Source: Phaeobacter sp. A36a-5a (GTDB lineage Bacteria; Pseudomonadota; Alphaproteobacteria; Rhodobacterales; Rhodobacteraceae). Taken from it: a stretch of DNA of 64,000 nt. A model generated the notes under the pieces. It made no database searches, was not told where the DNA came from, and saw only the letters and a program-made list of their open reading frames with translations. Every line of letters starts with the position of its first letter. Within the stretch, counting starts at the first letter, position 1. The stretch spans positions 1,612,001 to 1,676,000 of the forward strand of contig NZ_JBBLYU010000001.1 of NCBI RefSeq assembly GCF_037911135.1. Reading direction: 5' to 3'. Shown here piece after piece: positions 1 through 64,000 of this stretch. A program made the position numbers and the translations under genes.

Positions 1-55
1 CCGCAACCAGTCAAGTTTTGCGCTAACAGTCTGGAATAAAGCCATTTTTAAGCTT

Positions 56-82
56 TTGACCCGAGGGAATGGCAGCTATAGC
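56..82 (+). promoter_or_regulatory. possible gap promoter
   Basis: TTGACC at 56-61 and TATAGC at 77-82 resemble -35 and -10 boxes, but the 15-base spacing is short. The pair lies 34 bases before the gap start codon. Nothing else is recognisable in bases 1-115. Confidence 0.3.
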
Positions 83-115
83 GGAGGCAATTCTTGCTCG
101 CTTGGAGATACGCAT

Positions 116-1117
116 ATGACCATCAAAGTCGGGATCAACGGGTTTGGCCGCATCGGCCGCTGCACCTTGGCGCATATCGCAGCCTCGGGCCGGGACGATA
201 TCGAAGTGGTCAAGGTCAATGCCACCGGCCCGCTGGAAACCGCAGCGCATCTGCTGAAATACGACTCCGTGCATGGCCGTTTCCCCGGCGAGGTCACCTT
301 GGGTGAAAACACCATGAACCTCGGCCGTGGCGATATGCAGATGTTCTCCACCTATAATATGGACGATCTGGACTGGTCCGGCTGTGACGTGGTGCTGGAA
401 TGCACCGGCAAATTCAACGACGGCGAAAAGGCCAAGGCGCATCTGGCGCGCGGCGCCAAGAAGGTTCTGCTGTCCGCCCCCGGCACCAATGTCGACAAGA
501 CCATCGTCTTTGGCGTCAATGACGACAAGCTGCGGGCGGGCGACCGCATGGTCTCAAACGGCTCCTGCACCACCAACTGCCTCGCCCCTCTGGCCAAGGT
601 GCTGGATGAAACCGTCGGCATCGAAAGCGGGATCATGACCACGATCCACGCCTATACCGGCGATCAGCCGACACTGGACCGCCGCCACGACGATCTCTAC
701 CGCGCCCGCGCCGCTGCCATGGCGATGATCCCGACCACCACCGGTGCCGCCAAGGCGCTGGGTGAGGTGCTGCCAAACCTGAAGGGGCGTCTGGATGGCT
801 CTGCGATCCGCGTGCCGACCCCGAATGTCTCTGCTGTGGATCTGACCTTCCGCTCCAGCAAGCAGACCAGCGTCACCGAAATCAACGCCATCATGAGCGA
901 AGCCGCCAAGGGCCATATGTCCCGCGTGATCGGCTATGAACCCGCGCCGCTGGTCTCGATTGATTTCAACCACACGGAGCAAAGCTCGATCTTCGCGCCG
1001 GATCAGACCCGCGTCGTGGAAAACAGCCTGGTGCGCGTTCTGGCCTGGTATGACAACGAATGGGCCTTCTCGGTGCGTATGGCGGACGTCGCTGTCGCGA
1101 TGGGTCGTCTGGGCTGA
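116..1117 (+). CDS. gap: glyceraldehyde-3-phosphate dehydrogenase, type I
   Basis: Cytosolic glycolytic/gluconeogenic enzyme that converts glyceraldehyde 3-phosphate to 1,3-bisphosphoglycerate. The 333 residues match the usual family length. A Rossmann motif INGFGRIGR lies at residues 7-15, and the catalytic Cys151 sits in SNGSCTTNC. The reading frame is open 20 codons further upstream, but homology begins at MTIKVGING, preceded by GGAG at 103-106, so 116 is taken as the start. After the second beta strand, where NAD-dependent enzymes usually have an Asp (NDL), the sequence reads KVNATGPLE, so NADP use is possible. Roseobacters often carry several gap copies, and the physiological role of this one cannot be read from sequence. 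Confidence 0.95.
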   Translation: MTIKVGINGFGRIGRCTLAHIAASGRDDIEVVKVNATGPLETAAHLLKYDSVHGRFPGEVTLGENTMNLGRGDMQMFSTYNMDDLDWSGCDVVLECTGKFNDGEKAKAHLARGAKKVLLSAPGTNVDKTIVFGVNDDKLRAGDRMVSNGSCTTNCLAPLAKVLDETVGIESGIMTTIHAYTGDQPTLDRRHDDLYRARAAAMAMIPTTTGAAKALGEVLPNLKGRLDGSAIRVPTPNVSAVDLTFRSSKQTSVTEINAIMSEAAKGHMSRVIGYEPAPLVSIDFNHTEQSSIFAPDQTRVVENSLVRVLAWYDNEWAFSVRMADVAVAMGRLG

Positions 1118-1231
1118 GCCCCGGCACAACGGCCTCTGTGCGCAGCACTTGGCCCGCATGGCTTGTAAGACACCGCCCGGTCAGGCATATCTGGCCGGGC
1201 GTATCTTGTTTACCCCGGCCCCAGACCCATC

Positions 1232-1375
1232 ATGACCAATAGAATTGCCCTGTTCCTTGCACTGCTGATCCTGGCTGGTCTGGCCGTGGATCTCTGGCTG
1301 TTTGGAACCGGACATATGGTGTTTCTGGGCAAGCGCCTGTTTGAACTGATCGACTGGATTGCCTTCTGGCGCTGA
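1232..1375 (+). CDS. small membrane protein, 47 aa
   Basis: A short reading frame beginning ATGACCAATAGAATT encodes 47 residues. It has one strongly hydrophobic segment (ALFLALLILAGLAVDLWLF, about residues 5-23) and a basic/hydrophobic tail ending DWIAFWR. It lies 114 bases downstream of gap on the same strand, with no clear terminator between, so it is probably cotranscribed. I recognise it only as a likely single-pass inner-membrane protein. The function is unknown. The support is the typical membrane-anchor composition and the position, not a known family. Confidence 0.55.
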   Translation: MTNRIALFLALLILAGLAVDLWLFGTGHMVFLGKRLFELIDWIAFWR

Positions 1376-1427
1376 TCCGGCGGCGCCGCGCAGATCAGGA
1401 ACAGGTCGCAACACAGTGTTTACAGAC

Positions 1428-1456
1428 ATAAAAAAGCGGCCCCGAACCGGGCCGCT
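1428..1456 (-). terminator. coaD terminator
   Basis: GCGGCCC (1436-1442) pairs with GGGCCGC (1449-1455). Read on the minus strand, the hairpin is followed by a run of T, and it lies just past the coaD stop codon. Confidence 0.8.
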
Positions 1457-1488
1457 CCCAATGTCGCATCTCTATCGCCGCAGGCTGA

Positions 1489-1983
1489 CTATTTCGCCAG
1501 CTGGCGGCTCAGCTCGCTCTTGACCATCGGCGTGACGAACTTCGAAACATCGCCCCCCAGCCGGGCGATTTCCTTCACCAGCTTGGAGGCAATTGCCTGA
1601 TGGCGCGCCTCGGCCATCAGGAACACCGTCTCGACCGAGCTGTCGAGCGCCCGGTTCATACCAACCATCTGGAATTCATACTCGAAATCCGCCACCGCGC
1701 GCAGCCCGCGCACGATGATCTGCGCGCCCACGTCGCGGGCGCAGTCGATCAACAGGTTTTCAAACGGATGGGCAACAATCTCGGTGCCGGTCTGTTCGCT
1801 GAGCTTGGCGCATTCCGCCTCGATCATGGCGACACGCTCTTCCAGCGAAAACAGCGGCCCCTTGTCCCGGTTGATCGCAACGCCGATCACCAGCTTGTCC
1901 ACCAGCGCGCTGGCCCGGCGGATAATATCTATATGCCCCAATGTGATGGGATCGAATGTGCCGGGATACAAGCCAATACGCAT
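1489..1983 (-). CDS. coaD: pantetheine-phosphate adenylyltransferase
   Basis: Catalyses the adenylyl transfer from ATP to 4'-phosphopantetheine, the penultimate step of coenzyme A synthesis, in the cytosol. The 164 residues are typical. The nucleotidyltransferase signature YPGTFDPITLGH is at the N terminus, with the T/HxGH motif. The region around HQAIASKLVKEIA corresponds to the conserved C-terminal ISSS-type loop. The frame is open 13 codons upstream, but family homology starts at MRIGLYPGTF, so 1983 is taken as the start. It is a single gene with its own terminator and no obvious partner. Confidence 0.95.
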   Translation of the reverse strand: MRIGLYPGTFDPITLGHIDIIRRASALVDKLVIGVAINRDKGPLFSLEERVAMIEAECAKLSEQTGTEIVAHPFENLLIDCARDVGAQIIVRGLRAVADFEYEFQMVGMNRALDSSVETVFLMAEARHQAIASKLVKEIARLGGDVSKFVTPMVKSELSRQLAK

Positions 1984-2152
1984 GGGGCCTCTCCTGCCTG
2001 CTGGTTGGTTGCGCGCAAGCAAACATTTTTGTCATCAGGGCGCAAGAGCGTGGAAATACCGACCTGCTCCTGCGCCGTGACGTCAGCCGTCCGATGCGGG
2101 AGGACACCGCATCAGACGCGGGGCCACAGCCCCGGGTGCCAGGATCCTGAGG

Positions 2153-2587
2153 TCAGTGCCCCATGATCATGCCTGCAAGGGCGTCTTTCTCCATCGCGAC
2201 CTCGGCCAGCTGCGCCTTCACGACATCGCCCAGCGACACCAGCCCGATCAGCTTGCCATCTTCGACCACCGGCATGTGGCGAAAGCGGCCTTCGGTCATC
2301 TGCTGTAGCACGTCCTCGACGTTGGACTGGCTGGTGCAGGTGACCAGCTTGCGGGTCATATATTCGCTGGTGGCCTTGCTCAGGCAGCCGGAGCCGCTGC
2401 GGGCCAGCTCGCGCACGATATCGCGCTCGGACAGGATACCCTCGGCGGTTTCGCCATCACTGGAGACAACAACAGTACCGATCTTGTGCTCGCCCAGCAA
2501 TTTGGCGGCCTCGGATATCGTTGCCTCGGGAGCAATGGTGACCACCCCAGAGCTTGCCTTGGACTTCAGAATCAATTGAACCAGCAT
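2153..2587 (-). CDS. CBS-domain protein
   Basis: A 144-residue protein made almost entirely of two CBS motifs (about residues 8-65 and 78-135), including GILSERDIVREL and MPVVEDGKLIGLVSLGDVVK. Tandem CBS domains (Bateman modules) usually bind adenosine nucleotides such as AMP, ATP or NAD and act as energy or redox sensors. No catalytic domain is attached, so it is probably a stand-alone sensor whose partner is not evident here. It is monocistronic, between coaD and a LysR gene. Confidence 0.85.
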   Translation of the reverse strand: MLVQLILKSKASSGVVTIAPEATISEAAKLLGEHKIGTVVVSSDGETAEGILSERDIVRELARSGSGCLSKATSEYMTRKLVTCTSQSNVEDVLQQMTEGRFRHMPVVEDGKLIGLVSLGDVVKAQLAEVAMEKDALAGMIMGH

Positions 2588-2643
2588 AGGCGCTCCTTTT
2601 TGTAATTTTATTACGTACCACCAAGGGTTGCCCTAACCCGGCA

Positions 2644-3540
2644 TCAAGTCAAGCCTTCCAGCCGGACCACTTCGTCGCGTATGCCTTTTGACAACCCCTG
2701 GGCAAACCGGTTCAGCCGGTCGCTACGCTGATCCCCCTGGTGGCGCACCAGATAAAAACTGCGCGTCAGGCTGATCTTGTCGGTCAGAACCTTGCGCAGC
2801 GAGCGGTGCGACGGCAGCGTAAAATCATGCGCGACGCACAGCGCCGTACCCTCAGCCGCCAGTTTTATCTGCACCGACACCGAATTGGAGGCCAGCGCCA
2901 CCCGGTCCACCCCAAGATCATTGAGATAATCCAGCTCCCGGTCAAAGATCATGTCAGGAATATAGCCGATCATCTTGTGATCCTTCAGATCCTCCAGCTT
3001 TTCGATCGGCGGATGGGCGCGCAGATAGTGGCGCGATCCCACCAGATGCAGTTTGTAATCGGTGATTTTCTGCACCAGCAGCTGGCCTGCGGTGGGCGCG
3101 CTGACGGTCACCGCCATATCGGCCTCCCGGCGGCTGAGGTTGATGACCCGTGGCAGCGCCACGATCTGGATATCCAGATCCGGGTTCTCGGCCCCGATTC
3201 TGGCACAGACCTGCGGCAGCAGATAATTGGCGCTGCCATCCGGCGCACCGATGCGGATCTGACCCGACAGCGTGTCACTGGGGCCGACCAGCGCCTCCTG
3301 CCCGGCCCGCATCGCCTGTTCGGCAGCCTCGGCATGGCCCAGCAAACGGTCCCCCGCAGCACTCAGCGCATAGCCCTGCGGGGATTTCACGAACAGCGGC
3401 GTGTCCAGCGCCTCCTCAAAGCGCGAGATCCGCCGACCCACGGTGGCCGGATCCATCTTCAGGATCCGCCCCGCCCCCGACAGGCTGCTTTCGCGCGCAA
3501 CTGCCAGGAACACCCGCATGTCATCCCATTGTGGATCCAT
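2644..3540 (-). CDS. LysR-family transcriptional regulator
   Basis: A 298-residue LysR-type regulator. The N-terminal winged HTH (about residues 5-63) contains the helix pair around SLSGAGRILKMDPATVGRRI, followed by a LysR substrate-binding domain (about 90-290). It is transcribed divergently from mmsA across a 132-base gap that contains an inverted repeat, CTTTGC-N6-GCAAAG. That arrangement suggests it regulates mmsA and itself, but the effector is not known. There is no sign of damage. Confidence 0.9.
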   Translation of the reverse strand: MDPQWDDMRVFLAVARESSLSGAGRILKMDPATVGRRISRFEEALDTPLFVKSPQGYALSAAGDRLLGHAEAAEQAMRAGQEALVGPSDTLSGQIRIGAPDGSANYLLPQVCARIGAENPDLDIQIVALPRVINLSRREADMAVTVSAPTAGQLLVQKITDYKLHLVGSRHYLRAHPPIEKLEDLKDHKMIGYIPDMIFDRELDYLNDLGVDRVALASNSVSVQIKLAAEGTALCVAHDFTLPSHRSLRKVLTDKISLTRSFYLVRHQGDQRSDRLNRFAQGLSKGIRDEVVRLEGLT

Positions 3541-3577
3541 GAGCTTTTCCCTCTCCTGCCGTCAACATTCTGTTAAC

Positions 3578-3595
3578 CTTTGCGTTCCTGCAAAG
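3578..3595. promoter_or_regulatory. inverted repeat in the LysR-mmsA divergent region
   Basis: CTTTGC (3578-3583) and GCAAAG (3590-3595) form a 6-base-arm inverted repeat with a 6-base spacer, 38 bases from the LysR start codon and 78 bases from mmsA. It is a candidate operator for the divergent LysR regulator. Confidence 0.4.
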
Positions 3596-3672
3596 CCTCT
3601 TTGAGATCTTTCCTCTTTTCCAGTGTTTTTTGCAAGCCTACGATACCGGCAACTGGAATGTAGGAGGATCCG

Positions 3673-5172
3673 ATGAAAGAACTCGGCCATTTTATCAACG
3701 GCAAGCTGGTGTCCGGCACCTCGGGCCGTTTTGACGATGTCTTCAACCCGGCAACCGGCGAAGTGCAGTACAAATGCCCGATGGCCAGCGCGTCGGAGAC
3801 CACCGATGCCATTGAAAAAGCCGCCGCGGCACAGCCCGCATGGGGCGCCACCAACCCGCAGAAGCGCGCCCGCGTGATGATGGCGATGGTTGGCCTGATG
3901 AACCGCGACATGGACAAGCTGGCCGAGGCGCTCTCGCGCGAGCACGGCAAGACCATCCCGGACGCCAAGGGCGACCTGCAGCGCGGTCTGGAAGTGATCG
4001 AATACTGCATCGGCGCGCCGCAGATGCTGAAGGGGGAATTCACCGACAGCGCCGGCCCCGGCATCGACATGTACTCCATGCGCCAGCCGCTGGGTGTTGT
4101 CGGCTCCATCATGCCGTTCAACTTCCCCGCCATGATGCCGCTGTGGCACGTCGGCCCGGCCTTGGCCTGCGGCAACGCCGTGGTGCTGAAACCGTCCGAG
4201 CGCGACCCCTCCGTGCCACTGATGCTGGCTGAGCTGTTCGTCGAGGCAGGCCTGCCCGAAGGCGTGTTCCAGGTGGTGAACGGCGACCGCGAGGCGGTTG
4301 ACACCATTCTGGACAGCGAAATCATTCAGGGCGTGTCCTTCGTCGGCTCCACCCCGATTGCCCAGTACATCTATTCCCGCGCCACCGCCAACGGCAAGCG
4401 CGCGCAGTGCTTCGGCGGCGCCAAGAACCACATGATCGTGATGCCCGATGCCGATCTGGATCAGGCCGCTGACGCGCTGGTTGGCGCAGGCTTCGGCGCG
4501 GCCGGCGAACGCTGCATGGCAATCTCGGTTGCGGTTCCGGTCGGTGAGGAAACCGCCGACAAGCTGATCGAGAAGCTGATCCCGCGCATCGAGAAACTGA
4601 AGGTCGGCCCCTACACCGCCGGCGACGACGTCGACCTGGGCCCGGTTGTGACCGCGGCCGCCAAGGACCGCATCCTGGGCCTGATCCAGTCCGGCGTTGA
4701 CCAGGGCGCCACGCTGGTGGTCGACAACCGCGACTTCAAACTGCAAGGTTACGAGGACGGGTTCTTCGTCGGCGCCCACCTGTTCGACCATGTCACCCCC
4801 GACATGGACATCTACAAGCAGGAGATCTTCGGTCCGGTGCTTTCGACTGTGCGCGCAAGCACTTACGAGGAAGCATTGAAGCTGGCGATGGATCACGAAT
4901 ACGGCAATGGCACCGCGATCTTTACCCGTGACGGCGACACCGCGCGCGACTTTGCCTCCCGCGTGAACATCGGCATGGTGGGTATCAACGTGCCGATCCC
5001 GGTGCCGCTGGCCTATCACACCTTCGGCGGCTGGAAGAAGTCGATGTTCGGTGACCTGAACCAGCACGGGCCCGACAGCTTCAAATTCTACACCCGCACC
5101 AAGACGGTGACCTCCCGCTGGCCTTCGGGCATCAAGGAAGGTGGCGAATTCAACTTCAAGGCGATGGACTGA
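3673..5172 (+). CDS. mmsA: methylmalonate-semialdehyde dehydrogenase (CoA-acylating)
   Basis: Oxidatively decarboxylates methylmalonate semialdehyde to propionyl-CoA (or malonate semialdehyde to acetyl-CoA) with NAD and CoA. It is the last step of valine and the beta-alanine/inositol routes. The 499 residues are the usual length. The aldehyde dehydrogenase fold is clear: IMPFNFPAMMPLW, GNAVVLKPSERDPS and the catalytic Cys281 in GAAGERCMA. The GERCMA context is typical of the CoA-dependent subfamily. The start has a strong AGGAGG at 3662-3667. It is separated from the other valine genes (9479-12551) by four unrelated genes. Confidence 0.95.
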   Translation: MKELGHFINGKLVSGTSGRFDDVFNPATGEVQYKCPMASASETTDAIEKAAAAQPAWGATNPQKRARVMMAMVGLMNRDMDKLAEALSREHGKTIPDAKGDLQRGLEVIEYCIGAPQMLKGEFTDSAGPGIDMYSMRQPLGVVGSIMPFNFPAMMPLWHVGPALACGNAVVLKPSERDPSVPLMLAELFVEAGLPEGVFQVVNGDREAVDTILDSEIIQGVSFVGSTPIAQYIYSRATANGKRAQCFGGAKNHMIVMPDADLDQAADALVGAGFGAAGERCMAISVAVPVGEETADKLIEKLIPRIEKLKVGPYTAGDDVDLGPVVTAAAKDRILGLIQSGVDQGATLVVDNRDFKLQGYEDGFFVGAHLFDHVTPDMDIYKQEIFGPVLSTVRASTYEEALKLAMDHEYGNGTAIFTRDGDTARDFASRVNIGMVGINVPIPVPLAYHTFGGWKKSMFGDLNQHGPDSFKFYTRTKTVTSRWPSGIKEGGEFNFKAMD

Positions 5173-5191
5173 GCTGTCGCCCCAAAACGAG

Positions 5192-5221
5192 AAAAGGCCC
5201 CGGACATTCCGGGGCCTTTTT
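5192..5221 (+). terminator. mmsA terminator
   Basis: AAAAGGCCCCGG and CCGGGGCCTTTTT form a strong hairpin with a T run, 20 bases past the mmsA stop codon. Confidence 0.9.
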
Positions 5222-5373
5222 CCATGGCGCCGCGCGCTCCCGCCCAGATAGAGCGGCAGGCGGGCGTTATTCGCGGCACAGGGCCAGAAAAATAACGGCT
5301 TCGACCAATTTATGCTTGTTCCGCCGCGTAACTCGTCTATCCGGTCATGGATGGACAGAAAAACGGCAGGCGC

Positions 5374-6408
5374 ATGAGCACGACAGACGAATCCAACCAG
5401 CCGCAGGCGGCTGCGAAATCCGCCCGCGACTGGGTCAAGATCCTGGCCCAATACCGCGACCCAAGCCCCCTGCGCAGCAGCTTTGAGCTGGCGGTGACGG
5501 TCGTGCCCTTCCTGCTGCTCTGGGCCCTGGCCTGGTGGTCGCTGTCGATCAGTTACTGGCTGACGCTGGCCATCTCCGTTCTGATCGCCGCCTTCCTGCT
5601 GCGGCTGTTCACCATTCAGCACGATTGCGGCCATGGCTCCTTCTTCAGCAACCGTCGGCTCAGCGACTGGACCGGTCGCATCATCGGGGTGCTGACCCTC
5701 ACGCCATATGATGTCTGGCGCCGCACCCATTCGATCCATCACAGCACCCATGGCAATCTGGGCAAACGCGGCATGGGCGATATCCACACCATGACCGTGG
5801 CCGAATACCACGCCGAAAACCGCTGGGGCCGTCTGATGTATCGGCTCTATCGCCATCCTGTGACGCTTTTTGCCATCGGTCCCGGCTATCTGTTCTTCCT
5901 GCAAAACCGTATCCCCTACGGGCTGATGGGCCAAGCCCGCTACTGGATCAGCGCCATGGGCACCAATCTGACCATTATTCTGGCGCTGGCGGTGATCTGG
6001 TATTTCGGCGGGCTGATGCCGCTGCTGCTGATTTTTGTGCCCGCCACGCTGCTGGCTGCCACCGCCGGGCTGTGGCTGTTCTACGTCCAGCATCAGTTCG
6101 AGACGACACAGTGGGAGCAGGAAGAGGACTGGCACCTGCATGACGCCGCCCTGCATGGCAGCTCGCATTATGTTCTGCCGCCGGTGCTGCAATGGATCAG
6201 CGCCAATATCGGCATCCACCACGTTCATCACCTTTATAGCCGCATTCCCTTCTACCGGCTTCCCCAGGTGCTGCGCGACCACGCCGAACTGGCCGAGGGC
6301 AACCGGATGACCATCCGCGAAAGCCTCGCCAATGCGCGGCTGCACCTCTGGGACGAGAAGACCAAGCGCCTGCTGTCCTTTGCCCAGGCGCGCCAGCTCT
6401 ACGGCTGA
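5374..6408 (+). CDS. membrane fatty acid desaturase
   Basis: An integral-membrane di-iron desaturase of the fatty-acid desaturase type 1 superfamily, which introduces a double bond into an acyl chain. All three histidine boxes are present: HDCGHGSFF, HSIHHSTHGN and IHHVHHLYSRIPFYR. There are paired hydrophobic segments before the first box (about residues 35-80) and between boxes two and three (about 185-235). The length of 344 residues fits bacterial delta-9/omega-type enzymes. An ATG at 5347 would add nine residues; 5374 is preferred because a weak AGG precedes it and none precedes 5347. Substrate and regiospecificity cannot be assigned. It is monocistronic. Confidence 0.88.
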   Translation: MSTTDESNQPQAAAKSARDWVKILAQYRDPSPLRSSFELAVTVVPFLLLWALAWWSLSISYWLTLAISVLIAAFLLRLFTIQHDCGHGSFFSNRRLSDWTGRIIGVLTLTPYDVWRRTHSIHHSTHGNLGKRGMGDIHTMTVAEYHAENRWGRLMYRLYRHPVTLFAIGPGYLFFLQNRIPYGLMGQARYWISAMGTNLTIILALAVIWYFGGLMPLLLIFVPATLLAATAGLWLFYVQHQFETTQWEQEEDWHLHDAALHGSSHYVLPPVLQWISANIGIHHVHHLYSRIPFYRLPQVLRDHAELAEGNRMTIRESLANARLHLWDEKTKRLLSFAQARQLYG

Positions 6409-6577
6409 CCCTCACCGGCGCCCAGGCGCCGAAAGAACGGCAGACTTCCGCCACTCACGGTCTCACCGGGCTACACAACCCTGTGAGACCGGCTGAATTT
6501 CGCGACCTGCCCCTAGGAAATTCCGCAGCACTACCTAGTTTGCCAACTAATGTCCGAGCAGACTGTCGAAGGATACC

Positions 6578-7180
6578 ATGAGCAACTTTCGTATGACCCG
6601 CCGCGCTGCCCTCACCGGGATTGGCGCCACATTGGCCACCCCGGCGCTGCTGCGCGCCCAGTCGAGCGACGCCTTTCCGGTGGAAGAGCCAAAGATCGAA
6701 ACCGAAATCCCGGTGAAACGCAATATTTCCTCCTTCCAGCAGCAGGCCTGGCAGGATCACTTCGATGATCTGGGCGTGGGCTGCATGTTGGCCGATATTT
6801 CCTCGCGCGCGCTGCATTACTGGGGGCCGGATGGCGAGACCTACCGGCTGTTCCCCTCCTCGGTGCCGATGACCGAGGAGCTGACCCGACGCGGCTATAC
6901 CGAAATCGTGCGCAAGGCGGAGAACCCCAGCTGGACTCCAACCGCCTCAATGCGCGAGCGTGACCCGACACTGCCGGTCCGCATCGACGGCGGCGACCCG
7001 GGCAACCCGCTGGGCACACGTGCGATGTATCTCGACTGGCCGGCCTATCTGGTGCATGGCACCCATGACACCCGCAAGATCGGACGGCAAAGCTCCTCCG
7101 GCTGTATCGGCCTTTACAATCAGCACGTCGAATCGCTCTACGAGATGGTGAAGATCGGCACAAAGGTGCGCCTGCTCTGA
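6578..7180 (+). CDS. L,D-transpeptidase (YkuD family), Tat-exported
   Basis: A 200-residue periplasmic enzyme of the L,D-transpeptidase catalytic-domain family, which makes 3-3 peptidoglycan crosslinks or attaches proteins to peptidoglycan. The N terminus MTRRAALTGIGATLATPALL has a twin-arginine motif, a hydrophobic core and ARA-like cleavage near LLRAQS, so Tat export is likely. The catalytic region is YLVHGTHDTRKIGRQSSSGCIGLYN. The usual S/T-HGC-x-R pattern appears as SSGCIGL, so the catalytic Cys is kept but the Arg is replaced. It is a single gene with its own terminator. Confidence 0.85.
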   Translation: MSNFRMTRRAALTGIGATLATPALLRAQSSDAFPVEEPKIETEIPVKRNISSFQQQAWQDHFDDLGVGCMLADISSRALHYWGPDGETYRLFPSSVPMTEELTRRGYTEIVRKAENPSWTPTASMRERDPTLPVRIDGGDPGNPLGTRAMYLDWPAYLVHGTHDTRKIGRQSSSGCIGLYNQHVESLYEMVKIGTKVRLL

Positions 7181-7282
7181 TCCATCCGCCCGCAGGCGGC
7201 GGCCGGTCAAATATCCGTCGGCCTGAGCGCCGGTCGGCCACCATGGCAGATCCCCGCGCCACGCGGATGTCATAACAAAAAC

Positions 7283-7313
7283 GCGCCTCCGGCAGACCGG
7301 GGCGCTTTTTTTT
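7283..7313 (+). terminator. terminator after the L,D-transpeptidase gene
   Basis: GCGCC/GGCGC and CCGG/CCGG form a hairpin at 7283-7305 with a one-base bulge, followed by eight T. Confidence 0.85.
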
Positions 7314-7413
7314 CCTCTTTGGCGGGTCGCTTTTTCGACGGCAGGCTTTGCGCCGGAAGCACCGCCCGGCTCAGCAAATGCGGATCCCGGTCAGCGACGC
7401 CACGGATGGAGGG

Positions 7414-9171
7414 TTAGACCTTGCCCTCGGCCAGGCTTAAATGATCCGGCTTCAGCCCATCGTCATAGCGCTGGATCGCCTTTGTTAGAAGCGCCTCGAA
7501 ATCGCGGACATATTGCTCGGTATCATACAGCGGCGTGGTGGCGATATTCGCCTTCAGCTTCTCGCGCAGCGCCTGTCGTTCCTCGGCGTTTCGGGCCAGC
7601 CGCAGCGCCAGCGCGCGATACTCCTCCTCCGTCTCGGCAATCAGCTCAGGACAACCCACGGCGGTGACGACGCTCGCCGCGACCCGCGCCGCAAACTGCT
7701 GCCCCGGTTTGGTCACCACCGGAACACCCGACCACAGCGTCTCACTCGCCGTGGTGTGGGCATTACAGGCAAAGGTATCAAGAAAGATATCCGCCAGCGG
7801 CAGACGCGCAATGTGATGGGGAGTAGGACAACGCCCGGCAAAGACGATCCGATCCGCCGGCACGCCACGAGCCTCCGCCTCCTTGCGGATGTTATCACGG
7901 ATCACACCAGGCACCGCAAGGAACCACAGGACACTGCCATCGACCTCCTTAAGCAGGTCCATCCAGATGTCGAACTCCGCCGGGGAAACCTTGTTATGGT
8001 TGTTGAACGAACAGAAAACCACCGCATCCTCGGGCAGCCCCATATCCGCGCGGGTCGGTCCGGTCTCGGGATGGGGACGACTGTTGTCATTTACCTGATA
8101 GCAATTCGGCATATACAGGATTTTTTCTGAGAAATGGCGCCGCCCCTCTTTTGGTACGGTGACAGCGTCAGCGACGAAATAGTCCATCGCGGGCATTCCC
8201 GTGGTGCCTGGGTAGCCGAGATAGGAGATCTGCACCGGTGCCGCGCGAAAGCCGAATATCGTTGGCCTTGCGTCTTTGGTGTAGCCTTTCAGATCGATCG
8301 CGATGTCCAGACTGTCCCCCCGGGCCAGCTCCGCGACATCCTCGTCTTTCAGGTTATGGATCGGCCGGTAGCAGTCGGCAGCGTCGAGCACGCGCTGACG
8401 CATGACATCGCTTGGTTCGCGGCTGTAGTCATAGATGTAGATTTCGTAGTTATCACGGTCATGCAATTCGAAGTGGCGCGCCATCAGGAACATGGTCGCG
8501 TGATTGAAGAAATCGCAGGAGAAATAGCCAATCCGGATCTTGCGACCAGCCACCGGAGTCCTGTTGAACTTACGGGCCACTTTCCGTTCGGAAATCGTCA
8601 CCTTGTTCTTCGTCTTGCTCACCACGCGTTTCTTCTGCAACGCGGCGTCATCGACATAGAGCAGCGTGGTGAACGGATCGCCGTTGGCCGGGTCGTTATC
8701 GAGGATCCTCAGCTTGTTCTTCTGATCCTTGTAGACGGTCCAGTCGCAAAGGTTCATCTGCGACTGCACAAGCCGGGAGACATTCATCGCATTTTCCGGT
8801 TCGATCTGATAAACCGCCTCAAAGAAGCCAACGGCATCTGTCAGCTTGTCCATCAGAAACAGAATGGTCCCGATCGCGCTGAGCCATTTCGGATTGGTCG
8901 GCTCAAGTTTAAGCGCACCCATAAGATGCTTCAGCGCCAGTTCGTATTTTTTCTCCTGCATGAAGCTGGAAGCAATCTCCGCATGCAGCGTCGCGTTGTC
9001 CGGCTCAAAGGCAAGCGCGCGGGTCGCAAAGTCGCGCGCGCGTGGATAGTCAGCCTCGATAAAGGCACGCCCCGCCTCTGCTTTCAGCGCCAGCGCCGGC
9101 GATGGCGCCGGAGTTTCCAGCCTGCGACGCGCTGATTTCGGAAGATGTTTGGTGCGCAATGGCTTGTTCAT
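7414..9171 (-). CDS. TPR / SPINDLY-type O-linked N-acetylglucosamine transferase family (GT41)
   Basis: A 585-residue cytosolic protein. TPR-like repeats occupy about residues 25-165 (KAEAGRAFIEADYPRARDFATRALAF and following). A GT41 catalytic region spans about 200-565, with RIGYFSCDFFNHATMF, FRAAPVQISYLGYPGTTG, FCSFNNHNKVSP and SETLWSGVPVVTKPG. Family members transfer sugars from UDP-sugars to Ser/Thr of proteins; in bacteria many modify surface or flagellar proteins. The acceptor is not identifiable: no flagellin or adhesin gene is adjacent. The basic N terminus shows no signal peptide. It is monocistronic and divergent from the acyl-CoA dehydrogenase operon. Confidence 0.85.
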   Translation of the reverse strand: MNKPLRTKHLPKSARRRLETPAPSPALALKAEAGRAFIEADYPRARDFATRALAFEPDNATLHAEIASSFMQEKKYELALKHLMGALKLEPTNPKWLSAIGTILFLMDKLTDAVGFFEAVYQIEPENAMNVSRLVQSQMNLCDWTVYKDQKNKLRILDNDPANGDPFTTLLYVDDAALQKKRVVSKTKNKVTISERKVARKFNRTPVAGRKIRIGYFSCDFFNHATMFLMARHFELHDRDNYEIYIYDYSREPSDVMRQRVLDAADCYRPIHNLKDEDVAELARGDSLDIAIDLKGYTKDARPTIFGFRAAPVQISYLGYPGTTGMPAMDYFVADAVTVPKEGRRHFSEKILYMPNCYQVNDNSRPHPETGPTRADMGLPEDAVVFCSFNNHNKVSPAEFDIWMDLLKEVDGSVLWFLAVPGVIRDNIRKEAEARGVPADRIVFAGRCPTPHHIARLPLADIFLDTFACNAHTTASETLWSGVPVVTKPGQQFAARVAASVVTAVGCPELIAETEEEYRALALRLARNAEERQALREKLKANIATTPLYDTEQYVRDFEALLTKAIQRYDDGLKPDHLSLAEGKV

Positions 9172-9478
9172 CGAAAGTCTGCCCTCAGCTGATCATCCAT
9201 GGCGGGCGATGCACCACGGTTTTTGACAAATTTCGGTCAGTTTGGAAGAAAATGCCTAAGAAACGGTTCACTTACGGCCAGATGGCACCCCTTGCGTCAA
9301 TGCCACGGTCAACCATCGGCAAACGCCGCCGGACCGACATTTCTGCACAGCAGCTTTGCACCGCTGCGGCTTGCCCTGCTGCCCTTGGGTCGCTAGAAAA
9401 TAAACAACCGTTCAATTCATGACGACCCCGGCGGGTCAGATCCGGGCCGGGCCGCGTTCACATCAGGGAGGATATGCT
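9172..9478. other. divergent intergenic region, no gene seen
   Basis: These 307 bases separate the minus-strand glycosyltransferase from the plus-strand acyl-CoA dehydrogenase. The AT-rich TTTTTGACAAATTTCGG (9221-9237) and CTAGAAAATAAACAACCG (9394-9411) are the most promoter-like parts. No convincing small ORF was found. Confidence 0.5.
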
Positions 9479-10624
9479 GTGGATTTCGCATTGACCGAGG
9501 AACAGACCGCCATTTTCGATATGGCTTTCGCCTTTGGACAGGAGCATATCGCCCCCTTCGCCCGCCAGTGGGAGGCCGAAGGCACCATTCCGAAATCACT
9601 CTGGCCGCAGATCGGCGAGCTGGGGTTCGGCGCGCTTTATGTCTCCGAGGAAACCGGCGGCGCGGGGCTGTCCCGGCTGGATGCCACATTGGTCTTTGAG
9701 GCGCTGTCGATGGCCTGCCCGTCTGTTGCCGCCTTCCTGTCGATCCACAATATGTGCGCCAAGATGCTCGACAGCTTTGCCAGCGACGAGATGAAGGCCC
9801 GGATCATGCCCGACATCCTGTCGATGCAGACCGTGCTCAGCTACTGTCTGACCGAACCCGGCTCCGGCTCCGATGCCGCCGCCCTCAAAACCCGCGCCAC
9901 CAAGACCAACGAGGGCTACACCCTCAACGGCACCAAGGCATTCATCTCCGGTGGCGGCTACTCTGACGCCTATGTCTGCATGGTGCGCACCGGCGAAGAC
10001 GGCCCCAAGGGGATCTCCACCGTCTATGTCGAAGATGGCACGGCGGGCCTCAGCTTTGGCGGGCTTGAGGAAAAAATGGGCTGGAAGAGCCAGCCCACCG
10101 CGCAGGTCCAGTTCGACGACTGCACGATCCCGGCCAATAACCTGGTCGGCGAAGAAGGCAGCGGCTTCAAATACGCGATGAAGGGTCTCGACGGCGGGCG
10201 CCTGAATATCGCCTCCTGCTCGCTCGGGGCTGCGCAGCAGGCGCTGACCATGACCCTGAAATACATGTCCGAACGCAAGGCCTTTAGCAAATCTATCGAC
10301 CAGTTTCAGGGGCTGCAATTCCGTCTTGCCGATATGGAAATCGAATTGCAGGCGGCCCGTGTATTCCTGCGTCAGGCGGCGTGGAAGCTGGATCAGGGCG
10401 CGCCGGATGCCTCCAAACACTGCGCGATGGCAAAGAAATTTGTCACCGAAGCAGGCTCCAAAGTGGTGGATCAATGTTTGCAGCTGCATGGCGGCTACGG
10501 CTATCTTGCCGATTACGGCATCGAAAAACTGGTGCGTGATCTGCGCGTCCACCAGATCCTGGAAGGCACCAATGAAATCATGCGGGTGATTACCGCGCGC
10601 CATATGCTGGCGGAAAACCACTGA
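9479..10624 (+). CDS. acyl-CoA dehydrogenase, probably isobutyryl-CoA dehydrogenase
   Basis: An FAD-dependent flavoenzyme that would oxidise isobutyryl-CoA to methacrylyl-CoA in valine catabolism. The 381 residues match the family. Conserved features are CLTEPGSGSDAA, QFQGLQFRLADME, LHGGYGYLADYG and the C-terminal EGTNEIMR. The frame extends upstream to 9419, but AGGGAGG at 9465-9471 positions the ribosome on GTG 9479, which begins the homologous VDFALTEEQ; the GTG start is therefore chosen. It is the first gene of a tight operon with the hydrolase and mmsB. The isobutyryl specificity is inferred mainly from that context. Confidence 0.88.
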   Translation: MDFALTEEQTAIFDMAFAFGQEHIAPFARQWEAEGTIPKSLWPQIGELGFGALYVSEETGGAGLSRLDATLVFEALSMACPSVAAFLSIHNMCAKMLDSFASDEMKARIMPDILSMQTVLSYCLTEPGSGSDAAALKTRATKTNEGYTLNGTKAFISGGGYSDAYVCMVRTGEDGPKGISTVYVEDGTAGLSFGGLEEKMGWKSQPTAQVQFDDCTIPANNLVGEEGSGFKYAMKGLDGGRLNIASCSLGAAQQALTMTLKYMSERKAFSKSIDQFQGLQFRLADMEIELQAARVFLRQAAWKLDQGAPDASKHCAMAKKFVTEAGSKVVDQCLQLHGGYGYLADYGIEKLVRDLRVHQILEGTNEIMRVITARHMLAENH

Positions 10625-10631
10625 GGCTGAC

Positions 10632-11672
10632 ATGAGCGATATTGATATCCGCATCACCGGCCGCGCCGGGCGGATCACCCTGACCCGTGGCAAGGCGCTG
10701 AATGCGCTGAGTTATGACATGTGTCTGGCGGTCGATGCCGCCCTCAGGGCCTGGGCAACGGAGGACGCTGTCGATCTGGTGGTCATGGACGCCGAGGGCG
10801 AAAAAGCCTTCTGCGCCGGCGGTGACATTGCCGAACTCTACCAGACCGGCACCAGTGGCGACTATGACTATGGTCGCCGGTTTTGGCGCGACGAATACCG
10901 TATGAACGCCCGGATCTTCGAATATCCCAAACCGGTGGTCAGCTTCCTTCAGGGGTTTGTCATGGGTGGCGGCGTCGGTCTTGGCTGCCACGGCACCCAT
11001 CGCATTGTCGGCGACAGCACACGTATTGCCATGCCCGAGGTCGGCATCGGCCTCATCCCCGATGTGGGCGGCAGCCTGATGCTGGCTCTGGCGCCCGGTC
11101 GGCTTGGTGAATATCTGGGCCTCACCGGTGCGCGCATGACGGCGGCCGACGCGATCTACGCAGGCTTTGCCGACCATTACATTCCCGAGGTCAGCTGGCC
11201 TGCGCTGATTTCGGAGCTTGAGCAGACCGGCCGTGCCGAGAGTCTCGAAAGCAGCGCAGAGACCGCCCCCGAAGGGCAGATGGCCGCGCTGCGTGCCGAC
11301 ATTGACCGCAGCTTTGGCGGCGAGGCGCTTGGCGATATCCTGACTGCGCTCAATCATGAGGCCAGCAGCTTTGCCGAGGACACGCTGAAAACCCTCCGCC
11401 GCAATTCGCCGCTATCAATGGCCTGCACCGTCGAGCTGCTGCACCGGCTGCGCCTTGGCAGCATGAGTATTCGCAAAGCGCTGGAACTGGAGTATCGCTT
11501 TACTCACCGCGCAATGGAAAAGGGCGATTTTCTGGAGGGCATCCGCGCCCAGATCATTGACAAGGACCGCCAGCCCAAATGGCAATATGCAGATCGTGAA
11601 GTGCCTGCTACCGCTGTCAGCCAGATGCTGATGCCACTGGCCCGCGACACGCTGCAGTTCGAGGAGGAGTAA
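10632..11672 (+). CDS. enoyl-CoA hydratase/isomerase family, probable 3-hydroxyisobutyryl-CoA hydrolase
   Basis: A 346-residue crotonase-fold protein. The length and the motifs AFCAGGDIAELY, GFVMGGGVGLGCHG and MPEVGIGLIPDVGG match 3-hydroxyisobutyryl-CoA hydrolases rather than the roughly 260-residue hydratases. It would release free 3-hydroxyisobutyrate and CoA in valine degradation. It starts 7 bases after the dehydrogenase stop and ends 3 bases before mmsB, so it is surely cotranscribed. The preceding step, methacrylyl-CoA hydration, has no dedicated gene in the window. Confidence 0.88.
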   Translation: MSDIDIRITGRAGRITLTRGKALNALSYDMCLAVDAALRAWATEDAVDLVVMDAEGEKAFCAGGDIAELYQTGTSGDYDYGRRFWRDEYRMNARIFEYPKPVVSFLQGFVMGGGVGLGCHGTHRIVGDSTRIAMPEVGIGLIPDVGGSLMLALAPGRLGEYLGLTGARMTAADAIYAGFADHYIPEVSWPALISELEQTGRAESLESSAETAPEGQMAALRADIDRSFGGEALGDILTALNHEASSFAEDTLKTLRRNSPLSMACTVELLHRLRLGSMSIRKALELEYRFTHRAMEKGDFLEGIRAQIIDKDRQPKWQYADREVPATAVSQMLMPLARDTLQFEEE

Positions 11673-11675
11673 GAC

Positions 11676-12551
11676 ATGAACATCGGATTTATCGGTCTCG
11701 GCAATATGGGGGCCCCAATGGCCGCCAATCTGGCAAAGGCAGGCCACACCGTCACCGGCTTTGACATGGCGGATGTCTCGATCGAGGGCGTCACCATGGC
11801 GGCCTCCGCCGCTGAGGCCGCGACCGGCGCAGAGGTGGTGATCACGATGCTGCCCAACGGCGAGATCCTGCGCTCGGTTGCCGATGACGTGATCCCCGCA
11901 ATGGCGACCGGTGCTGCATTGGTTGACTGCTCTACCGTCGACGTCGACAGCGCCCGCGCGGTCGCCGATCGTGCCGGGTCGGCCAATCTGATGTTTGTCG
12001 ACGCCCCGGTTTCCGGCGGTATTGGTGGCGCATCGGCCGGCACGCTGACCTTCATGGCCGGTGGCAGCCAGGCCGCCTTCGACGCAGCCAAGCCGCTGTT
12101 TGACGTGATGGGACAAAAGGCTGTGCACTGCGGCGATGCCGGCGCCGGTCAGGCCGCCAAGATCTGTAACAACATGATCCTCGGCATCACCATGATCGGC
12201 ACCTGCGAGGCCTTTGCCCTTGCCGACAAACTGGGTCTCGACCGTCAGAAGATGTTCGATGTGGTCTCCACCTCCTCTGGCTACAGCTGGTCGATGAACG
12301 CCTATTGCCCGGCGCCGGGGGTTGGCCCGCAGTCGCCTGCCGATAATGACTACAAACCCGGGTTTGCCGCCGAGCTGATGCTGAAAGATCTGCGTCTGGC
12401 CCAGCAGGCCGCCCATAGCGCCGATGCCGACACGCCGATGGGGGCGCTGGCGCAGGCGCTTTATTCCATGTTTGTTGAGGAAGAAGGCGGCGCAGGCAAG
12501 GATTTCAGCGCCATGTTGCCGCGCTTCGCGGCCCGCAGCCGCCACGATTGA
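11676..12551 (+). CDS. mmsB: 3-hydroxyisobutyrate dehydrogenase
   Basis: An NAD-dependent enzyme that oxidises 3-hydroxyisobutyrate to methylmalonate semialdehyde, the substrate of mmsA (3673-5172). The 291 residues are the typical length. The Rossmann motif GFIGLGNMGAPMA is at residues 4-16. DAPVSGGIGGASAGTLTFM is the substrate-binding signature, and GAGQAAKICNNM carries the catalytic Lys. It is the last gene of the operon, 3 bases after the hydrolase, and ends at a strong terminator. Confidence 0.93.
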   Translation: MNIGFIGLGNMGAPMAANLAKAGHTVTGFDMADVSIEGVTMAASAAEAATGAEVVITMLPNGEILRSVADDVIPAMATGAALVDCSTVDVDSARAVADRAGSANLMFVDAPVSGGIGGASAGTLTFMAGGSQAAFDAAKPLFDVMGQKAVHCGDAGAGQAAKICNNMILGITMIGTCEAFALADKLGLDRQKMFDVVSTSSGYSWSMNAYCPAPGVGPQSPADNDYKPGFAAELMLKDLRLAQQAAHSADADTPMGALAQALYSMFVEEEGGAGKDFSAMLPRFAARSRHD

Positions 12552-12634
12552 ACCGACAGCTGAGCCTTTTGTCTCCGCCAGATCCGGCCCCCCGTGACCT
12601 GACGCCTGACTTAGAGTTCGTAAAAAACACCCGG

Positions 12635-12666
12635 ACGCCGCACCCATTCCGGGCTGCGGCGTTTTT
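12635..12666 (+). terminator. mmsB operon terminator
   Basis: ACGCCGCA (12635-12642) pairs with TGCGGCGT (12655-12662), followed by TTTTT. Confidence 0.88.
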
Positions 12667-12768
12667 CTCTGATTTGGCGTTATTCACGCATTTTGATGCT
12701 GCCGCCCTCAGGCGCTTTACAAGCGGGGAAATAAATAAAATGATCAACAGTTTTTCGGGAAACTTTCG

Positions 12769-12788
12769 TTAACAGACAATTAATTAAC
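12769..12788. promoter_or_regulatory. CtrA-like box
   Basis: TTAA (12769-12772), seven bases, TTAA (12780-12783) and immediately TTAAC (12784-12788) match the alphaproteobacterial CtrA consensus TTAA-N7-TTAA(C). No protein gene follows on either strand within a few hundred bases. Confidence 0.4.
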
Positions 12789-13046
12789 AGATCTTCACAT
12801 TAGGAAATGTAAAATTATTATTTTTACGTAAGGCGACGCGTTAACTTTTTCCTAGACGCATGAATATTCATATGTCAACCTACGAATAGATCAGCCAAAT
12901 ATCTGATCCCCCCTGACGATGCGGCTAAAAATGGCCACTCTCTCTGGAAGCAATCCGGGCCCTATTTCGTTAATTGGCAGTAGGCCGATGGCGTATAGAC
13001 ATTAATACGGCAATTATCAGGAAAGGACCGACCTATATATAAGCGA

Positions 13047-13298
13047 CACTTTGCGAATACGTAAGAAACGACACTGAACCCCCACCGGTATCGTCTATTT
13101 CGTCGCATTTACACAGGTTCGCTTGGCTTCTGAGAAGAAGACTTCCACGCCAATTGGATTAAACGATTTTGGTTTGCGGCATCTGCTGCCTGCGCCCCTC
13201 GTCCGCAGGCTCTCCCCCACCCCCCCGAAGGGTGCCGCGCCGTCCCAATCCAGCTCTGTGGAAAGCGCCGCTGACAGAATGTCGGCGGCGCTTCGTCT
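13047..13298 (+). ncRNA. possible small RNA transcript
   Basis: TTATCA (13014-13019) and the ATATAT block (13035-13040) could be -35 and -10 elements with a 15-16 base spacer, giving a start near 13047. The intrinsic terminator ends at 13298. The predicted product is about 250 nt. This is only a transcription-unit prediction, and the RNA matches no family I recognise. Confidence 0.22.
13263..13298 (+). terminator. intrinsic terminator with no obvious upstream gene
   Basis: AAGCGCCGC (13263-13271) pairs with GCGGCGCTT (13285-13293), followed by CGTCTTTTT. The T run is on the plus strand. The hairpin could also help to end uvrA transcripts arriving from the other side. Confidence 0.7.
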
Positions 13299-13405
13299 TT
13301 TTAGGCTTCGTCGTTTCAGGATACCGTTTCGCAGGACACTGGCAGGATCGACTCAGCGCGACAGGGACTATGTCCCGCCACAGACTGACCGCCGCGCCTG
13401 GCGGA

Positions 13406-16282
13406 TCACTCCGCCGCCAGGCTGCGCGCCTTCAGGATATCCTTCAGGTAGTGGCCGGTATGGCTGCCTTCGGTGGCGGCAACCTCCTCGGGTGTGCCTG
13501 CGGCCACGATCTGACCGCCGCCGTCACCACCTTCAGGACCGATATCAATGATCCAGTCGGCGGTTTTGATCACATCTAGGTTATGCTCGATCACCACGAC
13601 GGAATTGCCCTGATCGACCAGCTCATGCAGCACTTCCAGCAGCTTGCGTACATCCTCGAAATGCAGACCAGTTGTCGGCTCGTCCAGAATATAGAGCGTC
13701 CGCCCGGTTGAGCGTTTGGCAAGTTCCTTTGACAGCTTGACCCGCTGCGCCTCGCCGCCGGACAGGGTGGTCGCCTGCTGGCCCACCTTGATATAGCCAA
13801 GGCCCACCCGCATCAGCGCATCCATCTTGTCACGGATGGACGGCACCGCCTGGAAGAACTGCTGCGCATCCTCCACCGTCATATCCAGCACATCGGCAAT
13901 CGACTTGCCCTTGAACTGGATCTCCAGCGTCTCACGGTTATAGCGTGCGCCCTTGCAGGTTTCGCATTCGACATAGACATCCGGCAGGAAGTGCATCTCG
14001 ATCTTGATCACCCCGTCACCCTGACAGGCCTCGCAGCGACCGCCCTTCACGTTGAAGGAAAACCGACCCGGTTTGTAGCCGCGCGTCTTTGACTCCGGCA
14101 GCCCTGCAAACCATTCGCGGATCGGGGTAAAAGCACCGGTGTAGGTCGCCGGATTTGACCGTGGCGTCCGGCCAATCGGGCGCTGGTCGATGTCGATCAC
14201 CTTGTCCAGATGCTCCAGCCCCTTGATCGTCTCGCAGGGCGCCGGTGTCTGACGCGCGCCGTTCAATCGCATGGAGGCGGTCTTGAACAGCGTCTCAATC
14301 GTCAGCGTGGATTTGCCGCCGCCAGAGACGCCGGACACACAGAGGAATTTGCCCAGCGGAAACTCCGCCGTCACCTCTTTCAGGTTGTTGCCGGTGGCCT
14401 TCACCACTTTCACCGATTTGCCATTGCCCTTGCGCCGCTCGGCGGGGACCGCGATCTCACGCTTGCCGGACAGATATTGCCCGGTGATCGAGGCTTCATC
14501 GGCCGCGATCATCTCCGGCGTGCCATGGCTGACCACCTGGCCGCCATGCACCCCGGCACCCGGACCGATGTCAAAAACATAATCCGCCTCGCGGATCGCA
14601 TCCTCGTCATGTTCGACAACAATCACCGTATTGCCCTGATCGCGCAGGTTTTTCAGCGTCTCCAGCAGCCGGTCATTGTCGCGCTGATGCAGCCCGATAG
14701 AAGGTTCATCCAGCACATAGAGAACGCCCGTCAGACCAGAGCCGATCTGCGACGCCAGACGGATCCGCTGGCTTTCGCCACCGGAGAGCGTGCCGGCATT
14801 GCGGCTGAGCGTCAGATATTCCAGACCAACATTGTTGAGGAAACCCAGACGTTCGCGGATCTCCTTCACGATGGCGCGGGCGATTTCCTGTTTCTGCGTC
14901 GACAGGTGGTTGGGCACATCCTCGATCCAGGCCAGCGCCTCGCGGATCGACATCTGCACCACCTGCCCCACATGCAGCCCGGCGATCTTGACCGCCAGCG
15001 CCTCTTCGCGCAGCCGGTAGCCTTCGCAGGTGCCACAGGGGCGGTTATTCTGATAGCGTTCGAACTCCTCACGGATCCAGCTGGAGTCGGTCTCGCGGTA
15101 GCGGCGTTCCATATTGGGGATCACCCCCTCAAAAACCCGCGTCACCTCATAGACACGACCGCCCTCATCGTAGCGGAACTTGATTTCCTCATCGCCAGAA
15201 CCGTGCAGAAACACCTGCTGCACCTTATTGGGCAGGTCCTTCCACTTGGTGTTCTTGTCGAACTGGTAATGTTTGGCGATGGCTTCGATGGTCTGTAGGA
15301 AATAGGGCGATTTGCCCTTGCGCCAGGGCGCCAGCGCGCCGTCATAGATCTTCAGGTTCTGATCCGGCACCACCAGCCGCTCGTCAAAGAACAGCTCAAC
15401 CCCCAGACCGTCACATTCCGGGCAGGCCCCAAACGGCGCGTTAAAGGAAAACAGCCGTGGTTCGATCTCGGGAATGGTAAAACCGCTGACCGGGCAGGCA
15501 AAATTCTCGGAAAAAGTAATCCGCTCCGGCGTCGGCGCTTCTTCGCCCTCGGCCGCACGCGGGGCGGTTTCCAGAATGGCGATGCCATCAGCCAGATCCA
15601 GCGCGGTGCGCAGGCTGTCGGCCAGCCGGGTTTCCAACCCCTCACGAACCACCAGACGATCAACCACCACATCAATGTCATGGCGGAACTTCTTGTCCAA
15701 TGTCGGCGGTTCATCCAGCTCGTAGAATTCGCCATCCACCTTCACGCGCTGGAAGCCCTGCTTGCGCAGCTCGAGGAACTCCTTGCGGTACTCCCCCTTG
15801 CGGTCCCGCACAATGGGCGCCAGCAGGAAACCACGGGTACCCTCCTCCAGCGTCATGATGCGATCGACCATATCCTGCACCTGCTGCGCCTCGATCGGCA
15901 TTCCGGTGGCCGGCGAATAGGGCGTGCCCGCGCGGGCAAACAGCAGACGCAGATAATCGTAGATCTCGGTCACGGTCCCCACAGTCGAACGCGGGTTCTT
16001 CGAGGTGGTCTTCTGCTCGATGGAGATCGCAGGCGACAGGCCGCTGATGTGATCCACATCCGGCTTTTCCATCATGTCGAGGAACTGGCGCGCATAGGCC
16101 GACAGGCTCTCGACATAGCGGCGCTGGCCTTCGGCATAGATGGTATCAAACGCGAGGCTGGACTTGCCCGAGCCGGACAGGCCGGTGATCACCACCAGCT
16201 GATCGCGCGGGATATCCACGTCGATGTTTTTCAGGTTGTGCTCGCGCGCGCCGCGCACTTCGATCGATTTCAACTCAGCCAT
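13406..16282 (-). CDS. uvrA: excinuclease ABC subunit A
   Basis: The damage-recognition ATPase of nucleotide excision repair, acting with UvrB and UvrC in the cytosol. The 958 residues are full length. Walker A motifs are GLSGSGKSS near residue 34 and GVSGGGKST in the C-terminal half. ABC signatures are [12 protein letters not shown] and [12 protein letters not shown]. Zinc-binding cysteine pairs occur in [19 protein letters not shown] and CEACQGDG...CETCKGARY. It is transcribed alone. uvrB and uvrC are not in the window, and no SOS operator was identified with confidence. Confidence 0.97.
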
Positions 16283-16392
16283 ACTGCCCCCAGATTCAAC
16301 GCCAGCCGCCCTTGCGACCGGTGTCCGACCCTACAGATAGGGACTGCGCGCCGAGTCTCCAATAGAAAAAAGAGAACAGAGGGCGAACGCCT

Positions 16393-17580
16393 TCAGATAG
16401 CTGCCCTTTGCGCCCGCCGCCGGGCCAGCATCACATGCACGGCCAAGCCGCCAAGAAACAGCAGCAGCGCCATCCCCATCATCCCGTGGTATCCGCCAAG
16501 CGCAACAGCCGCCACCAACAGCGGCGTGCCAATGGCATTGCCCATATTGCCGGCCTGGCTCATCGCGCCATTGGACTGCGCCTGCTCTGCCGCCTCAGCA
16601 TTCAGCTGCGGCACGGAGGCAAAGCTGGCCCCCTGCACCAGACCAAAGGCCACCGCCAGCGCCATGCAGGCCAGCGGCAGCCCCGGCATCAGCAGCAGCC
16701 AGACCGCGCCACCAGCGGCCAGCAGGAACCCCGCCTGCACCACCCGCACCGCCGCCACCCGGCGCAGCAACCAGACCCCGAGTGTCATCGAGGTGGCAAT
16801 GCTGACCAGCGGCATGGCGCTGACCACGCCGACCCGTACGTCCGCATCCAGATGCGGCGGCAGGACCGTAAGCAGCGCCACGAAACAGGTGGTATAGAAC
16901 AGCCAGCCCGCCGCCGGGGCCACTTTGGCCGGAGAGCGGTAGATCTCAAGATGCAGGCCCGGCAGCTCCGCCAGCTTGGGCAGCGGCAGACGCGGCGGCA
17001 CCTGCACCGATTTCAGCACCCGCCCCAGCAACAGCGCCAGAACCGCCATCACCAGCGCATGGGCGCCAAACAGCGACAACAGGCCGAAACCGGCAACCAG
17101 CGGCAGGCCGAACCAGACCAGCAGTGCAAAGGACACGCCAAAGAAGGTGCTCCAGATCGACAGCGCCGTGCCACGGTGGCGCGGGCTACAGATCTGCGGG
17201 ATCAGTGTTGGGGCTGCCACCACGATCCCCAGATGCGACAGACCTTCGATCAGCCGTGTTGCCAGAAACAGACCATAAGGCAGATGCAGCGCCTGAAGCG
17301 CCGACATCGCCGCCCCGATCCACAGCGCCCAGACAAGGCTGCGGCGATAGCCGAAGGAGGCGACAAACCCGCCCGCAACCACGCCCAGCAGAATGCCCAG
17401 CACCCCGACCATGGTCACCGTCAGGCTCAGCGATGACCCCGCAGCCGGATACAGCAGCCCCAGCTGATCAAAAATGATCGCGATCTTGCCGTATTGCGCC
17501 GCTGCCCCCAGGCCGGCGACCCAGATGATCATCACCACGCCCCAGCGGGTCTGCGGTTCCTGGAGGTGGGGGGTGTTCAT
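16393..17580 (-). CDS. MFS transporter
   Basis: A 395-residue integral-membrane protein with about 12 hydrophobic helices and the loop motif around GGFVASFGYRRSLVWALWIGA. It resembles the CynX/NimT-like part of the major facilitator superfamily. The substrate cannot be assigned. The open frame continues 30 codons upstream of MNTPHLQEP, but that extension is polar and arginine-rich, so 17580, preceded by GAGGGCAG, is taken as the start. It is a single gene between uvrA and lpdA and has no dedicated regulator next to it. Confidence 0.82.
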   Translation of the reverse strand: MNTPHLQEPQTRWGVVMIIWVAGLGAAAQYGKIAIIFDQLGLLYPAAGSSLSLTVTMVGVLGILLGVVAGGFVASFGYRRSLVWALWIGAAMSALQALHLPYGLFLATRLIEGLSHLGIVVAAPTLIPQICSPRHRGTALSIWSTFFGVSFALLVWFGLPLVAGFGLLSLFGAHALVMAVLALLLGRVLKSVQVPPRLPLPKLAELPGLHLEIYRSPAKVAPAAGWLFYTTCFVALLTVLPPHLDADVRVGVVSAMPLVSIATSMTLGVWLLRRVAAVRVVQAGFLLAAGGAVWLLLMPGLPLACMALAVAFGLVQGASFASVPQLNAEAAEQAQSNGAMSQAGNMGNAIGTPLLVAAVALGGYHGMMGMALLLFLGGLAVHVMLARRRAQRAAI

Positions 17581-17706
17581 GGGGCTGCCCTCATTGCAAT
17601 TGCGCCTGGCGCTTGGAATCCGCCAAAACCGGTCGAAGCGCATGGCATAGCGCGCCCCACTGCAAAGCACCAGCCGAGCGATACATCAAACACGACCCCC
17701 CGGACG

Positions 17707-17741
17707 CAGAAACGCCCGAAGCATGGCCTCGGGCGTTTCTG
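17707..17741 (-). terminator. hairpin downstream of lpdA
   Basis: CAGAAACGCCCGA (17707-17719) and TCGGGCGTTTCTG (17729-17741) form a perfect 13-bp stem 32 bases past the lpdA stop. No long T run follows, so termination is plausible but not certain. Confidence 0.6.
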
Positions 17742-17772
17742 TCATCTCAATCAATCAGGCCAAAAGACCAGA

Positions 17773-19167
17773 TTACATATGGATCACCCGATCAAAGGCA
17801 TCGAGCACGCTCTCATGCATCATCTCGCTCAGCGTCGGATGCGGGAAGACGGTGTTCATCAGGTCTTCTTCGGTGGTCTCCAGCTGGCGACCCACCACAT
17901 AGCCCTGGATCATCTCGGTCACTTCGGCGCCAACCATATGGGCGCCCAGCAACTCGCCAGTCTTGGCGTCAAAGATGGTCTTCACCATGCCCTCGGCCTC
18001 CCCCAGCGCAATCGCCTTGCCGTTGCCGATGAAGGGGAAGCGGCCGACCTTGATGTCATAGCCCAGCTCCTTAGCTTTCGCTTCGGTATAGCCAACTGAG
18101 GCGACCTGCGGCTGGCAATAGGTGCAGCCCGCAATGCTTTCCGGCTTCACCGGATGCGCGTGCTTGCCCGCGATCAGCTCGGCCACCATGACGCCCTCAT
18201 GCGACGCCTTATGCGCCAGCCAGGGCGCCCCTGCGATATCGCCGATGGCATAAAGCCCATCGACACCGGTGCGGCAGTATTCATCGGTCACGACATGGGT
18301 CCGGTCGACCTTGACGCCCAGACCTTCCAGCCCCAGCCCCTCGACATTGCCGACGATGCCCACGGCGGAAATCACGGTGTCAAACTCCTGTTTCTCCACC
18401 TTGCCGCCGACCTCAATATGGGCGGTGACTTTGCCCTTGCCGCGGTCCAGCTGCTTGACCATGGCTTTCTCCATGATCTTCATGCCCTGTTTGACAAAGG
18501 CCTTCTTGGCAAAGGCGGAGATTTCCGCGTCCTCGACCGGCAGCACCCTGTCCATCACCTCAACAACCGTGGTGTCAGCGCCCAGCGTGTTGTAGAAGCT
18601 GGCAAATTCAATGCCGATGGCGCCGGAGCCGATGACCAGCAGCTTCTTCGGCATCCGCACCGGTTGCAGCGCGTGTTTGTAGGTCCAGACCAGATCGCCG
18701 TCCGCTTCCAGCCCCGGCAGCTCGCGCGCACGGGCGCCAGTCGCCAGCACGATATTCTTCGCCGCCAGTTCCTGCGTGCCCTTTTCGGTTTTCACCGACA
18801 CTTTGCCCTTGGCCGGGATCGTCGCCTCGCCCATGACCACGGCAATCTTGTTCTTCTTCATCAGATGGCCAATGCCGCTGGACAGCTGCTTGGCCACCCC
18901 GCGCGAACGTTTCACCACAGCGTCCAGATCATAGCCGATGTTGTCTGCCTTCAGGCCGAAATCCTTGGCCCGCTCCATCAGGTGGAACACTTCCGACGAG
19001 CGCAGCAGCGCCTTGGTCGGGATGCAGCCCCAGTTCAGGCAGATGCCACCCATATGTTCACGTTCGACAATGCAGGTCTTCAACCCCAGCTGGGCGGCAC
19101 GGATGGCGGCAACATAGCCCCCCGGCCCTGCGCCGATTACGATCACGTCATAGGTTTCTGCGGCCAT
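17773..19167 (-). CDS. lpdA: dihydrolipoyl dehydrogenase (E3)
   Basis: An FAD/NAD disulfide oxidoreductase that reoxidises dihydrolipoyl groups of 2-oxoacid dehydrogenase complexes. The 464 residues are standard. The FAD-binding motif is VIGAGPGGYVAAIRAAQLG. The redox-active disulfide is GGICLNWGCIPTKALL. The NAD-binding motif is VIGSGAIGIEFASFY. The C-terminal HPTLSEMMHE supplies the catalytic His-Glu pair. It stands alone, about 19 kb from pdhABC, but shares an upstream operator sequence with pdhA, which suggests that this E3 serves the pyruvate dehydrogenase complex. Confidence 0.95.
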   Translation of the reverse strand: MAAETYDVIVIGAGPGGYVAAIRAAQLGLKTCIVEREHMGGICLNWGCIPTKALLRSSEVFHLMERAKDFGLKADNIGYDLDAVVKRSRGVAKQLSSGIGHLMKKNKIAVVMGEATIPAKGKVSVKTEKGTQELAAKNIVLATGARARELPGLEADGDLVWTYKHALQPVRMPKKLLVIGSGAIGIEFASFYNTLGADTTVVEVMDRVLPVEDAEISAFAKKAFVKQGMKIMEKAMVKQLDRGKGKVTAHIEVGGKVEKQEFDTVISAVGIVGNVEGLGLEGLGVKVDRTHVVTDEYCRTGVDGLYAIGDIAGAPWLAHKASHEGVMVAELIAGKHAHPVKPESIAGCTYCQPQVASVGYTEAKAKELGYDIKVGRFPFIGNGKAIALGEAEGMVKTIFDAKTGELLGAHMVGAEVTEMIQGYVVGRQLETTEEDLMNTVFPHPTLSEMMHESVLDAFDRVIHM

Positions 19168-19197
19168 GGTGGTTCCTCGCCATACTGGATCAAAAAC

Positions 19198-19215
19198 TAG
19201 TTCACCGTTAAACTA
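19198..19215. promoter_or_regulatory. inverted-repeat operator before lpdA, shared with pdhA
   Basis: TAGTTCA-CCGT-TAAACTA is an 18-base imperfect inverted repeat (7-base arms, 4-base spacer, one mismatch). It ends 31 bases before the lpdA start codon. The same repeat, perfect, lies 27 bases before pdhA at 38138-38155. Confidence 0.65.
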
Positions 19216-19275
19216 TTTCTCGCGGCACTGCAATCACACTATGCAACCGCATAGGAGCCATGCAAGAAACAGCAA

Positions 19276-19304
19276 CGCCGCACCCCGTTCCTTGGGGCGC
19301 GGCG
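19276..19304 (-). terminator. possible terminator after the DUF924 gene
   Basis: A GC-rich hairpin, CGCCGCACCCCG with GGGGCGCGGCG, lies 55 bases past the DUF924 stop codon on the minus strand. The T run after it is interrupted. Confidence 0.4.
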
Positions 19305-19358
19305 CAAAAACAGTGTCAGGGCAGGATGCGTTTCAGGCAAGCCTGAAAGGCAGCCGCC

Positions 19359-19937
19359 TCAGCCTGCGGCCTGAAGACTGCGCATGGTGCTGCCATAGCC
19401 ACCGGCCATGACGTAATCCATTTCCGGCGCGGTGCTGCTGCGCGCCAGCGCCTCGTTGCGATAGGGGAAACGGCCGAACTGGCGGATCACCTCGCGGTGG
19501 GCGCGCGCATGCAGCAGATTGGACGCGCCGTTCTTGGGCATCCGCTCCAGCATCAGCCGCACGCAGCGTTCCTGATCGCACAGGTTCTCCGAATGCATCA
19601 GCGGCAGGTAGAAAAACTGCCGCTGCGGTTCGTCGATCTTCATGTCCCAGGACTTGCTGATCGCACATTTCGCCGCCGCCAGTGCCAATGTATCCGACGA
19701 GAAAGCCTGCGCCTGCCCCCGGAACATGTTGCGCGGAAACTGATCGGTCAGGATGATATAGGCCAGAACCCCCTGCGGGCTGCTGCGCCAATGGTCGCAT
19801 TTGCCGGCACAGGCCGCCTCCCATGTTGGCTGAAACCGGCGCCGGATCTCCTCATCCAGCGCGTCATCCTGCATGTACCACCCCTTCTCTCCCGTGCTTA
19901 CAAGCCAGAAGTCCAGGATCTCCTCGGGACCTGTCAT
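19359..19937 (-). CDS. DUF924 family protein
   Basis: A 192-residue soluble protein of the DUF924 family, identified from the N-terminal pattern EILDFWLVSTGEKGWYMQDDALDEEIRRRF and the central ILTDQFPRNMFRGQAQAFSSD and FYLPLMHSENL. The family has an all-helical, TPR-like fold. No biochemical role is established to my knowledge. It has no signal peptide. It lies between an MFS gene and lpdA, transcribed in the same direction as both, and the context gives no functional hint. Confidence 0.8.
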   Translation of the reverse strand: MTGPEEILDFWLVSTGEKGWYMQDDALDEEIRRRFQPTWEAACAGKCDHWRSSPQGVLAYIILTDQFPRNMFRGQAQAFSSDTLALAAAKCAISKSWDMKIDEPQRQFFYLPLMHSENLCDQERCVRLMLERMPKNGASNLLHARAHREVIRQFGRFPYRNEALARSSTAPEMDYVMAGGYGSTMRSLQAAG

Positions 19938-20074
19938 AGGTCTGCCTCCACATAGATACCGTTCTGAAATTCAGACTTTTTTGCAGAGATTTTACAAGGG
20001 CAAGCCCGTCACGATTTGCGTCATACACGACAGTTTCGTGAAAAACTTGCCACAGTTCCCGTGAGTTAGCGCAA

Positions 20075-21349
20075 TCAGCTCGCTTCGGCGGCGGCTTCTT
20101 GCTCCTCGATGTCCGCCTCGATGGCATATTCCTGGGCGAACTCAACCGCAACAGGAGAGGCCGTCGGCGACATCGCAGACATGATCCCGGTCTCTTCGGT
20201 GGGAATCGCCGGGCGCTGGGTTGTGCGATAGGCAGCATAGACCGCCAGCATCAGCAGCAGCAGCGCGGTAAACAGGAAGAACCCCGGCGCACCAAAGACC
20301 TCATCCCCCATCAGCCAGCCGGTGATCAGCGGCCCGGCGACAGCACCCAGCCCGTTGATGAACACCAGCCCACCCGAGGCCGCCGCCATGTCGTCATAGT
20401 CGAGATAATCGTTGGTATGGGCAATCAGCAGCGAATAAAGCGGGTTGGTCATGCCCCCGATCAGGAAGGCCGCAATCAGCAGGAAACGGAAATCAGCCCC
20501 CAGGATCATCGCCCCGATCGCAGCACCGCCGGCAACCGCCGCGCCAAACAGGATCAGGATCCGCCGGTCCATCCGGTCCGACATCCACCCCAGCGGGTAT
20601 TGCATCAGCACAGCCCCCACATAGAAGGTCGCAACGAAGATCGAAATCTGCGTCAGGCTCAGCCCGGCCGCAGCGCCATAGACAGCGCTCATGCCAAATT
20701 GCGCCGAGAACACGCCCCCCAGCAGGAACATGCCCACACAGCCCAGCGGCGAGGCATCCATCAGCTGGCGCAGGGTCATCGGCTTGGTCCGGTCAAAGGC
20801 CGGGGTTGGCGAGATCGACAGCAGAATGGGGGCAAAGGAGACCGAAACCACCACCGAGGCGATGACAAAGGTCTCATAGCCCGAGGGATCGCCGACCAGC
20901 AACAGCGCCTGCGCGCTGACGATGCCGATCATCTGCACGATCATATAGAGCGACAGCGCCTTGCCCCGGTTGGCATTGTCAGAGGCATTGTTGAGCCAGC
21001 TTTCGGCGGTGACATACACGCCGGAGAAACAGAAACCGATCAGCACCCGGCCCAGCATCCAGGCCACCGGGTTGGTGATTGCCGGATAAAGGATCATCAC
21101 CGCCGAGATGAACGAGGCCAGCGCCGCAAAGACCCGCACATGGCCGACCCGCCGGATCATCTCCGGCGCCAGACGCGATCCGCCCAGAAAGCCGACAAAA
21201 TAAGCCGACATGACAAAGGACATCTCGAGGGTAGAAAACCCCTCGATCTCGCCCCGAACGCCCAGCAGGGTCCCCTGAAGACCGTTGCCGACCATCAGCA
21301 TACCCATACCCAAAAGCAGCGCCCATGCGCTCGACAGCACCTGCCACAT
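20075..21349 (-). CDS. MFS transporter, YcaD-like
   Basis: A 424-residue major-facilitator protein with about 12 membrane helices and an extra acidic C-terminal tail (about residues 385-424, ending EQEAAAEAS). The N terminus MGMLMVGNGLQGTLLGVRG and the segment CFSGVYVTAESWLNN are characteristic of the YcaD-type branch of drug/sugar-like transporters. The substrate is unknown. It is transcribed alone, upstream of DUF924, and is complete. Confidence 0.82.
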   Translation of the reverse strand: MWQVLSSAWALLLGMGMLMVGNGLQGTLLGVRGEIEGFSTLEMSFVMSAYFVGFLGGSRLAPEMIRRVGHVRVFAALASFISAVMILYPAITNPVAWMLGRVLIGFCFSGVYVTAESWLNNASDNANRGKALSLYMIVQMIGIVSAQALLLVGDPSGYETFVIASVVVSVSFAPILLSISPTPAFDRTKPMTLRQLMDASPLGCVGMFLLGGVFSAQFGMSAVYGAAAGLSLTQISIFVATFYVGAVLMQYPLGWMSDRMDRRILILFGAAVAGGAAIGAMILGADFRFLLIAAFLIGGMTNPLYSLLIAHTNDYLDYDDMAAASGGLVFINGLGAVAGPLITGWLMGDEVFGAPGFFLFTALLLLMLAVYAAYRTTQRPAIPTEETGIMSAMSPTASPVAVEFAQEYAIEADIEEQEAAAEAS

Positions 21350-21598
21350 TGCCCGTCTCTCCTACTTCGCTTGTCCGTACCAGAGCGCGCCGAACGGGCT
21401 CTGGGCCCGCTCCGGGGTCCTGGTGAATTGGTCACGGGCATCGCAATCGCCCGGCGCCGTTATGAACAGGGTCTTATGGCAGCTTCATGACCAAGAGACC
21501 CCAAAAACCGGGTGTGCCCATTGCAAACCCGGTGACAATTGGATCCGGCAGGACCATAGCCCAGACCAGTTAAAAATGCTTCTCGCTGAAATTATCCC

Positions 21599-22669
21599 TC
21601 AGGTCTGCGACATCTCCGCCACCGGCGGTATCAAAAGCGACGCATCGCCATAGGAAAAGAAGCGGTAGTTTTCTGCCAGCGCATGGTCATAAATCGCCCG
21701 GATCCGGTCCTGCCCCATCAGCGCCGAGACCAGCATCAACAGCGTCGATTTCGGCAGGTGGAAATTGGTCATCAGCGCATCCGCCACATGGAAGGTGAAA
21801 CCGGGATAGATGAAGATGTCGGTATCGCCTTCCCAGGGCTCGATTGCACCGCTCTGCCCGGCGCTTTCGATCAGCCGCAGCGCCGTGGTGCCAACCGGGA
21901 TCACCCGGCCACCTGCGGCCTTGGTTGCGGCAATCTCGGCGGCGGCCTCGGCGCTGACGCGGCCCCATTCGGCATGCATCCGGTGGGTGGTCACATCCTC
22001 GACCTTGACCGGCAGGAAGGTGCCTGCACCCACATGCAGGGTCACATAGCTGACCTCGACCCCCATGGCCTTCAGCTCTGCCAGCAGCGCCTCGTCGAAA
22101 TGCAACGAGGCTGTCGGCGCCGCCACCGCGCCGGAATTGCGCGCCCAGACGGTCTGGTAATCGGTCTTGTCCTGCTCATCCGCTGGCCGCTTGGCCGCGA
22201 TATAAGGCGGCAGCGGCATCGCCCCCGCCTCGGCCAGAGCCGCATCGAAATCGGTGCCACTCAGATTGAACGTCAGGTAGCCCTGCCCGTCCTCGACCCG
22301 CTCCAATGTCGCGCTCAGAGCCTCGGAGAACACGATCTCCTCGCCCGGTTTGACCTTCTTCAGCGGCTTCAGCAGCGCCGCCCAGCTGCCATCGGCGCCG
22401 GGATCCAGCAGCGTGACCTCCACCTTGGCGGCCATCGGCCCCTGTGCGGTGTCGCGGTGGCGCAGCCCGCTCAGCCGCGCGGGAATCACCTTGGTGTCAT
22501 TCAGCACCAGCCGGTCACCGGGGCGCAGCCACTGGCCCAGATTGGCAACACGCGCGTCGCTGATGCTATCGCCCTCGGCCACCAGCAGCCGCGCGGAACT
22601 GCGCGGCACTGCCGGACGGGTGGCAATGCGGTCATCGGGGAGATCGAAGTCAAAATCACTGAGTTTCAT
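21599..22669 (-). CDS. queA: S-adenosylmethionine:tRNA ribosyltransferase-isomerase
   Basis: Transfers the ribosyl group of S-adenosylmethionine to preQ1 in tRNA wobble position 34 to give epoxyqueuosine. The 356 residues are full length. Motifs are [20 protein letters not shown] at the N terminus, [35 protein letters not shown] and [15 protein letters not shown]. The frame is open 33 codons further upstream, but homology starts at MKLSDFDF, so 22669 is used. Other queuosine genes (tgt, queC, queE, queF) are not in the window. Confidence 0.95.
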
Positions 22670-22794
22670 AGGCTGCGATATAGGCTGTTGCGCGGCCCTT
22701 GGCCAATAGGTTTTGCACCTTTGTCCGCGATCGGCACACCGCCCATGAATCGCCTTGGAATGGCCCATGGATGGCCCGATGGCAGCGGGTCGCC

Positions 22795-25700
22795 CTAGCG
22801 GTCTTCGCCCGGCGAAACCGAATAGCTCGGCCTGTCGCGTTCGGCGCGCGGCACGGCGGGGGCTGGCGGCTCCTCCCCCGGCAGCCGCGGCGCCGGTCCG
22901 CGAAACAGCTCGCGGAACATCCCCGGCGCCAGCCCCGACAGCGGGTTCACCTGCACCTGAGGATCATCCGCCGTGCCCTTCAGCGTAAAGGCAAAGCCGA
23001 TCAGCCCCTCACCCTTGCGGGTAAAGACGCGGCCGATGGCGTTGAGCAGATAAATCGGCGAGACCACCCCGCGCATGTTCAGCACGCTGCGCTCCAGATC
23101 GTAATTGCCGTCCATCGACAGGCCGATCGACGGCCCCACCGCGCTGCTTTCATGGACAATCAGATGGGTCGCCCCCAGCCTGAACCTCGCCTCCACCGTG
23201 GTGAACAGAATGCCCTGCCCGGCCAGCGCGTCGATCAGCCCGACAACGCTGACCGCATTCAGCAGCGCCGCCATTGCGGGGGCGTCCTTGATCCGGGTGT
23301 TCTTGACCTCGATCTGGCCGTCATATTCGCCGGGGGCGCCGGGGGCCGGCACCAGCGACATGTCGAATGTCCCGCCAGAGCCATGGCGCAGCACCCCCGC
23401 CGCGCGGAACACCCCACCGGCATCCTGAGACTGGATCCGGGTGGCAAAGCCGCCATCCTTGGGCACGACCATGCCGCTGACCCCGGTCTGCCCGTTCAGC
23501 GCCGCGGTGAAGTTGCCGTTGAGACCCCCAGTGGTGGAAAACCGCCCGGCAAAACCGGTGAGCGCGATACTGTCGGTGACCTGCATCCGGTCCAGTTGCA
23601 GGCTGATCGGCCCGGTGCCGCCAGAGGCACCACCGCTGCTGCCACTGCCGCCGGAACCATCGGGCATCTGCCGCAGATCCAGCACCCCGTTCAGCACATT
23701 GATGGCCGGCGACCGCGCGCCGCGCCCCACCAGATCGACAGCGCCCCGGAACCAGCCCTGCAGGTCGACGCGGTCAAACCGCGCCCGGCGCAGACCACCG
23801 CCCGGCTCCAGCGTGATGGCACCGGCCGCCCGCAGCCCCGCCGCCTCCAGCGACAGCGCCTGCACATCCGGCGTCTCCCCAAGGGTCGCGCTGAGTTTCA
23901 GCTGGCCGGTGCCTGCCTCGCTCAGCCGCCAACTCAGCGCCGGAATCCGCAGCCCCAGCCCCGCAAGATCGCTTTCCAGGGTCAGCCGCGGCGCCTGCCC
24001 CTTGTCGATCACCACCTCATAACGGCCTTCGCCGCGTCCGAATACCGATCCCGCAGGCAGGCCGATATCAAACGTATCAATCGTGTTCTGCGACAGTTCG
24101 ATGGTGCCGCTGACCCGCACCGGCGCGGCCCCGCCCGCAGCCGCAACCGCCCGCTCCGCCGCCGGTCCCACCGCCTGCCGCCAGATCAGGCTGCCCGGCA
24201 CCCCGGAAAGCGCGCCGCCGCCCTCGATCTGCACATGGTCCTGATTGCCGCTCAGGCTCAGGGCCTTCGCCGCCACGCGCTGACCCGGCACCAGCACATC
24301 GCTGCTGACATCACGGAGGCGCCCCCGGTAGTGATAGGTGATCTCCTCGGGCGTGACGCCCTTGCGCAGGGGCACCGCCAGCGTGCCGCTGATCGCAACC
24401 TGCCCCGTCGCCAGATCCACCGGCAACCCGGCCTTGTCCATCACCGACAGCGGCGGACGGTTGAGCAGCGACAGCGCCGCCGTCACCGGGCCTGTGGCCT
24501 CGATCCGGGCAATCCCCGGCGCGCCGTCCTTCACCGAAGTGTCAGGAATGATGAACGACGTACCCGCCGCATCCACGCGCCCGCCCTGATCCGCTGTCAC
24601 CCAGCCCTTTGTCGCCATCACCACCAGACGGTTGCCATAAAGGCTGAACTGCCCGGCCGCATCGCGCAGCGGCGGCAGCGTTTTCTGAAACCGGACCGCC
24701 GCCTCCTCGAATGCCAGATCCAGATAGACAAACGGCTTTGCCGTGCCCTGGCCACGCAGCGCGAAATTCACATCGCGCGCATAGCCTGCCAGCAGGTTCT
24801 CGCGCACCCATTCGCGCGGCTTTGGCGGGGCTGCGGCAGGCCAGACCTCTTTCAGCCGCTCGGCGGTCATCCGGTTGGCGCGTCCGTTCAGCGCGTAATC
24901 CCAGCCGGTCTGCCCCGCCGAAATCTCGCCATCCAGCAGGATCCGCGTCTCACCGTCACGCACCAGCATCTCGCCCAGACGCAGCCGAAACGGCGCCATC
25001 TCCAGCTTGAAATCCGCCGTCACCCCGGCCAGATCCAGCGGCGCCTCATAGAGTTTCGCCGGATTGAGGCTCAGGTCCTGAAACCGCAGCTGCCCCACCA
25101 GATCGGTGAGCTGGCCGTTCTCCACCCCGATCAGCCGCGCCCGCCCCTCCATCGAGCCGGAGCCCCAGCCGCTGTTCACCGACAGCTCGTTGAACTGAAG
25201 CTCCTGCCGCGCGGGCAGATAGGTGAAATAGCTCTGCGCGCCGGTGATCGGCACCGGGCGGGTGGCGGCGGTGGGCTGGATCACCCCCTCGCCAATCTGC
25301 AAGCTGGCAGAGACCGGCAACAAGGCACCCTCGCTGCTGATGGCACCGCGCAGAGAGCCCGAAATCGGCGCGTCCAGAACATCCAGCCAGCCGAGCGCGG
25401 CGCTCTGGGCGGCGATATCCTTGCTCGCCACCGAATTGACCAGGACACCGAAATCCGCCGCCTTGTCGCCAATGGCTGACCTGTAATTCGCCTCGACCGT
25501 GCCGACATAATCGCGCCCGCTCAGCAGCGAGAACCCGGCGGCCAGCTCAATCTCCTGTCCGCTGCGGCCCATGCGGATGCTGCCGCCATCCAGCGTCCAG
25601 ACCCGACCCAGCCGCGCGTCCTCATAGCGTAGGGTCAGCGCCTCGGTCTCCACCGCAACCAGCGCCGACAGCACCGGCAGTTCCAGCTGCCGGTCCCATT

Positions 25701-26451
25701 GTTCGATCAGCGCAGGCAGGGTGGCGGCCTGCCGCAGCGGCGCCTCCCCCTCGGCCAAACTCAGCGCCAGACCGCCACTGTTGTCGCGCCGCAGCGTGCC
25801 GTATAGACCGCTCAGCATGATCGTCTTGGGTCGGATCTGCCCGCGCAGCAGCGGCCGCATCGCCAGCGAGGCCTGCGCGTCCGCCAGCCGCGCCACCCGC
25901 GCGCCGGTCTCATCGCGCAGGGTCACATCGCGCAGGCTGACACGGGGCCGCCAGCCCCGGTTCACCACCAGATGAATAGCACCGAATTCAATGCTCAGAC
26001 CGCCGAGGTGCTGCTCGATCCGCCGCTCTACCCGGTCGCGCAGCCAGTCCGGCGCATCTATGCGCGTGCCCAGCCCGAGAAAGACAACCCCGCTTGCCAG
26101 CAGCGCTAGCAGCACGGCGGTGATGGTCGCACTGCGCAGCATCCGCCGCAGCAGTCGACGTTGGGGCCGCGCGCGCACCGTCGCCGCGGGCGGCAGATCA
26201 ACCCCTGCCGCCGCAGGAATGCCCAGATCCCCGGCCGAAATCCCGTCCGACGCACGAGGCCCCGGCACCGGCACCGCCTGTTCCACCGGTTCTGCCGGTG
26301 GCGCCTCATCGGGGCCCAGATAGACAACCCCCTCCGGCGGCGGCACCGCGCGCGCAACAGCCACATCCTCATCCGCCGCAACCCCATCGGGTGCAGCCTC
26401 CTGCGTGGCCTGCGCCGACACAGAGGAAGATGGCTCCCGCTCGGGATCCAC
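22795..26451 (-). CDS. large AsmA-like / YhdP-type envelope protein
   Basis: A 1218-residue protein. A Pro/Ala/Glu-rich cytoplasmic region of about 110 residues is followed by one membrane helix ([21 protein letters not shown]), a DUF3971-type middle region and an AsmA-like C-terminal region (about residues 870-1180). Proteins of this AsmA/YhdP/Tam group are thought to bridge inner and outer membranes and help phospholipid transport. The C terminus is proline- and charge-rich. It is divergent from bcp and monocistronic. The family call is firm in outline; the exact function here is inference. Confidence 0.75.
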
Positions 26452-26551
26452 CGCTATGGGTGAGACCGGTTTAATCCTTGCTTTCCCTTTGCCCGTGATG
26501 GCCTAACTATGGCACGCAAACCCTGCGAAACCGTTTTGGAGACCTTAACTT

Positions 26552-27013
26552 ATGCTCGCCCCCTCAGACCCAGCGCCCTCCTTTAACCTGCCCCGCGACG
26601 GCGGTGGCACCGTGACGTTGGAGGAGCTGCGCGGCAAGGCCGTTGTCCTGTTTTTCTACCCCCGCGATGATACCCCGGGCTGCACCAAGGAATCCATCGG
26701 ATTTTCCGAGCACCTGCAGGCCTTTGCCGATGCCGGAACCGTGGTCTATGGCATCTCCAAGGATCCGGTTGCCAAACACGACAAATTTGTCGCCAAACAC
26801 GGGCTGACCACGCCGCTTCTGTCCGACGCCGACGGCACCACCTGCGAGGATTATGGCGTCTGGAAAGAAAAGAACATGTACGGCAAGAAACACTGGGGGA
26901 TCGAACGCTCGACCTTCCTCATCGATGCCGAGGGCAATATCGCCCGGATCTGGCGCAAGGTGAAGGTTGACGGCCATGTCGCCGAGGTGCTGGAGGCGGC
27001 GCAGGCGCTCTGA
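26552..27013 (+). CDS. bcp: thioredoxin-dependent peroxiredoxin (BCP/PrxQ)
   Basis: A 153-residue cytosolic peroxidase that reduces hydrogen peroxide and alkyl hydroperoxides with thioredoxin. The catalytic motif FFYPRDDTPGCTKESIGF contains the peroxidatic Cys (about residue 43). The usual partner Cys five residues later is replaced (CTKES), so it may act as a 1-Cys enzyme or use a distant cysteine such as that in TTCEDYG. The length is typical. It is followed by the DUF455 gene on the same strand after 156 bases. Confidence 0.92.
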   Translation: MLAPSDPAPSFNLPRDGGGTVTLEELRGKAVVLFFYPRDDTPGCTKESIGFSEHLQAFADAGTVVYGISKDPVAKHDKFVAKHGLTTPLLSDADGTTCEDYGVWKEKNMYGKKHWGIERSTFLIDAEGNIARIWRKVKVDGHVAEVLEAAQAL

Positions 27014-27169
27014 ACGCGGCCCCATCCCGCCAGCCATTCCGCCCACCGTGCCGGCCGCCCCGCTGATCCAGATCGGCCTGACGCGGGGCCGCCTATCGGG
27101 TTGCGCGCCACAGCCGCCGGTGGCAGGGAGGGACAAGAGCAGCCCACCGCCAGTAACGGACCCGCCCAG

Positions 27170-28048
27170 ATGACCAGCGACGCCCCGCAGACCACAGCCG
27201 AGACCACCGCCCCGCTCACCCTTGCGCAGATGGCGCAGCAGGTGCTGACCACCGCCGACGGGCGCGAGAAAACCGCGCTGTCGCGTCGCCACGCCGCGCA
27301 CTGGTTTGCCTCGCGCGCCGGTGATGCGGATAAGATCGAGATCGGCACCGCCAACCCGCCGCTGCACCCGGCCCGCCCCGAGCGCCCGGAGCTGCTGAAC
27401 CCCCGCGATGTGCCGCGCCGCCGCCCCGGGTCAGAGGCCGGCCGCAAGGCGCTGCTACATGCGGTAGCCCATATCGAACTGAATGCGGTGGATCTGCACT
27501 GGGACATCATCGCCCGCTTTTCTCATGTGCCGATGCCGCTTGGCTTCTTTGACGACTGGGTCAAGGCGGCAGATGAAGAATCCAAACATTTCAATCTGAT
27601 GTGTGATTGTCTTGAGGCACTGGGCAGCCATTACGGAGATCTTCCGGCCCATGCCGGCATGTGGCGCGCCGCCGAGGACACCGCCGAGGATCTGATGGGT
27701 CGGCTCGCCGTCGTGCCGATGGTGCTTGAGGCGCGCGGCCTGGATGTGACCCCCGGCATGATCGAGATTTTCCGCAAGGCCAAGCTCACCCAGGCGGTTG
27801 ATGCGCTGGAGGTGATCTACGCCGAAGAGGTCAGTCATGTGGCCTATGGATCGAAATGGTTCCATTTCCTCTGCGGGCGCGACAATCTGGACCCGAAAGA
27901 CGTCTTTCACGATCTCGTCGGTCGATATTTTCATGGCCATCTGAAACCGCCCTTCAACGAGGAAAAACGTGCCGAGGCCGGCATTCCGCCCGATTTCTAC
28001 TGGCCGCTCACCGAAGATATCCCGATGAAGCCCCCGGCCCTGCGCTAG
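27170..28048 (+). CDS. DUF455 ferritin-like domain protein
   Basis: A 292-residue protein with a ferritin-like four-helix di-metal core. Candidate ligands lie in AVAHIELNAVDLHW (about residues 112-125), AADEESKHF, MVLEARGLDV and IYAEEVSHVAYG, which together give the E...ExxH repeated pattern. The family includes tRNA-hydroxylase-like (MiaE-like) proteins, but no substrate is established for DUF455. An upstream in-frame start at 27101 would add 23 low-complexity residues; 27170 is preferred because the homologous region begins there. It may be cotranscribed with bcp. Confidence 0.8.
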   Translation: MTSDAPQTTAETTAPLTLAQMAQQVLTTADGREKTALSRRHAAHWFASRAGDADKIEIGTANPPLHPARPERPELLNPRDVPRRRPGSEAGRKALLHAVAHIELNAVDLHWDIIARFSHVPMPLGFFDDWVKAADEESKHFNLMCDCLEALGSHYGDLPAHAGMWRAAEDTAEDLMGRLAVVPMVLEARGLDVTPGMIEIFRKAKLTQAVDALEVIYAEEVSHVAYGSKWFHFLCGRDNLDPKDVFHDLVGRYFHGHLKPPFNEEKRAEAGIPPDFYWPLTEDIPMKPPALR

Positions 28049-28510
28049 GCCACCCACAGCCGCAACAGGCGCGGGGCGCGGCGCCATCGGCTCCGCGAAG
28101 TGGCCAATAACGCGCACTCCCAGCGGCCTGCGCAGGACGCCGCAGACGGTCCAGAAACCTGACCTGAACACCCCTCCGATCCGGTAAGCCTGCCCCGTGT
28201 CGGCAGGCCAACCGCCGCAGCCCCATTACCGGCCTCACACCCCGGATCGGGCGGCTATCGGCGATTTTTCGCTCATTCACCCGCTGATCTTCGCCCTGCC
28301 GCGCGGTTTCCGCGCCCTCCCGCCGAACACCGGGCCAACAGGCTTGCCCAAATTCCTCCGGCTGGCTATTCCCTTTCGCCATGGCGCGTATCTGCGCGTC
28401 CAGGCACTGCGACAGGGGCGCTCCGAGGGGGACCGGAACCGACCGTCACACCGGCAGGAGGAGCGCCGGTACAGGCAGTGCGACAACTGGGGCAGGACAA
28501 GGACCAAAGC
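28049..28510. other. GC-rich intergenic region, no gene seen
   Basis: These 462 bases separate the DUF455 gene from the M23 peptidase. Several frames are open because of the high GC content, but none has family features or a convincing ribosome-binding site. It probably contains the promoter of the peptidase/bactofilin operon. Confidence 0.5.
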
Positions 28511-29842
28511 GTGCGAACACGTCTGGCAATCAAAATTCACGCATTTCTTGAACGTCGTTTCCCGGAGCGACGTGTGTTCCTCAAATCCGACACGGATACC
28601 CGTTTCATCCGGCTGCGCTCCGAAACCCAGCTCATCGCCTTTGCCGGCATGGCGCTGCTGGTGGCCTGGTCCATCGTCGCCACCGCCATCGTGCTGATGG
28701 ACAGCATCGGCTCCGGCAATTTCCGCGAACAGGCCAAGCGCGACCAGATGACCTATCGTGCGCGGCTCAATGCGCTGTCGAGCGAGCGCAACGACCGCGC
28801 CGCCGAGGCGCTGGCCGCCCAGGAACGGTTCAACGCCGCTCTGACGCAGATTTCCTCCATGCAATCCGAGCTGCTGGCCTCCGAGACCCGCCGCCGTGAG
28901 CTGGAAACCGGCATCGAGGTGATCCAGACCACTCTGCGCCAGACCATGAAGGATCGCGAAGCCGCCCGCGACGCCCTCGCCGCGCTGAAACAGGAAACCG
29001 CCGCCGACAGCCCGGCCCAGCTGATGGCCGTCAGCGCGCCCGTGCAGATGGAATTCATGGCCGAGGCGCTGGCCGAAACCGCCGCGGAGCGTGACCAGAT
29101 CGAAGCCAATGCCCAATCCGCGCTTGAACAGCGCGACGCGCTGGAGCTGGAACTGCGGCTGATGGATGAGCGCAACGATCAGATCTTCCGCCAGCTGGAA
29201 GAGGCGATGGAAGTCTCCGTCGCCCCCCTCGACAAGATGTTCCGCAGCGCCGGAATGCCCACCGACCGTATCCTTGAACAGGTTCGGCGCGGTTACAGCG
29301 GTCAGGGCGGTCCGCTCAGCCCTTTAGCCCTGTCCACGCGCGGTGAGGAACCCACCCGCGAAGAGCGCAGAGCCAACGACCTGCTGCACCAGATGAACCA
29401 GCTGAACCTTTATCGGCTGGCCGCGCAGAAGGCGCCTTTCGCCTCGCCGGTGAACCTCAACCTGGTGCGCCGCAGCTCCGGCTTTGGTTATCGTCGCGAC
29501 CCCAAAACCGGCGGCCGCCGCCTGCACAAAGGCTCCGATTTCGCCGGACAGACCGGCACCGATATCTTTGCCACCGCCGATGGCGTGGTGACTCATGCCG
29601 GCTGGCAATCCGGCTACGGAAAACTTGTGACAATTCAACATGCCTTTGGCATTGAGACGAAATATGCCCATAATTCGAAACTCCGCGTGAAGGTCGGTCA
29701 AAGGGTCTCGCGCGGGGATCACATTGCTGATATGGGTAACACCGGACGGTCCACCGGGACCCACCTCCACTACGAGGTTCGGGTCAATGGCAACCCCGTA
29801 AACCCGATGATCTATATCAAGGCTGCGAGAAATGTTTTCTAA
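28511..29842 (+). CDS. M23 family metallopeptidase (LytM), membrane-anchored
   Basis: A 443-residue envelope protein: a short basic N terminus, one membrane segment (about residues 40-62, LIAFAGMALLVAWSIVATAIVLM), a long coiled coil (about 75-235) and a C-terminal LytM domain (about 310-435). The zinc-binding motifs HKGSDFAG (HxxxD) and THLHYEVRVNG (HxH) are both intact, so it should be an active peptidoglycan endopeptidase. AAGGA at 28499-28503 precedes GTG 28511, which is preferred over an ATG at 28478. It overlaps the bactofilin gene by 11 bases, so the two are cotranscribed and probably work together in cell shape. Confidence 0.9.
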   Translation: MRTRLAIKIHAFLERRFPERRVFLKSDTDTRFIRLRSETQLIAFAGMALLVAWSIVATAIVLMDSIGSGNFREQAKRDQMTYRARLNALSSERNDRAAEALAAQERFNAALTQISSMQSELLASETRRRELETGIEVIQTTLRQTMKDREAARDALAALKQETAADSPAQLMAVSAPVQMEFMAEALAETAAERDQIEANAQSALEQRDALELELRLMDERNDQIFRQLEEAMEVSVAPLDKMFRSAGMPTDRILEQVRRGYSGQGGPLSPLALSTRGEEPTREERRANDLLHQMNQLNLYRLAAQKAPFASPVNLNLVRRSSGFGYRRDPKTGGRRLHKGSDFAGQTGTDIFATADGVVTHAGWQSGYGKLVTIQHAFGIETKYAHNSKLRVKVGQRVSRGDHIADMGNTGRSTGTHLHYEVRVNGNPVNPMIYIKAARNVF

Positions 29843-30374
29843 AAGCAAAATCAACGAGCCCGGCCAGAAAGCGGCCGAAGCAACCCCTGCGGCACCTGCG
29901 CCGTCTTCCGCTCCGGTTCCGCCCGCCAGCGATTTCAAGGCCACCGCGCCCAAGGCCAAGCCACCGGCCTCCGTGCTCAGCTCGGATCTGCACATCACCG
30001 GCAACCTCAAGACCACCGGCGATATCCAGGTCGAAGGCACCGTCGAAGGCGATATTCGCGCCCATCTGCTGACCATTGGCGAAAGCGCCACCATCAAGGG
30101 CGAAGTGACCGCCGATGACGTGGTGATCAATGGACGCATCGTCGGTCGTGTGCGCGGCCTGAAGGTGCGCCTGACCTCGACCGCCCGCGTCGAAGGCGAC
30201 ATCATCCACAAGACCATCGCAATCGAAAGCGGCGCCCATTTCGAAGGCTCCGTGCAGCGTCAGGACGACCCGCTGAACCCCGGCAAAGCCGCAGCGCCCC
30301 GCGCCGCAGCCCCGGCACCGGCCCCCTCCGCCGCCGTCTCCGCAGCCACCGCCGCGCATAAAGCCGAGGGCTGA
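29832..30374 (+). CDS. bactofilin (polymer-forming cytoskeletal protein)
   Basis: A 180-residue bactofilin. A Pro/Ala-rich N-terminal tail (about residues 1-50) and a similar C-terminal tail flank the beta-helical core SSDLHITGNLKTTGDIQVEG through GRVRGLKVRLTSTARVEGDI. Bactofilins polymerise without nucleotide and scaffold peptidoglycan enzymes at defined cell sites. Pairing with an M23 peptidase is known from other bacteria, and the genes here overlap by 11 bases. The gene ends at a very strong terminator. Confidence 0.93.
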   Translation: MFSKSKINEPGQKAAEATPAAPAPSSAPVPPASDFKATAPKAKPPASVLSSDLHITGNLKTTGDIQVEGTVEGDIRAHLLTIGESATIKGEVTADDVVINGRIVGRVRGLKVRLTSTARVEGDIIHKTIAIESGAHFEGSVQRQDDPLNPGKAAAPRAAAPAPAPSAAVSAATAAHKAEG

Positions 30375-30410
30375 TCCGAGCCTTCCATTGGCCGTATCGA
30401 CAAAAAATCA

Positions 30411-30440
30411 ACGCCGCAGGTTCCGCCTGCGGCGTTTTTG
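30411..30440 (+). terminator. terminator of the M23/bactofilin operon
   Basis: AACGCCGCAGG (30411-30421) and CCTGCGGCGTT (30427-30437) form a perfect 11-bp stem with a 5-base loop and a T run. Confidence 0.93.
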
Positions 30441-30621
30441 CTGCGCCATGGTCATCTGCCCGTCTGACCCGACTATCCCAGCATGCGGACGCGACGTCGC
30501 CCGGTGAATGCAGCGCGATTCTTAGGCGCGGATCTTGCAGGCATAGGTTGCTCACTGTACGAGACCGTTAAAGTTGCAGGCATTTGGTCTGCTGCATCTC
30601 TCATCAGGATCTCTTTCTGTT

Positions 30622-31866
30622 ATGGCAATTTTTACTGTAAATGATCCCACCGGAACGCTGACCCTGGATGGCATCAACGATCTTGGGTATTCAGGTCTCA
30701 GCCTGAGTAGCCGAACCAGCAACCGGCTGTACTTTACCTCCCCCAGTGATACCTCGGTCACCCTGACCGGAACCTTCGCCTCATCCTCTCCCTACCTGTG
30801 GACCGTGAACTCCATGTCCGTGGCGACCGGCAGGACAACGGTCTATTCCTTCAGCGAATTTTCGATGAACTTCTATCGGTTCGCCTCGTCCAGCGGCAGC
30901 GCTCTCGAAGCTGCGCTGCTGACCGGTGATGATACCATCACCTCCAACATGACCGAGGGCAACCGCTGGCTGGCCTATGGCGGCGACGATGTCATCAGCC
31001 TTGGCACCGGCAATGACTATGTAAATGGCGGCACTGGCACCGATCGTTTGATCATCAACGACAATTTTGGCCGCGCTTCCGCGTCGTCCTTCTATGGAAC
31101 CATCACGCTGGAGTCCGCCGATGGCCGCGACACGCTGGTGTCGATCGAACAACTGCAATTTGCCAACCGCAGCTTCGCGCTGCGCACCGGCAGCAGTTTC
31201 GACAACACGCTGAGCGGCGATCAGGATGCCCAGCTGACCAGCGACATGATGCTTGGTGGACGTGGCGCCGATACGCTCTCTGGCCTCTCCGGGCGCGACA
31301 TGCTGCTGGGCGAAGAAGGCAACGATCGCCTGCTCGGCGGCACGGGCCATGACACGCTGAAAGGCGGCGATGGGGATGATCTCCTGCTTGGCGGCACCGG
31401 GCGTGACTGGCTGGCTGGCGATCTTGGCGACGATATTATCGTCGGCGGGTCCCACGGTGACAAACTCATCGGCGGCGGCGGGAATGACCAGCTGCGCGGT
31501 CAGTCAGGTCACGACCTCCTGCGCGGCAACTCCGGCCAGGATACACTCCTGGGCGGCCAGGGAGACGACCGCCTCTATGGTGATGGCGGCAGCGACCGGC
31601 TGATCGGTCAGGAGGGTGACGATACGCTGACCGGCGGCGCTCACGCCGATACCTTTGTCTTCCATCGTGGCTATGGCAGCGATGTCATCACCGATTTCAC
31701 CCTCGGCGAGGATCTTATTCAGATCGGGCGTGGCGCGGATGGGGTCGAGGATCTCACCTTCACCCAGCTGGGCGCCGATGTTCAGATTGCCTTTGCCGAT
31801 GTCACCATTCTGGTCGAGAACAGCACGCTTGAGCAGATCGAGGCGGCGGACAATTTCCTCTTCTGA
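30622..31866 (+). CDS. RTX calcium-binding protein, probably type I secreted (RTX1)
   Basis: A 414-residue acidic protein. The N-terminal 110 residues are rich in Ser/Thr and beta-strand-like. Hemolysin-type nonapeptide repeats (GGxGxDxLx) run from about residue 115, densest at 210-345 (GGRGADTLSG, GGTGHDTLKGGDGDD, GGQGDDRLYGDGGSDRL). A conserved cap follows (TFVFHRGYGSDVITDFTLGED) and the protein ends DNFLF. RTX repeats bind calcium outside the cell, and such proteins usually leave by a type I secretion system through an uncleaved C-terminal signal. No catalytic domain was found. The start at 30622 is chosen over 30574 because homology-like sequence starts at MAIFTVND. Confidence 0.88.
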   Translation: MAIFTVNDPTGTLTLDGINDLGYSGLSLSSRTSNRLYFTSPSDTSVTLTGTFASSSPYLWTVNSMSVATGRTTVYSFSEFSMNFYRFASSSGSALEAALLTGDDTITSNMTEGNRWLAYGGDDVISLGTGNDYVNGGTGTDRLIINDNFGRASASSFYGTITLESADGRDTLVSIEQLQFANRSFALRTGSSFDNTLSGDQDAQLTSDMMLGGRGADTLSGLSGRDMLLGEEGNDRLLGGTGHDTLKGGDGDDLLLGGTGRDWLAGDLGDDIIVGGSHGDKLIGGGGNDQLRGQSGHDLLRGNSGQDTLLGGQGDDRLYGDGGSDRLIGQEGDDTLTGGAHADTFVFHRGYGSDVITDFTLGEDLIQIGRGADGVEDLTFTQLGADVQIAFADVTILVENSTLEQIEAADNFLF

Positions 31867-31894
31867 GCGATATCGCAGATCAGCACTGACCAAG

Positions 31895-31921
31895 GGCGCC
31901 CCCAATCGGGGCGCCTTTTTC
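31895..31921 (+). terminator. terminator after the first RTX gene
   Basis: GGCGCCCC (31895-31902) pairs with GGGGCGCC (31908-31915), followed by TTTTTC. Confidence 0.88.
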
Positions 31922-31986
31922 AATACCGCAGGCGACAAGTCCGCCGTGCACACGGTGCAGAGTTTTCGCAACAGAATTAACAAAGG

Positions 31987-32002
31987 TTAATTATTCGTTA
32001 AC
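31987..32002. promoter_or_regulatory. CtrA-like box before the second RTX gene
   Basis: TTAA-TTATTCG-TTAAC exactly fits TTAA-N7-TTAAC. It lies 90 bases before the RTX2 start codon. Another TTAA precedes it at 31977-31980. Confidence 0.6.
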
Positions 32003-32091
32003 CCGAGACTTCCCCGATCCAGACCCGCCCCCTAGGTTTCCGACAAAAGCATCAAAAAGATGCAACGGGCATTCAGGCAGCAGGTCAGACC

Positions 32092-33588
32092 ATGGCAGAG
32101 CTTTTTGTAGCGGCCGCGTCAAATATGGCGCCGCCGTTTGATTTCAATGACTTCGACTTTACCAAAGTGGCTGTTCTCAGCACATCCGAGACCCAGATCG
32201 CCGTGCAATACCGCGACTTTGTGCTGGTGTTTCAGGGCAGGTTCACCTTTGACGAGACCGGCAATCTGACTGCGGACAGCCCGCTCAACAGCTTTGCCCT
32301 GTTCCACCACCAGACCCTGATCCTGTCGGTCAGCGGCTTCAGCCTGCCCTCGCAGATGATTGCCACCAGTGACCTTTATTCGCTGCTGGCACTGGCGCTG
32401 GCGGGCGATGACACCATCACCTCGGCCTGGAACGGTGGCGAGCGGATCCAGGGGTTTGGTGGCAACGACACCATTCAGGCAGGCGGCGGCAATGATACCA
32501 TCATCGGCGGCCCCGGCGAGGATGAGCTGCGACTGGCGGAGGGGATCACCAGCTACAGCTTTGCCTTTGACGACATCGCAGGCGCGCAGCTCACGACGCG
32601 GGCCGGACAGGACCTGCTGCTCAGCGTGGAGACGGTGCGCCTCGCCACCCAGACCCTGCATATTCAGGAAGGCGGCAGCGCCGACGATATCCTGACCACC
32701 CGAAACGCGGCGGAGAGCAACAGCTCCGACATGATCCATGGCCGGGGCGGCAATGATAGCATCACCGGCGGCGCGGGCAAGGATTTCCTGCTGGGCGGCA
32801 CCGGCGCCGACACCCTGTCGGGCGGGCGCAACAATGATTTCCTCGACGGCGAGCTGGGGGACGATCACCTCTCCGGTGAGGCCGGTCACGACAACCTGCG
32901 TGGCAGTCTTGGCAATGACACGCTGATCGGCGGCGCTGGCAATGACACCCTGCGTGGCGACAACGAGATTGGCCCGGCCGAAAATGCCAATGACCTGCTG
33001 ATTGGCGGCAGCGGCCACGACAGCCTTGACGGCAACGCAGGCCACGACACGCTGAGGGCCGGTAGTGGCGCCGATACGCTTGATGGCGGCGACGGCAATG
33101 ACCGGCTTGACGGTGGCAACGGGCGCGATCTGATCACCGGCGGGACCGGCGATGACAGCCTGACCGGTGGGCGCGGCAATGACACGATGACCGCCGGTAC
33201 CGGCAGCGACCGGCTCAGCGGCGGCGGTGGCCACGACGTGATGCGCGGCGATGCCGGCGATGATCTCCTGCTGGGCGGGCGCGGGCATGACACGCTGTTT
33301 GGCAGCGACGGCGCCGACCGGCTCATCGGTCAGTCCGGCCATGACCGCCTGACCGGCGGCAGCGGTGCCGACAGTTTTGTCTTTGGCCGTGGTTCCGGTC
33401 AGGACACCATCACCGATTTCCGCCTTGGCGAGGATGTGATCGAGATCACCCGCGGTGCACCCCGCATCGATCACCTTGGATTTGCACAGCTCGGCGCGGA
33501 TGTGCGCGTCACCTTCGCCAATGTCTCCCTGCTGGTCGAAGACGTGACCGTCGATCAGCTAATGGACACCGATAACTTCCTGTTCTGA
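32092..33588 (+). CDS. RTX calcium-binding protein, probably type I secreted (RTX2)
   Basis: A 498-residue acidic repeat protein, paralogous to the preceding RTX gene. A unique N terminus (about residues 1-105) precedes the first repeat, GDDTITSAWNGGERIQGFGGNDTIQ. A beta-rich segment follows (about 140-200), then a long RTX array (about 205-420; GGRGNDSITGG, GGAGNDTLRGD and others). The C-terminal cap SFVFGRGSGQDTITDFRLGED is closely similar to the neighbour, as is the terminal DNFLF. It is probably secreted by a type I system encoded elsewhere. It has its own CtrA-like upstream box and terminator, so it is controlled separately from the first gene. Confidence 0.88.
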   Translation: MAELFVAAASNMAPPFDFNDFDFTKVAVLSTSETQIAVQYRDFVLVFQGRFTFDETGNLTADSPLNSFALFHHQTLILSVSGFSLPSQMIATSDLYSLLALALAGDDTITSAWNGGERIQGFGGNDTIQAGGGNDTIIGGPGEDELRLAEGITSYSFAFDDIAGAQLTTRAGQDLLLSVETVRLATQTLHIQEGGSADDILTTRNAAESNSSDMIHGRGGNDSITGGAGKDFLLGGTGADTLSGGRNNDFLDGELGDDHLSGEAGHDNLRGSLGNDTLIGGAGNDTLRGDNEIGPAENANDLLIGGSGHDSLDGNAGHDTLRAGSGADTLDGGDGNDRLDGGNGRDLITGGTGDDSLTGGRGNDTMTAGTGSDRLSGGGGHDVMRGDAGDDLLLGGRGHDTLFGSDGADRLIGQSGHDRLTGGSGADSFVFGRGSGQDTITDFRLGEDVIEITRGAPRIDHLGFAQLGADVRVTFANVSLLVEDVTVDQLMDTDNFLF

Positions 33589-33616
33589 TTAGATACCGCT
33601 CTCAGAATATGGCTAT

Positions 33617-33647
33617 GGGCGCGCCTTCGCCGGTGCGCCCTCTTTTT
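33617..33647 (+). terminator. terminator after the second RTX gene
   Basis: GGGCGC (33617-33622) pairs with GCGCCC (33635-33640), followed by TCTTTTT. Confidence 0.8.
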
Positions 33648-33676
33648 CGGGCAGAACTCGGTTGTGCATCGCCCCC

Positions 33677-34687
33677 TCACTCCAGCATCCAGCGCCCCTT
33701 GGGCCAGAAAGCATGATAGGCAAAGGCAAACATCACATCATGGGCCAGATCCGCACCGTTCTGTCCCCGCACCCGCACCGATCCAACGTCGCGCCCCTTG
33801 CCCAGCTGCCCGGCATCCAGCGCCGAGGCCTGCCCGGCCCGCCAGCTGAGGACCACCCCCGCCTCGCGGATTTCCCCGGCCTTGGCCAAGCGCGCCAGGG
33901 GCCAGGCCCGGTCCCCCACCCGCACCACGCGCGCCAGCGGCGCGATACCATGGGGCGGCGGCGCGCCATCATATAGAAACGGCCAGTTCGACCGGTCATA
34001 GCCCTGATAGGGATTGCGGCCATAGCTGCGGTTGTGGCGTGGCTCAGCCATCACCAGACCCTCTGGGTAGGCGGCGCGAAATGCCTGCCAGCTGTCCAGC
34101 CAGCTCGGCAGCTGCCGCAGCTCCCGGCCCGTCATTTCGCCCACGATGCCGGTGCCCGTGGCCTGCTGCCACCAGCTCTCGCTCTCGCGGTCATACATCA
34201 CCATATCGGACTGGCGCAGCTTGCCGGTGACGCCAAAGCTCAGGGTGCGGCCAGCCACCCGCCGGTCAAAGCTCATGGCGGAATTGCACAAGGGACAATA
34301 GGTGATCGCAACCGGCGTGCCACCGACCCGGTCATTGACGATTTCATGCCAGATCAGATAGCGCAGCGGATAGGCCCGCGCCGCCTGTCCGGGCAGATCC
34401 AGCACCACCACCGGTTCGGCGGGGCTCAGCCCCGTCACCTGCGCCGCGGGGTGAAACGCCGGATCGCTCAGCGCCGGAATGCCATCCTTTGGCGGACCAC
34501 CGGATTTGATCTCATCCCAGCTGGCCACGGCGGAGCGGCTGAAATCGGTCTGCGGCCACTCCCGCGCCCATTGCGCCGGATCAGCCGCCGCCGCAACAGC
34601 GCCCAGCATCACCAGCAAAGCCGCCAGCACAGCGCCGACCGTCCCGACGCGCAGCGGATCCCGTTTCCCTATCGCCAGCCGTGACAT
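33677..34687 (-). CDS. DUF3179 domain-containing protein, exported
   Basis: A 336-residue protein. The N-terminal signal sequence (about residues 14-36, VGTVGAVLAALLVMLGAVAAAA) indicates export. The DUF3179 core contains YLIWHEIVNDRVGGTPVAITYCPLCNSAMSFDR, with the conserved CPLC pair, and SESWWQQATGTGIVGEM. The biochemical role is not established; the CxxC and surrounding residues suggest a redox or metal-binding role. The frame is open 43 codons upstream, but GGGGGAG precedes ATG 34687 by seven bases, so that start is used. It is a single gene. Confidence 0.82.
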   Translation of the reverse strand: MSRLAIGKRDPLRVGTVGAVLAALLVMLGAVAAAADPAQWAREWPQTDFSRSAVASWDEIKSGGPPKDGIPALSDPAFHPAAQVTGLSPAEPVVVLDLPGQAARAYPLRYLIWHEIVNDRVGGTPVAITYCPLCNSAMSFDRRVAGRTLSFGVTGKLRQSDMVMYDRESESWWQQATGTGIVGEMTGRELRQLPSWLDSWQAFRAAYPEGLVMAEPRHNRSYGRNPYQGYDRSNWPFLYDGAPPPHGIAPLARVVRVGDRAWPLARLAKAGEIREAGVVLSWRAGQASALDAGQLGKGRDVGSVRVRGQNGADLAHDVMFAFAYHAFWPKGRWMLE

Positions 34688-34815
34688 CTCTGCGCTCCCC
34701 CTTGACTTGCGACCAGCTTCGCAACTGATCTTGAGGCGCACAGCCTGCCGCAAAATCCCCTCACATGCACCGCACAAGCCCGTGACAGGCGTGCGTATCC
34801 CTGGCTGAAACGGCA

Positions 34816-34847
34816 AACGGCCCGCACCACGCAGGGTACGGGCCGTT
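34816..34847 (-). terminator. terminator of the cyclophilin pair
   Basis: AACGGCCCG (34816-34824) pairs with CGGGCCGTT (34839-34847), 42 bases past the cyclophilin stop on the minus strand, with a short T tract. Confidence 0.7.
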
Positions 34848-34888
34848 GCAATATATATCAGGTCAATCCGGCAGGCCGGATCGCAGGA

Positions 34889-35440
34889 TCACTCAGTCAC
34901 TGTGACGGTTTTCATCACATCGGGCTGGCCGACAACGGCGCCGTTCTGACTGCTGCTGCCGCGCTTGATCGCGTCAACCACATCCATGCCCTCGGTCACC
35001 TTGCCCACAATGGTGTACTGACCATTGAGGAAATGCCCCGGCGCAAACATGATGAAGAACTGCGAATTGGCGCTGTCGGGATCCTGTGAGCGGGCCATGC
35101 CGACGACACCGCGATCGAACTCCAGATCGGAGAATTCGGCCGGCAGGTCCGAGCGCTCGGAACCGCCCATGCCTGCGCGGCGCATATCGCCACCCAGCTT
35201 GCCGAATTCCACATCACCGGTCTGCGCCATAAAGCCTTCGATCACGCGGTGAAACACCACGCCATCATATTTGCCCTCGGCTGCCAGCGCAGTGATCTGC
35301 TCGACATGTTTGGGGGCCACATCCTCGAACAGGTCGATCTTGATGGTGCCATTGGCGCCCTCGCCTTCGACCGCGATCTCCAGACCGCTGGCCAGCGCAG
35401 GCCCCGCCATCAGCGCAAATACCGCTGCCAGCTTATACAT
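34889..35440 (-). CDS. peptidyl-prolyl cis-trans isomerase, cyclophilin type, periplasmic
   Basis: A 183-residue cyclophilin with an N-terminal signal peptide (MYKLAAVFALMAGPALASG), so it should act on proline bonds of proteins folding in the periplasm. Cyclophilin motifs are VVFHRVIEGFMAQTGD (active-site Arg/Phe), SQFFIMFAPGHFLNGQYTIVGKV and MDVVDAIKRG. It overlaps the upstream cytosolic cyclophilin gene by eight bases, so they form a two-gene operon. It is complete. Confidence 0.92.
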   Translation of the reverse strand: MYKLAAVFALMAGPALASGLEIAVEGEGANGTIKIDLFEDVAPKHVEQITALAAEGKYDGVVFHRVIEGFMAQTGDVEFGKLGGDMRRAGMGGSERSDLPAEFSDLEFDRGVVGMARSQDPDSANSQFFIMFAPGHFLNGQYTIVGKVTEGMDVVDAIKRGSSSQNGAVVGQPDVMKTVTVTE

Positions 35441-35939
35441 CGGCTGCCACCTTGACGCTGATCATGCGGTCGGGGTTCGCAGGCGGCTCGCCACGGGTGA
35501 TCGCATCGACATGTTCCATACCTTCGATCACGCGGCCATAGACCGTGTACTGACCGTTCAGGAAATGGTTGTCCTTGAAGTTGATGAAGAACTGCGAATT
35601 GGCCGAATCCGGGTTGGCGGAGCGCGCCGCGCCCAGCGTGCCACGGTCATGCGGCAGCTTGGAGAATTCCGCCGGCACATTCGGCAGGTCAGAGCCGCCG
35701 GTGCCTGCCATGCGCAGGTTGAACCCGTCTTCCATATCGCCGTGCTGCACGTCGCCGGTCTGCGCCATAAAGCCGTCGATCACCCGGTGAAACGCCACAT
35801 TGTCATATTCACCGCCACGGGCCAGCTCTTTCATGCGTGCGCTGTGCTGGGGGGCCACATCGGGCAGCAGCTCGATCACCACCTTGCCGTCTTTCAGCTC
35901 CATGATGATGGTGTTTTCGGGATCCTTGATCTCGGCCAT
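35433..35939 (-). CDS. peptidyl-prolyl cis-trans isomerase, cyclophilin type, cytosolic
   Basis: A 168-residue cyclophilin without a signal peptide, starting MAEIKDPENTIIMELKDG. The catalytic signature NVAFHRVIDGFMAQTGD and the SQFFINFKDNHFLNGQYTVYG block are intact. With the overlapping downstream gene it gives the cell a cytosolic and a periplasmic version of the same folding catalyst from one transcript. AGGAGG lies just before the start on the minus strand. Confidence 0.93.
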   Translation of the reverse strand: MAEIKDPENTIIMELKDGKVVIELLPDVAPQHSARMKELARGGEYDNVAFHRVIDGFMAQTGDVQHGDMEDGFNLRMAGTGGSDLPNVPAEFSKLPHDRGTLGAARSANPDSANSQFFINFKDNHFLNGQYTVYGRVIEGMEHVDAITRGEPPANPDRMISVKVAADV

Positions 35940-36132
35940 GTGGCCCTCCTGTGCTTTGCATTCGCCCGATAGTTAAGCCCCGCGCCGCCGATTGCCAAGG
36001 GAGCTTTGGTCACGGAGCATTGACTGGGCGGCAAAAAGCCCCGAAACATCGCGCCAACAGCGCCAGCCCGCCTCCGCGCGACTGGCCTCGCACAGCACGA
36101 CCAACACACGCGACCAACAGAAGGATATGATC

Positions 36133-37323
36133 ATGGGCTGGACCGCACTCGACAAGATGGACCTGGCAGGCAAGCGCGTTCTGGTGCGCGTCGATATCAA
36201 TGTCCCGGTCGAGGATGGCCGCGTCACCGATGACACCCGCATTCAGCGCGTCGCCCCAACGGTCAAGGATATCCTCGCCAAGGGCGGCACCCCGATTCTG
36301 CTGGCCCATTTCGGCCGCCCCAAGGGCAAGGTTGTCGCAGAGATGTCGCTGCGCCCGCTGGTGCCAGCACTTGAGGCCGCGTTCGACGCGCCGGTGACCT
36401 TTGCCGCCGATTGTCGCGGCCCCGCTGCCGAGGCCGCGCTGGCGGGCCTGCCCGCAGGTGCCGTGCTGCTGCTGGAAAACACCCGCTTCCACGCGGGCGA
36501 GGAGAAGAATGACGCCGCTCTTGCGGCTGAGATGGCCCAGCTGGGCGATATTTATTGCAACGATGCGTTCTCCGCCGCCCACCGCGCCCATGCCTCGACC
36601 GAGGCGCTGGCCCGTCTGCTGCCCGCCTGCGCTGGTCGTCTGATGGAGGCTGAGCTGACAGCGCTTGACGCAGCCCTCGGCCAACCCCAGCGCCCGGTCA
36701 CCGCCGTGGTTGGCGGTGCCAAGGTCTCCACCAAACTGGAACTGCTGGGCAACCTCGTCGGCAAGGTCGACAATCTGGTGATCGGTGGCGGCATGGCCAA
36801 TACCTTTCTCGCCGCACAGGGCATTGATGTGGGCAAATCGCTTTGCGAGCACGATATGGCCGACACCGCCCGCGAGATCCTGACCAAAGCCGAGGCCGCA
36901 GGCTGCAAGATCATCCTGCCCGTCGACGTCGTCGTCGCACGCGAATTCAAGGCCGGGGCCGACAATGAAACCGTCGCCGCCGACGCCTGCCCCGCAGATG
37001 CGATGATCCTCGACGCAGGCCCGCAGACTGTCGCTGCCGTCGCCGATACACTCTCCGCCTCCAAAACGCTGATCTGGAATGGCCCCATGGGCGCCTTTGA
37101 AATCGCGCCCTTCGATGCCGCCACCAATGCCGCCGCACAACAGGCCGCCGCGCTGACCAGATCCGGTGCGCTGGTCAGCGTCGCGGGGGGCGGCGATACC
37201 GTTGCGGCCCTCAATCAGGCCGGGGCTGCGGCTGATTTCACCTATATCTCCACCGCGGGCGGTGCCTTCCTGGAATGGATGGAGGGCAAGACCCTGCCCG
37301 GCGTCGCCGCACTGGAGGGCTAA
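36133..37323 (+). CDS. pgk: phosphoglycerate kinase
   Basis: The glycolytic enzyme that interconverts 1,3-bisphosphoglycerate and 3-phosphoglycerate with ADP/ATP. The 396 residues are standard. Motifs are [12 protein letters not shown] near the N terminus, [29 protein letters not shown] and [18 protein letters not shown] at 36121-36125 is properly spaced (seven bases) for ATG 36133 but too close to ATG 36127, so 36133 is preferred. The gene is followed by a hairpin at 37423. Confidence 0.95.
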
Positions 37324-37402
37324 GCCGAATCTGCCACCTGTCGCAGGCCGGAGGCCGGTATCGCCGCCAAAAGGTTAAGATCGCGGTGACCCGCAAGATC
37401 CG

Positions 37403-37418
37403 TTAACCACTTGTTAAC
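37403..37418. promoter_or_regulatory. CtrA-like box between pgk and the FtsB-like gene
   Basis: TTAA-CCACTTG-TTAAC exactly fits TTAA-N7-TTAAC. It lies 162 bases before the FtsB/DivIC-like start and immediately before the pgk terminator. Confidence 0.5.
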
Positions 37419-37422
37419 ACCT

Positions 37423-37455
37423 CGCACCCCTGCCATCCGGTTGGGGTGCGTTTTT
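37423..37455 (+). terminator. pgk terminator
   Basis: CGCACCCC (37423-37430) pairs with GGGGTGCG (37443-37450), followed by TTTTT. Confidence 0.88.
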
Positions 37456-37579
37456 GCGTCAGAATGTTCATAATTAACAATTTTCACCTTTCACAAACCA
37501 TGATGCCTGTGGCAGTATTGTTGCAGACGCCGGGTAAACCGGCGCGAGACTTGAGCAGCAGATCATACAGGCCATCACC

Positions 37580-37879
37580 GTGACCCGAACCAATCGACCC
37601 TCTTTGGGTGCATTCGTCTTTTCCACGATTGCATTCGCGCTGAGCGCATATTTCACCTTCGCTGCCGTGCAGGGGGATTTCGGGTTGTTCAGGCGGGTCG
37701 AGATCCAGGCCGAAGTGGAAGCGCTGCGTCAGGATCTCGACCAGCTGAAGCGTGAGACCGCGCAGATGGAGAACCTCACCCACCGGCTGTCCGATGATTA
37801 CCTCGATCTGGACCTGCTGGATGAACAGGCCCGCTCCGTTCTGGGCCTGCTGCGCTCGGATGAAATCGTCATCCGCTAA
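37580..37879 (+). CDS. septum formation initiator family protein (FtsB/DivIC-like)
   Basis: A 99-residue bitopic inner-membrane protein: a short basic N terminus, one membrane helix (about residues 10-28, AFVFSTIAFALSAYFTFAA) and a coiled coil (about 38-72, VEIQAEVEALRQDLDQLKRETAQM), followed by YLDLDLLDEQARSVLGL. This layout is diagnostic of FtsB/DivIC proteins, which join FtsL and FtsQ in the divisome. The position just before the pyruvate dehydrogenase genes is common in alphaproteobacteria. A CtrA-like box lies upstream, which would fit cell-cycle control. Confidence 0.9.
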   Translation: MTRTNRPSLGAFVFSTIAFALSAYFTFAAVQGDFGLFRRVEIQAEVEALRQDLDQLKRETAQMENLTHRLSDDYLDLDLLDEQARSVLGLLRSDEIVIR

Positions 37880-37917
37880 ACAGCCGCCCCGGCGCAGACC
37901 GCTCTGAAACATGTGAT

Positions 37918-37945
37918 CGCCCGCAGCCTCGCTCGCGGGCGTTTT
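37918..37945 (+). terminator. terminator after the FtsB-like gene
   Basis: CGCCCGC (37918-37924) pairs with GCGGGCG (37935-37941), followed by TTTT. Confidence 0.75.
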
Positions 37946-38137
37946 GCTGTCCGGCGGGCGCAAGGCTGCGCCGCGCGATGCCAGCCGATACCCCACGCCG
38001 CAGGCCAGCCCCCGATCAGCCCTCAGGTCAACGCCCCGGAACACCGCTGAAACACTGGTGAAACACCATCGCCTTTACCCCTTGGTGACGGCACGTCATA
38101 ATAACACTCGCATGACGTAACAAAATCCATTATGAAC

Positions 38138-38155
38138 TAGTTTAGCATTAAACTA
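38138..38155. promoter_or_regulatory. perfect inverted-repeat operator before pdhA, shared with lpdA
   Basis: TAGTTTA-GCAT-TAAACTA is a perfect inverted repeat with 7-base arms and a 4-base spacer, ending 27 bases before pdhA. The lpdA site at 19198-19215 has the same arms with one mismatch and a similar distance. It is likely the binding site of a regulator common to E1/E2 and E3. Confidence 0.7.
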
Positions 38156-38182
38156 TCTAGCCTTAAGGGGGAGCCCGCCACT

Positions 38183-39196
38183 ATGGCTGCGAGAAAAAGT
38201 GTCAAGAAACCAAACGTTTCTGCCGAAGAGCTACTCGAGTACTACCGCGAGATGCTGCTGATCCGGCGATTCGAGGAAAAGGCCGGCCAGCTCTATGGCA
38301 TGGGTCTGATTGGCGGCTTCTGCCATCTCTACATCGGACAGGAAGCGGTTGTTGTCGGCCTTGAGGCCGCCGCCGAAGAGGGCGACAAACGCGTCACCTC
38401 CTACCGCGACCACGGCCATATGCTGGCCTGTGGCATGGACCCCAACGGCGTCATGGCCGAGCTGACCGGCCGCGAAGGCGGCTACTCAAAGGGCAAAGGC
38501 GGCTCGATGCACATGTTCTCGAAAGAGAAACACTTCTACGGCGGCCACGGCATCGTCGGCGCGCAGGTACCACTGGGCGCAGGCCTCGCCTTCTCCGACA
38601 AATACAAAGGCAACGACCGCGTGACATTCGCCTATTTCGGTGATGGCGCCGCCAACCAGGGTCAGGTCTACGAGACCTACAACATGGCCCAGCTCTGGGA
38701 TCTGCCGGTCGTCTTCGTGATCGAGAACAACCAATACGCCATGGGCACCTCGGTGCAGCGCTCGACCAAATCCCCCGCCCTGTGGAAACGCGGCGAAGCC
38801 TACGGCATCAAGGGCGAGGAAGTGGACGGCATGGATGTGCTGGCCGTGAAAGAGGCTGGCGAACGCGCCGTCGCCCACTGCCGCGCAGGCAAAGGCCCCT
38901 ATATCCTTGAGGTCAAGACCTACCGCTACCGTGGCCACTCCATGTCCGACCCCGCCAAGTACCGCACCCGCGAAGAGGTGCAGAAAATGCGCGAGGAACG
39001 CGATCCCATCGAACAGGTCCGCGACATGCTGCTCACCGGCAAACATGCAAGCGAGGACGACCTCAAGGTGATCGACAAAGAGATCAAGGACATCGTCAAC
39101 AAATCCGCAGACTTCGCCAAGGAGAGCCCGGAACCGGCGCTCGATGAACTCTGGACCGATATTTATGCGGATGAGCTGCCGCAAGAAACCGCCTGA
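38183..39196 (+). CDS. pdhA: pyruvate dehydrogenase E1 component, alpha subunit
   Basis: The thiamin-diphosphate-binding half of the heterotetrameric E1, which decarboxylates pyruvate and acetylates the lipoyl arm of E2. The 337 residues are typical. The TPP/Mg motif is GDGAANQGQVYETYNMAQLW...IENNQ. The phosphorylation-loop region YRGHSMSDPAKYRTREE is conserved. It is the first gene of pdhA-pdhB-pdhC, 16 bases before pdhB, and carries the shared operator in its leader. Confidence 0.95.
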   Translation: MAARKSVKKPNVSAEELLEYYREMLLIRRFEEKAGQLYGMGLIGGFCHLYIGQEAVVVGLEAAAEEGDKRVTSYRDHGHMLACGMDPNGVMAELTGREGGYSKGKGGSMHMFSKEKHFYGGHGIVGAQVPLGAGLAFSDKYKGNDRVTFAYFGDGAANQGQVYETYNMAQLWDLPVVFVIENNQYAMGTSVQRSTKSPALWKRGEAYGIKGEEVDGMDVLAVKEAGERAVAHCRAGKGPYILEVKTYRYRGHSMSDPAKYRTREEVQKMREERDPIEQVRDMLLTGKHASEDDLKVIDKEIKDIVNKSADFAKESPEPALDELWTDIYADELPQETA

Positions 39197-39212
39197 GGGG
39201 ACGTAATACGAT

Positions 39213-40598
39213 ATGGCAACTGAAATCCTGATGCCCGCCCTGTCGCCGACCATGGAGGAAGGCACCCTGGCCAAATGGCTGGTCAAAGAGGGCGATACAG
39301 TAAATTCCGGCGATATTCTGGCCGAGATCGAAACCGACAAGGCGACGATGGAATTCGAAGCCGTTGACGAAGGCGTCATCGGCAAGATCCTGATCGGTGA
39401 AGGCACCGAGAACGTAAAGGTCAACAGCCCGATCGCCGTGCTGCTGGAAGAGGGCGAAAGCTACGACCCCGATGCGGCCCCCGCAGCATCCGCGCCCTCC
39501 ACAAGCGAAGCGCCGGCGGCAGAGGCACCTGCGGCGCCCGCAACCGCCGCCGCTGCTGCCGCAGCCCCCGCCGCACCCGAGGTGGACACCACCCCGGACT
39601 GGCCCGAGGGCACCGAAGTGGTGCAGACCACGGTCCGCGAAGCCCTGCGCGACGCCATGGCCGAGGAAATGCGCCGCGACGGCGATGTCTTCCTGATGGG
39701 CGAGGAAGTCGCCGAATATCAGGGCGCCTATAAGATCTCTCAGGGTCTGTTGGACGAATTCGGCTCCAAGCGCGTGATCGACACCCCGATCACCGAACAT
39801 GGTTTTGCCGGCATCGCCACCGGTGCGGCCTTTGGCGGTCTGCGCCCGATTGTGGAGTTCATGACCTTCAACTTCGCCATGCAGGCGATTGACCACATCA
39901 TCAACTCTGCCGCCAAGACGCTCTATATGTCCGGCGGTCAGATGGGGGCACCGATGGTGTTCCGTGGCCCCAACGGTGCCGCTGCCCGCGTGGGCGCGCA
40001 GCACAGCCAGGATTACGCCGCCTGGTACATGCAGATCCCCGGCCTGAAGGTGGCGATGCCCTACTCCGCCTCCGACGCCAAGGGTCTGATGAAAACCGCG
40101 ATCCGCGACAACAACCCGGTGATCTTCCTCGAGAACGAGATCCTCTACGGCAAATCCTTTGAAGTGCCGAAGCTGGATGATTACACCGTTCCCTTTGGCA
40201 AGGCCCGGATCTGGCGGGAAGGCACTGACGTCACCATCGTCTCCTTTGGCATCGGCATGACCTATGCGCTGGAAGCGGCGGAGAAACTGGCCGAGGATGG
40301 CATCAGCGCCGAGGTCATCGACCTGCGCACCCTGCGCCCGATGGACACCGGCTCCATCATCAAATCGGTGATGAAGACCAACCGTCTGGTTACAGTTGAG
40401 GAAGGCTGGCCGCAGGGCTCTGTTGGCAGCTATATCTCCTCTGTGGTGATGCAGGAGGCCTTTGATTACCTCGATGCCCCGGTGATCACCTGCACCGGCA
40501 AGGACGTGCCCATGCCCTATGCCGCCAATCTCGAAAAACACGCGCTGGTCACCACCGATGAGGTGATCGAAGCGGTGAAACAAGTGACCTACCGGTAA
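39213..40598 (+). CDS. pdhB: pyruvate dehydrogenase E1 component, beta subunit, with N-terminal lipoyl domain
   Basis: The 461 residues comprise an N-terminal lipoyl domain (about 1-80, lipoyl Lys in ETDKATMEF), an Ala/Pro-rich linker (about 88-130) and the E1-beta transketolase-like domain (about 138-461), with [18 protein letters not shown] and [17 protein letters not shown] lipoyl domain on E1-beta is known from alphaproteobacteria and adds lipoyl groups to the complex. The first 80 residues are almost the same as those of pdhC, indicating domain duplication. It lies between pdhA and pdhC in one operon. Confidence 0.95.
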
Positions 40599-40610
40599 GG
40601 AGAGACAGCG

Positions 40611-41948
40611 ATGCCCACAGAAATCCTGATGCCCGCCCTCTCTCCCACCATGGAGGAAGGCACGCTCGCCAAATGGCTCGTGAAGGAAGGCGACACCGTC
40701 GCCTCCGGCGACCTGCTGGCAGAGATTGAAACCGACAAGGCGACGATGGAATTCGAAGCCGTCGACGAAGGGGTGATCGGCAAGATCCTGATCCCCGAAG
40801 GCAGCGAAGGCGTGAAGGTCAACAGCCCCATCGCCGTGCTGCTGGAAGAGGGCGAAAGCGCCGACGACATCGGCGCCACCCCGGCTGGCCCCGCCGCCGC
40901 GGCAGACGAGGCCGCCCCGGCGGCGTCCGAGGAAGCCGCCCCGGCCTCTTCCCCGGCGCCGGCAGAGGCCGCCGCTGCGGCAACACCCGCGCCCGCAGCC
41001 CCGCAGGGCGCCGATGGCAACCGCATCTTTGCATCACCCCTGGCGCGCCGTATCGCAGCTGACAAAGGGCTGGATCTGGCCGCCATCTCCGGCTCCGGCC
41101 CCCGTGGCCGCATCGTGAAGGCCGATGTGGAAAACGCCAGACCGCAGGCCGCCGCCGCCCCGGCAGCAACCACTCCGGCAGCCGCCGCAGCCCCTGCCGC
41201 AGCCGCCGCCGCCACAGGCCCCTCCGCCGATCAGGTCGCCCGCATGTACGAAGGCCGCAGCTATGAGGAGGTCAAACTGGACGGCATGCGCAAGACCATC
41301 GCCGCCCGCCTCACCGAGGCCAAGCAGACGGTGCCGCATTTCTACCTGCGCCGCGACATCCAGCTGGATGCCCTGCTGAAATTCCGCGGCGAGCTGAACA
41401 AACAGCTCGAGGGCCGTGGCGTCAAACTCTCGGTCAACGACTTCATCATCAAGGCCTGCGCCCTGGCGCTGCAGGCCGTGCCGGATGCCAATGCCGTCTG
41501 GGCCGGTGACCGCGTACTGAAGATGGAGGCCTCCGATGTGGCGGTCGCCGTCGCGATCGAGGGCGGCCTGTTCACACCCGTTCTGCAAAACAGCGAGACC
41601 AAATCACTCTCGACGCTGTCGACGGAGATGAAAGACCTCGCCAAACGCGCCCGCGACCGCAAGCTTGCGCCGCATGAATATCAGGGCGGCAGCTTTGCGA
41701 TCTCCAACCTCGGCATGTTCGGCATCGACAATTTCGACGCCATCGTGAACCCGCCGCACGCAGGCATCCTTGCCGTCGGCGCAGGGGTGAAGAAACCGGT
41801 TGTCGGTGCGGATGGCGAACTGGCCGTGGCCACCGTCATGTCGGTGACCATGTCCGTCGACCACCGCGTCATCGACGGCGCACTTGGCGCCGAACTGCTG
41901 AACGCGATCAAGGACAACCTTGAAAATCCGATGATGATGCTGGCCTAA
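40611..41948 (+). CDS. pdhC: pyruvate dehydrogenase E2, dihydrolipoyl acetyltransferase
   Basis: The core of the complex, which transfers acetyl groups from lipoate to CoA. The 445 residues comprise a lipoyl domain (about 1-80, ETDKATMEF), an Ala/Pro linker, a peripheral-subunit-binding domain (about 141-177, [17 protein letters not shown] and [13 protein letters not shown]), a second linker and the catalytic domain (about 215-445) with the acyltransferase motif [16 protein letters not shown] (His and Asp of HxxxDG). It starts 12 bases after pdhB and ends at a strong terminator. The E3 partner is lpdA at 17773-19167. Confidence 0.95.
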
Positions 41949-41980
41949 ACCGCCACAGGTCAACGGACAAGCATAAGGAA

Positions 41981-42011
41981 AGGACCGGCGCAGCGCTCCG
42001 GTCCTTTTTTG
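41981..42011 (+). terminator. pdh operon terminator
   Basis: AGGACCGG (41981-41988) pairs with CCGGTCCT (41998-42005), followed by six T. Confidence 0.9.
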
Positions 42012-42246
42012 TGGAGCGGGTGCCTTGTTTTGTGGAACGGGTGCCTTGCTCAAAAGGCCACTTAAGCCTCCCGCACGCGGGCGCAGCTGGACGGCTGCCA
42101 GAGACAGCAAAGCGCAGGAAGCGTCATTTGCAAACTCGGCCGTTTGAAGCAACCATGCTGCGGCGCGGCCCGCTGTTCCGGTCATTCGCTGCGACTGCGA
42201 GGTGTTGGACCTGGTGAATTCACACACAGCGGGATTTTTCTGCCAT

Positions 42247-43221
42247 TCATTCTTTTTGCTCGAGTGGCTGCTTTTGGAGTGTCCGGTACTTCCCCGGCCT
42301 CATTCTAAAATGCGCATTGAAGGCTTTTGAAAAATGGGGGGTGCTTCGGTAGCCGCTTGCTTCCGCGATATCCGGCAAGCTCTTGGAGGAAGACTTCAGC
42401 AGGCCGGCGGCGTAGTTCAGCCGGATCCGGGCTGACAGCTCGCCTGGGGTGCAGTCGAACACAGCGCGGGTCAGCCGTGAAAGCGTCCGGCTGGAGGTAG
42501 CGATTGCGGCGCAAATCTCGTCCAAGGGCCTTGGGGCTGAGAGGGTCTGCTCGACCAGCTGAATATAGCGGGCGAGCCGCGGGTCGAGACTTTCCAGCGA
42601 ACCTTTTAGTCCAATGGATGCAGCAAAGGTTTCCGAACGCTCAGGTTTGAGCAGCACATGCCTGCGGACGTTCTCGGCGATTGCAGGGTCGAAGGCCTGC
42701 GACAGCAGCTCAAGCATCAGGTCTGTCACCGCATCTCCGCCGACACAGGTTGCAATCCGCTGGTCGATCAGAAAGGGCCGGAATGTGAAACAGGTTTCGG
42801 CAAACGCAGTTTCCAGTGCTGGAAGCTGCGCCGGATGTGCCACAGCCCGCCTGCCCGCCAGCAATCCCGCCTGGCCCAGGGCGAAGATACTGGTGCCAAG
42901 GCCAATGACCCAGCCGCCATGGCGGTGGCATTCCCGCAGACCGGCCAGAAGGGCCGCTGGGGCGCCTTCCGAACCCGGATCACGGGACGAACAGACGAAC
43001 ACATAATCGGCCCGTGAAATCACCGGCCAGCCGTGATCAGCGAGGACCACCGCACCGCAGGAACTGCGCACCGGACCCGAGTTGGAGGCAGCGGTAGCCA
43101 CGTCGACCTGTACGTTGCTGCCGGTGTCATTGGCCATGCGGATCAAGTCACGCGCGATTCCGTAGCCAAAAAGTGAAAACCCGGTGTGAACGGCAAAGAC
43201 TGCGAGCTTCTTAGGAGGCAT
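42247..43221 (-). CDS. GlxA-family AraC-type regulator (DJ-1/PfpI domain plus AraC HTH)
   Basis: The 324 residues comprise an N-terminal DJ-1/PfpI-like class I amidotransferase domain (about 5-185, with VAVHTGFSLFGYGIARDLIRMA-type sequence and GGWVIGLGTSIFALGQAGLL) and a C-terminal AraC double HTH (about 215-315, including LPDIAEASGYRSTPHFSKAFNAHF). GlxA-type regulators control use of arginine, carnitine, glycine betaine and similar amines. It is divergent from the binding protein/MBL/sulfatase operon across fewer than 100 bases, so it probably activates that operon. The effector is unknown. Confidence 0.88.
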   Translation of the reverse strand: MPPKKLAVFAVHTGFSLFGYGIARDLIRMANDTGSNVQVDVATAASNSGPVRSSCGAVVLADHGWPVISRADYVFVCSSRDPGSEGAPAALLAGLRECHRHGGWVIGLGTSIFALGQAGLLAGRRAVAHPAQLPALETAFAETCFTFRPFLIDQRIATCVGGDAVTDLMLELLSQAFDPAIAENVRRHVLLKPERSETFAASIGLKGSLESLDPRLARYIQLVEQTLSAPRPLDEICAAIATSSRTLSRLTRAVFDCTPGELSARIRLNYAAGLLKSSSKSLPDIAEASGYRSTPHFSKAFNAHFRMRPGKYRTLQKQPLEQKE

Positions 43222-43223
43222 TG

Positions 43224-43256
43224 GCGGTATTCCATATCATTTCGGCAGGATACCGC
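43224..43256. promoter_or_regulatory. inverted repeat in the GlxA divergent promoter
   Basis: GCGGTAT (43224-43230) and ATACCGC (43250-43256) are perfect 7-base arms separated by 19 bases, between the regulator and the divergent operon. It is a candidate regulator-binding site. Confidence 0.35.
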
Positions 43257-43317
43257 ATCAGCGAGGCCCCGGGCCATGCAAATCTTGTGCCTGACTTCTT
43301 TCGAGGCGGGCTGGATC

Positions 43318-44328
43318 ATGCTGAAAATTCTAGGCTGGCAAGGATATGACACGGGCCTGAGCAAGGCCTTTGACAGCTTCACCAGGGACAGCGGAATTGC
43401 CGTTTCGTTCCGAGGGGTGCGCAACCAAGACGAGATGCACGCGGCGACGCAGTCCGAAGACTTCGATATCGCCTGCCCGACCACCGACAGGCTGGCCAGC
43501 TGGCTTGACAGCGGGCTGATCGCCCCTCTGGATGACGGCCGGATCGGCTATGGGCGGATTGATCCGGCCTTTCATGCCGATGCCCATACGGTCATTCAGG
43601 GCAAGCGCTATGGTTCACCCAATCTCTGGGGCGGGGCCGGCATCGGGCATCATACCGGCAAAGCGCCGCTTGACGGGGCAGAGGCCAGCCTGATGAAGTT
43701 GTTTGACCCCGCTTTCGCCGGGCGGCTTACCCTGCGCGAGGACACGGCCTTTGTCGCCGCCGGGCGGGCGCTCGAAAGTGCCGGGAAGCTGCCGTTCCCG
43801 TTTGACGATTCCTATGCGTTTGAGGAGCGGATGATTGCCAATTACGATGTCATCTGCGCCTTTCTTTGCGGGCATGCAGCCCATATCGCTCGCTTCTGGT
43901 TCAGTGAAGAGGAGGGCATTGACGCGTTCCGATCCGGCGGGTGCGTGATCGGCTACAGTTGGGACACGACAATAGCGGCCCTGACGCGGCAGGGAATGCC
44001 ATTTGCCTTTGCCGCCCCGGCGGAGGGCGCAAACTGCTACCTGCAGAATTTTGTCCTGAGCGCCAGGGCTGACCCGGGCCCTGCGCAGGACTGGATATCC
44101 TGGGTCAACACTCCAAGCGGTTCTGCATTGTATGCCTCAGCCTTTGGGGCCAACCCGGCGGCAAAGGGTGCACGAGAGGTGCTGCCGCCGGAGGATCAGG
44201 CGTTCTTTGCGGCCAGCTATCCGGACAACGCCCTGGACAAGCTTTGGTGGCAGCCTGAGCAACCTTTGTGGTTTGTGAAAAACCGCGGCGATTACGCCCG
44301 GAAATTCCGCGCGGCTGTCGAAGGATGA
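43318..44328 (+). CDS. PotD-like solute-binding-fold protein without a signal peptide
   Basis: A 336-residue protein of the extracellular solute-binding (PotD/spermidine-putrescine) superfamily. Its N terminus MLKILGWQGYDTGLSKAFD corresponds to the first strand of the mature binding domain. Later motifs include YGSPNLWGGAGIGHHTGKAP and GCVIGYSWDTTIAALTRQG. The in-frame ATG codons upstream (43186, 43276) do not add a credible signal peptide, and no ABC permease or ATPase of this class is adjacent. The stop overlaps the next start (ATGA). It may be a cytosolic ligand-binding protein, or export may use another route. The start at 43318 is tentative; 43276 is the alternative. Confidence 0.75.
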   Translation: MLKILGWQGYDTGLSKAFDSFTRDSGIAVSFRGVRNQDEMHAATQSEDFDIACPTTDRLASWLDSGLIAPLDDGRIGYGRIDPAFHADAHTVIQGKRYGSPNLWGGAGIGHHTGKAPLDGAEASLMKLFDPAFAGRLTLREDTAFVAAGRALESAGKLPFPFDDSYAFEERMIANYDVICAFLCGHAAHIARFWFSEEEGIDAFRSGGCVIGYSWDTTIAALTRQGMPFAFAAPAEGANCYLQNFVLSARADPGPAQDWISWVNTPSGSALYASAFGANPAAKGAREVLPPEDQAFFAASYPDNALDKLWWQPEQPLWFVKNRGDYARKFRAAVEG

Positions 44329-45140
44329 CAGGCTGGCCGGTGCAAAGGGTTGAGGTTGGGGCGCTGCGTATCACGGTCCTGCCCCTGGGTGAAATCTATG
44401 ACGAACAGCGCCGCTGGTTTCCGACGGGCTCGCTGGCTGTTGCGGGCGGCGAAACACGGCTGCCGGTGAACTGCCTGCATATCGGCGGGCCTGACATTTC
44501 GGTTCTGATCGATGCCTGCGATCCCCGGTGCTACCCGGAAACCGGATCTGCAGGCGGCAGCATCGGGCAGCGCCTGGAGGAGGCCGGAATTTCCCCGGGG
44601 CGTGTCACCCATATCCTTTTGACACATGGGCATCACGACCATTTCTGCGGTGTGGCCGGCCCCGGTAATGAACCTGCCTTCCCAACGGCGCGGCATGTTC
44701 TTCCGCCGCAAGACTGGGCCGGCGGCACGCTGACACCTGAAGCGCAACGGGCCGATGGCGATGCCGCCGACCCTGCGTCACTTGAAATGCTGTACCGGCG
44801 CGGATTGCTGGACCTGGGTGAAAGCGCCGTACCCTTGCCGGAGGAAATCCGCCTGCTCGACGCCCCGGGTGAAACCGCGGGCCATCGCGTGGTGCGTGTT
44901 TCCTCGGACGGCGAGGTCCTGTTTTTTCTGGCAGATCTATTTCATGTGCGGGCCGAGATTGACAACCCCGCCCTGTGCCCCGTCTGGGCGGATGCGGCCG
45001 CGCTGAAGGCAAGCCGCCGCCGGATCCTATCCGCCATGCGCCGCGACAACGCGCGTTTTTTGTGCAGCCACATTTCGGGCGTTCTGTCCCCGGATCTCTT
45101 TCCCGATTTCTCAACCAGCCCCTGCGAGACCTCTGCATGA
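44325..45140 (+). CDS. metallo-beta-lactamase-fold hydrolase
   Basis: A 271-residue MBL-fold protein. The metal motif HGHHDH occurs in HILLTHGHHDHFCGV (about residues 100-114). Downstream metal ligands are suggested by PGETAGHRVV (His) and FLADLFHVRAEIDN (Asp/His). Such enzymes hydrolyse esters, thioesters, lactones or phospho- and sulfur-linked bonds; the substrate cannot be read from sequence. The start overlaps the binding-protein stop (ATGA) and the stop overlaps the sulfatase start (ATGA), so translation of the three genes is coupled. It has no signal peptide and is probably cytosolic. Confidence 0.88.
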   Translation: MTGWPVQRVEVGALRITVLPLGEIYDEQRRWFPTGSLAVAGGETRLPVNCLHIGGPDISVLIDACDPRCYPETGSAGGSIGQRLEEAGISPGRVTHILLTHGHHDHFCGVAGPGNEPAFPTARHVLPPQDWAGGTLTPEAQRADGDAADPASLEMLYRRGLLDLGESAVPLPEEIRLLDAPGETAGHRVVRVSSDGEVLFFLADLFHVRAEIDNPALCPVWADAAALKASRRRILSAMRRDNARFLCSHISGVLSPDLFPDFSTSPCETSA

Positions 45141-46603
45141 CCAAGACAAAACAACCGAACATCCTGCTGATCATGGCCGATCAGATGACGCCCTTCATGC
45201 TTGAGGCATGCGGCGGCACTGGCGCGAGGACGGCAAACATGACCGCGCTGGCCCGGCGTTCGGCCAATTTCACCAATGCCTATACGCCCAGCCCGATCTG
45301 CGTGCCCGCGCGGTCCTGTTTCATGACCGGGCTCTATACCTCGACCACCGGCTGTTATGACAATGGCGACCCCTATCACAGTTTCATCCCGACCTTTGCG
45401 CATTACCTGACCAATGCCGGGTATGAGACGGTTTTGGCAGGCAAAATGCATTTCATCGGCGCCGATCAGCTGCACGGGTTCCAGCGCCGCCTGAATACGG
45501 ACGTTTATCCGTCGGGGTTCATCTGGTCCTACCCGCTGCCTCCGGAAAACGATCCGAACTTCAAAGCCTTTGACTTCACCCCGCAATACCTGGCCGAAAA
45601 CATCGGGCCGGGTTGGTCGAAGGAGCTTCAATATGACGAAGAGACCCATTTCAAGTCGCTGGAGTTTCTGCGCAACGCCCCGGGCAATCCCTGGCTGCTG
45701 ACAGTCTCTTTTACCAACCCCCATCCGCCCTACAAGGTCCCTAAGAAGTACTGGGAGAGGTACAAGGATGCAGATATCCCGCTGCCTGACTATCCTGATG
45801 ACATGGATGCCAGGTATTCTGACTATGATCTCGCTTTGCGCCGCTGGCACGGGCTGCATATCCGGAGCGATGAGATCCGCGATCCGGCAAACCTGATTGC
45901 GATGCGCCGCGGCTTTGCCGCCTTGGCCCATTATGTAGACGACAAAATCGGCGAGCTTCTGGAGGTTCTCGAAGACAGCGGCCTCCGCGAAGAAACGATC
46001 GTCATCGTCACATCGGATCACGGTGAAATGCTGGGGGAAAAGGGCATGATCCAGAAAAGGGGCCTATATGAATGGTCCGCCCGGATCCCGATGTTCATAG
46101 ACATTCCGGGGGCTGAGCCCCGGCAAATCGGCACACCGGTTTCCTTGCTGGATCTGCCCGCAACCCTGATTGATATCGCCGGGCAGGAACCGGTGCGGCG
46201 GCTGGAAGGCCGATCCCTGCTGCCTGCCATTCACGGGGCCGGTCTTGATGTCATTCCGGTGATTTCCGAATACCACGGCGAAGGGATCATGCGCCCCAGC
46301 TTTATGGTGCGGCTGGGCGACTGGAAGTATCATTACTGCCACGGCTCAGCGCCGCAGCTATACAACCTGGCGGAAGATCCCGGTGAATGGAACAACCTGG
46401 CAGGCGATCCCGGTTATACCAAAATCGAAGCTAGGCTGAACCGCGAAATCACCGGCGGCTATTTCGATCTGGAGAAAATCAAATCCGACGTCTGGGACCG
46501 GCTTGCCATGAAACAGGTGGTCAATGATGCAATGAAGGCAAACGGTACGGCCTGGGATTATTCAGCGGCCCAGGACGCGGCGTCCCAATACGTCCGCACC
46601 TGA
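45137..46603 (+). CDS. type I sulfatase, choline-sulfatase-like
   Basis: A 488-residue alkaline-phosphatase-superfamily sulfatase that hydrolyses a sulfate ester. Metal ligands lie in NILLIMADQ and TSDHGEMLGEKG. The formylglycine site is C55-VPAR (CxPxR), so it needs a formylglycine-generating or anaerobic maturation enzyme encoded elsewhere. The stretch LAGKMHFIGADQLHGFQRRLNTD resembles choline-O-sulfatases (BetC), but the remaining sequence is divergent and the substrate is not certain. No signal peptide is present, so the substrate must be imported. It overlaps the MBL gene by four bases. Confidence 0.88.
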   Translation: MTKTKQPNILLIMADQMTPFMLEACGGTGARTANMTALARRSANFTNAYTPSPICVPARSCFMTGLYTSTTGCYDNGDPYHSFIPTFAHYLTNAGYETVLAGKMHFIGADQLHGFQRRLNTDVYPSGFIWSYPLPPENDPNFKAFDFTPQYLAENIGPGWSKELQYDEETHFKSLEFLRNAPGNPWLLTVSFTNPHPPYKVPKKYWERYKDADIPLPDYPDDMDARYSDYDLALRRWHGLHIRSDEIRDPANLIAMRRGFAALAHYVDDKIGELLEVLEDSGLREETIVIVTSDHGEMLGEKGMIQKRGLYEWSARIPMFIDIPGAEPRQIGTPVSLLDLPATLIDIAGQEPVRRLEGRSLLPAIHGAGLDVIPVISEYHGEGIMRPSFMVRLGDWKYHYCHGSAPQLYNLAEDPGEWNNLAGDPGYTKIEARLNREITGGYFDLEKIKSDVWDRLAMKQVVNDAMKANGTAWDYSAAQDAASQYVRT

Positions 46604-47325
46604 AACACGGGGCAACCGGCTTTCACGGTCGAAATTCGCAGCAAAATAGCGATGCGGCCATTCGAGCTGATTGCAGCACCGGTAGATATGGGCTCACTAC
46701 CGACTTGCGGCGATGCGGCGGCAGGGTTGCAGTAGATCTCGTACCACATTCAAGCTACCAGATGACACCAGCCAGCCCAAAGCAGACGGCCGTGCCAGGC
46801 CCGGCGCTGGTATCGCCGCAGGTGCAAAGGTCTGGGGCCAAATTCCCGGAAGCGGACGCTCGGCAGGGCCAAGTTGCTTCATGGGATTCTGCGGGTTGCA
46901 CCGGAGGCGGCGGAGCGCAGTTAGTGACCATTGCAAAATCTCGGGGGCTGGCAGTCGGACGGCGATCCCATGCTGCACGAGCAATGAAAGGAGCAGACCT
47001 TCGCCGCAGGTGCAGCCACCAACCATCATCGAACGGAAGGGATGCGGGACAAAACCGACCTTGGGTTCTTCCTGTTCGCTGACGCAGCATGGCTTTGCAC
47101 ACGCGGCGGACTCCTCGCTGCATTGCAGCCCTTGTCATTGAAGCGGTCATCTAAAATCACCTAAAGTGCAACTCATATCCGCCCTTTTCGCAGCGACTGG
47201 TCTATACAATGACGAGGTGAAATAATCTTGTCTGCACGAAACCTCACGACGATACCCGGAAAGTTGCTGTTCGAACTTGCGCCAAAAACTCAAGACACCT
47301 GCCGGTAAAATCTCGCCGGGCAAGC
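46604..47325. other. 722-base region with only degenerate reading frames
   Basis: Frames on both strands are open over about 46700-47150 (up to 142 codons), but the products are compositionally odd (rich in Arg, Cys, Ser), have no family features and overlap one another. It is most likely non-coding or a remnant of decayed genes between two catabolic operons. No tRNA or terminal inverted repeats were seen. Confidence 0.5.
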
Positions 47326-48054
47326 TTAGTGATTCAGGATCTTGCTCAGGAAATCTTGTGCCCGTTCGCTTTCAGGGTCTCCGAAGAACTCCTCAGTAGC
47401 GCGGTCCTCAACAACCTTGCCGGCGTCCATGAACACCACCCGGTCCGCAACCTTGCGGGCAAAGCCCATCTCGTGGGTCACAACCATCATCGTCATGCCG
47501 TCTTGCGCCAGTTCGACCATCACATCCAGCACCTCGTTGATCATCTCCGGGTCAAGGGCTGATGTAGGCTCGTCAAACAGCATCGCAATCGGATCCATCG
47601 CCAGCGCCCGGCTGATCGCCACCCGCTGCTGCTGGCCGCCAGAGAGCTGGCCGGGAAACTTCTCGATATGCGGCAGCAAACCGACCCGGCCGATCAGGGC
47701 CTCGGCCTTGGCGTTGGCTTCGTCGCGCGAGCGGCCCAGAACCTTCTGCTGGCCCAGGCACAGGTTTTCACGCACGCTCATATGCGGGTAGAGCTCAAAA
47801 TGCTGGAACACCATACCGATCCGCGCCCGCAGCTTTGTCAGATTGGTGCCCTTGGCGGTGACCTCCACGTCCTCGACCCGGATGCGGCCCACTTGAACCG
47901 GCTCCAGCCCGTTCACGCATTTGATCAGGGTCGACTTGCCGGAACCGGACGGCCCGCAGACCACTACGACTTCCCCCTTGGCGACATGGGTGGTGCAATC
48001 GGTCAGCACCTGGAAGTCGCCGTAGCGTTTGGAAATGTTTTCGATGCTGATCAT
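47326..48054 (-). CDS. polar amino acid ABC transporter, ATP-binding protein
   Basis: The 242 residues are typical of GlnQ/GltL-like ATPases, which energise uptake of a polar amino acid. Walker A is CGPSGSGKST, the signature is LSGGQQQRVAISRAL, and Walker B with the D-loop is IAMLFDEPTSALDPE. Homology starts at MISIENISKRYG (48054). The long open frame upstream is the shadow of the permease gene, whose stop overlaps this start (ATGA). It is the last gene of a four-gene transporter set with the enzyme gene further upstream. Confidence 0.93.
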   Translation of the reverse strand: MISIENISKRYGDFQVLTDCTTHVAKGEVVVVCGPSGSGKSTLIKCVNGLEPVQVGRIRVEDVEVTAKGTNLTKLRARIGMVFQHFELYPHMSVRENLCLGQQKVLGRSRDEANAKAEALIGRVGLLPHIEKFPGQLSGGQQQRVAISRALAMDPIAMLFDEPTSALDPEMINEVLDVMVELAQDGMTMMVVTHEMGFARKVADRVVFMDAGKVVEDRATEEFFGDPESERAQDFLSKILNH

Positions 48055-48707
48055 GCGGTTCTGGCCTTCTGAAGGCGCCGGACCAGAAGCGAGCCGGCGA
48101 AGCAAATGGTGAAGTAGACAAGGGCGGCGAAGATATACATTTCCGCCAGCCGGCCCTCGGTGCGGGCAACGATGGAGGAGGCGGTCATGAAGTCGCGCAG
48201 GCTGACGACAAAGACCAGGCTGGTGTCCTGGAACAGGATGATGCCCTGGGTGACCAGGATCGGGATCATGTTGCGGAACGCCTGCGGCAGCACCACATAG
48301 CGCTGGATCTGCCAGTAGCTGAGGCCGGTGGCCTGCCCCGCATGGACCTGCCCCTGGCGGACCGACTGGATGCCTGCGCGGATGATCTCCGAGTAATAGG
48401 CCGCCTCGAACATGACAAAGGCGATCAGCGCCGAGTAGAAGCCGCCGATCGGACGGCCCAGTGCCAGCGGCACCAGGAAGTAGAACCAGAAGATAACCAG
48501 GATCAGCGGCACCGAGCGGATCAGGTTCACATAGCCGGCGGCGGCAAGTGCAAGCGGGACGATGCCCGACAGCCGCATCATAGCGAGGCCCGTGCCCAGA
48601 ATGATGCCGCCGATCACGGCCAGAAGGGTGAGCCACAGCGACAGCTGCAGCCCCTGCCACAGGAAAGGAAGGCTGTTCCAGATGACGGAAAGATCAAAAT
48701 CACCCAT
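48051..48707 (-). CDS. polar amino acid ABC transporter, permease (GltK-like)
   Basis: A 218-residue inner-membrane permease of the His/Glu/Gln/Arg/opine family (HEAT). It has about five hydrophobic helices. The coupling EAA loop is RVQG-type IIRAGIQSVRQGQVHAGQATGLSYWQ, and downstream is PQAFRNMIPILVTQG. It works as a heterodimer with the permease upstream. It starts 3 bases after that gene and overlaps the ATPase gene by four bases. Confidence 0.92.
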   Translation of the reverse strand: MGDFDLSVIWNSLPFLWQGLQLSLWLTLLAVIGGIILGTGLAMMRLSGIVPLALAAAGYVNLIRSVPLILVIFWFYFLVPLALGRPIGGFYSALIAFVMFEAAYYSEIIRAGIQSVRQGQVHAGQATGLSYWQIQRYVVLPQAFRNMIPILVTQGIILFQDTSLVFVVSLRDFMTASSIVARTEGRLAEMYIFAALVYFTICFAGSLLVRRLQKARTA

Positions 48708-48710
48708 GGC

Positions 48711-49427
48711 TCAGCCCTTTCCGACGAAACCCGGGATCCGGGTATATTTTTCAAGGGTCTGCGCAATCACGGTCGCACCAAGCGCAATGACCACATAGAT
48801 GACGGTTGCGGCGGTAAAGGCCTCAAACCCCTGAAAGGTGTATTCGGCGATCTGCTGGCTTTGCGCGGTCAGTTCCAGCAGGCCGATGGTCAGCGCCAGC
48901 GAAGAGTTCTTGAAGATGGTCAGGAACTCGGAGGTCATCGGCGGCACGATAAGCCGGAAGGAAATCGGCAGCAGCACATAGCGGTAGGTCTGCGCGGTGG
49001 AGAAGCCGTTGGCGTAGGCGGCGCTGGTCAGGCCGGGGCCGACGGCGTTTATCCCGGCGCGGACCTGTTCCGCAACGCGGCTGGCGGTGTAGAGACCCAG
49101 GCCGATTACAGCCGTGACATACTCAGGGTTGGGCATGTCCCGCTTCATCCAGCGGCCCAGATCGTCGGGGACGATTTCGGGCATGACGAAGTACCACAGG
49201 AACAGCTGCACCAGAAGCGGCACGTTGCGGAAAAGCTCGACATAGGTGGTGCAGAGGGCGGCAACGGGCCGTGACGGCAGCGTGCGACCGACGCCGACAA
49301 GCACGCCCACGGCCAGAGCCAGCACCCAGGCTGCAAGCGCGACCGCAAAGGTCCAGCCCAGCCCTGATATCAGCCAGCCCAGGTACTCCTCTTCAAAGAG
49401 GACACCCCAGTTCCAGTTGTAATTCAT
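48711..49427 (-). CDS. polar amino acid ABC transporter, permease (GltJ-like)
   Basis: A 238-residue permease of the same family as its neighbour, with FRNVPLLVQLFLWYF and the coupling loop EQVRAGINAVGPGLTSAAYANGFSTAQ. The substrate is probably an acidic or neutral polar amino acid or an analogue such as a sulfonate; this is inferred from the adjacent binding protein and enzyme. It follows the binding-protein gene after 71 bases. Confidence 0.92.
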   Translation of the reverse strand: MNYNWNWGVLFEEEYLGWLISGLGWTFAVALAAWVLALAVGVLVGVGRTLPSRPVAALCTTYVELFRNVPLLVQLFLWYFVMPEIVPDDLGRWMKRDMPNPEYVTAVIGLGLYTASRVAEQVRAGINAVGPGLTSAAYANGFSTAQTYRYVLLPISFRLIVPPMTSEFLTIFKNSSLALTIGLLELTAQSQQIAEYTFQGFEAFTAATVIYVVIALGATVIAQTLEKYTRIPGFVGKG

Positions 49428-49498
49428 GATTCAATACCCTGATGAAGCCGCCGGGCCCCTCGAATTGCGATGACCCGGCCGGCATGTGCGGCAAACCG

Positions 49499-50362
49499 TT
49501 ACTCGGGCAGCGCGTTCAGCTGGAATGCGGCCTTCAGCAGGTCAGTCTGGGCAACGTCCAGCGGATCGAACCACTTGGCATAGATCCCGTTGATCTCACC
49601 CGAGCGGAATACTTCGGCCAGGGCCTTCTTGCCGATCAGTTCAAAGGCGCTGTCGTCGCGGCGCACCATCAGCGCATAAGGGTCGAAGGAAAGGAAATCG
49701 CCGACGACCGCAAATGCGTCTGGAGTCTTCGACTTGGCGATCAGCCCGAACAGGAGGATGTGATCGGTGGCATAGACGTCCACACGGTCGGTTTCCAGCG
49801 ACAGCATGCCCTCGGCATGGTCGCGTACCGGGAGCACCTTCACATCCAGGCCCAGTTCTTTAATGGCCGCCTTGACTGCGCGCTCATTGGTGGTGCCCTG
49901 CGCCAGGGCAACGGCCTTGCCGTCCAGGTCCGCAACCGAGCTGATACCCGAGTCCTTGCGCACCATCAGCTTGGTTCCGGTGATGAAGGTGGTGGGCAGG
50001 TATTCCACCTGCTCCTGGCGGGTCAGGTTGTTGGTTGTTGAGCCGCATTCCAGATCGATGGTGCCATTGGCCATCAGCGCGATCCGGGTCTTCGGGTTCA
50101 CCGGCACGTATTTGACCGACAGTTCCTTGCCCAGTTCCGCAGAGACCGCGTCAACCACCTTCATGCAGAGGTCGATCGAATAGCCGACCGGTTTCTGGTT
50201 TTCATCCAGATACGCAAACGGAACCGAGCTTTCGCGGTGCCCGATGACGATCTCGCCCGAGGCATCGATCTTGGCCAGAGTTCCGGTGCGGTCTTGGGCT
50301 GAGGCCGGAGCCGCCAGGGCCAAAGCAAAGGCCAAGGCGGCCGCTGGTTTCAGTAGTTCCAT
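49499..50362 (-). CDS. amino acid ABC transporter, periplasmic substrate-binding protein
   Basis: A 287-residue GltI-like binding protein. The signal peptide MELLKPAAALAFALALAAPASAQ is followed by the type II periplasmic binding fold (GEIVIGHRESSVPFAYLDENQKPVGYSIDLC and ECGSTTNNLTRQEQVEYLP, conserved in glutamate/aspartate binders). AGGGAG precedes ATG 50362; an upstream in-frame start at 50440 would only add a polar extension. The genes for the enzyme, binding protein, two permeases and ATPase form one transcription unit. Confidence 0.92.
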   Translation of the reverse strand: MELLKPAAALAFALALAAPASAQDRTGTLAKIDASGEIVIGHRESSVPFAYLDENQKPVGYSIDLCMKVVDAVSAELGKELSVKYVPVNPKTRIALMANGTIDLECGSTTNNLTRQEQVEYLPTTFITGTKLMVRKDSGISSVADLDGKAVALAQGTTNERAVKAAIKELGLDVKVLPVRDHAEGMLSLETDRVDVYATDHILLFGLIAKSKTPDAFAVVGDFLSFDPYALMVRRDDSAFELIGKKALAEVFRSGEINGIYAKWFDPLDVAQTDLLKAAFQLNALPE

Positions 50363-50396
50363 GTTTTTCTCCCTGTTGATTTGTCTTTTGCTTGCG

Positions 50397-51470
50397 TCAG
50401 GCTTGATAACCCGGCAGGCCGAAAATACCGGGGTATCCAAACAGCGCTGCGCTGCCGCCGGTGTGCAGGAAAACGATGTTCTCCATGCCGTCGAAATACC
50501 CCCTGCGGACCTGATCGATCAGGCCGTCGAGCCCCTTGCCCGAATAGACCGGATCAAACAGAAGCCCTTCGAGCCGGGCCAGCTTCAGAAGGGCCTCGCG
50601 CATGCCCTCGGTCGGCAGCCCGTAGCCTGGCCCCACATAATCGCAATTCGCCCGAACCGTGGCCCGGTCGATTTCAACCCCCATTCCAAGGTAATCCATG
50701 GTCTTGCAGGCCAGATCAAAGACCATGCTTTCCTGTTTCTCCTGCGGCGCGCGCACGCCGATCCCAAGCAGGTGAATATCGCTGGCCAGGCCTGCAAGGC
50801 CCGCCACCAGGCCCGCCTGGGTGCCGGAGCTGCCGGTGGCATGGACCAGCGCGCCGATCTTCAGCCCCATCGCCGCGGCCTGCTCCTCCAGTTCGGCGGC
50901 GCAATTCACATAGCCCAATGCGCCAACGCGGTTCGAACCGCCGCCTGGGATGATGTATGTCTTGCGGCCCTGATCCTGCAGCGCTTGGGCCAGGGTCTCC
51001 ATCTCGGTATTCATGTCGGCGCCGCCAGCCCGCTTGGAGATGGTTGCGCCATGCAGCTGGTCCAAAAGCACATTGCCATTGAAATTATAGGCCTCTTCAT
51101 TGGAACCTGTGCGGTCCTCCAGAAGGATATGGCAGTCCAGGCCCAGTTTTGCCGCTGCGGCTGCCGTCTGGCGGGCATGGTTGGATTGGGTGGCGCCCTG
51201 GGTGATTACCGTATCTGCACCCTGTTTCAGTGCCTCGGCCATCAGGAATTCAAGTTTGCGGGTCTTGTTGCCGCCCGATGCAAGACCCGTGCAATCGTCG
51301 CGTTTGACCCAGATGCGCGGCCCGCCCAGTTCTTCGCTCAGTCTGTCCAGTGGCTCCAGCGGAGTTAGCATATGGCCCAGCCGCACGCGCGGGAAGTTCT
51401 CAAGTGCGCGCTTTACCAGAATGAGGTTGCCATCCGCTGCAGTCGTGTCATCTGTCACTGCGCTGTTCAT
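50397..51470 (-). CDS. D-cysteine desulfhydrase / L-cysteate sulfo-lyase family PLP enzyme
   Basis: A 357-residue fold-type II PLP enzyme of the ACC deaminase/D-cysteine desulfhydrase family. The PLP lysine is probably K69 in [30 protein letters not shown] and [12 protein letters not shown] are the cofactor and substrate motifs. From memory it resembles CuyA, the L-cysteate sulfo-lyase of roseobacters (L-cysteate to pyruvate, ammonia and sulfite); D-cysteine desulfhydration is the other main possibility. It lies just upstream of a polar amino acid ABC transporter, on the same strand, and is divergent from a LysR gene. About 20 extra residues precede the usual N terminus. Confidence 0.85.
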
Positions 51471-51530
51471 GCATTTTATCCCTTTTGCGTATCTTTTGTA
51501 AGGCTACCCGCTGCAGGAACTGCTGAATAA

Positions 51531-51543
51531 TGCAAATATTGCA
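51531..51543. promoter_or_regulatory. inverted repeat TGCAA-N3-TTGCA
   Basis: TGCAA (51531-51535) and TTGCA (51539-51543) lie in the divergent region between the PLP enzyme and LysR genes. It resembles the TTGCAA-type sites further right. Confidence 0.35.
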
Positions 51544-51550
51544 GGCTGCT

Positions 51551-51565
51551 CATACAAATTGTATG
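51551..51565. promoter_or_regulatory. perfect 15-base palindrome, candidate LysR operator
   Basis: CATACAA-A-TTGTATG is a perfect palindrome with a T-N11-A-like core, ending 7 bases before the LysR start at 51573. It is probably an autoregulatory/activation site for the divergent enzyme-transporter operon. Confidence 0.6.
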
Positions 51566-51572
51566 GGTGAGT

Positions 51573-52460
51573 ATGGACACACGCCTTTTAGAAGATGCTC
51601 TGATCCTGCTGGAAGAACGCAGCCTGACTGCCGCGGCAGCCCGCAGGAACGTAACACAACCGGCCTTTTCCAGGCGCATACGGGCCTTGGAACATTGGAT
51701 TGGCAAAAACTTGCTGACCCGCGAGGCCAACCGGGTAGAACTGTCCCCCACCTTGCTTCAAAGCGAGCCACAGATCCGGGCTCTGCTGGCACATCTGCGG
51801 CAATTGCATGGGCACCTGAAGAACTCGGAAGGCACTGGTGAGCCGCTGGTGCTGGCGACGCAGCACTCGCTGTCAGTGTCTGTTGTCCCAGAGATTCTCC
51901 GCAAGTTCCGCACCAGCGGTCGGACGCCGCAAATCCGGCTGCGGACGCAAAACCAGGTATCGGCCATGTCAACGTTTTTGCGCCACGAAGCCGATGTTCT
52001 TGTGAGCTATGAGTACCGCGAACTGCCGCAGGTGCCTTTTGACGATACCGTTGACCGTTGTGTCTGGCGGCGGGACACCCTGCTTCCCGTCGTCGGCGGC
52101 GCTCTGCGGCATGATCTCTTGGAAGGCCAGATACTGCCGCCGGATGCTCCCTGCATTGATTATCCTTCCGGTAGTTTCTTCGGGCAGATTGTTTCGCTGC
52201 ATCAAAACAAGGCTGAACGTGCTTGGATAGGTAGGTCGACGGTGGAAAGCGCGTTTTCGGTGGGGATTTCTCAGATGGTTCTCGAAGGAACCGGCGCCGC
52301 TTGGGTGCCTCACTCCCTCATTCAGAACCACATCATTTCCGGCGATGCTGTCATTCTCTCCCCCGAGTACGGCCGTCTGCCACTGGATATCGTTCTTTAT
52401 ACCCATGTGTCCAATCCGCGCGGAGCACTTTTCCGGAAATCAGTTGCTGACCTGGATTGA
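51573..52460 (+). CDS. LysR-family regulator of the PLP enzyme/ABC transporter operon
   Basis: A 295-residue LysR-type protein: an N-terminal winged HTH (about residues 3-62, LTAAAARRNVTQPAFSRRIRALE) and a substrate-binding domain (about 85-285). ATG 51573 is preferred to GTG 51567 because GGTGAG precedes it. It is divergent from the D-cysteine desulfhydrase/CuyA-like gene, with a palindrome in the 102-base gap, so it very likely controls that operon. The subfamily is related to the two LysR genes further downstream. Confidence 0.88.
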   Translation: MDTRLLEDALILLEERSLTAAAARRNVTQPAFSRRIRALEHWIGKNLLTREANRVELSPTLLQSEPQIRALLAHLRQLHGHLKNSEGTGEPLVLATQHSLSVSVVPEILRKFRTSGRTPQIRLRTQNQVSAMSTFLRHEADVLVSYEYRELPQVPFDDTVDRCVWRRDTLLPVVGGALRHDLLEGQILPPDAPCIDYPSGSFFGQIVSLHQNKAERAWIGRSTVESAFSVGISQMVLEGTGAAWVPHSLIQNHIISGDAVILSPEYGRLPLDIVLYTHVSNPRGALFRKSVADLD

Positions 52461-52600
52461 CTGGAGCTTGAAACGCCAGCGGCAGCCGTCATCCTCGCTT
52501 GCTCCTGGAAAAGCCGACTATCATGCATCAGCAATGAGAAAGCGATTTGAGGTGTACCCTTTGTCCGCACAAGGGGAAAAAGGCGAAACCTCAGACTGAA

Positions 52601-52632
52601 CTTTGCAACCACCATGCAAAGTTTGCAATGCC
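52601..52632. promoter_or_regulatory. TTTGCA-type operator before LysR gene 1
   Basis: CTTTGCA (52601-52607) and TGCAAAG (52615-52621) are a perfect inverted repeat. The overlapping TGCAAA-G-TTTGCA (52615-52627), continuing AATGCC-like, closely matches the site before the symporter gene (57568-57592). It lies 51-82 bases before the start at 52683. Confidence 0.55.
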
Positions 52633-52682
52633 ATCTATCTTCCTTCGCCGCTACACTCCATTGCATCCTAGGGAGAACTGGA

Positions 52683-53591
52683 ATGGAAATTGATTGGCTG
52701 GAGGATTTCCTGGCGCTGTCCTCGGCGGGAATCTTTGCTAAGGCCGCCTATGCCAGAAATATCAGTCAGTCTGCATTTACGCGCAGAATCAGAAACCTGG
52801 AGCACTGGGTGGGAGCGGACCTTTTTGACAGAAGCGTGCATCCGGTGGTTCTGACACCAGCGGGAGAAGCCTTTCGAGCAACAGCCTATGAGACTGTGTG
52901 TTCCCTTCGCCTTGCCCGTGAAGACCTGAAACTGCTTACAAGGCGTGCGGGTGACGTAATAAACATTTCCGCTCTGCATACACTTGCCATTTCATTCACC
53001 CCTGCGTGGCTAAAAACAATCTCGGCTGCAATAGGCCCGATCAACACCAGGTTTGCGGTTGAGAATTTCTCTGACTGCGTGGAAACGCTAATGGCCGGAA
53101 CTACAGATTTCATGCTGTGCTATGATCATCCGTCCATTGCGACCATGTCCAATGACGACCGTTACCCTTCGGTCAAGATCGCGGATGACAGGCTTGTAGC
53201 CGTGTCCGGCACCGACAAATCCGGCAACGCGCTCTACCGTTTCGACCAGCAAGGTAAACTGCCTTTCCTGGCCTATTCCCCAGAGAGCTTTCTTGGACGG
53301 CTAAGCGAAATCTCAATCAAGCGGGCTGGGGTGGCAGAAAAACTGGAAATCCGCAGCGAAAACTCGGTGGCTGAGGCTCAGAAAGCAGCCTGTGCGGAAG
53401 GACTGGGAGTGGCCTGGCTGCCCAAAATGACAATACTGCCGATGTTAGATGACGGTAAACTCGTGCGAATCAGCGACGATGCTTCTGAACGCAGTATGTC
53501 CATCAAACTGTACCGCTCGATCGAAAGAAGCCGCCCATCCGTTGAGCGCTTCTGGAAGCTAGCAGAAAGTGCTGGCGTTCCGGCACGCTAG
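52683..53591 (+). CDS. LysR-family regulator, paralogue 1
   Basis: A 302-residue LysR regulator beginning MEIDWLEDFLALSSAG. The HTH region (AKAAYARNISQSAFTRRIRNLEHW) and the rest align end to end with the neighbouring minus-strand LysR (53621-54514), which shows an intra-cluster duplication. AGGGAG precedes ATG 52683. The upstream 220 bases hold TTTGCA-type inverted repeats. The gene converges on its paralogue with 29 bases between stop codons. It is probably a regulator of the acidic amino acid genes or of a related pathway. Confidence 0.88.
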   Translation: MEIDWLEDFLALSSAGIFAKAAYARNISQSAFTRRIRNLEHWVGADLFDRSVHPVVLTPAGEAFRATAYETVCSLRLAREDLKLLTRRAGDVINISALHTLAISFTPAWLKTISAAIGPINTRFAVENFSDCVETLMAGTTDFMLCYDHPSIATMSNDDRYPSVKIADDRLVAVSGTDKSGNALYRFDQQGKLPFLAYSPESFLGRLSEISIKRAGVAEKLEIRSENSVAEAQKAACAEGLGVAWLPKMTILPMLDDGKLVRISDDASERSMSIKLYRSIERSRPSVERFWKLAESAGVPAR

Positions 53592-53620
53592 CACATTGCT
53601 GGGCTGTTTCGGCAAGTTAT

Positions 53621-54514
53621 TCAGAGGTTCTGGGCCAGCATCCAGAACCGCTCCAGCTCTGCCCTTGACCGTTCGATTGAACGGTAAAGCTTAATTTCAA
53701 TTGCCAATTCGTATTCCGGCCTGCTGATCTTGTGCAATGTGCCGTCTTGCAGTTCCCGCTCTGCGGCTCTTTCTGGCAGAAAAGCCACGCCAAGCCCGGC
53801 AAGGCAGGCGGATTTGAGCGCCTCGGCAACGGAGTTTTCGTAAACGGGCTCCACTGCGTCACCCAGGTTACCCCGTTCCAGGCAAACTTGGGAGACCCGA
53901 CCCAGAAAAGTATCGGGCGGATAGGACAGAAACGGAACCGGGTTGTCTGCGGCCAAGCTGTATTTGACACGCCCATCGGCGCCAACACAGCTGACGGCTA
54001 TTATCTGGTCTTTTGCGATCGTTGAGGACGGATACCGGTTTTCATCCGAAATAGTAGGCACCGCCGGGTGAAAATAGCATAGCATGAAATCTGCACTGCC
54101 GCTCAATATCGCTTCAGCGCAGCCTGAGAAGTTTTCCGCGACCAGCCTGGACTTGATGGGGCCTAGATGGCTGGACATACCTGTCAGCCAGGTGGGAAAA
54201 AAAGAAATTGCCAGGGTGTGTAGCGCAACGAAGTCCAGCACTGAGGCTTCCCGGCGGGACAGGCCGCGGATATCGCTTTTGGTTTGCTTCAGCGCGGCAA
54301 CGGTATCGATGGCGGTTTGCTTGAACGCCTTGCCTGCGGCAGTGAGCTCGACCGGATGCACGCTCCTATCGAACAGGGGTGTCCCGGTCCAGTTCTCCAG
54401 ATTCTTGATCCGCCGCGTGAAAGCGGATTGGCTAATGTTGCGCGCATCGGCGGCCCGGGCAAATACCCCTGCAGCGGACAGTGCCAAAAAATCTTCCAGC
54501 CAGTCGATCTCCAT
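53621..54514 (-). CDS. LysR-family regulator, paralogue 2, divergent from aspA
   Basis: A 297-residue LysR regulator with the same N terminus MEIDWLEDFLALSAAG as its convergent neighbour, and intact HTH and substrate-binding domains. It is divergent from the aspartase/racemase operon across 181 bases that contain TTGCA-N5-TGCAA and CAACGC-N4-GCGTTG. It is the most likely direct regulator of that operon and, through the shared site, of the symporter gene. The reading frame continues 63 codons upstream of the chosen start, but family homology begins at MEIDWLEDF. Confidence 0.88.
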   Translation of the reverse strand: MEIDWLEDFLALSAAGVFARAADARNISQSAFTRRIKNLENWTGTPLFDRSVHPVELTAAGKAFKQTAIDTVAALKQTKSDIRGLSRREASVLDFVALHTLAISFFPTWLTGMSSHLGPIKSRLVAENFSGCAEAILSGSADFMLCYFHPAVPTISDENRYPSSTIAKDQIIAVSCVGADGRVKYSLAADNPVPFLSYPPDTFLGRVSQVCLERGNLGDAVEPVYENSVAEALKSACLAGLGVAFLPERAAERELQDGTLHKISRPEYELAIEIKLYRSIERSRAELERFWMLAQNL

Positions 54515-54556
54515 CTGTCTCCTCCGCTTGAAGAAATGAGTAATGCTAGGAGTTGA

Positions 54557-54584
54557 TTGCAAAAAATGCAACGCCCTTGCGTTG
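54557..54584. promoter_or_regulatory. LysR operator region between LysR paralogue 2 and aspA
   Basis: TTGCA-N5-TGCAA (54557-54571) overlaps CAACGC-CCTT-GCGTTG (54569-54584). Bases 54557-54580 match bases 57573-57596 before the symporter gene at 21 of 24 positions. It is 43 bases from the LysR start and 112 bases from aspA. Confidence 0.65.
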
Positions 54585-54695
54585 GTTGTCATAGTTGCGG
54601 GCACGGCCCGGCAGTAGGTTTGGCCCAACGATAGCCCCGTTTCTGTGCCCCACGCTTCAGGCGGGTACAGCCGGACCGCAGAAAGGCCCCAGATC

Positions 54696-56093
54696 ATGAG
54701 CAAACATAGAATGGAATCCGACAGCCACGGCCTTGTGGAAGTTCCCCTGGCAGCCGCTTGGGGCAGCCAGACCCAGCGGGCGCTGATAAACTTCCCAATA
54801 ACTGGCGTATCTATCAGCCACTATCCGGAATTGATCGCCGGACTGGCCTCGGTCAAGAAAGCCTGCGCACTAGCAAACCGGGATCTGGGCGCTTTGCCTG
54901 CTGATAAAGCGGCCGCCATTGCCGCCGTCTGCGATGAGATTATTACCGGGGAGCATCACGATCAGTTTGTTGTCGATGTGATGCAGGGCGGCGCCGGGAC
55001 ATCGACCAATATGAACGCCAACGAAGTCATTGCTAACCTCGGGCTTAGAAAGCTTGGCGTGGAATTTGGCGTTTACAGCCGGCTTCACCCGAATGACGAC
55101 GTGAACCGCTCACAATCCACAAACGACGTTTATCCCACAGCAATCCGTCTGGCTGTCCTCTCCCGGATTCCCCCTCTTATCGAGGCTATGCACTGGCTGA
55201 CCAATTCGTTCGGCCAAAAGGCAACCGAGTTTCAGCATATTATGAAGGTCGGCCGTACGCAGCTTCAGGACGCTGTACCCATGCCGCTCGGCGCCGAATT
55301 CCGGGGGTTTGCAACAACGATCAATGAGGACGCCGATCGGTTGTGCGACCTTTCCCGCCTTCTTACCGAAGTGAACCTTGGAGGCACGGCGATAGGCACC
55401 GGCATCAATGCGCCCGAACATTTCGGGGAAACCGCCGTTGCGCACTTGCGGGACATCACGGGCGAACCACTACAACTGGCCCTGGACCTGATAGAAGCCT
55501 CCTCTGATCTCGGCGCCTTTGTGATGTTTTCCAGCACGCTTAAGCGGGTTGGCATCAAACTGTCCAAGATTTGCAACGATTTGCGCCTCATGTCCTCTGG
55601 CCCGCGCGCAGGAATCGGCGAGATCATTCTGCCTGCAGTGCAGGCCGGGTCCTCCATCATGCCCGGGAAAGTAAATCCGGTTATCCCGGAAGTGGTGAAC
55701 CAGGTCTGCTACCAGGCGATCGGAAACGATCTGACCGTGACGATGGCCGCCGAAGCAGGCCAGTTCCAGCTCAACGCAATGGAGCCTGTTATCATCCACA
55801 AGGTGCTGGAAACGATGGGCTCTCTAACCAGTGCAATGAATGTGCTGCGAACCCGTTGCGTGGACGGCATCGCAGCAGATGAAGAAAGATGCCAGATGCT
55901 GCTGAGCAATAGTCTTGTGCATGTGACCGCGCTCGCCCCCCTGATCGGTTATGAGGCCGCAACCAAACTTGCTAAATATGCGCAGGCAAACGGGCTGAGC
56001 CTGCAATCCGCTGCAATGCCGGCCTTACCGGAAGAATTGGCCGAGACGGCCCTGAGACATCTTCAGGCTAAGATGCGGGAGGAAGCCCAATGA
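54696..56093 (+). CDS. aspA: aspartate ammonia-lyase (aspartase)
   Basis: A cytosolic lyase of the aspartase/fumarase superfamily that would convert L-aspartate to fumarate and ammonia. The 465 residues match the family. Motifs are GGAGTSTNMNANEVIAN, HPNDDVNRSQSTNDVYPTA, LQDAVPMPLGAEF and the catalytic-loop signature GSSIMPGKVNPVIPE. ATG 54696 is chosen because homology starts shortly after it; an upstream start adds only 17 residues. The stop overlaps the racemase start (ATGA), so the two are translated together. A fumarase or another amino acid lyase is less likely. Confidence 0.9.
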   Translation: MSKHRMESDSHGLVEVPLAAAWGSQTQRALINFPITGVSISHYPELIAGLASVKKACALANRDLGALPADKAAAIAAVCDEIITGEHHDQFVVDVMQGGAGTSTNMNANEVIANLGLRKLGVEFGVYSRLHPNDDVNRSQSTNDVYPTAIRLAVLSRIPPLIEAMHWLTNSFGQKATEFQHIMKVGRTQLQDAVPMPLGAEFRGFATTINEDADRLCDLSRLLTEVNLGGTAIGTGINAPEHFGETAVAHLRDITGEPLQLALDLIEASSDLGAFVMFSSTLKRVGIKLSKICNDLRLMSSGPRAGIGEIILPAVQAGSSIMPGKVNPVIPEVVNQVCYQAIGNDLTVTMAAEAGQFQLNAMEPVIIHKVLETMGSLTSAMNVLRTRCVDGIAADEERCQMLLSNSLVHVTALAPLIGYEAATKLAKYAQANGLSLQSAAMPALPEELAETALRHLQAKMREEAQ

Positions 56094-57523
56094 ACAGTAA
56101 CAAGTCTCTGCGTCTGGGAATTGTCGGCGGCTTAGGCGCCCTTGCCGGGGCCGACTTGCTGAACAGAATTGTTCAGAACACTCCGGTCAGGTCGGAGGAG
56201 GATCACAGGGAGCTGGTTTTCCATCAAAAGCCATTGCGCGAACCAGTCTCCCCCAAGGAACCTGACTACAAACCCACACACCGTAAACTTTATGTATTTG
56301 ATACGCTGTCCCGCATGGAACGGGAAGGATGTGATGCGGCGCTTCTGCCATGTTTTGTCACGCATAGTTTCCTGCAGGAACTGGGGGATGAACTGGAGCT
56401 GAAACTTGTCAGCATGACGGAGGCGATTTCAGCTGCGGTTGCAAGGCTGGATCCGCAGCCAGAGAAAATTGGTGTCATCGCGACACCTTTTGTCAGGGAA
56501 CACGGGCTGTTCGAGCACCTGTTCGGGGTGGATGCACAGGTTGTCTATCCCGCTGCGGAGCTGGAATGCGTTGTTCTGGAAGCGGTCTATGGCAACAACG
56601 GTTTCAAAGCCGGAAACCGTAGCGAAGAAGTGCTGAAACCTATCAACGCAGCCCTTGCCAGCCTGTCGGAGCAGGGGGCGACGGTTTTTGTGCCCGGGCT
56701 TTCTGAGTTGCCGCTGCTGCTCGATCAGCTTGACCTGCCAGACGGGATGGCAGCCATAGACACGGCGGCGATTTATGCAGAGCACGCGCTACAGGAGACG
56801 CAAACAGACCACCGCCGCCGATTCAAAGTCGGGGTTGTTGGCGGTGTCGGGCCTGCCGCAACCGTGGATTTCCTCTCCAAACTTGTTAGGGGTACTGAGG
56901 CCGCACGTGATCAGGATCACATCAAGATATTGGTCGAACAAAATCCGCAAATCCCTGACAGGACTGAAAACCTGGTGGGAACAGGAGCCGATCCGACAGT
57001 AGCCCTCTATTCCACTTGCAAGAAATTGGAACGCGGTGGGGCTGACATTCTGGTCATTCCCTGCAACACCGCCCACGCCTATGTCGATCGTATCCAGCGC
57101 CATCTCGGCATTCCGATCATTAGTATTCTGGCAGCGGCCACTGACCACATCAGGGAAAGCTCTCCCGGGACGCGCACGGTCGGGGTTCTCGGCACCGATG
57201 GAACAATCCGAAGCGGACTGTATCAGCAGGCGCTTGAGGAGGCTGGTCTTTGCCACATCGTCCCCGATGAGCAGCATCAAAACTTGGTCATGGAGTGCAT
57301 ATACGGCCCGGCCGGCGTCAAGGCTGGGTACACCGAAGGTCTCTGCAAGGAGCTGATTACCCGGGCTTTTTCCCATTTGGTTGGGCGCGGCGCCGAGGCT
57401 GTCATTCTCGGCTGCACGGAACTCCCTATCCTTGTGACGGCAGGCGCCGGCGAACTGGGGGCGCTGGCCGTTGATCCAACCGATGTGCTGGCCCGTAAAT
57501 GCGTGCAACTGGCAAAGGCCTAA
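56090..57523 (+). CDS. fused double Asp/Glu racemase-family protein
   Basis: The 477 residues are made of two racemase-family domains (about 1-236 and 240-477), each with the family's glycine-rich start (LGIVGGLGALAG and VGVVGGVGPAAT). The C-terminal domain keeps both catalytic cysteines, Cys325 in PCNTAH and Cys442 in LGCTELP. The N-terminal domain keeps Cys88 in a changed context (PCFVTH) but has Leu204 where the second Cys should be (PGLSELP), so it cannot use the normal two-base mechanism. Single-domain racemases of this family have about 230-250 residues. The partner aspartase overlaps by four bases and suggests D/L-aspartate, or an analogue such as cysteate, as substrate. Confidence 0.88.
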   Translation: MNSNKSLRLGIVGGLGALAGADLLNRIVQNTPVRSEEDHRELVFHQKPLREPVSPKEPDYKPTHRKLYVFDTLSRMEREGCDAALLPCFVTHSFLQELGDELELKLVSMTEAISAAVARLDPQPEKIGVIATPFVREHGLFEHLFGVDAQVVYPAAELECVVLEAVYGNNGFKAGNRSEEVLKPINAALASLSEQGATVFVPGLSELPLLLDQLDLPDGMAAIDTAAIYAEHALQETQTDHRRRFKVGVVGGVGPAATVDFLSKLVRGTEAARDQDHIKILVEQNPQIPDRTENLVGTGADPTVALYSTCKKLERGGADILVIPCNTAHAYVDRIQRHLGIPIISILAAATDHIRESSPGTRTVGVLGTDGTIRSGLYQQALEEAGLCHIVPDEQHQNLVMECIYGPAGVKAGYTEGLCKELITRAFSHLVGRGAEAVILGCTELPILVTAGAGELGALAVDPTDVLARKCVQLAKA

Positions 57524-57567
57524 GGTCCTGCCCATAGCTGAAAGCGGTTTCTCCTTGGGAGCTGAAA

Positions 57568-57592
57568 GGGCGTTGCAAAGTTTGCAACGCCC
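57568..57592. promoter_or_regulatory. perfect 25-base palindrome before the symporter gene
   Basis: The arms GGGCGTTGCAAA (57568-57579) and their exact complement (57581-57592) flank a single G. No T run follows, so it is more likely a regulator-binding site than a terminator. It lies 98 bases before the symporter start and shares its core with the aspA and LysR paralogue 1 leader sites. Confidence 0.75.
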
Positions 57593-57690
57593 TTGCCATG
57601 TTTGCGCGACGCTGACTGTCATCGAACTGGTACCATGCTGCGACTGTTGGCAGCCCGATCCGGTTGGCTGCCTTGGAAAGGGAGGTCCTC

Positions 57691-58989
57691 ATGGCGAATA
57701 CCAGTCAAAAAATAGGGTTTTTGGCACCTTGGAGAAACATGCTTCTGTGGAAGCAAATCGTAATCGCACTTGTCCTTGGAGTGATTACAGGCGTTCTGCT
57801 GAACGCGACCGGCAACCAGGCAATTGCCGGCATGATCAAGAACATCGGAACCTTGTTCCTGTCGCTCATTAAAATGCTGATTGTCCCGCTGATCTTCGTG
57901 TCGCTCGTATGCGGCATGACATCCGTCAGCGACATGGCGCGCATGGGTCGTATTGGCCTGAAGGCGATTGTGTTCTATCTCGGCACGACTGCATTTGCGA
58001 TCACGATCGGCCTGGCATTGGGGTTACTGATGCAACCCGGCGCGGGCATTGACCTGAGTGCCGCCGCCGCCATGGAACCCAAAACCTCACCGCCCTTCAT
58101 TCAGCAGCTCATCGGGATCGTCCCGAAGAATCCGGTTGCCGCCGCAGCAGACGGAAACGTTCTTCAGATCATCTTTTTCGCAATCATGTTCGGCCTGGCC
58201 ATCAACCTGGTTGGCGACGCAGGCAAGCCGGTGCGGGAGTTCTTTGAAGCGCTGAATTCAGTTGTGCTCAAGCTGACAGAGATAGTGATCAGTTTCGCCC
58301 CCTACGGCGTGTTTGCACTGATGGCTTGGGTCGCCGGAACCTACGGGCTTGATCTTCTGCTTCCGTTGGGGACGGTGATTGCCGCACTCTATATCGGCTG
58401 CATCCTGCATGCGCTGTTTGTCTATGGCGGGCTCGTTTCGGTCTTCGCCCGCCTAAGTCCGGTTCGCTTCTTCCAAGGCATCATTGAACCGCAGATCGTG
58501 GCTTTCACCAGCACGTCCTCCTCAGGCACTCTGCCCGTCACAATGACCGCCGTACAGCAGAACCTTGGCGTTAACCGGTCGGTTGCAAGCTTTACCCTGC
58601 CGCTCGGCGCAACTATCAACATGGACGGAACCGCCATGTACCAGGGCGTTGCCGCTCTCTTTGTTGCACAGGCCTTTGGTATAGAACTGGGCATGTCGGA
58701 ATATGTCACAATCATTCTGACGTCGACGCTGGCCTCCATCGGTACCGCCGGTGTTCCTGGGGCCGGGCTGGTCATGCTGTCGCTGGTTCTGACCTCTGTC
58801 GGCCTGCCTTTGGAAGGTGTTGCCATCATTGCAGGCATCGATCGTATTCTCGACATGGCACGCACGTCGCTCAATGTCACCGGAGACGCAGCCTGCACCG
58901 TGCTCATTGCGAAGTCCGAAGATCAAATTGACCTTGAGGCGTACGACACTCCCCATGTGCTGAAAACTCCTGACGTTTCGCGGGCGTAA
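57691..58989 (+). CDS. dicarboxylate/amino acid:cation symporter (DctA/GltP type)
   Basis: A 432-residue inner-membrane protein of the DAACS family, which takes up glutamate, aspartate or C4-dicarboxylates with protons or sodium. It has about eight hydrophobic helices. The re-entrant loop TSTSSSGTLPVTM, the NMDGTAMYQGVAALFVAQ motif and STLASIGTAGVPGAG are all present. GGGAGG precedes ATG 57691. It follows the racemase gene in the same direction but after 167 bases that contain a 25-base palindrome, so it probably has its own regulated promoter. Acidic amino acid uptake fits the neighbours. Confidence 0.92.
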   Translation: MANTSQKIGFLAPWRNMLLWKQIVIALVLGVITGVLLNATGNQAIAGMIKNIGTLFLSLIKMLIVPLIFVSLVCGMTSVSDMARMGRIGLKAIVFYLGTTAFAITIGLALGLLMQPGAGIDLSAAAAMEPKTSPPFIQQLIGIVPKNPVAAAADGNVLQIIFFAIMFGLAINLVGDAGKPVREFFEALNSVVLKLTEIVISFAPYGVFALMAWVAGTYGLDLLLPLGTVIAALYIGCILHALFVYGGLVSVFARLSPVRFFQGIIEPQIVAFTSTSSSGTLPVTMTAVQQNLGVNRSVASFTLPLGATINMDGTAMYQGVAALFVAQAFGIELGMSEYVTIILTSTLASIGTAGVPGAGLVMLSLVLTSVGLPLEGVAIIAGIDRILDMARTSLNVTGDAACTVLIAKSEDQIDLEAYDTPHVLKTPDVSRA

Positions 58990-59344
58990 TCAAAAACGCA
59001 CATCACTGCGGCCGCACCGGAAGGGGCGGCCGCTTTTTCTTTTTGGGGGTGTATTGACCGTAAAACCGTCCTCCTCGGCTGGTTAACGCGGGTTGCCAGT
59101 GGAAGAGGAATATCTTCGACGAACGGCCGTTGGTCGTCGATTCCTTCCCGGGCTTTTCGGAATGACCAAATCTGCCGTTGCAACGCAGCATGAATTGATC
59201 GTCGGCGGAGCGGTTTCACGTACTTTTCGCGCCCGCAGCAGAATTTCAGCGCTTCCGGAAAGGGCTCGATCCGACCCACCGCTGCGACCCGAACGTAGGT
59301 GCGCTCAGGGTTGGCGAACGGCAAGTGCCGTCCGCCTACGTGGT
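58990..59344. other. intergenic region next to the recombinase pseudogene
   Basis: After the symporter terminator an open minus-strand frame exists up to 59348 but shows no family features. The stretch looks like sequence that travels with the neighbouring recombinase, though this is inference only. No inverted repeats of an insertion sequence were identified. Confidence 0.4.
59008..59038 (+). terminator. terminator after the symporter gene
   Basis: GCGGCCGC (59008-59015) pairs with GCGGCCGC (59026-59033), followed by TTTTTC. Confidence 0.85.
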
Positions 59345-59977
59345 TCAAATGTCGATTTGCTCGGCAATGCTCAGCGCATCTTCAAGTTCGACGCCAAGGT
59401 ATCTGACAGTGCCGTCCACCTTTGTGTGTCCTAGCAGGAGTTGAACCGCCCGGAGATTCCCGGTTTTGCGGTAGATTTCCGCTGCTTTGGTCCGGCGCAG
59501 CGAATGGGTGCCGTATCCGCTGGGCTCCAGCCCAATCGCGGCCACCCAATCCCTCACAAGCCGGCCATATTGGCGTGTCGAGATATGCGGGCGGTCATGA
59601 AACCTGCTGGGAAACATAAACCGGCAACCGAGCATCTCTGGCGACTTGATCCATGCGGCAATGGTATTCCGCGTGTTTTCAGAGAGTTCAAACTGAACGG
59701 GCCGCTTGGTTTTGCTCTGGACCACAGACACCCGTTCGCGAACGCGATCATCCCTCACCAGGTCGGCGACAGCCAGTTTCACCAGATCGCATCCGCGAAG
59801 CTTGCTATCAATTGCCACGTTGAACAGCGCAAGATCGCGCAGGTTGCCCGCCAGTTCGAGCCGCGCGCGGATCGCCTAGACCTGTTTCGGCAATAGCGGC
59901 CGTTTCTGGCCGATGATCCGGCCCTTGTTCCAGGCTCTTCGTTTCGGGGTGACAGCGGGAAGTTGGACTCTTGGCAT
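59345..59977 (-). pseudogene. tyrosine recombinase/integrase interrupted by an amber codon
   Basis: Read from ATG 59977, the frame encodes a 210-codon small tyrosine recombinase starting MPRVQLPAVTPKRRAWNKGR. Codon 34 is TAG (59878-59876); I recall related proteins having Trp here (KHVWAIR-like context), one base away from TAG. After it the frame continues intact: catalytic Arg in SKLRGCD, HSLRRTKAAE, LLGHTKVDG and the nucleophile Tyr in VRYLGVE. Downstream translation could restart at GTG 59818, giving a 157-residue C-terminal fragment. It may be a remnant of an integration event. Readthrough is possible but not expected. Confidence 0.8.
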
Positions 59978-60359
59978 TGTACGCCCTCCAATCCTCCCGC
60001 CAAACCCAGACATCAGCACAGCGCTGACGCCCCAGTTTACAGGTGGTTTGAATGGCTGTTGTCAGCTTGCCGCTTCTTCGGGGAACGCCGCAGACGCATT
60101 GGGCAGCAGAGAGCCCTACCCGGTCATTGTGGGTTGTGTTTGCGCGCGCTCTCAGTTGAAGAAATGCTGCATGCGCTTGAAATCTAGCGCTGTGACGCGG
60201 CGATGAAACCGGCCATTTGTGCGGCGTTCAGCGAGGCAGGAACGGTCAATTCACTAGGAGCGGGACTAAACAGACCTTTGCCAGCTTTTGCTCTTGCGGA
60301 AAGCGGAGAGACAGAACGGGGTGCTCCCTGAACAGCAAGTGCCGCTGCAAATCCGATAG
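59978..60359. other. intergenic region between recombinase pseudogene and hydrolase
   Basis: These 382 bases contain no convincing gene. Short open frames on the plus strand are rich in Cys and Arg and lack ribosome-binding sites. No tRNA or clear attachment-site repeat was found by eye. Confidence 0.45.
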
Positions 60360-61133
60360 TTACTCGTTGGCACCGCAGCCTTCCTGCAGGAAGTCACGGA
60401 TCAGGGACTGGAACAGAGCCGGTTTTTCCAGATGAACCGCATGGGCGGCACCGGGCACCACCGATAGGCGCACGTTGGGCAGGTTGGTCCACAGCGATTC
60501 AACCTGGGGCCAACGGTAAGAGCGGTCGGAATCGCCCCAGACAACCAGCGTCGGCATGGTCAGCCGCGGCAGCGCCTGCCGTCCGTCCCATTCGGCCATC
60601 GCTTGCAGAGCGGCCAAGGCGGCCTGCGGGCTGGCCTGAGCGCCGATTTGCGTCAGCAGCGGGTAGCCGCGCGCGGTGTCCCCGGCCTTGAACCAGGTTG
60701 CCCCGATGCGCGCGATGGTCTTTGCCACACCGTCAGACAGCAGCCTTTCACGCGATACCGTGATGGGTTCGAACCGGTCCGGCATCAGGCCCAGCGGGCC
60801 GGTTCCGTAGAGGATCAGCTTCTGCACCGCCGCGGGCCGGGTGGCGGCCATCTCCTGGGCAATCATGCCGCCCATGGAATGGCCCATGAGGATGAACTCC
60901 GGAACGTTCAGGCTGTCGAGCAGGTCAAGCACTGCCTCTGCCATTGCTGCGATGGTGCTGCATCCCGGCAGGCCTGCGGCGGTGCCAAAGCCCGGAAGGT
61001 TGGGCGCGATGACATCGTAGCCGCCGCCGAAGGCATCGATTTCGCTTTGCCATTGGGCGGCGCCGCCCAGGTAGCCATGCACCAGCACCAAAACCGGACC
61101 GGAGCCGGAACGCAGATAGGGAAGGTTTGGCAT
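60360..61133 (-). CDS. alpha/beta hydrolase
   Basis: A 257-residue cytosolic alpha/beta hydrolase. The oxyanion-hole sequence VLVHGYLGGAAQW is followed by the nucleophile elbow GHSMGG (Ser near residue 96). The acid is in LVVWGDSDRSYRW and the catalytic His in VVPGAAHAVHLEKP. Such enzymes include carboxylic-ester hydrolases, lactonases and C-C bond hydrolases; the substrate is unknown. The start overlaps the TRAP large-subunit stop by one base (TGATG), so it belongs to the TRAP operon and probably acts on the imported compound. Confidence 0.88.
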   Translation of the reverse strand: MPNLPYLRSGSGPVLVLVHGYLGGAAQWQSEIDAFGGGYDVIAPNLPGFGTAAGLPGCSTIAAMAEAVLDLLDSLNVPEFILMGHSMGGMIAQEMAATRPAAVQKLILYGTGPLGLMPDRFEPITVSRERLLSDGVAKTIARIGATWFKAGDTARGYPLLTQIGAQASPQAALAALQAMAEWDGRQALPRLTMPTLVVWGDSDRSYRWPQVESLWTNLPNVRLSVVPGAAHAVHLEKPALFQSLIRDFLQEGCGANE

Positions 61134-62434
61134 CAGCGCATCTGCTCCGGCAGCCACAGCGCCACTTCGGGCGACAGGATGAGAATGGAGATGAGCAGGA
61201 TCATGGCGGCGATGAAGGGCAGGCAGCCCATGATCACGTCGCCAATGCTCACCTGTTCGCGGCCAATGGCCTGGATCACATAAAGGTTCAGTCCCACTGG
61301 CGGCGTCAGCACCGCGATTTCCATGGTGATGGTGTAAACAACGCCGAACCAGATCAGATCGAACCCGGCTGCATCCATCAGCGGGTAGATGGTCGGCAGC
61401 GTGATGAAGGTCATCGATACCGGTTCCAGGAACATGCCAAGCACGATGTAGAACACCAGCACGATGGCCAGGACCGTGTAGGGCGACAGCTCAAACGACA
61501 GGAACAGATCGGTGAACTGTTGCGGCACCCGGTAGTAGGTCAGCACGAAGCCGAACAGCACCCCGGCCGACAACAGCAGCCCAAGGTAGCCCATGGTGCG
61601 CATGGTGGCAAAGATGGCGCCCTTGAAGCCCTGCCAGTTGAGGTCGCCGACCGAGAAGGCCAGCACCACGGTCAGGAGCGCGGCAACGGCCGCGGCCTCG
61701 GTCGGGGTGGCAATTCCTGCGTAGATCGCGACAGTGATCACCAATCCAATCAGAATGACGGGGCCGATGGTGCTGAGGATCATCTTCAGCGGCATCTTCG
61801 CGGCGTCCTCGCTGCCGGGGATGTCCTCGGGCTTCATCATGCCCCAGATCAGCACCACCACCACAAAGCTGGAGACCAGGATCAGTCCGGGGATGACGCC
61901 TGCGATGAACAAATCACCGATGCTTTGGTCTGTCACGATGCCATAAAAGAGCAGGATCAGGCTGGGCGGGATCAGCACCGACAGTGTGCCGCCTGCCGCC
62001 AGCACCCCGCTGGACAGGCGCTTGCCGTAACCCAGCCGCAGCATTTCCGGCAGGGCGACGCCGCCGATTGTGAGCGCCCCCACCATCGAGGAGCCGCAGA
62101 CCGCCCCGAAACCGGCGCTGGCCCCGATGGAGCCATAGGCGGCAGAGCCCTTGATCCGGACACCCTGATGCAGGAACTGGTAGAGGTTAGGTCCGATGCT
62201 GGAGCGTCCGATCAGTTCACCCAGGAAGACAAACAGCGGCACTGCCAGCAGGATGTAGTCGATCCAGACGCCCCAGAGCTTCAGCTCAGACGAGACGATG
62301 GAGGTTTCCCAGCCCTGGATCTGCCAGAGGAACGGCAGCGAGGCCGCCGCCAGGGCAAAGGGGATGGGCAGGCCGATGGTGATGAACATCATCAGCAGGC
62401 CCAGCAGGCCAAGGCCGACAGTATACCATTCCAT
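61133..62434 (-). CDS. TRAP transporter, large permease subunit (DctM-like)
   Basis: A 433-residue membrane protein with about 12 helices, the large subunit of a tripartite ATP-independent periplasmic transporter. Conserved sequences include IGLPIPFALAAASLPFLW, GASAGFGAVCGSSMVGALTIGG and LIPPSLILLFYGIVTDQSIGDLF. It overlaps the small-subunit gene by one base (TAATG). The open frame extends further upstream only as a shadow of the small-subunit gene, so 62434 is the start. Confidence 0.93.
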   Translation of the reverse strand: MEWYTVGLGLLGLLMMFITIGLPIPFALAAASLPFLWQIQGWETSIVSSELKLWGVWIDYILLAVPLFVFLGELIGRSSIGPNLYQFLHQGVRIKGSAAYGSIGASAGFGAVCGSSMVGALTIGGVALPEMLRLGYGKRLSSGVLAAGGTLSVLIPPSLILLFYGIVTDQSIGDLFIAGVIPGLILVSSFVVVVLIWGMMKPEDIPGSEDAAKMPLKMILSTIGPVILIGLVITVAIYAGIATPTEAAAVAALLTVVLAFSVGDLNWQGFKGAIFATMRTMGYLGLLLSAGVLFGFVLTYYRVPQQFTDLFLSFELSPYTVLAIVLVFYIVLGMFLEPVSMTFITLPTIYPLMDAAGFDLIWFGVVYTITMEIAVLTPPVGLNLYVIQAIGREQVSIGDVIMGCLPFIAAMILLISILILSPEVALWLPEQMR

Positions 62435-62943
62435 TAGAGGTCTCCCGACGGGGCCGGAGTGCGGATCAGGCGGATCAGGCGCAATGCGGCATAAAGTGAG
62501 AACAGCACCAGCGCGGTGGCGCCGGGGGCCCAGAACGCATAGCGGGGCCAGTGCAGGATTTCGGAGGCAACGCCGGAGTTGAAGGAGCGGATCGTGGCGC
62601 TGACCCCGGCATAGGCAAAGAAACTGCCGACCCCCAGCATCAGGATATGGTTCACGATATCCAGCAGCCGCCGGGCGCTGGGGCGGAGCAGCTCCGTGAT
62701 CATCGTGACCTTGGGAAAGGCGTCTTCGCGCAGGGCATAGGCGAGGCCGGCAAAGGCGACCGGAAACAGCAGCAGGGCTGTGGCTTCGGTCACCATCCGG
62801 TCGGGTTTTCCCAGGCCGTAGCGCACAAAGACACCGTAGGAGATCCACAGCATCTGAACCAGAACCACAGCGGCGCCCGCTCCGGCCAGCCAGACGACTG
62901 CGCGTTCCACGGCCCGGATCAGGCGGTCTAGACCGTCATCCAT
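62434..62943 (-). CDS. TRAP transporter, small permease subunit (DctQ-like)
   Basis: A 169-residue protein with four predicted helices, typical of TRAP small subunits, with VERAVVWLAGAGAAVVLVQMLWISYGVFVRYGLGKPDRM. It couples the binding protein to the large subunit. It is 75 bases from the binding-protein gene and directly continuous with the large subunit. Confidence 0.88.
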   Translation of the reverse strand: MDDGLDRLIRAVERAVVWLAGAGAAVVLVQMLWISYGVFVRYGLGKPDRMVTEATALLLFPVAFAGLAYALREDAFPKVTMITELLRPSARRLLDIVNHILMLGVGSFFAYAGVSATIRSFNSGVASEILHWPRYAFWAPGATALVLFSLYAALRLIRLIRTPAPSGDL

Positions 62944-63018
62944 GACAGGGCTCCTTGTTGGAGGTGTTCAGTTCCCGGCGGCGGGCAAGGTGCCGCACCG
63001 CCGGGCCGGGGGGGAGCC

Positions 63019-64000
63019 TTAGGGCGCGTGGCTTGCCAGCAGGGAGCGGATGCTGTCGGCCATTTCCGCGCCGCAGGCCTCGTTCACCGTTTCATCCCAT
63101 TTGGGTTTGACGCTGGCGATCAGGGCTTCGCGCTGGTCATCGGAAATGGACACTGCCGCACCGCCGCCCTGCATCACCGCATTGCCGACCTGCTGGTCGA
63201 CCCATGCCTCATAGCGCGGCTGCAGCCATTCCTCGGTCTCGGCCGCCGCGGCCGTCAGCGCCGCCTGCTCATCCGCGGTCAGAGCGTCGAACTTGTTCTT
63301 GTTCATCATGTACTGGATGTTGCCATAGAACAGGTTGGCGTTGACCATATAGGGCATCACGGTCCACAGCTTCCAGGAGCTGTAGGTAGCAACCCCCATG
63401 TTGATGCCGTCCACGACACCGCGTTCGGCTGACTGGAACACTTCCTTGGGCGCCACGAACACCGGCTCGCCGCCCCAGGTCTCGATCATCATGCTGACCA
63501 GCGGCCCGATGGAGCGCACCAGCTTGCCGTTCAGGTTGCCGATGTCGCTGATCGGCTCCTCGAACCACCATTCCTGATCGTAGGAATAGTTCGAGTTGAA
63601 CAGCGGCACCAGACCGGCGTTTGCGGCCTCATCGCGGATCAGCTCAGCATAGGCGGCATCGAGGCCGGTCTGGTCTTCCAGGCTGACCTCGGCCGGATAC
63701 AGCGACGTGACCGCGTAGCAGGGCAGGCGGTTGTCGGCGTTGATCCAGCTGATGTCGGAGACGCCGCCCTGAACGGAATCGACGCCCTCGGACCAGCCGT
63801 GCAGCGTGGCCGAAGGGAACACCTCAACCTTGACGGAGCCGCCGGTTTTTTCCGCGACGAGGTCCGCGAAATGGGTGAAGCCCTGATAGCGGATGTCGGA
63901 TTCGTTCACATAGGTGCTGAGGCGCAGCGTGGTCTCGGCGGAGGCCGCGCCTGCGGCCAGGGCAGCCGCCAGGGCAACTGCGGATGTTGTCGTTCTGATC
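63019..64000 (-). CDS. TRAP transporter substrate-binding protein (DctP-like), 5' end outside window
   Basis: At least 326 residues; the start is cut by the right edge. The visible N-terminal part SAVALAAALAAGAASAETT is a signal peptide with an AxA cleavage site. A DctP fold follows: LRLSTYVNESDIRYQGFTHFADLV, SEGVDSVQGGVSDISW and the conserved Arg loop NLNGKLVRSIGPLVSMM. It would deliver an organic acid or similar anion to the DctQ-DctM permease. It is the first visible gene of the operon that ends with the alpha/beta hydrolase. Confidence 0.9.
   Translation of the reverse strand, partial: IRTTTSAVALAAALAAGAASAETTLRLSTYVNESDIRYQGFTHFADLVAEKTGGSVKVEVFPSATLHGWSEGVDSVQGGVSDISWINADNRLPCYAVTSLYPAEVSLEDQTGLDAAYAELIRDEAANAGLVPLFNSNYSYDQEWWFEEPISDIGNLNGKLVRSIGPLVSMMIETWGGEPVFVAPKEVFQSAERGVVDGINMGVATYSSWKLWTVMPYMVNANLFYGNIQYMMNKNKFDALTADEQAALTAAAAETEEWLQPRYEAWVDQQVGNAVMQGGGAAVSISDDQREALIASVKPKWDETVNEACGAEMADSIRSLLASHAP

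Follow-up and report, generated by a model that had tools for sequence, protein, structure and literature searches.

A TTGCAA-N3-TTGCAA palindrome as the predicted operator of two DarR-like LysR regulators in a Phaeobacter aspartate/cysteate gene block

In the 64,000-nucleotide stretch of Phaeobacter sp. A36a-5a DNA analysed here (the window), a short inverted repeat recurs before the genes for two paralogous LysR-type regulators, before aspA and before a symporter gene. The locus raises the question of whether these promoters belong to one regulon and, if so, which regulator reads the repeat. An earlier note on this DNA had proposed a common operator at three promoters, controlling two LysR regulators, an aspartase with a fused racemase and an acidic amino acid symporter. 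The genes of the block are as follows:

50397-51470, minus strand: gene for a CuyA-type D-cysteate sulfo-lyase (NCBIfam sulfolyase_CuyA, 521.8 bits, passing the cut-off of 450)
51573-52460, plus strand: LysR0, a third LysR-type regulator (HTH_1 and LysR_substrate; start taken from the annotation of the plasmid copy)
52683-53591, plus strand: LysR1, a DarR-like LysR-type regulator (best PDB sequence match 7dwn, Vibrio fischeri DarR, 1.1e-39)
53621-54514, minus strand: LysR2, paralogue of LysR1 (best PDB sequence match VV2_1132, 1.5e-41; DarR second, 1.7e-34)
54696-56093, plus strand: aspA, aspartate ammonia-lyase (NCBIfam subfamily model, 652.8 bits, cut-off 510)
56090-57523, plus strand: tandem Asp/Glu-type racemase, its C-terminal half like the cysteate racemase CuyB
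57691-58989, plus strand: SDF-family acidic amino acid/dicarboxylate symporter (Pfam SDF, 446 bits)

The supposed fusion of aspartase and racemase is in fact two separate genes with a 4-bp overlap (ATGA) at 56090-56093. AspA stays under the aspA equivalog cut-off (583 vs 681), and the symporter scores under the cut-offs of both GltP and DctA. The C-terminal half of the racemase reaches 352.9 bits with the NCBIfam model of CuyB, above the cut-off of 190. We confirmed 289 racemase relatives in named genomes and kept the best 80, all of which carry both cysteines in the C-terminal half. The second cysteine of the N-terminal half is missing from all of these best 80 of 289 (glycine in 78, alanine in 2), and this half may therefore be non-catalytic or regulatory. 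A gene for a Glu/Asp-type binding protein lies, together with cuyA, just upstream in the block. As judged from the sequence, this gene content is compatible with the use of D/L-aspartate and cysteate. In L019, a metagenome-assembled genome, the racemase (8001-9428) is only 91% identical to that of the window, against 97-100% for the remaining proteins of the cluster, a divergence that perhaps reflects a local exchange.

The operator unit is a 15-bp palindrome, TTGCAA-N3-TTGCAA, that is, TTGC-N7-GCAA with the T-N11-A core of LysR-type sites. Its copies and the related elements nearby are:

51530-51544, no strand: site D, a weak fourth match (ATGCAA-ATA-TTGCAG) between cuyA and LysR0, one of the six genome-wide core matches
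51551-51565, no strand: perfect palindrome CATACAAATTGTATG, directly upstream of LysR0, 21 bp centre to centre from site D
52603-52608, no strand: extra TTGCAA half-site, 11 bp from site A
52614-52628, no strand: site A, before LysR1 (ATGCAA-AGT-TTGCAA)
54557-54571, no strand: site B, in the divergent region between LysR2 and aspA (TTGCAA-AAA-ATGCAA)
57573-57587, no strand: site C, before the symporter gene (TTGCAA-AGT-TTGCAA), inside a 29-bp perfect palindrome at 57566-57594

The earlier description of the repeats largely holds: 54557-54580 matches 57573-57596 at 21 of 24 positions, the only mismatches being the AAA/GTT spacer, and a further copy is present at 52615-52632. The repeats of the proposed 24-base motif are real, but the unit is the symmetric 15-bp palindrome, and the CGCCC flank is without deep conservation; likewise, the palindrome before the symporter gene is perfect as claimed but longer than the 25 bp assigned to it. 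The extra half-site next to site A recurs at the same offset in all four rows compared (window, Leisingera, Cognatishimia and Ruegeria). The core of site D is kept in L019, and this site is perhaps LysR0's own, while CATACAAATTGTATG is probably part of the predicted operator of LysR0.

Equal frequency of the motif throughout the genome, named at the outset as an observation that would speak against a regulon, is not what the genome-wide count shows: in 4.05 Mb, TTGCAAANNNTGCAA occurs exactly at two places only, sites B and C. One mismatch adds site A and 14 other places, and the genome counts by strand are 7 and 12, compared with 2 and 2 for the reversed control. The symmetric core TGCAANNNTTGCA (TGCAA-N3-TTGCA) is found at six places in the genome (reversed control 1), of which the three in the block (51531, 52615 and 57574) are intergenic and the other three lie inside unrelated ORFs. 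From the density elsewhere, about 0.0045 core sites are expected in 6.1 kb, and the three found correspond to a Poisson probability of about 1e-8, calculated post hoc. Sites matching at 11 or more of 12 positions are A, B and C only in the window, where 0.2 are expected. A chance origin of the repeats would accord with the mild enrichment seen once two mismatches are allowed (10 matches in the window vs 5.0 expected; 5 of 100 shuffles reach 10), but the exact genome-wide counts and the conservation across genera make it scarcely credible. Among the seven genomes of the genus, exact TTGCAANNNTTGCAA is present in two, the other copy lying within overlapping ORFs near a contig end.

Conservation was assessed by scanning 16 sequences for sites by match score; the LysR upstream regions scored are those found within the best 80 racemase loci, and the gene-by-gene comparison of loci covered 20 of these 80. 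Sites with at least 11 of 12 matches stand at all three promoters in L019 and in four Leisingera loci. Cognatishimia has kept A and C, with B at 10/12, and Ruegeria B and C, with A at 10/12 and B facing the racemase gene. The Paracoccus locus has site C only, its LysR2 site (B) being degraded, and a search of this locus for LysR1 found none. The motif is thus present at orthologous promoters of Leisingera, Cognatishimia and Ruegeria, and weaker in Paracoccus; its absence from orthologous loci had been named in the earlier note as an observation against the regulon. In the core columns the majority base has a mean share of 0.96 for A, 0.94 for B and 0.98 for C (8, 9 and 9 sequences), compared with 0.64, 0.68 and 0.75 in the remaining columns; these counts are not independent because the sequences are related. 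On plasmid pBMJM1_1 of Leisingera thetidis the symporter gene is inverted and still has an 11/12 site upstream, its centre lying 127 bp away from the annotated start. A LysR relative with its site faces the gene of an ABC binding protein in L027 (Sulfitobacter), L030 and L034; L034 has an additional 11/12 site far from the regulator gene. Taken together, the inverted symporter gene and the relatives facing ABC genes indicate that the site follows the regulator and the promoters.

Site C, between the racemase and symporter genes, could instead act mainly as an RNA hairpin (a terminator, attenuator or processing site). The RNA does fold better than shuffled sequences in the window (-24.3 kcal/mol, z -3.2), in Leisingera L020 (z -5.1) and in Paracoccus (z -2.6), but there is no such excess in Cognatishimia (z -0.3), in Ruegeria (z -0.2) or at site B (z -0.1). 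Moreover, no T-run follows the stem in the window, and the L. thetidis site precedes an inverted symporter gene, outside any racemase-symporter transcript. We regard a mainly RNA-level role as improbable. A hairpin as the shared function of these sites was rejected, the folding excess being present in three of the five C sites (window, L020 and L025) and absent in L024 and L026; it may be a second, local role of site C in some species.

Which regulator would read the palindrome? LysR0, LysR1 and LysR2 all score above the Pfam gathering thresholds for HTH_1 and LysR_substrate, and LysR1 and LysR2 share 54% identity. Each of these two has a T-N11-A palindromic site near its own promoter (site A for LysR1, site B for LysR2); the LysR2 gene is divergent from aspA, while the LysR1 gene has no close divergent target. 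In sequence and fold both are close to V. fischeri DarR, HypT and VV2_1132. DarR comes first by structure and profile, narrowly, with HypT less than 1 Z unit behind and VV2_1132 leading for the LysR2 sequence alone; for the LysR2 structure model, the nearest is DarR. A functional place with the hypochlorite regulator HypT rather than with DarR could draw on this short distance, and on LysR0, LysR1 and LysR2 all having HypT as their top-scoring NCBIfam model. Membership of the HypT equivalog was nevertheless rejected, since the three score 128.6, 110.8 and 96.6 bits, far under the cut-off of 301. The neighbouring genes, moreover, concern acidic amino acids: racemase, aspartase and symporter link the LysR pair to D/L-aspartate. 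Kinship in function with HypT is accordingly very unlikely. Of the genome's six best matches to the HypT model, five fall within about 14.5 kb (G000:C1:1663570-1677993, L120), a local cluster of related LysR genes extending from window position 51570 to past its right end.

The alternative that another regulator family uses the operator and LysR1 and LysR2 are bystanders can be weighed against the operators of their relatives. For this we compared 95 LysR upstream regions, with L113 (a plasmid copy of the window) and L108 (a copy of L029) left out and near-identical rows remaining. ATGC-N7-GCAT, reportedly the published consensus of the DarR group, occurs in 19 regions and TTGC-N7-GCAA in 16, compared with 0.35 and 0.2 in shuffles. 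The LysR sites of the window are without the DarR-group form and have TTGC-N7-GCAA arms instead. With the recognition helix QPAFSRRI, ATGC-N7-GCAT is found in 14 of 19 (six beta and eight gamma rows) and the TTGC form in none. With QSAFTRRI, all 18 regions have TTGC arms (14 the full TTGC-N7-GCAA, the other four one TTGC and one ATGC arm) and none has ATGC-N7-GCAT. Neither operator type accompanies QSGFSRRI (0/34), and neither occurs in full at L026 LysR1 (QPAFTRRI) or L025 (PAAFTRRI). A TGCAA-centred score found no site in the gamma relatives (best p 0.105); ATGC-N7-GCAT, a pattern picked after that scan, lies within 250 bp in 8 of 11 of them. Operator type thus tracks the LysR recognition helix, and the site has the T-N11-A form and is centred 43-67 bp before the LysR genes in differing contexts, all of which makes a bystander role for the LysR pair highly improbable.

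We further constructed a tree of these proteins, with four of the 34 QSGFSRRI rows taken, the L114 row misparsed (label NA), and HypT and VV2_1132 left out. In this tree 22 alphaproteobacterial rows form a clade (99/99) whose sister group consists of six betaproteobacterial rows carrying ATGC sites (fork 97/99), and the operator change was therefore probably one event. LysR1 (8 rows) and LysR2 (9 rows) each have a subclade of their own, with window, Leisingera, Cognatishimia and Ruegeria members in both. L029, with Pro and Thr (QPAFTRRI), has the ATGC form in its normal position with a TTGC form 20 bp farther on, and L112, with Ser and Ser (QSAFSRRI), has an ATGC site; that both retain ATGC sites suggests that both helix changes are needed. 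Residues 30 and 33 presumably read bases, an assumption carried over from work on BenM. It is conceivable, though we offer it tentatively, that an ancestral ATGC-N7-GCAT operator became TTGC-N7-GCAA through the helix substitutions Pro30 to Ser and Ser33 to Thr, close to the root of the alphaproteobacterial clade, and that LysR1 and LysR2 kept this code, insulating a transferable aspartate/cysteate regulon from the cell's other DarR-type regulators.

In order to describe the promoters, 17 B and C sites were aligned on the palindrome, read towards the target gene, and 40 offsets were scored for likeness to TTGACA. Two offsets stand out over the 17 sites, +14 (3.71 of 6) and +5 (3.24), with none of the others scoring above 2.18. 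TTG stands at +14 in 12 of 17 sites, and TTGC at +5 in 11 of 17 (B 9/10, C 2/7). The corresponding elements in the window are:

54577-54582, plus strand: third half-site TTGCGT, near site B, with TTGC at that offset in nine of ten B sites
54586-54591, plus strand: TTGTCA, the proposed -35 of aspA, at +14 of site B
57602-57607, plus strand: TTGCGC, proposed as the -35 or as an additional half-site for the symporter gene, and placed at +14 like TTGTCA of site B

A search of each promoter found no strong or consistent sigma-70 -10. If TTGTCA is the -35, the palindrome centre lies near -57 to -60, as expected for the recognition site of LysR-type regulators. Before the LysR1 and LysR2 relatives, the distance of 43-67 bp from palindrome centre to start codon would suit autorepression.

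The proposal of three promoters with a common operator is hence supported by the rarity of the site, its conservation at orthologous promoters and the association of operator and helix. With good confidence, we predict from sequence that TTGCAA-N3-TTGCAA is the operator of the DarR-like LysR1/LysR2 pair, which would activate aspA-racemase and the symporter gene with an acidic amino acid bound and repress its own genes. At these two targets LysR1 or LysR2 would occupy the palindrome, at about -57 to -60, and reach towards the third half-site 11 bp nearer the gene; it would assist polymerase at a -35 hexamer of the TTG type that begins 14 bp past the palindrome. Of the acidic amino acids, D-aspartate is the likeliest effector, with L-aspartate or cysteate as further candidates, and the same site close to the promoter of both LysR genes would serve autorepression. 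Acidic amino acids would then be imported, their D and L forms interconverted, and L-aspartate deaminated to fumarate; a route from cysteate through D-cysteate to CuyA is also possible.

The earlier note knew of no described regulon with this motif. A literature search found no TTGCAA LysR palindrome either, which is weak evidence, the key DarR/AalR papers being outside its scope; the regulators themselves resemble the described D-aspartate-responsive DarR group, so the regulon is not without precedent. V. fischeri DarR-racD, which Jones et al. reportedly described in 2018, is said to pair a D-aspartate-responsive LysR regulator with an aspartate racemase and a palindromic operator. The Phaeobacter system shares with it a LysR of the same branch, for which DarR is the first structural match, the link to an aspartate-type racemase and the palindromic operator, but identity is 31%, the Phaeobacter regulators are a paralogous pair, their predicted regulon takes in aspA and a symporter, and the racemase is a CuyB-like tandem protein. 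In Acinetobacter baylyi, two LysR regulators, DarR and AalR, reportedly act through one operator at aspA, a racemase and aspartate transporters (Bedore et al. are said to have described this in 2022). That arrangement is much like the present one, with ATGC-N7-GCAT there and TTGC-N7-GCAA in Phaeobacter, the likeness being one of reported gene and operator arrangement. A further parallel is cysteate degradation by CuyA and CuyB: CuyA and a CuyB-type racemase score above their NCBIfam cut-offs in one cluster, but the Phaeobacter racemase consists of two fused tandem halves and shares an operon with aspA. The evidence best supports an aspartate/cysteate regulon of the DarR kind that has a derived operator, whose outermost base pair would have changed.

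The block lies on a 2.27-Mb contig in this genome, and 94% of window positions 46000-62000 matches five plasmids (four of P. inhibens, one of P. piscinae) at 98.7-98.9% identity, among them pP92_a, which is typed conjugative. Just past the symporter gene is a tyrosine-recombinase-like ORF (59345-59818); similar integrase DNA is present on other roseobacter plasmids. On the Phaeobacter plasmid copy L113 (1-399), two more LysR genes and a TRAP transporter neighbour a second gene, annotated as D-cysteine desulfhydrase. Counting the window's own genome, LysR2 was found in one of seven genomes of the genus (1e-50), in at least 2 of 394 in the family (1e-60) and in at least 6 of 385 in the class (1e-65), and the racemase in at least 1 of 149 in the family (1e-40); the family and class scans scored up to 6 candidates per genome for LysR2, and the racemase scan up to 10. 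To our knowledge, few D-amino-acid-sensing regulators have been described. As a predicted regulon, the locus can be tested by experiment; it may connect the use of D/L-aspartate with that of cysteate in roseobacters, and plasmids carry near-identical copies of it. It would also be useful for reading and engineering LysR specificity, as a natural example of a single operator base pair and two residues of the helix that seem to have changed in concert.
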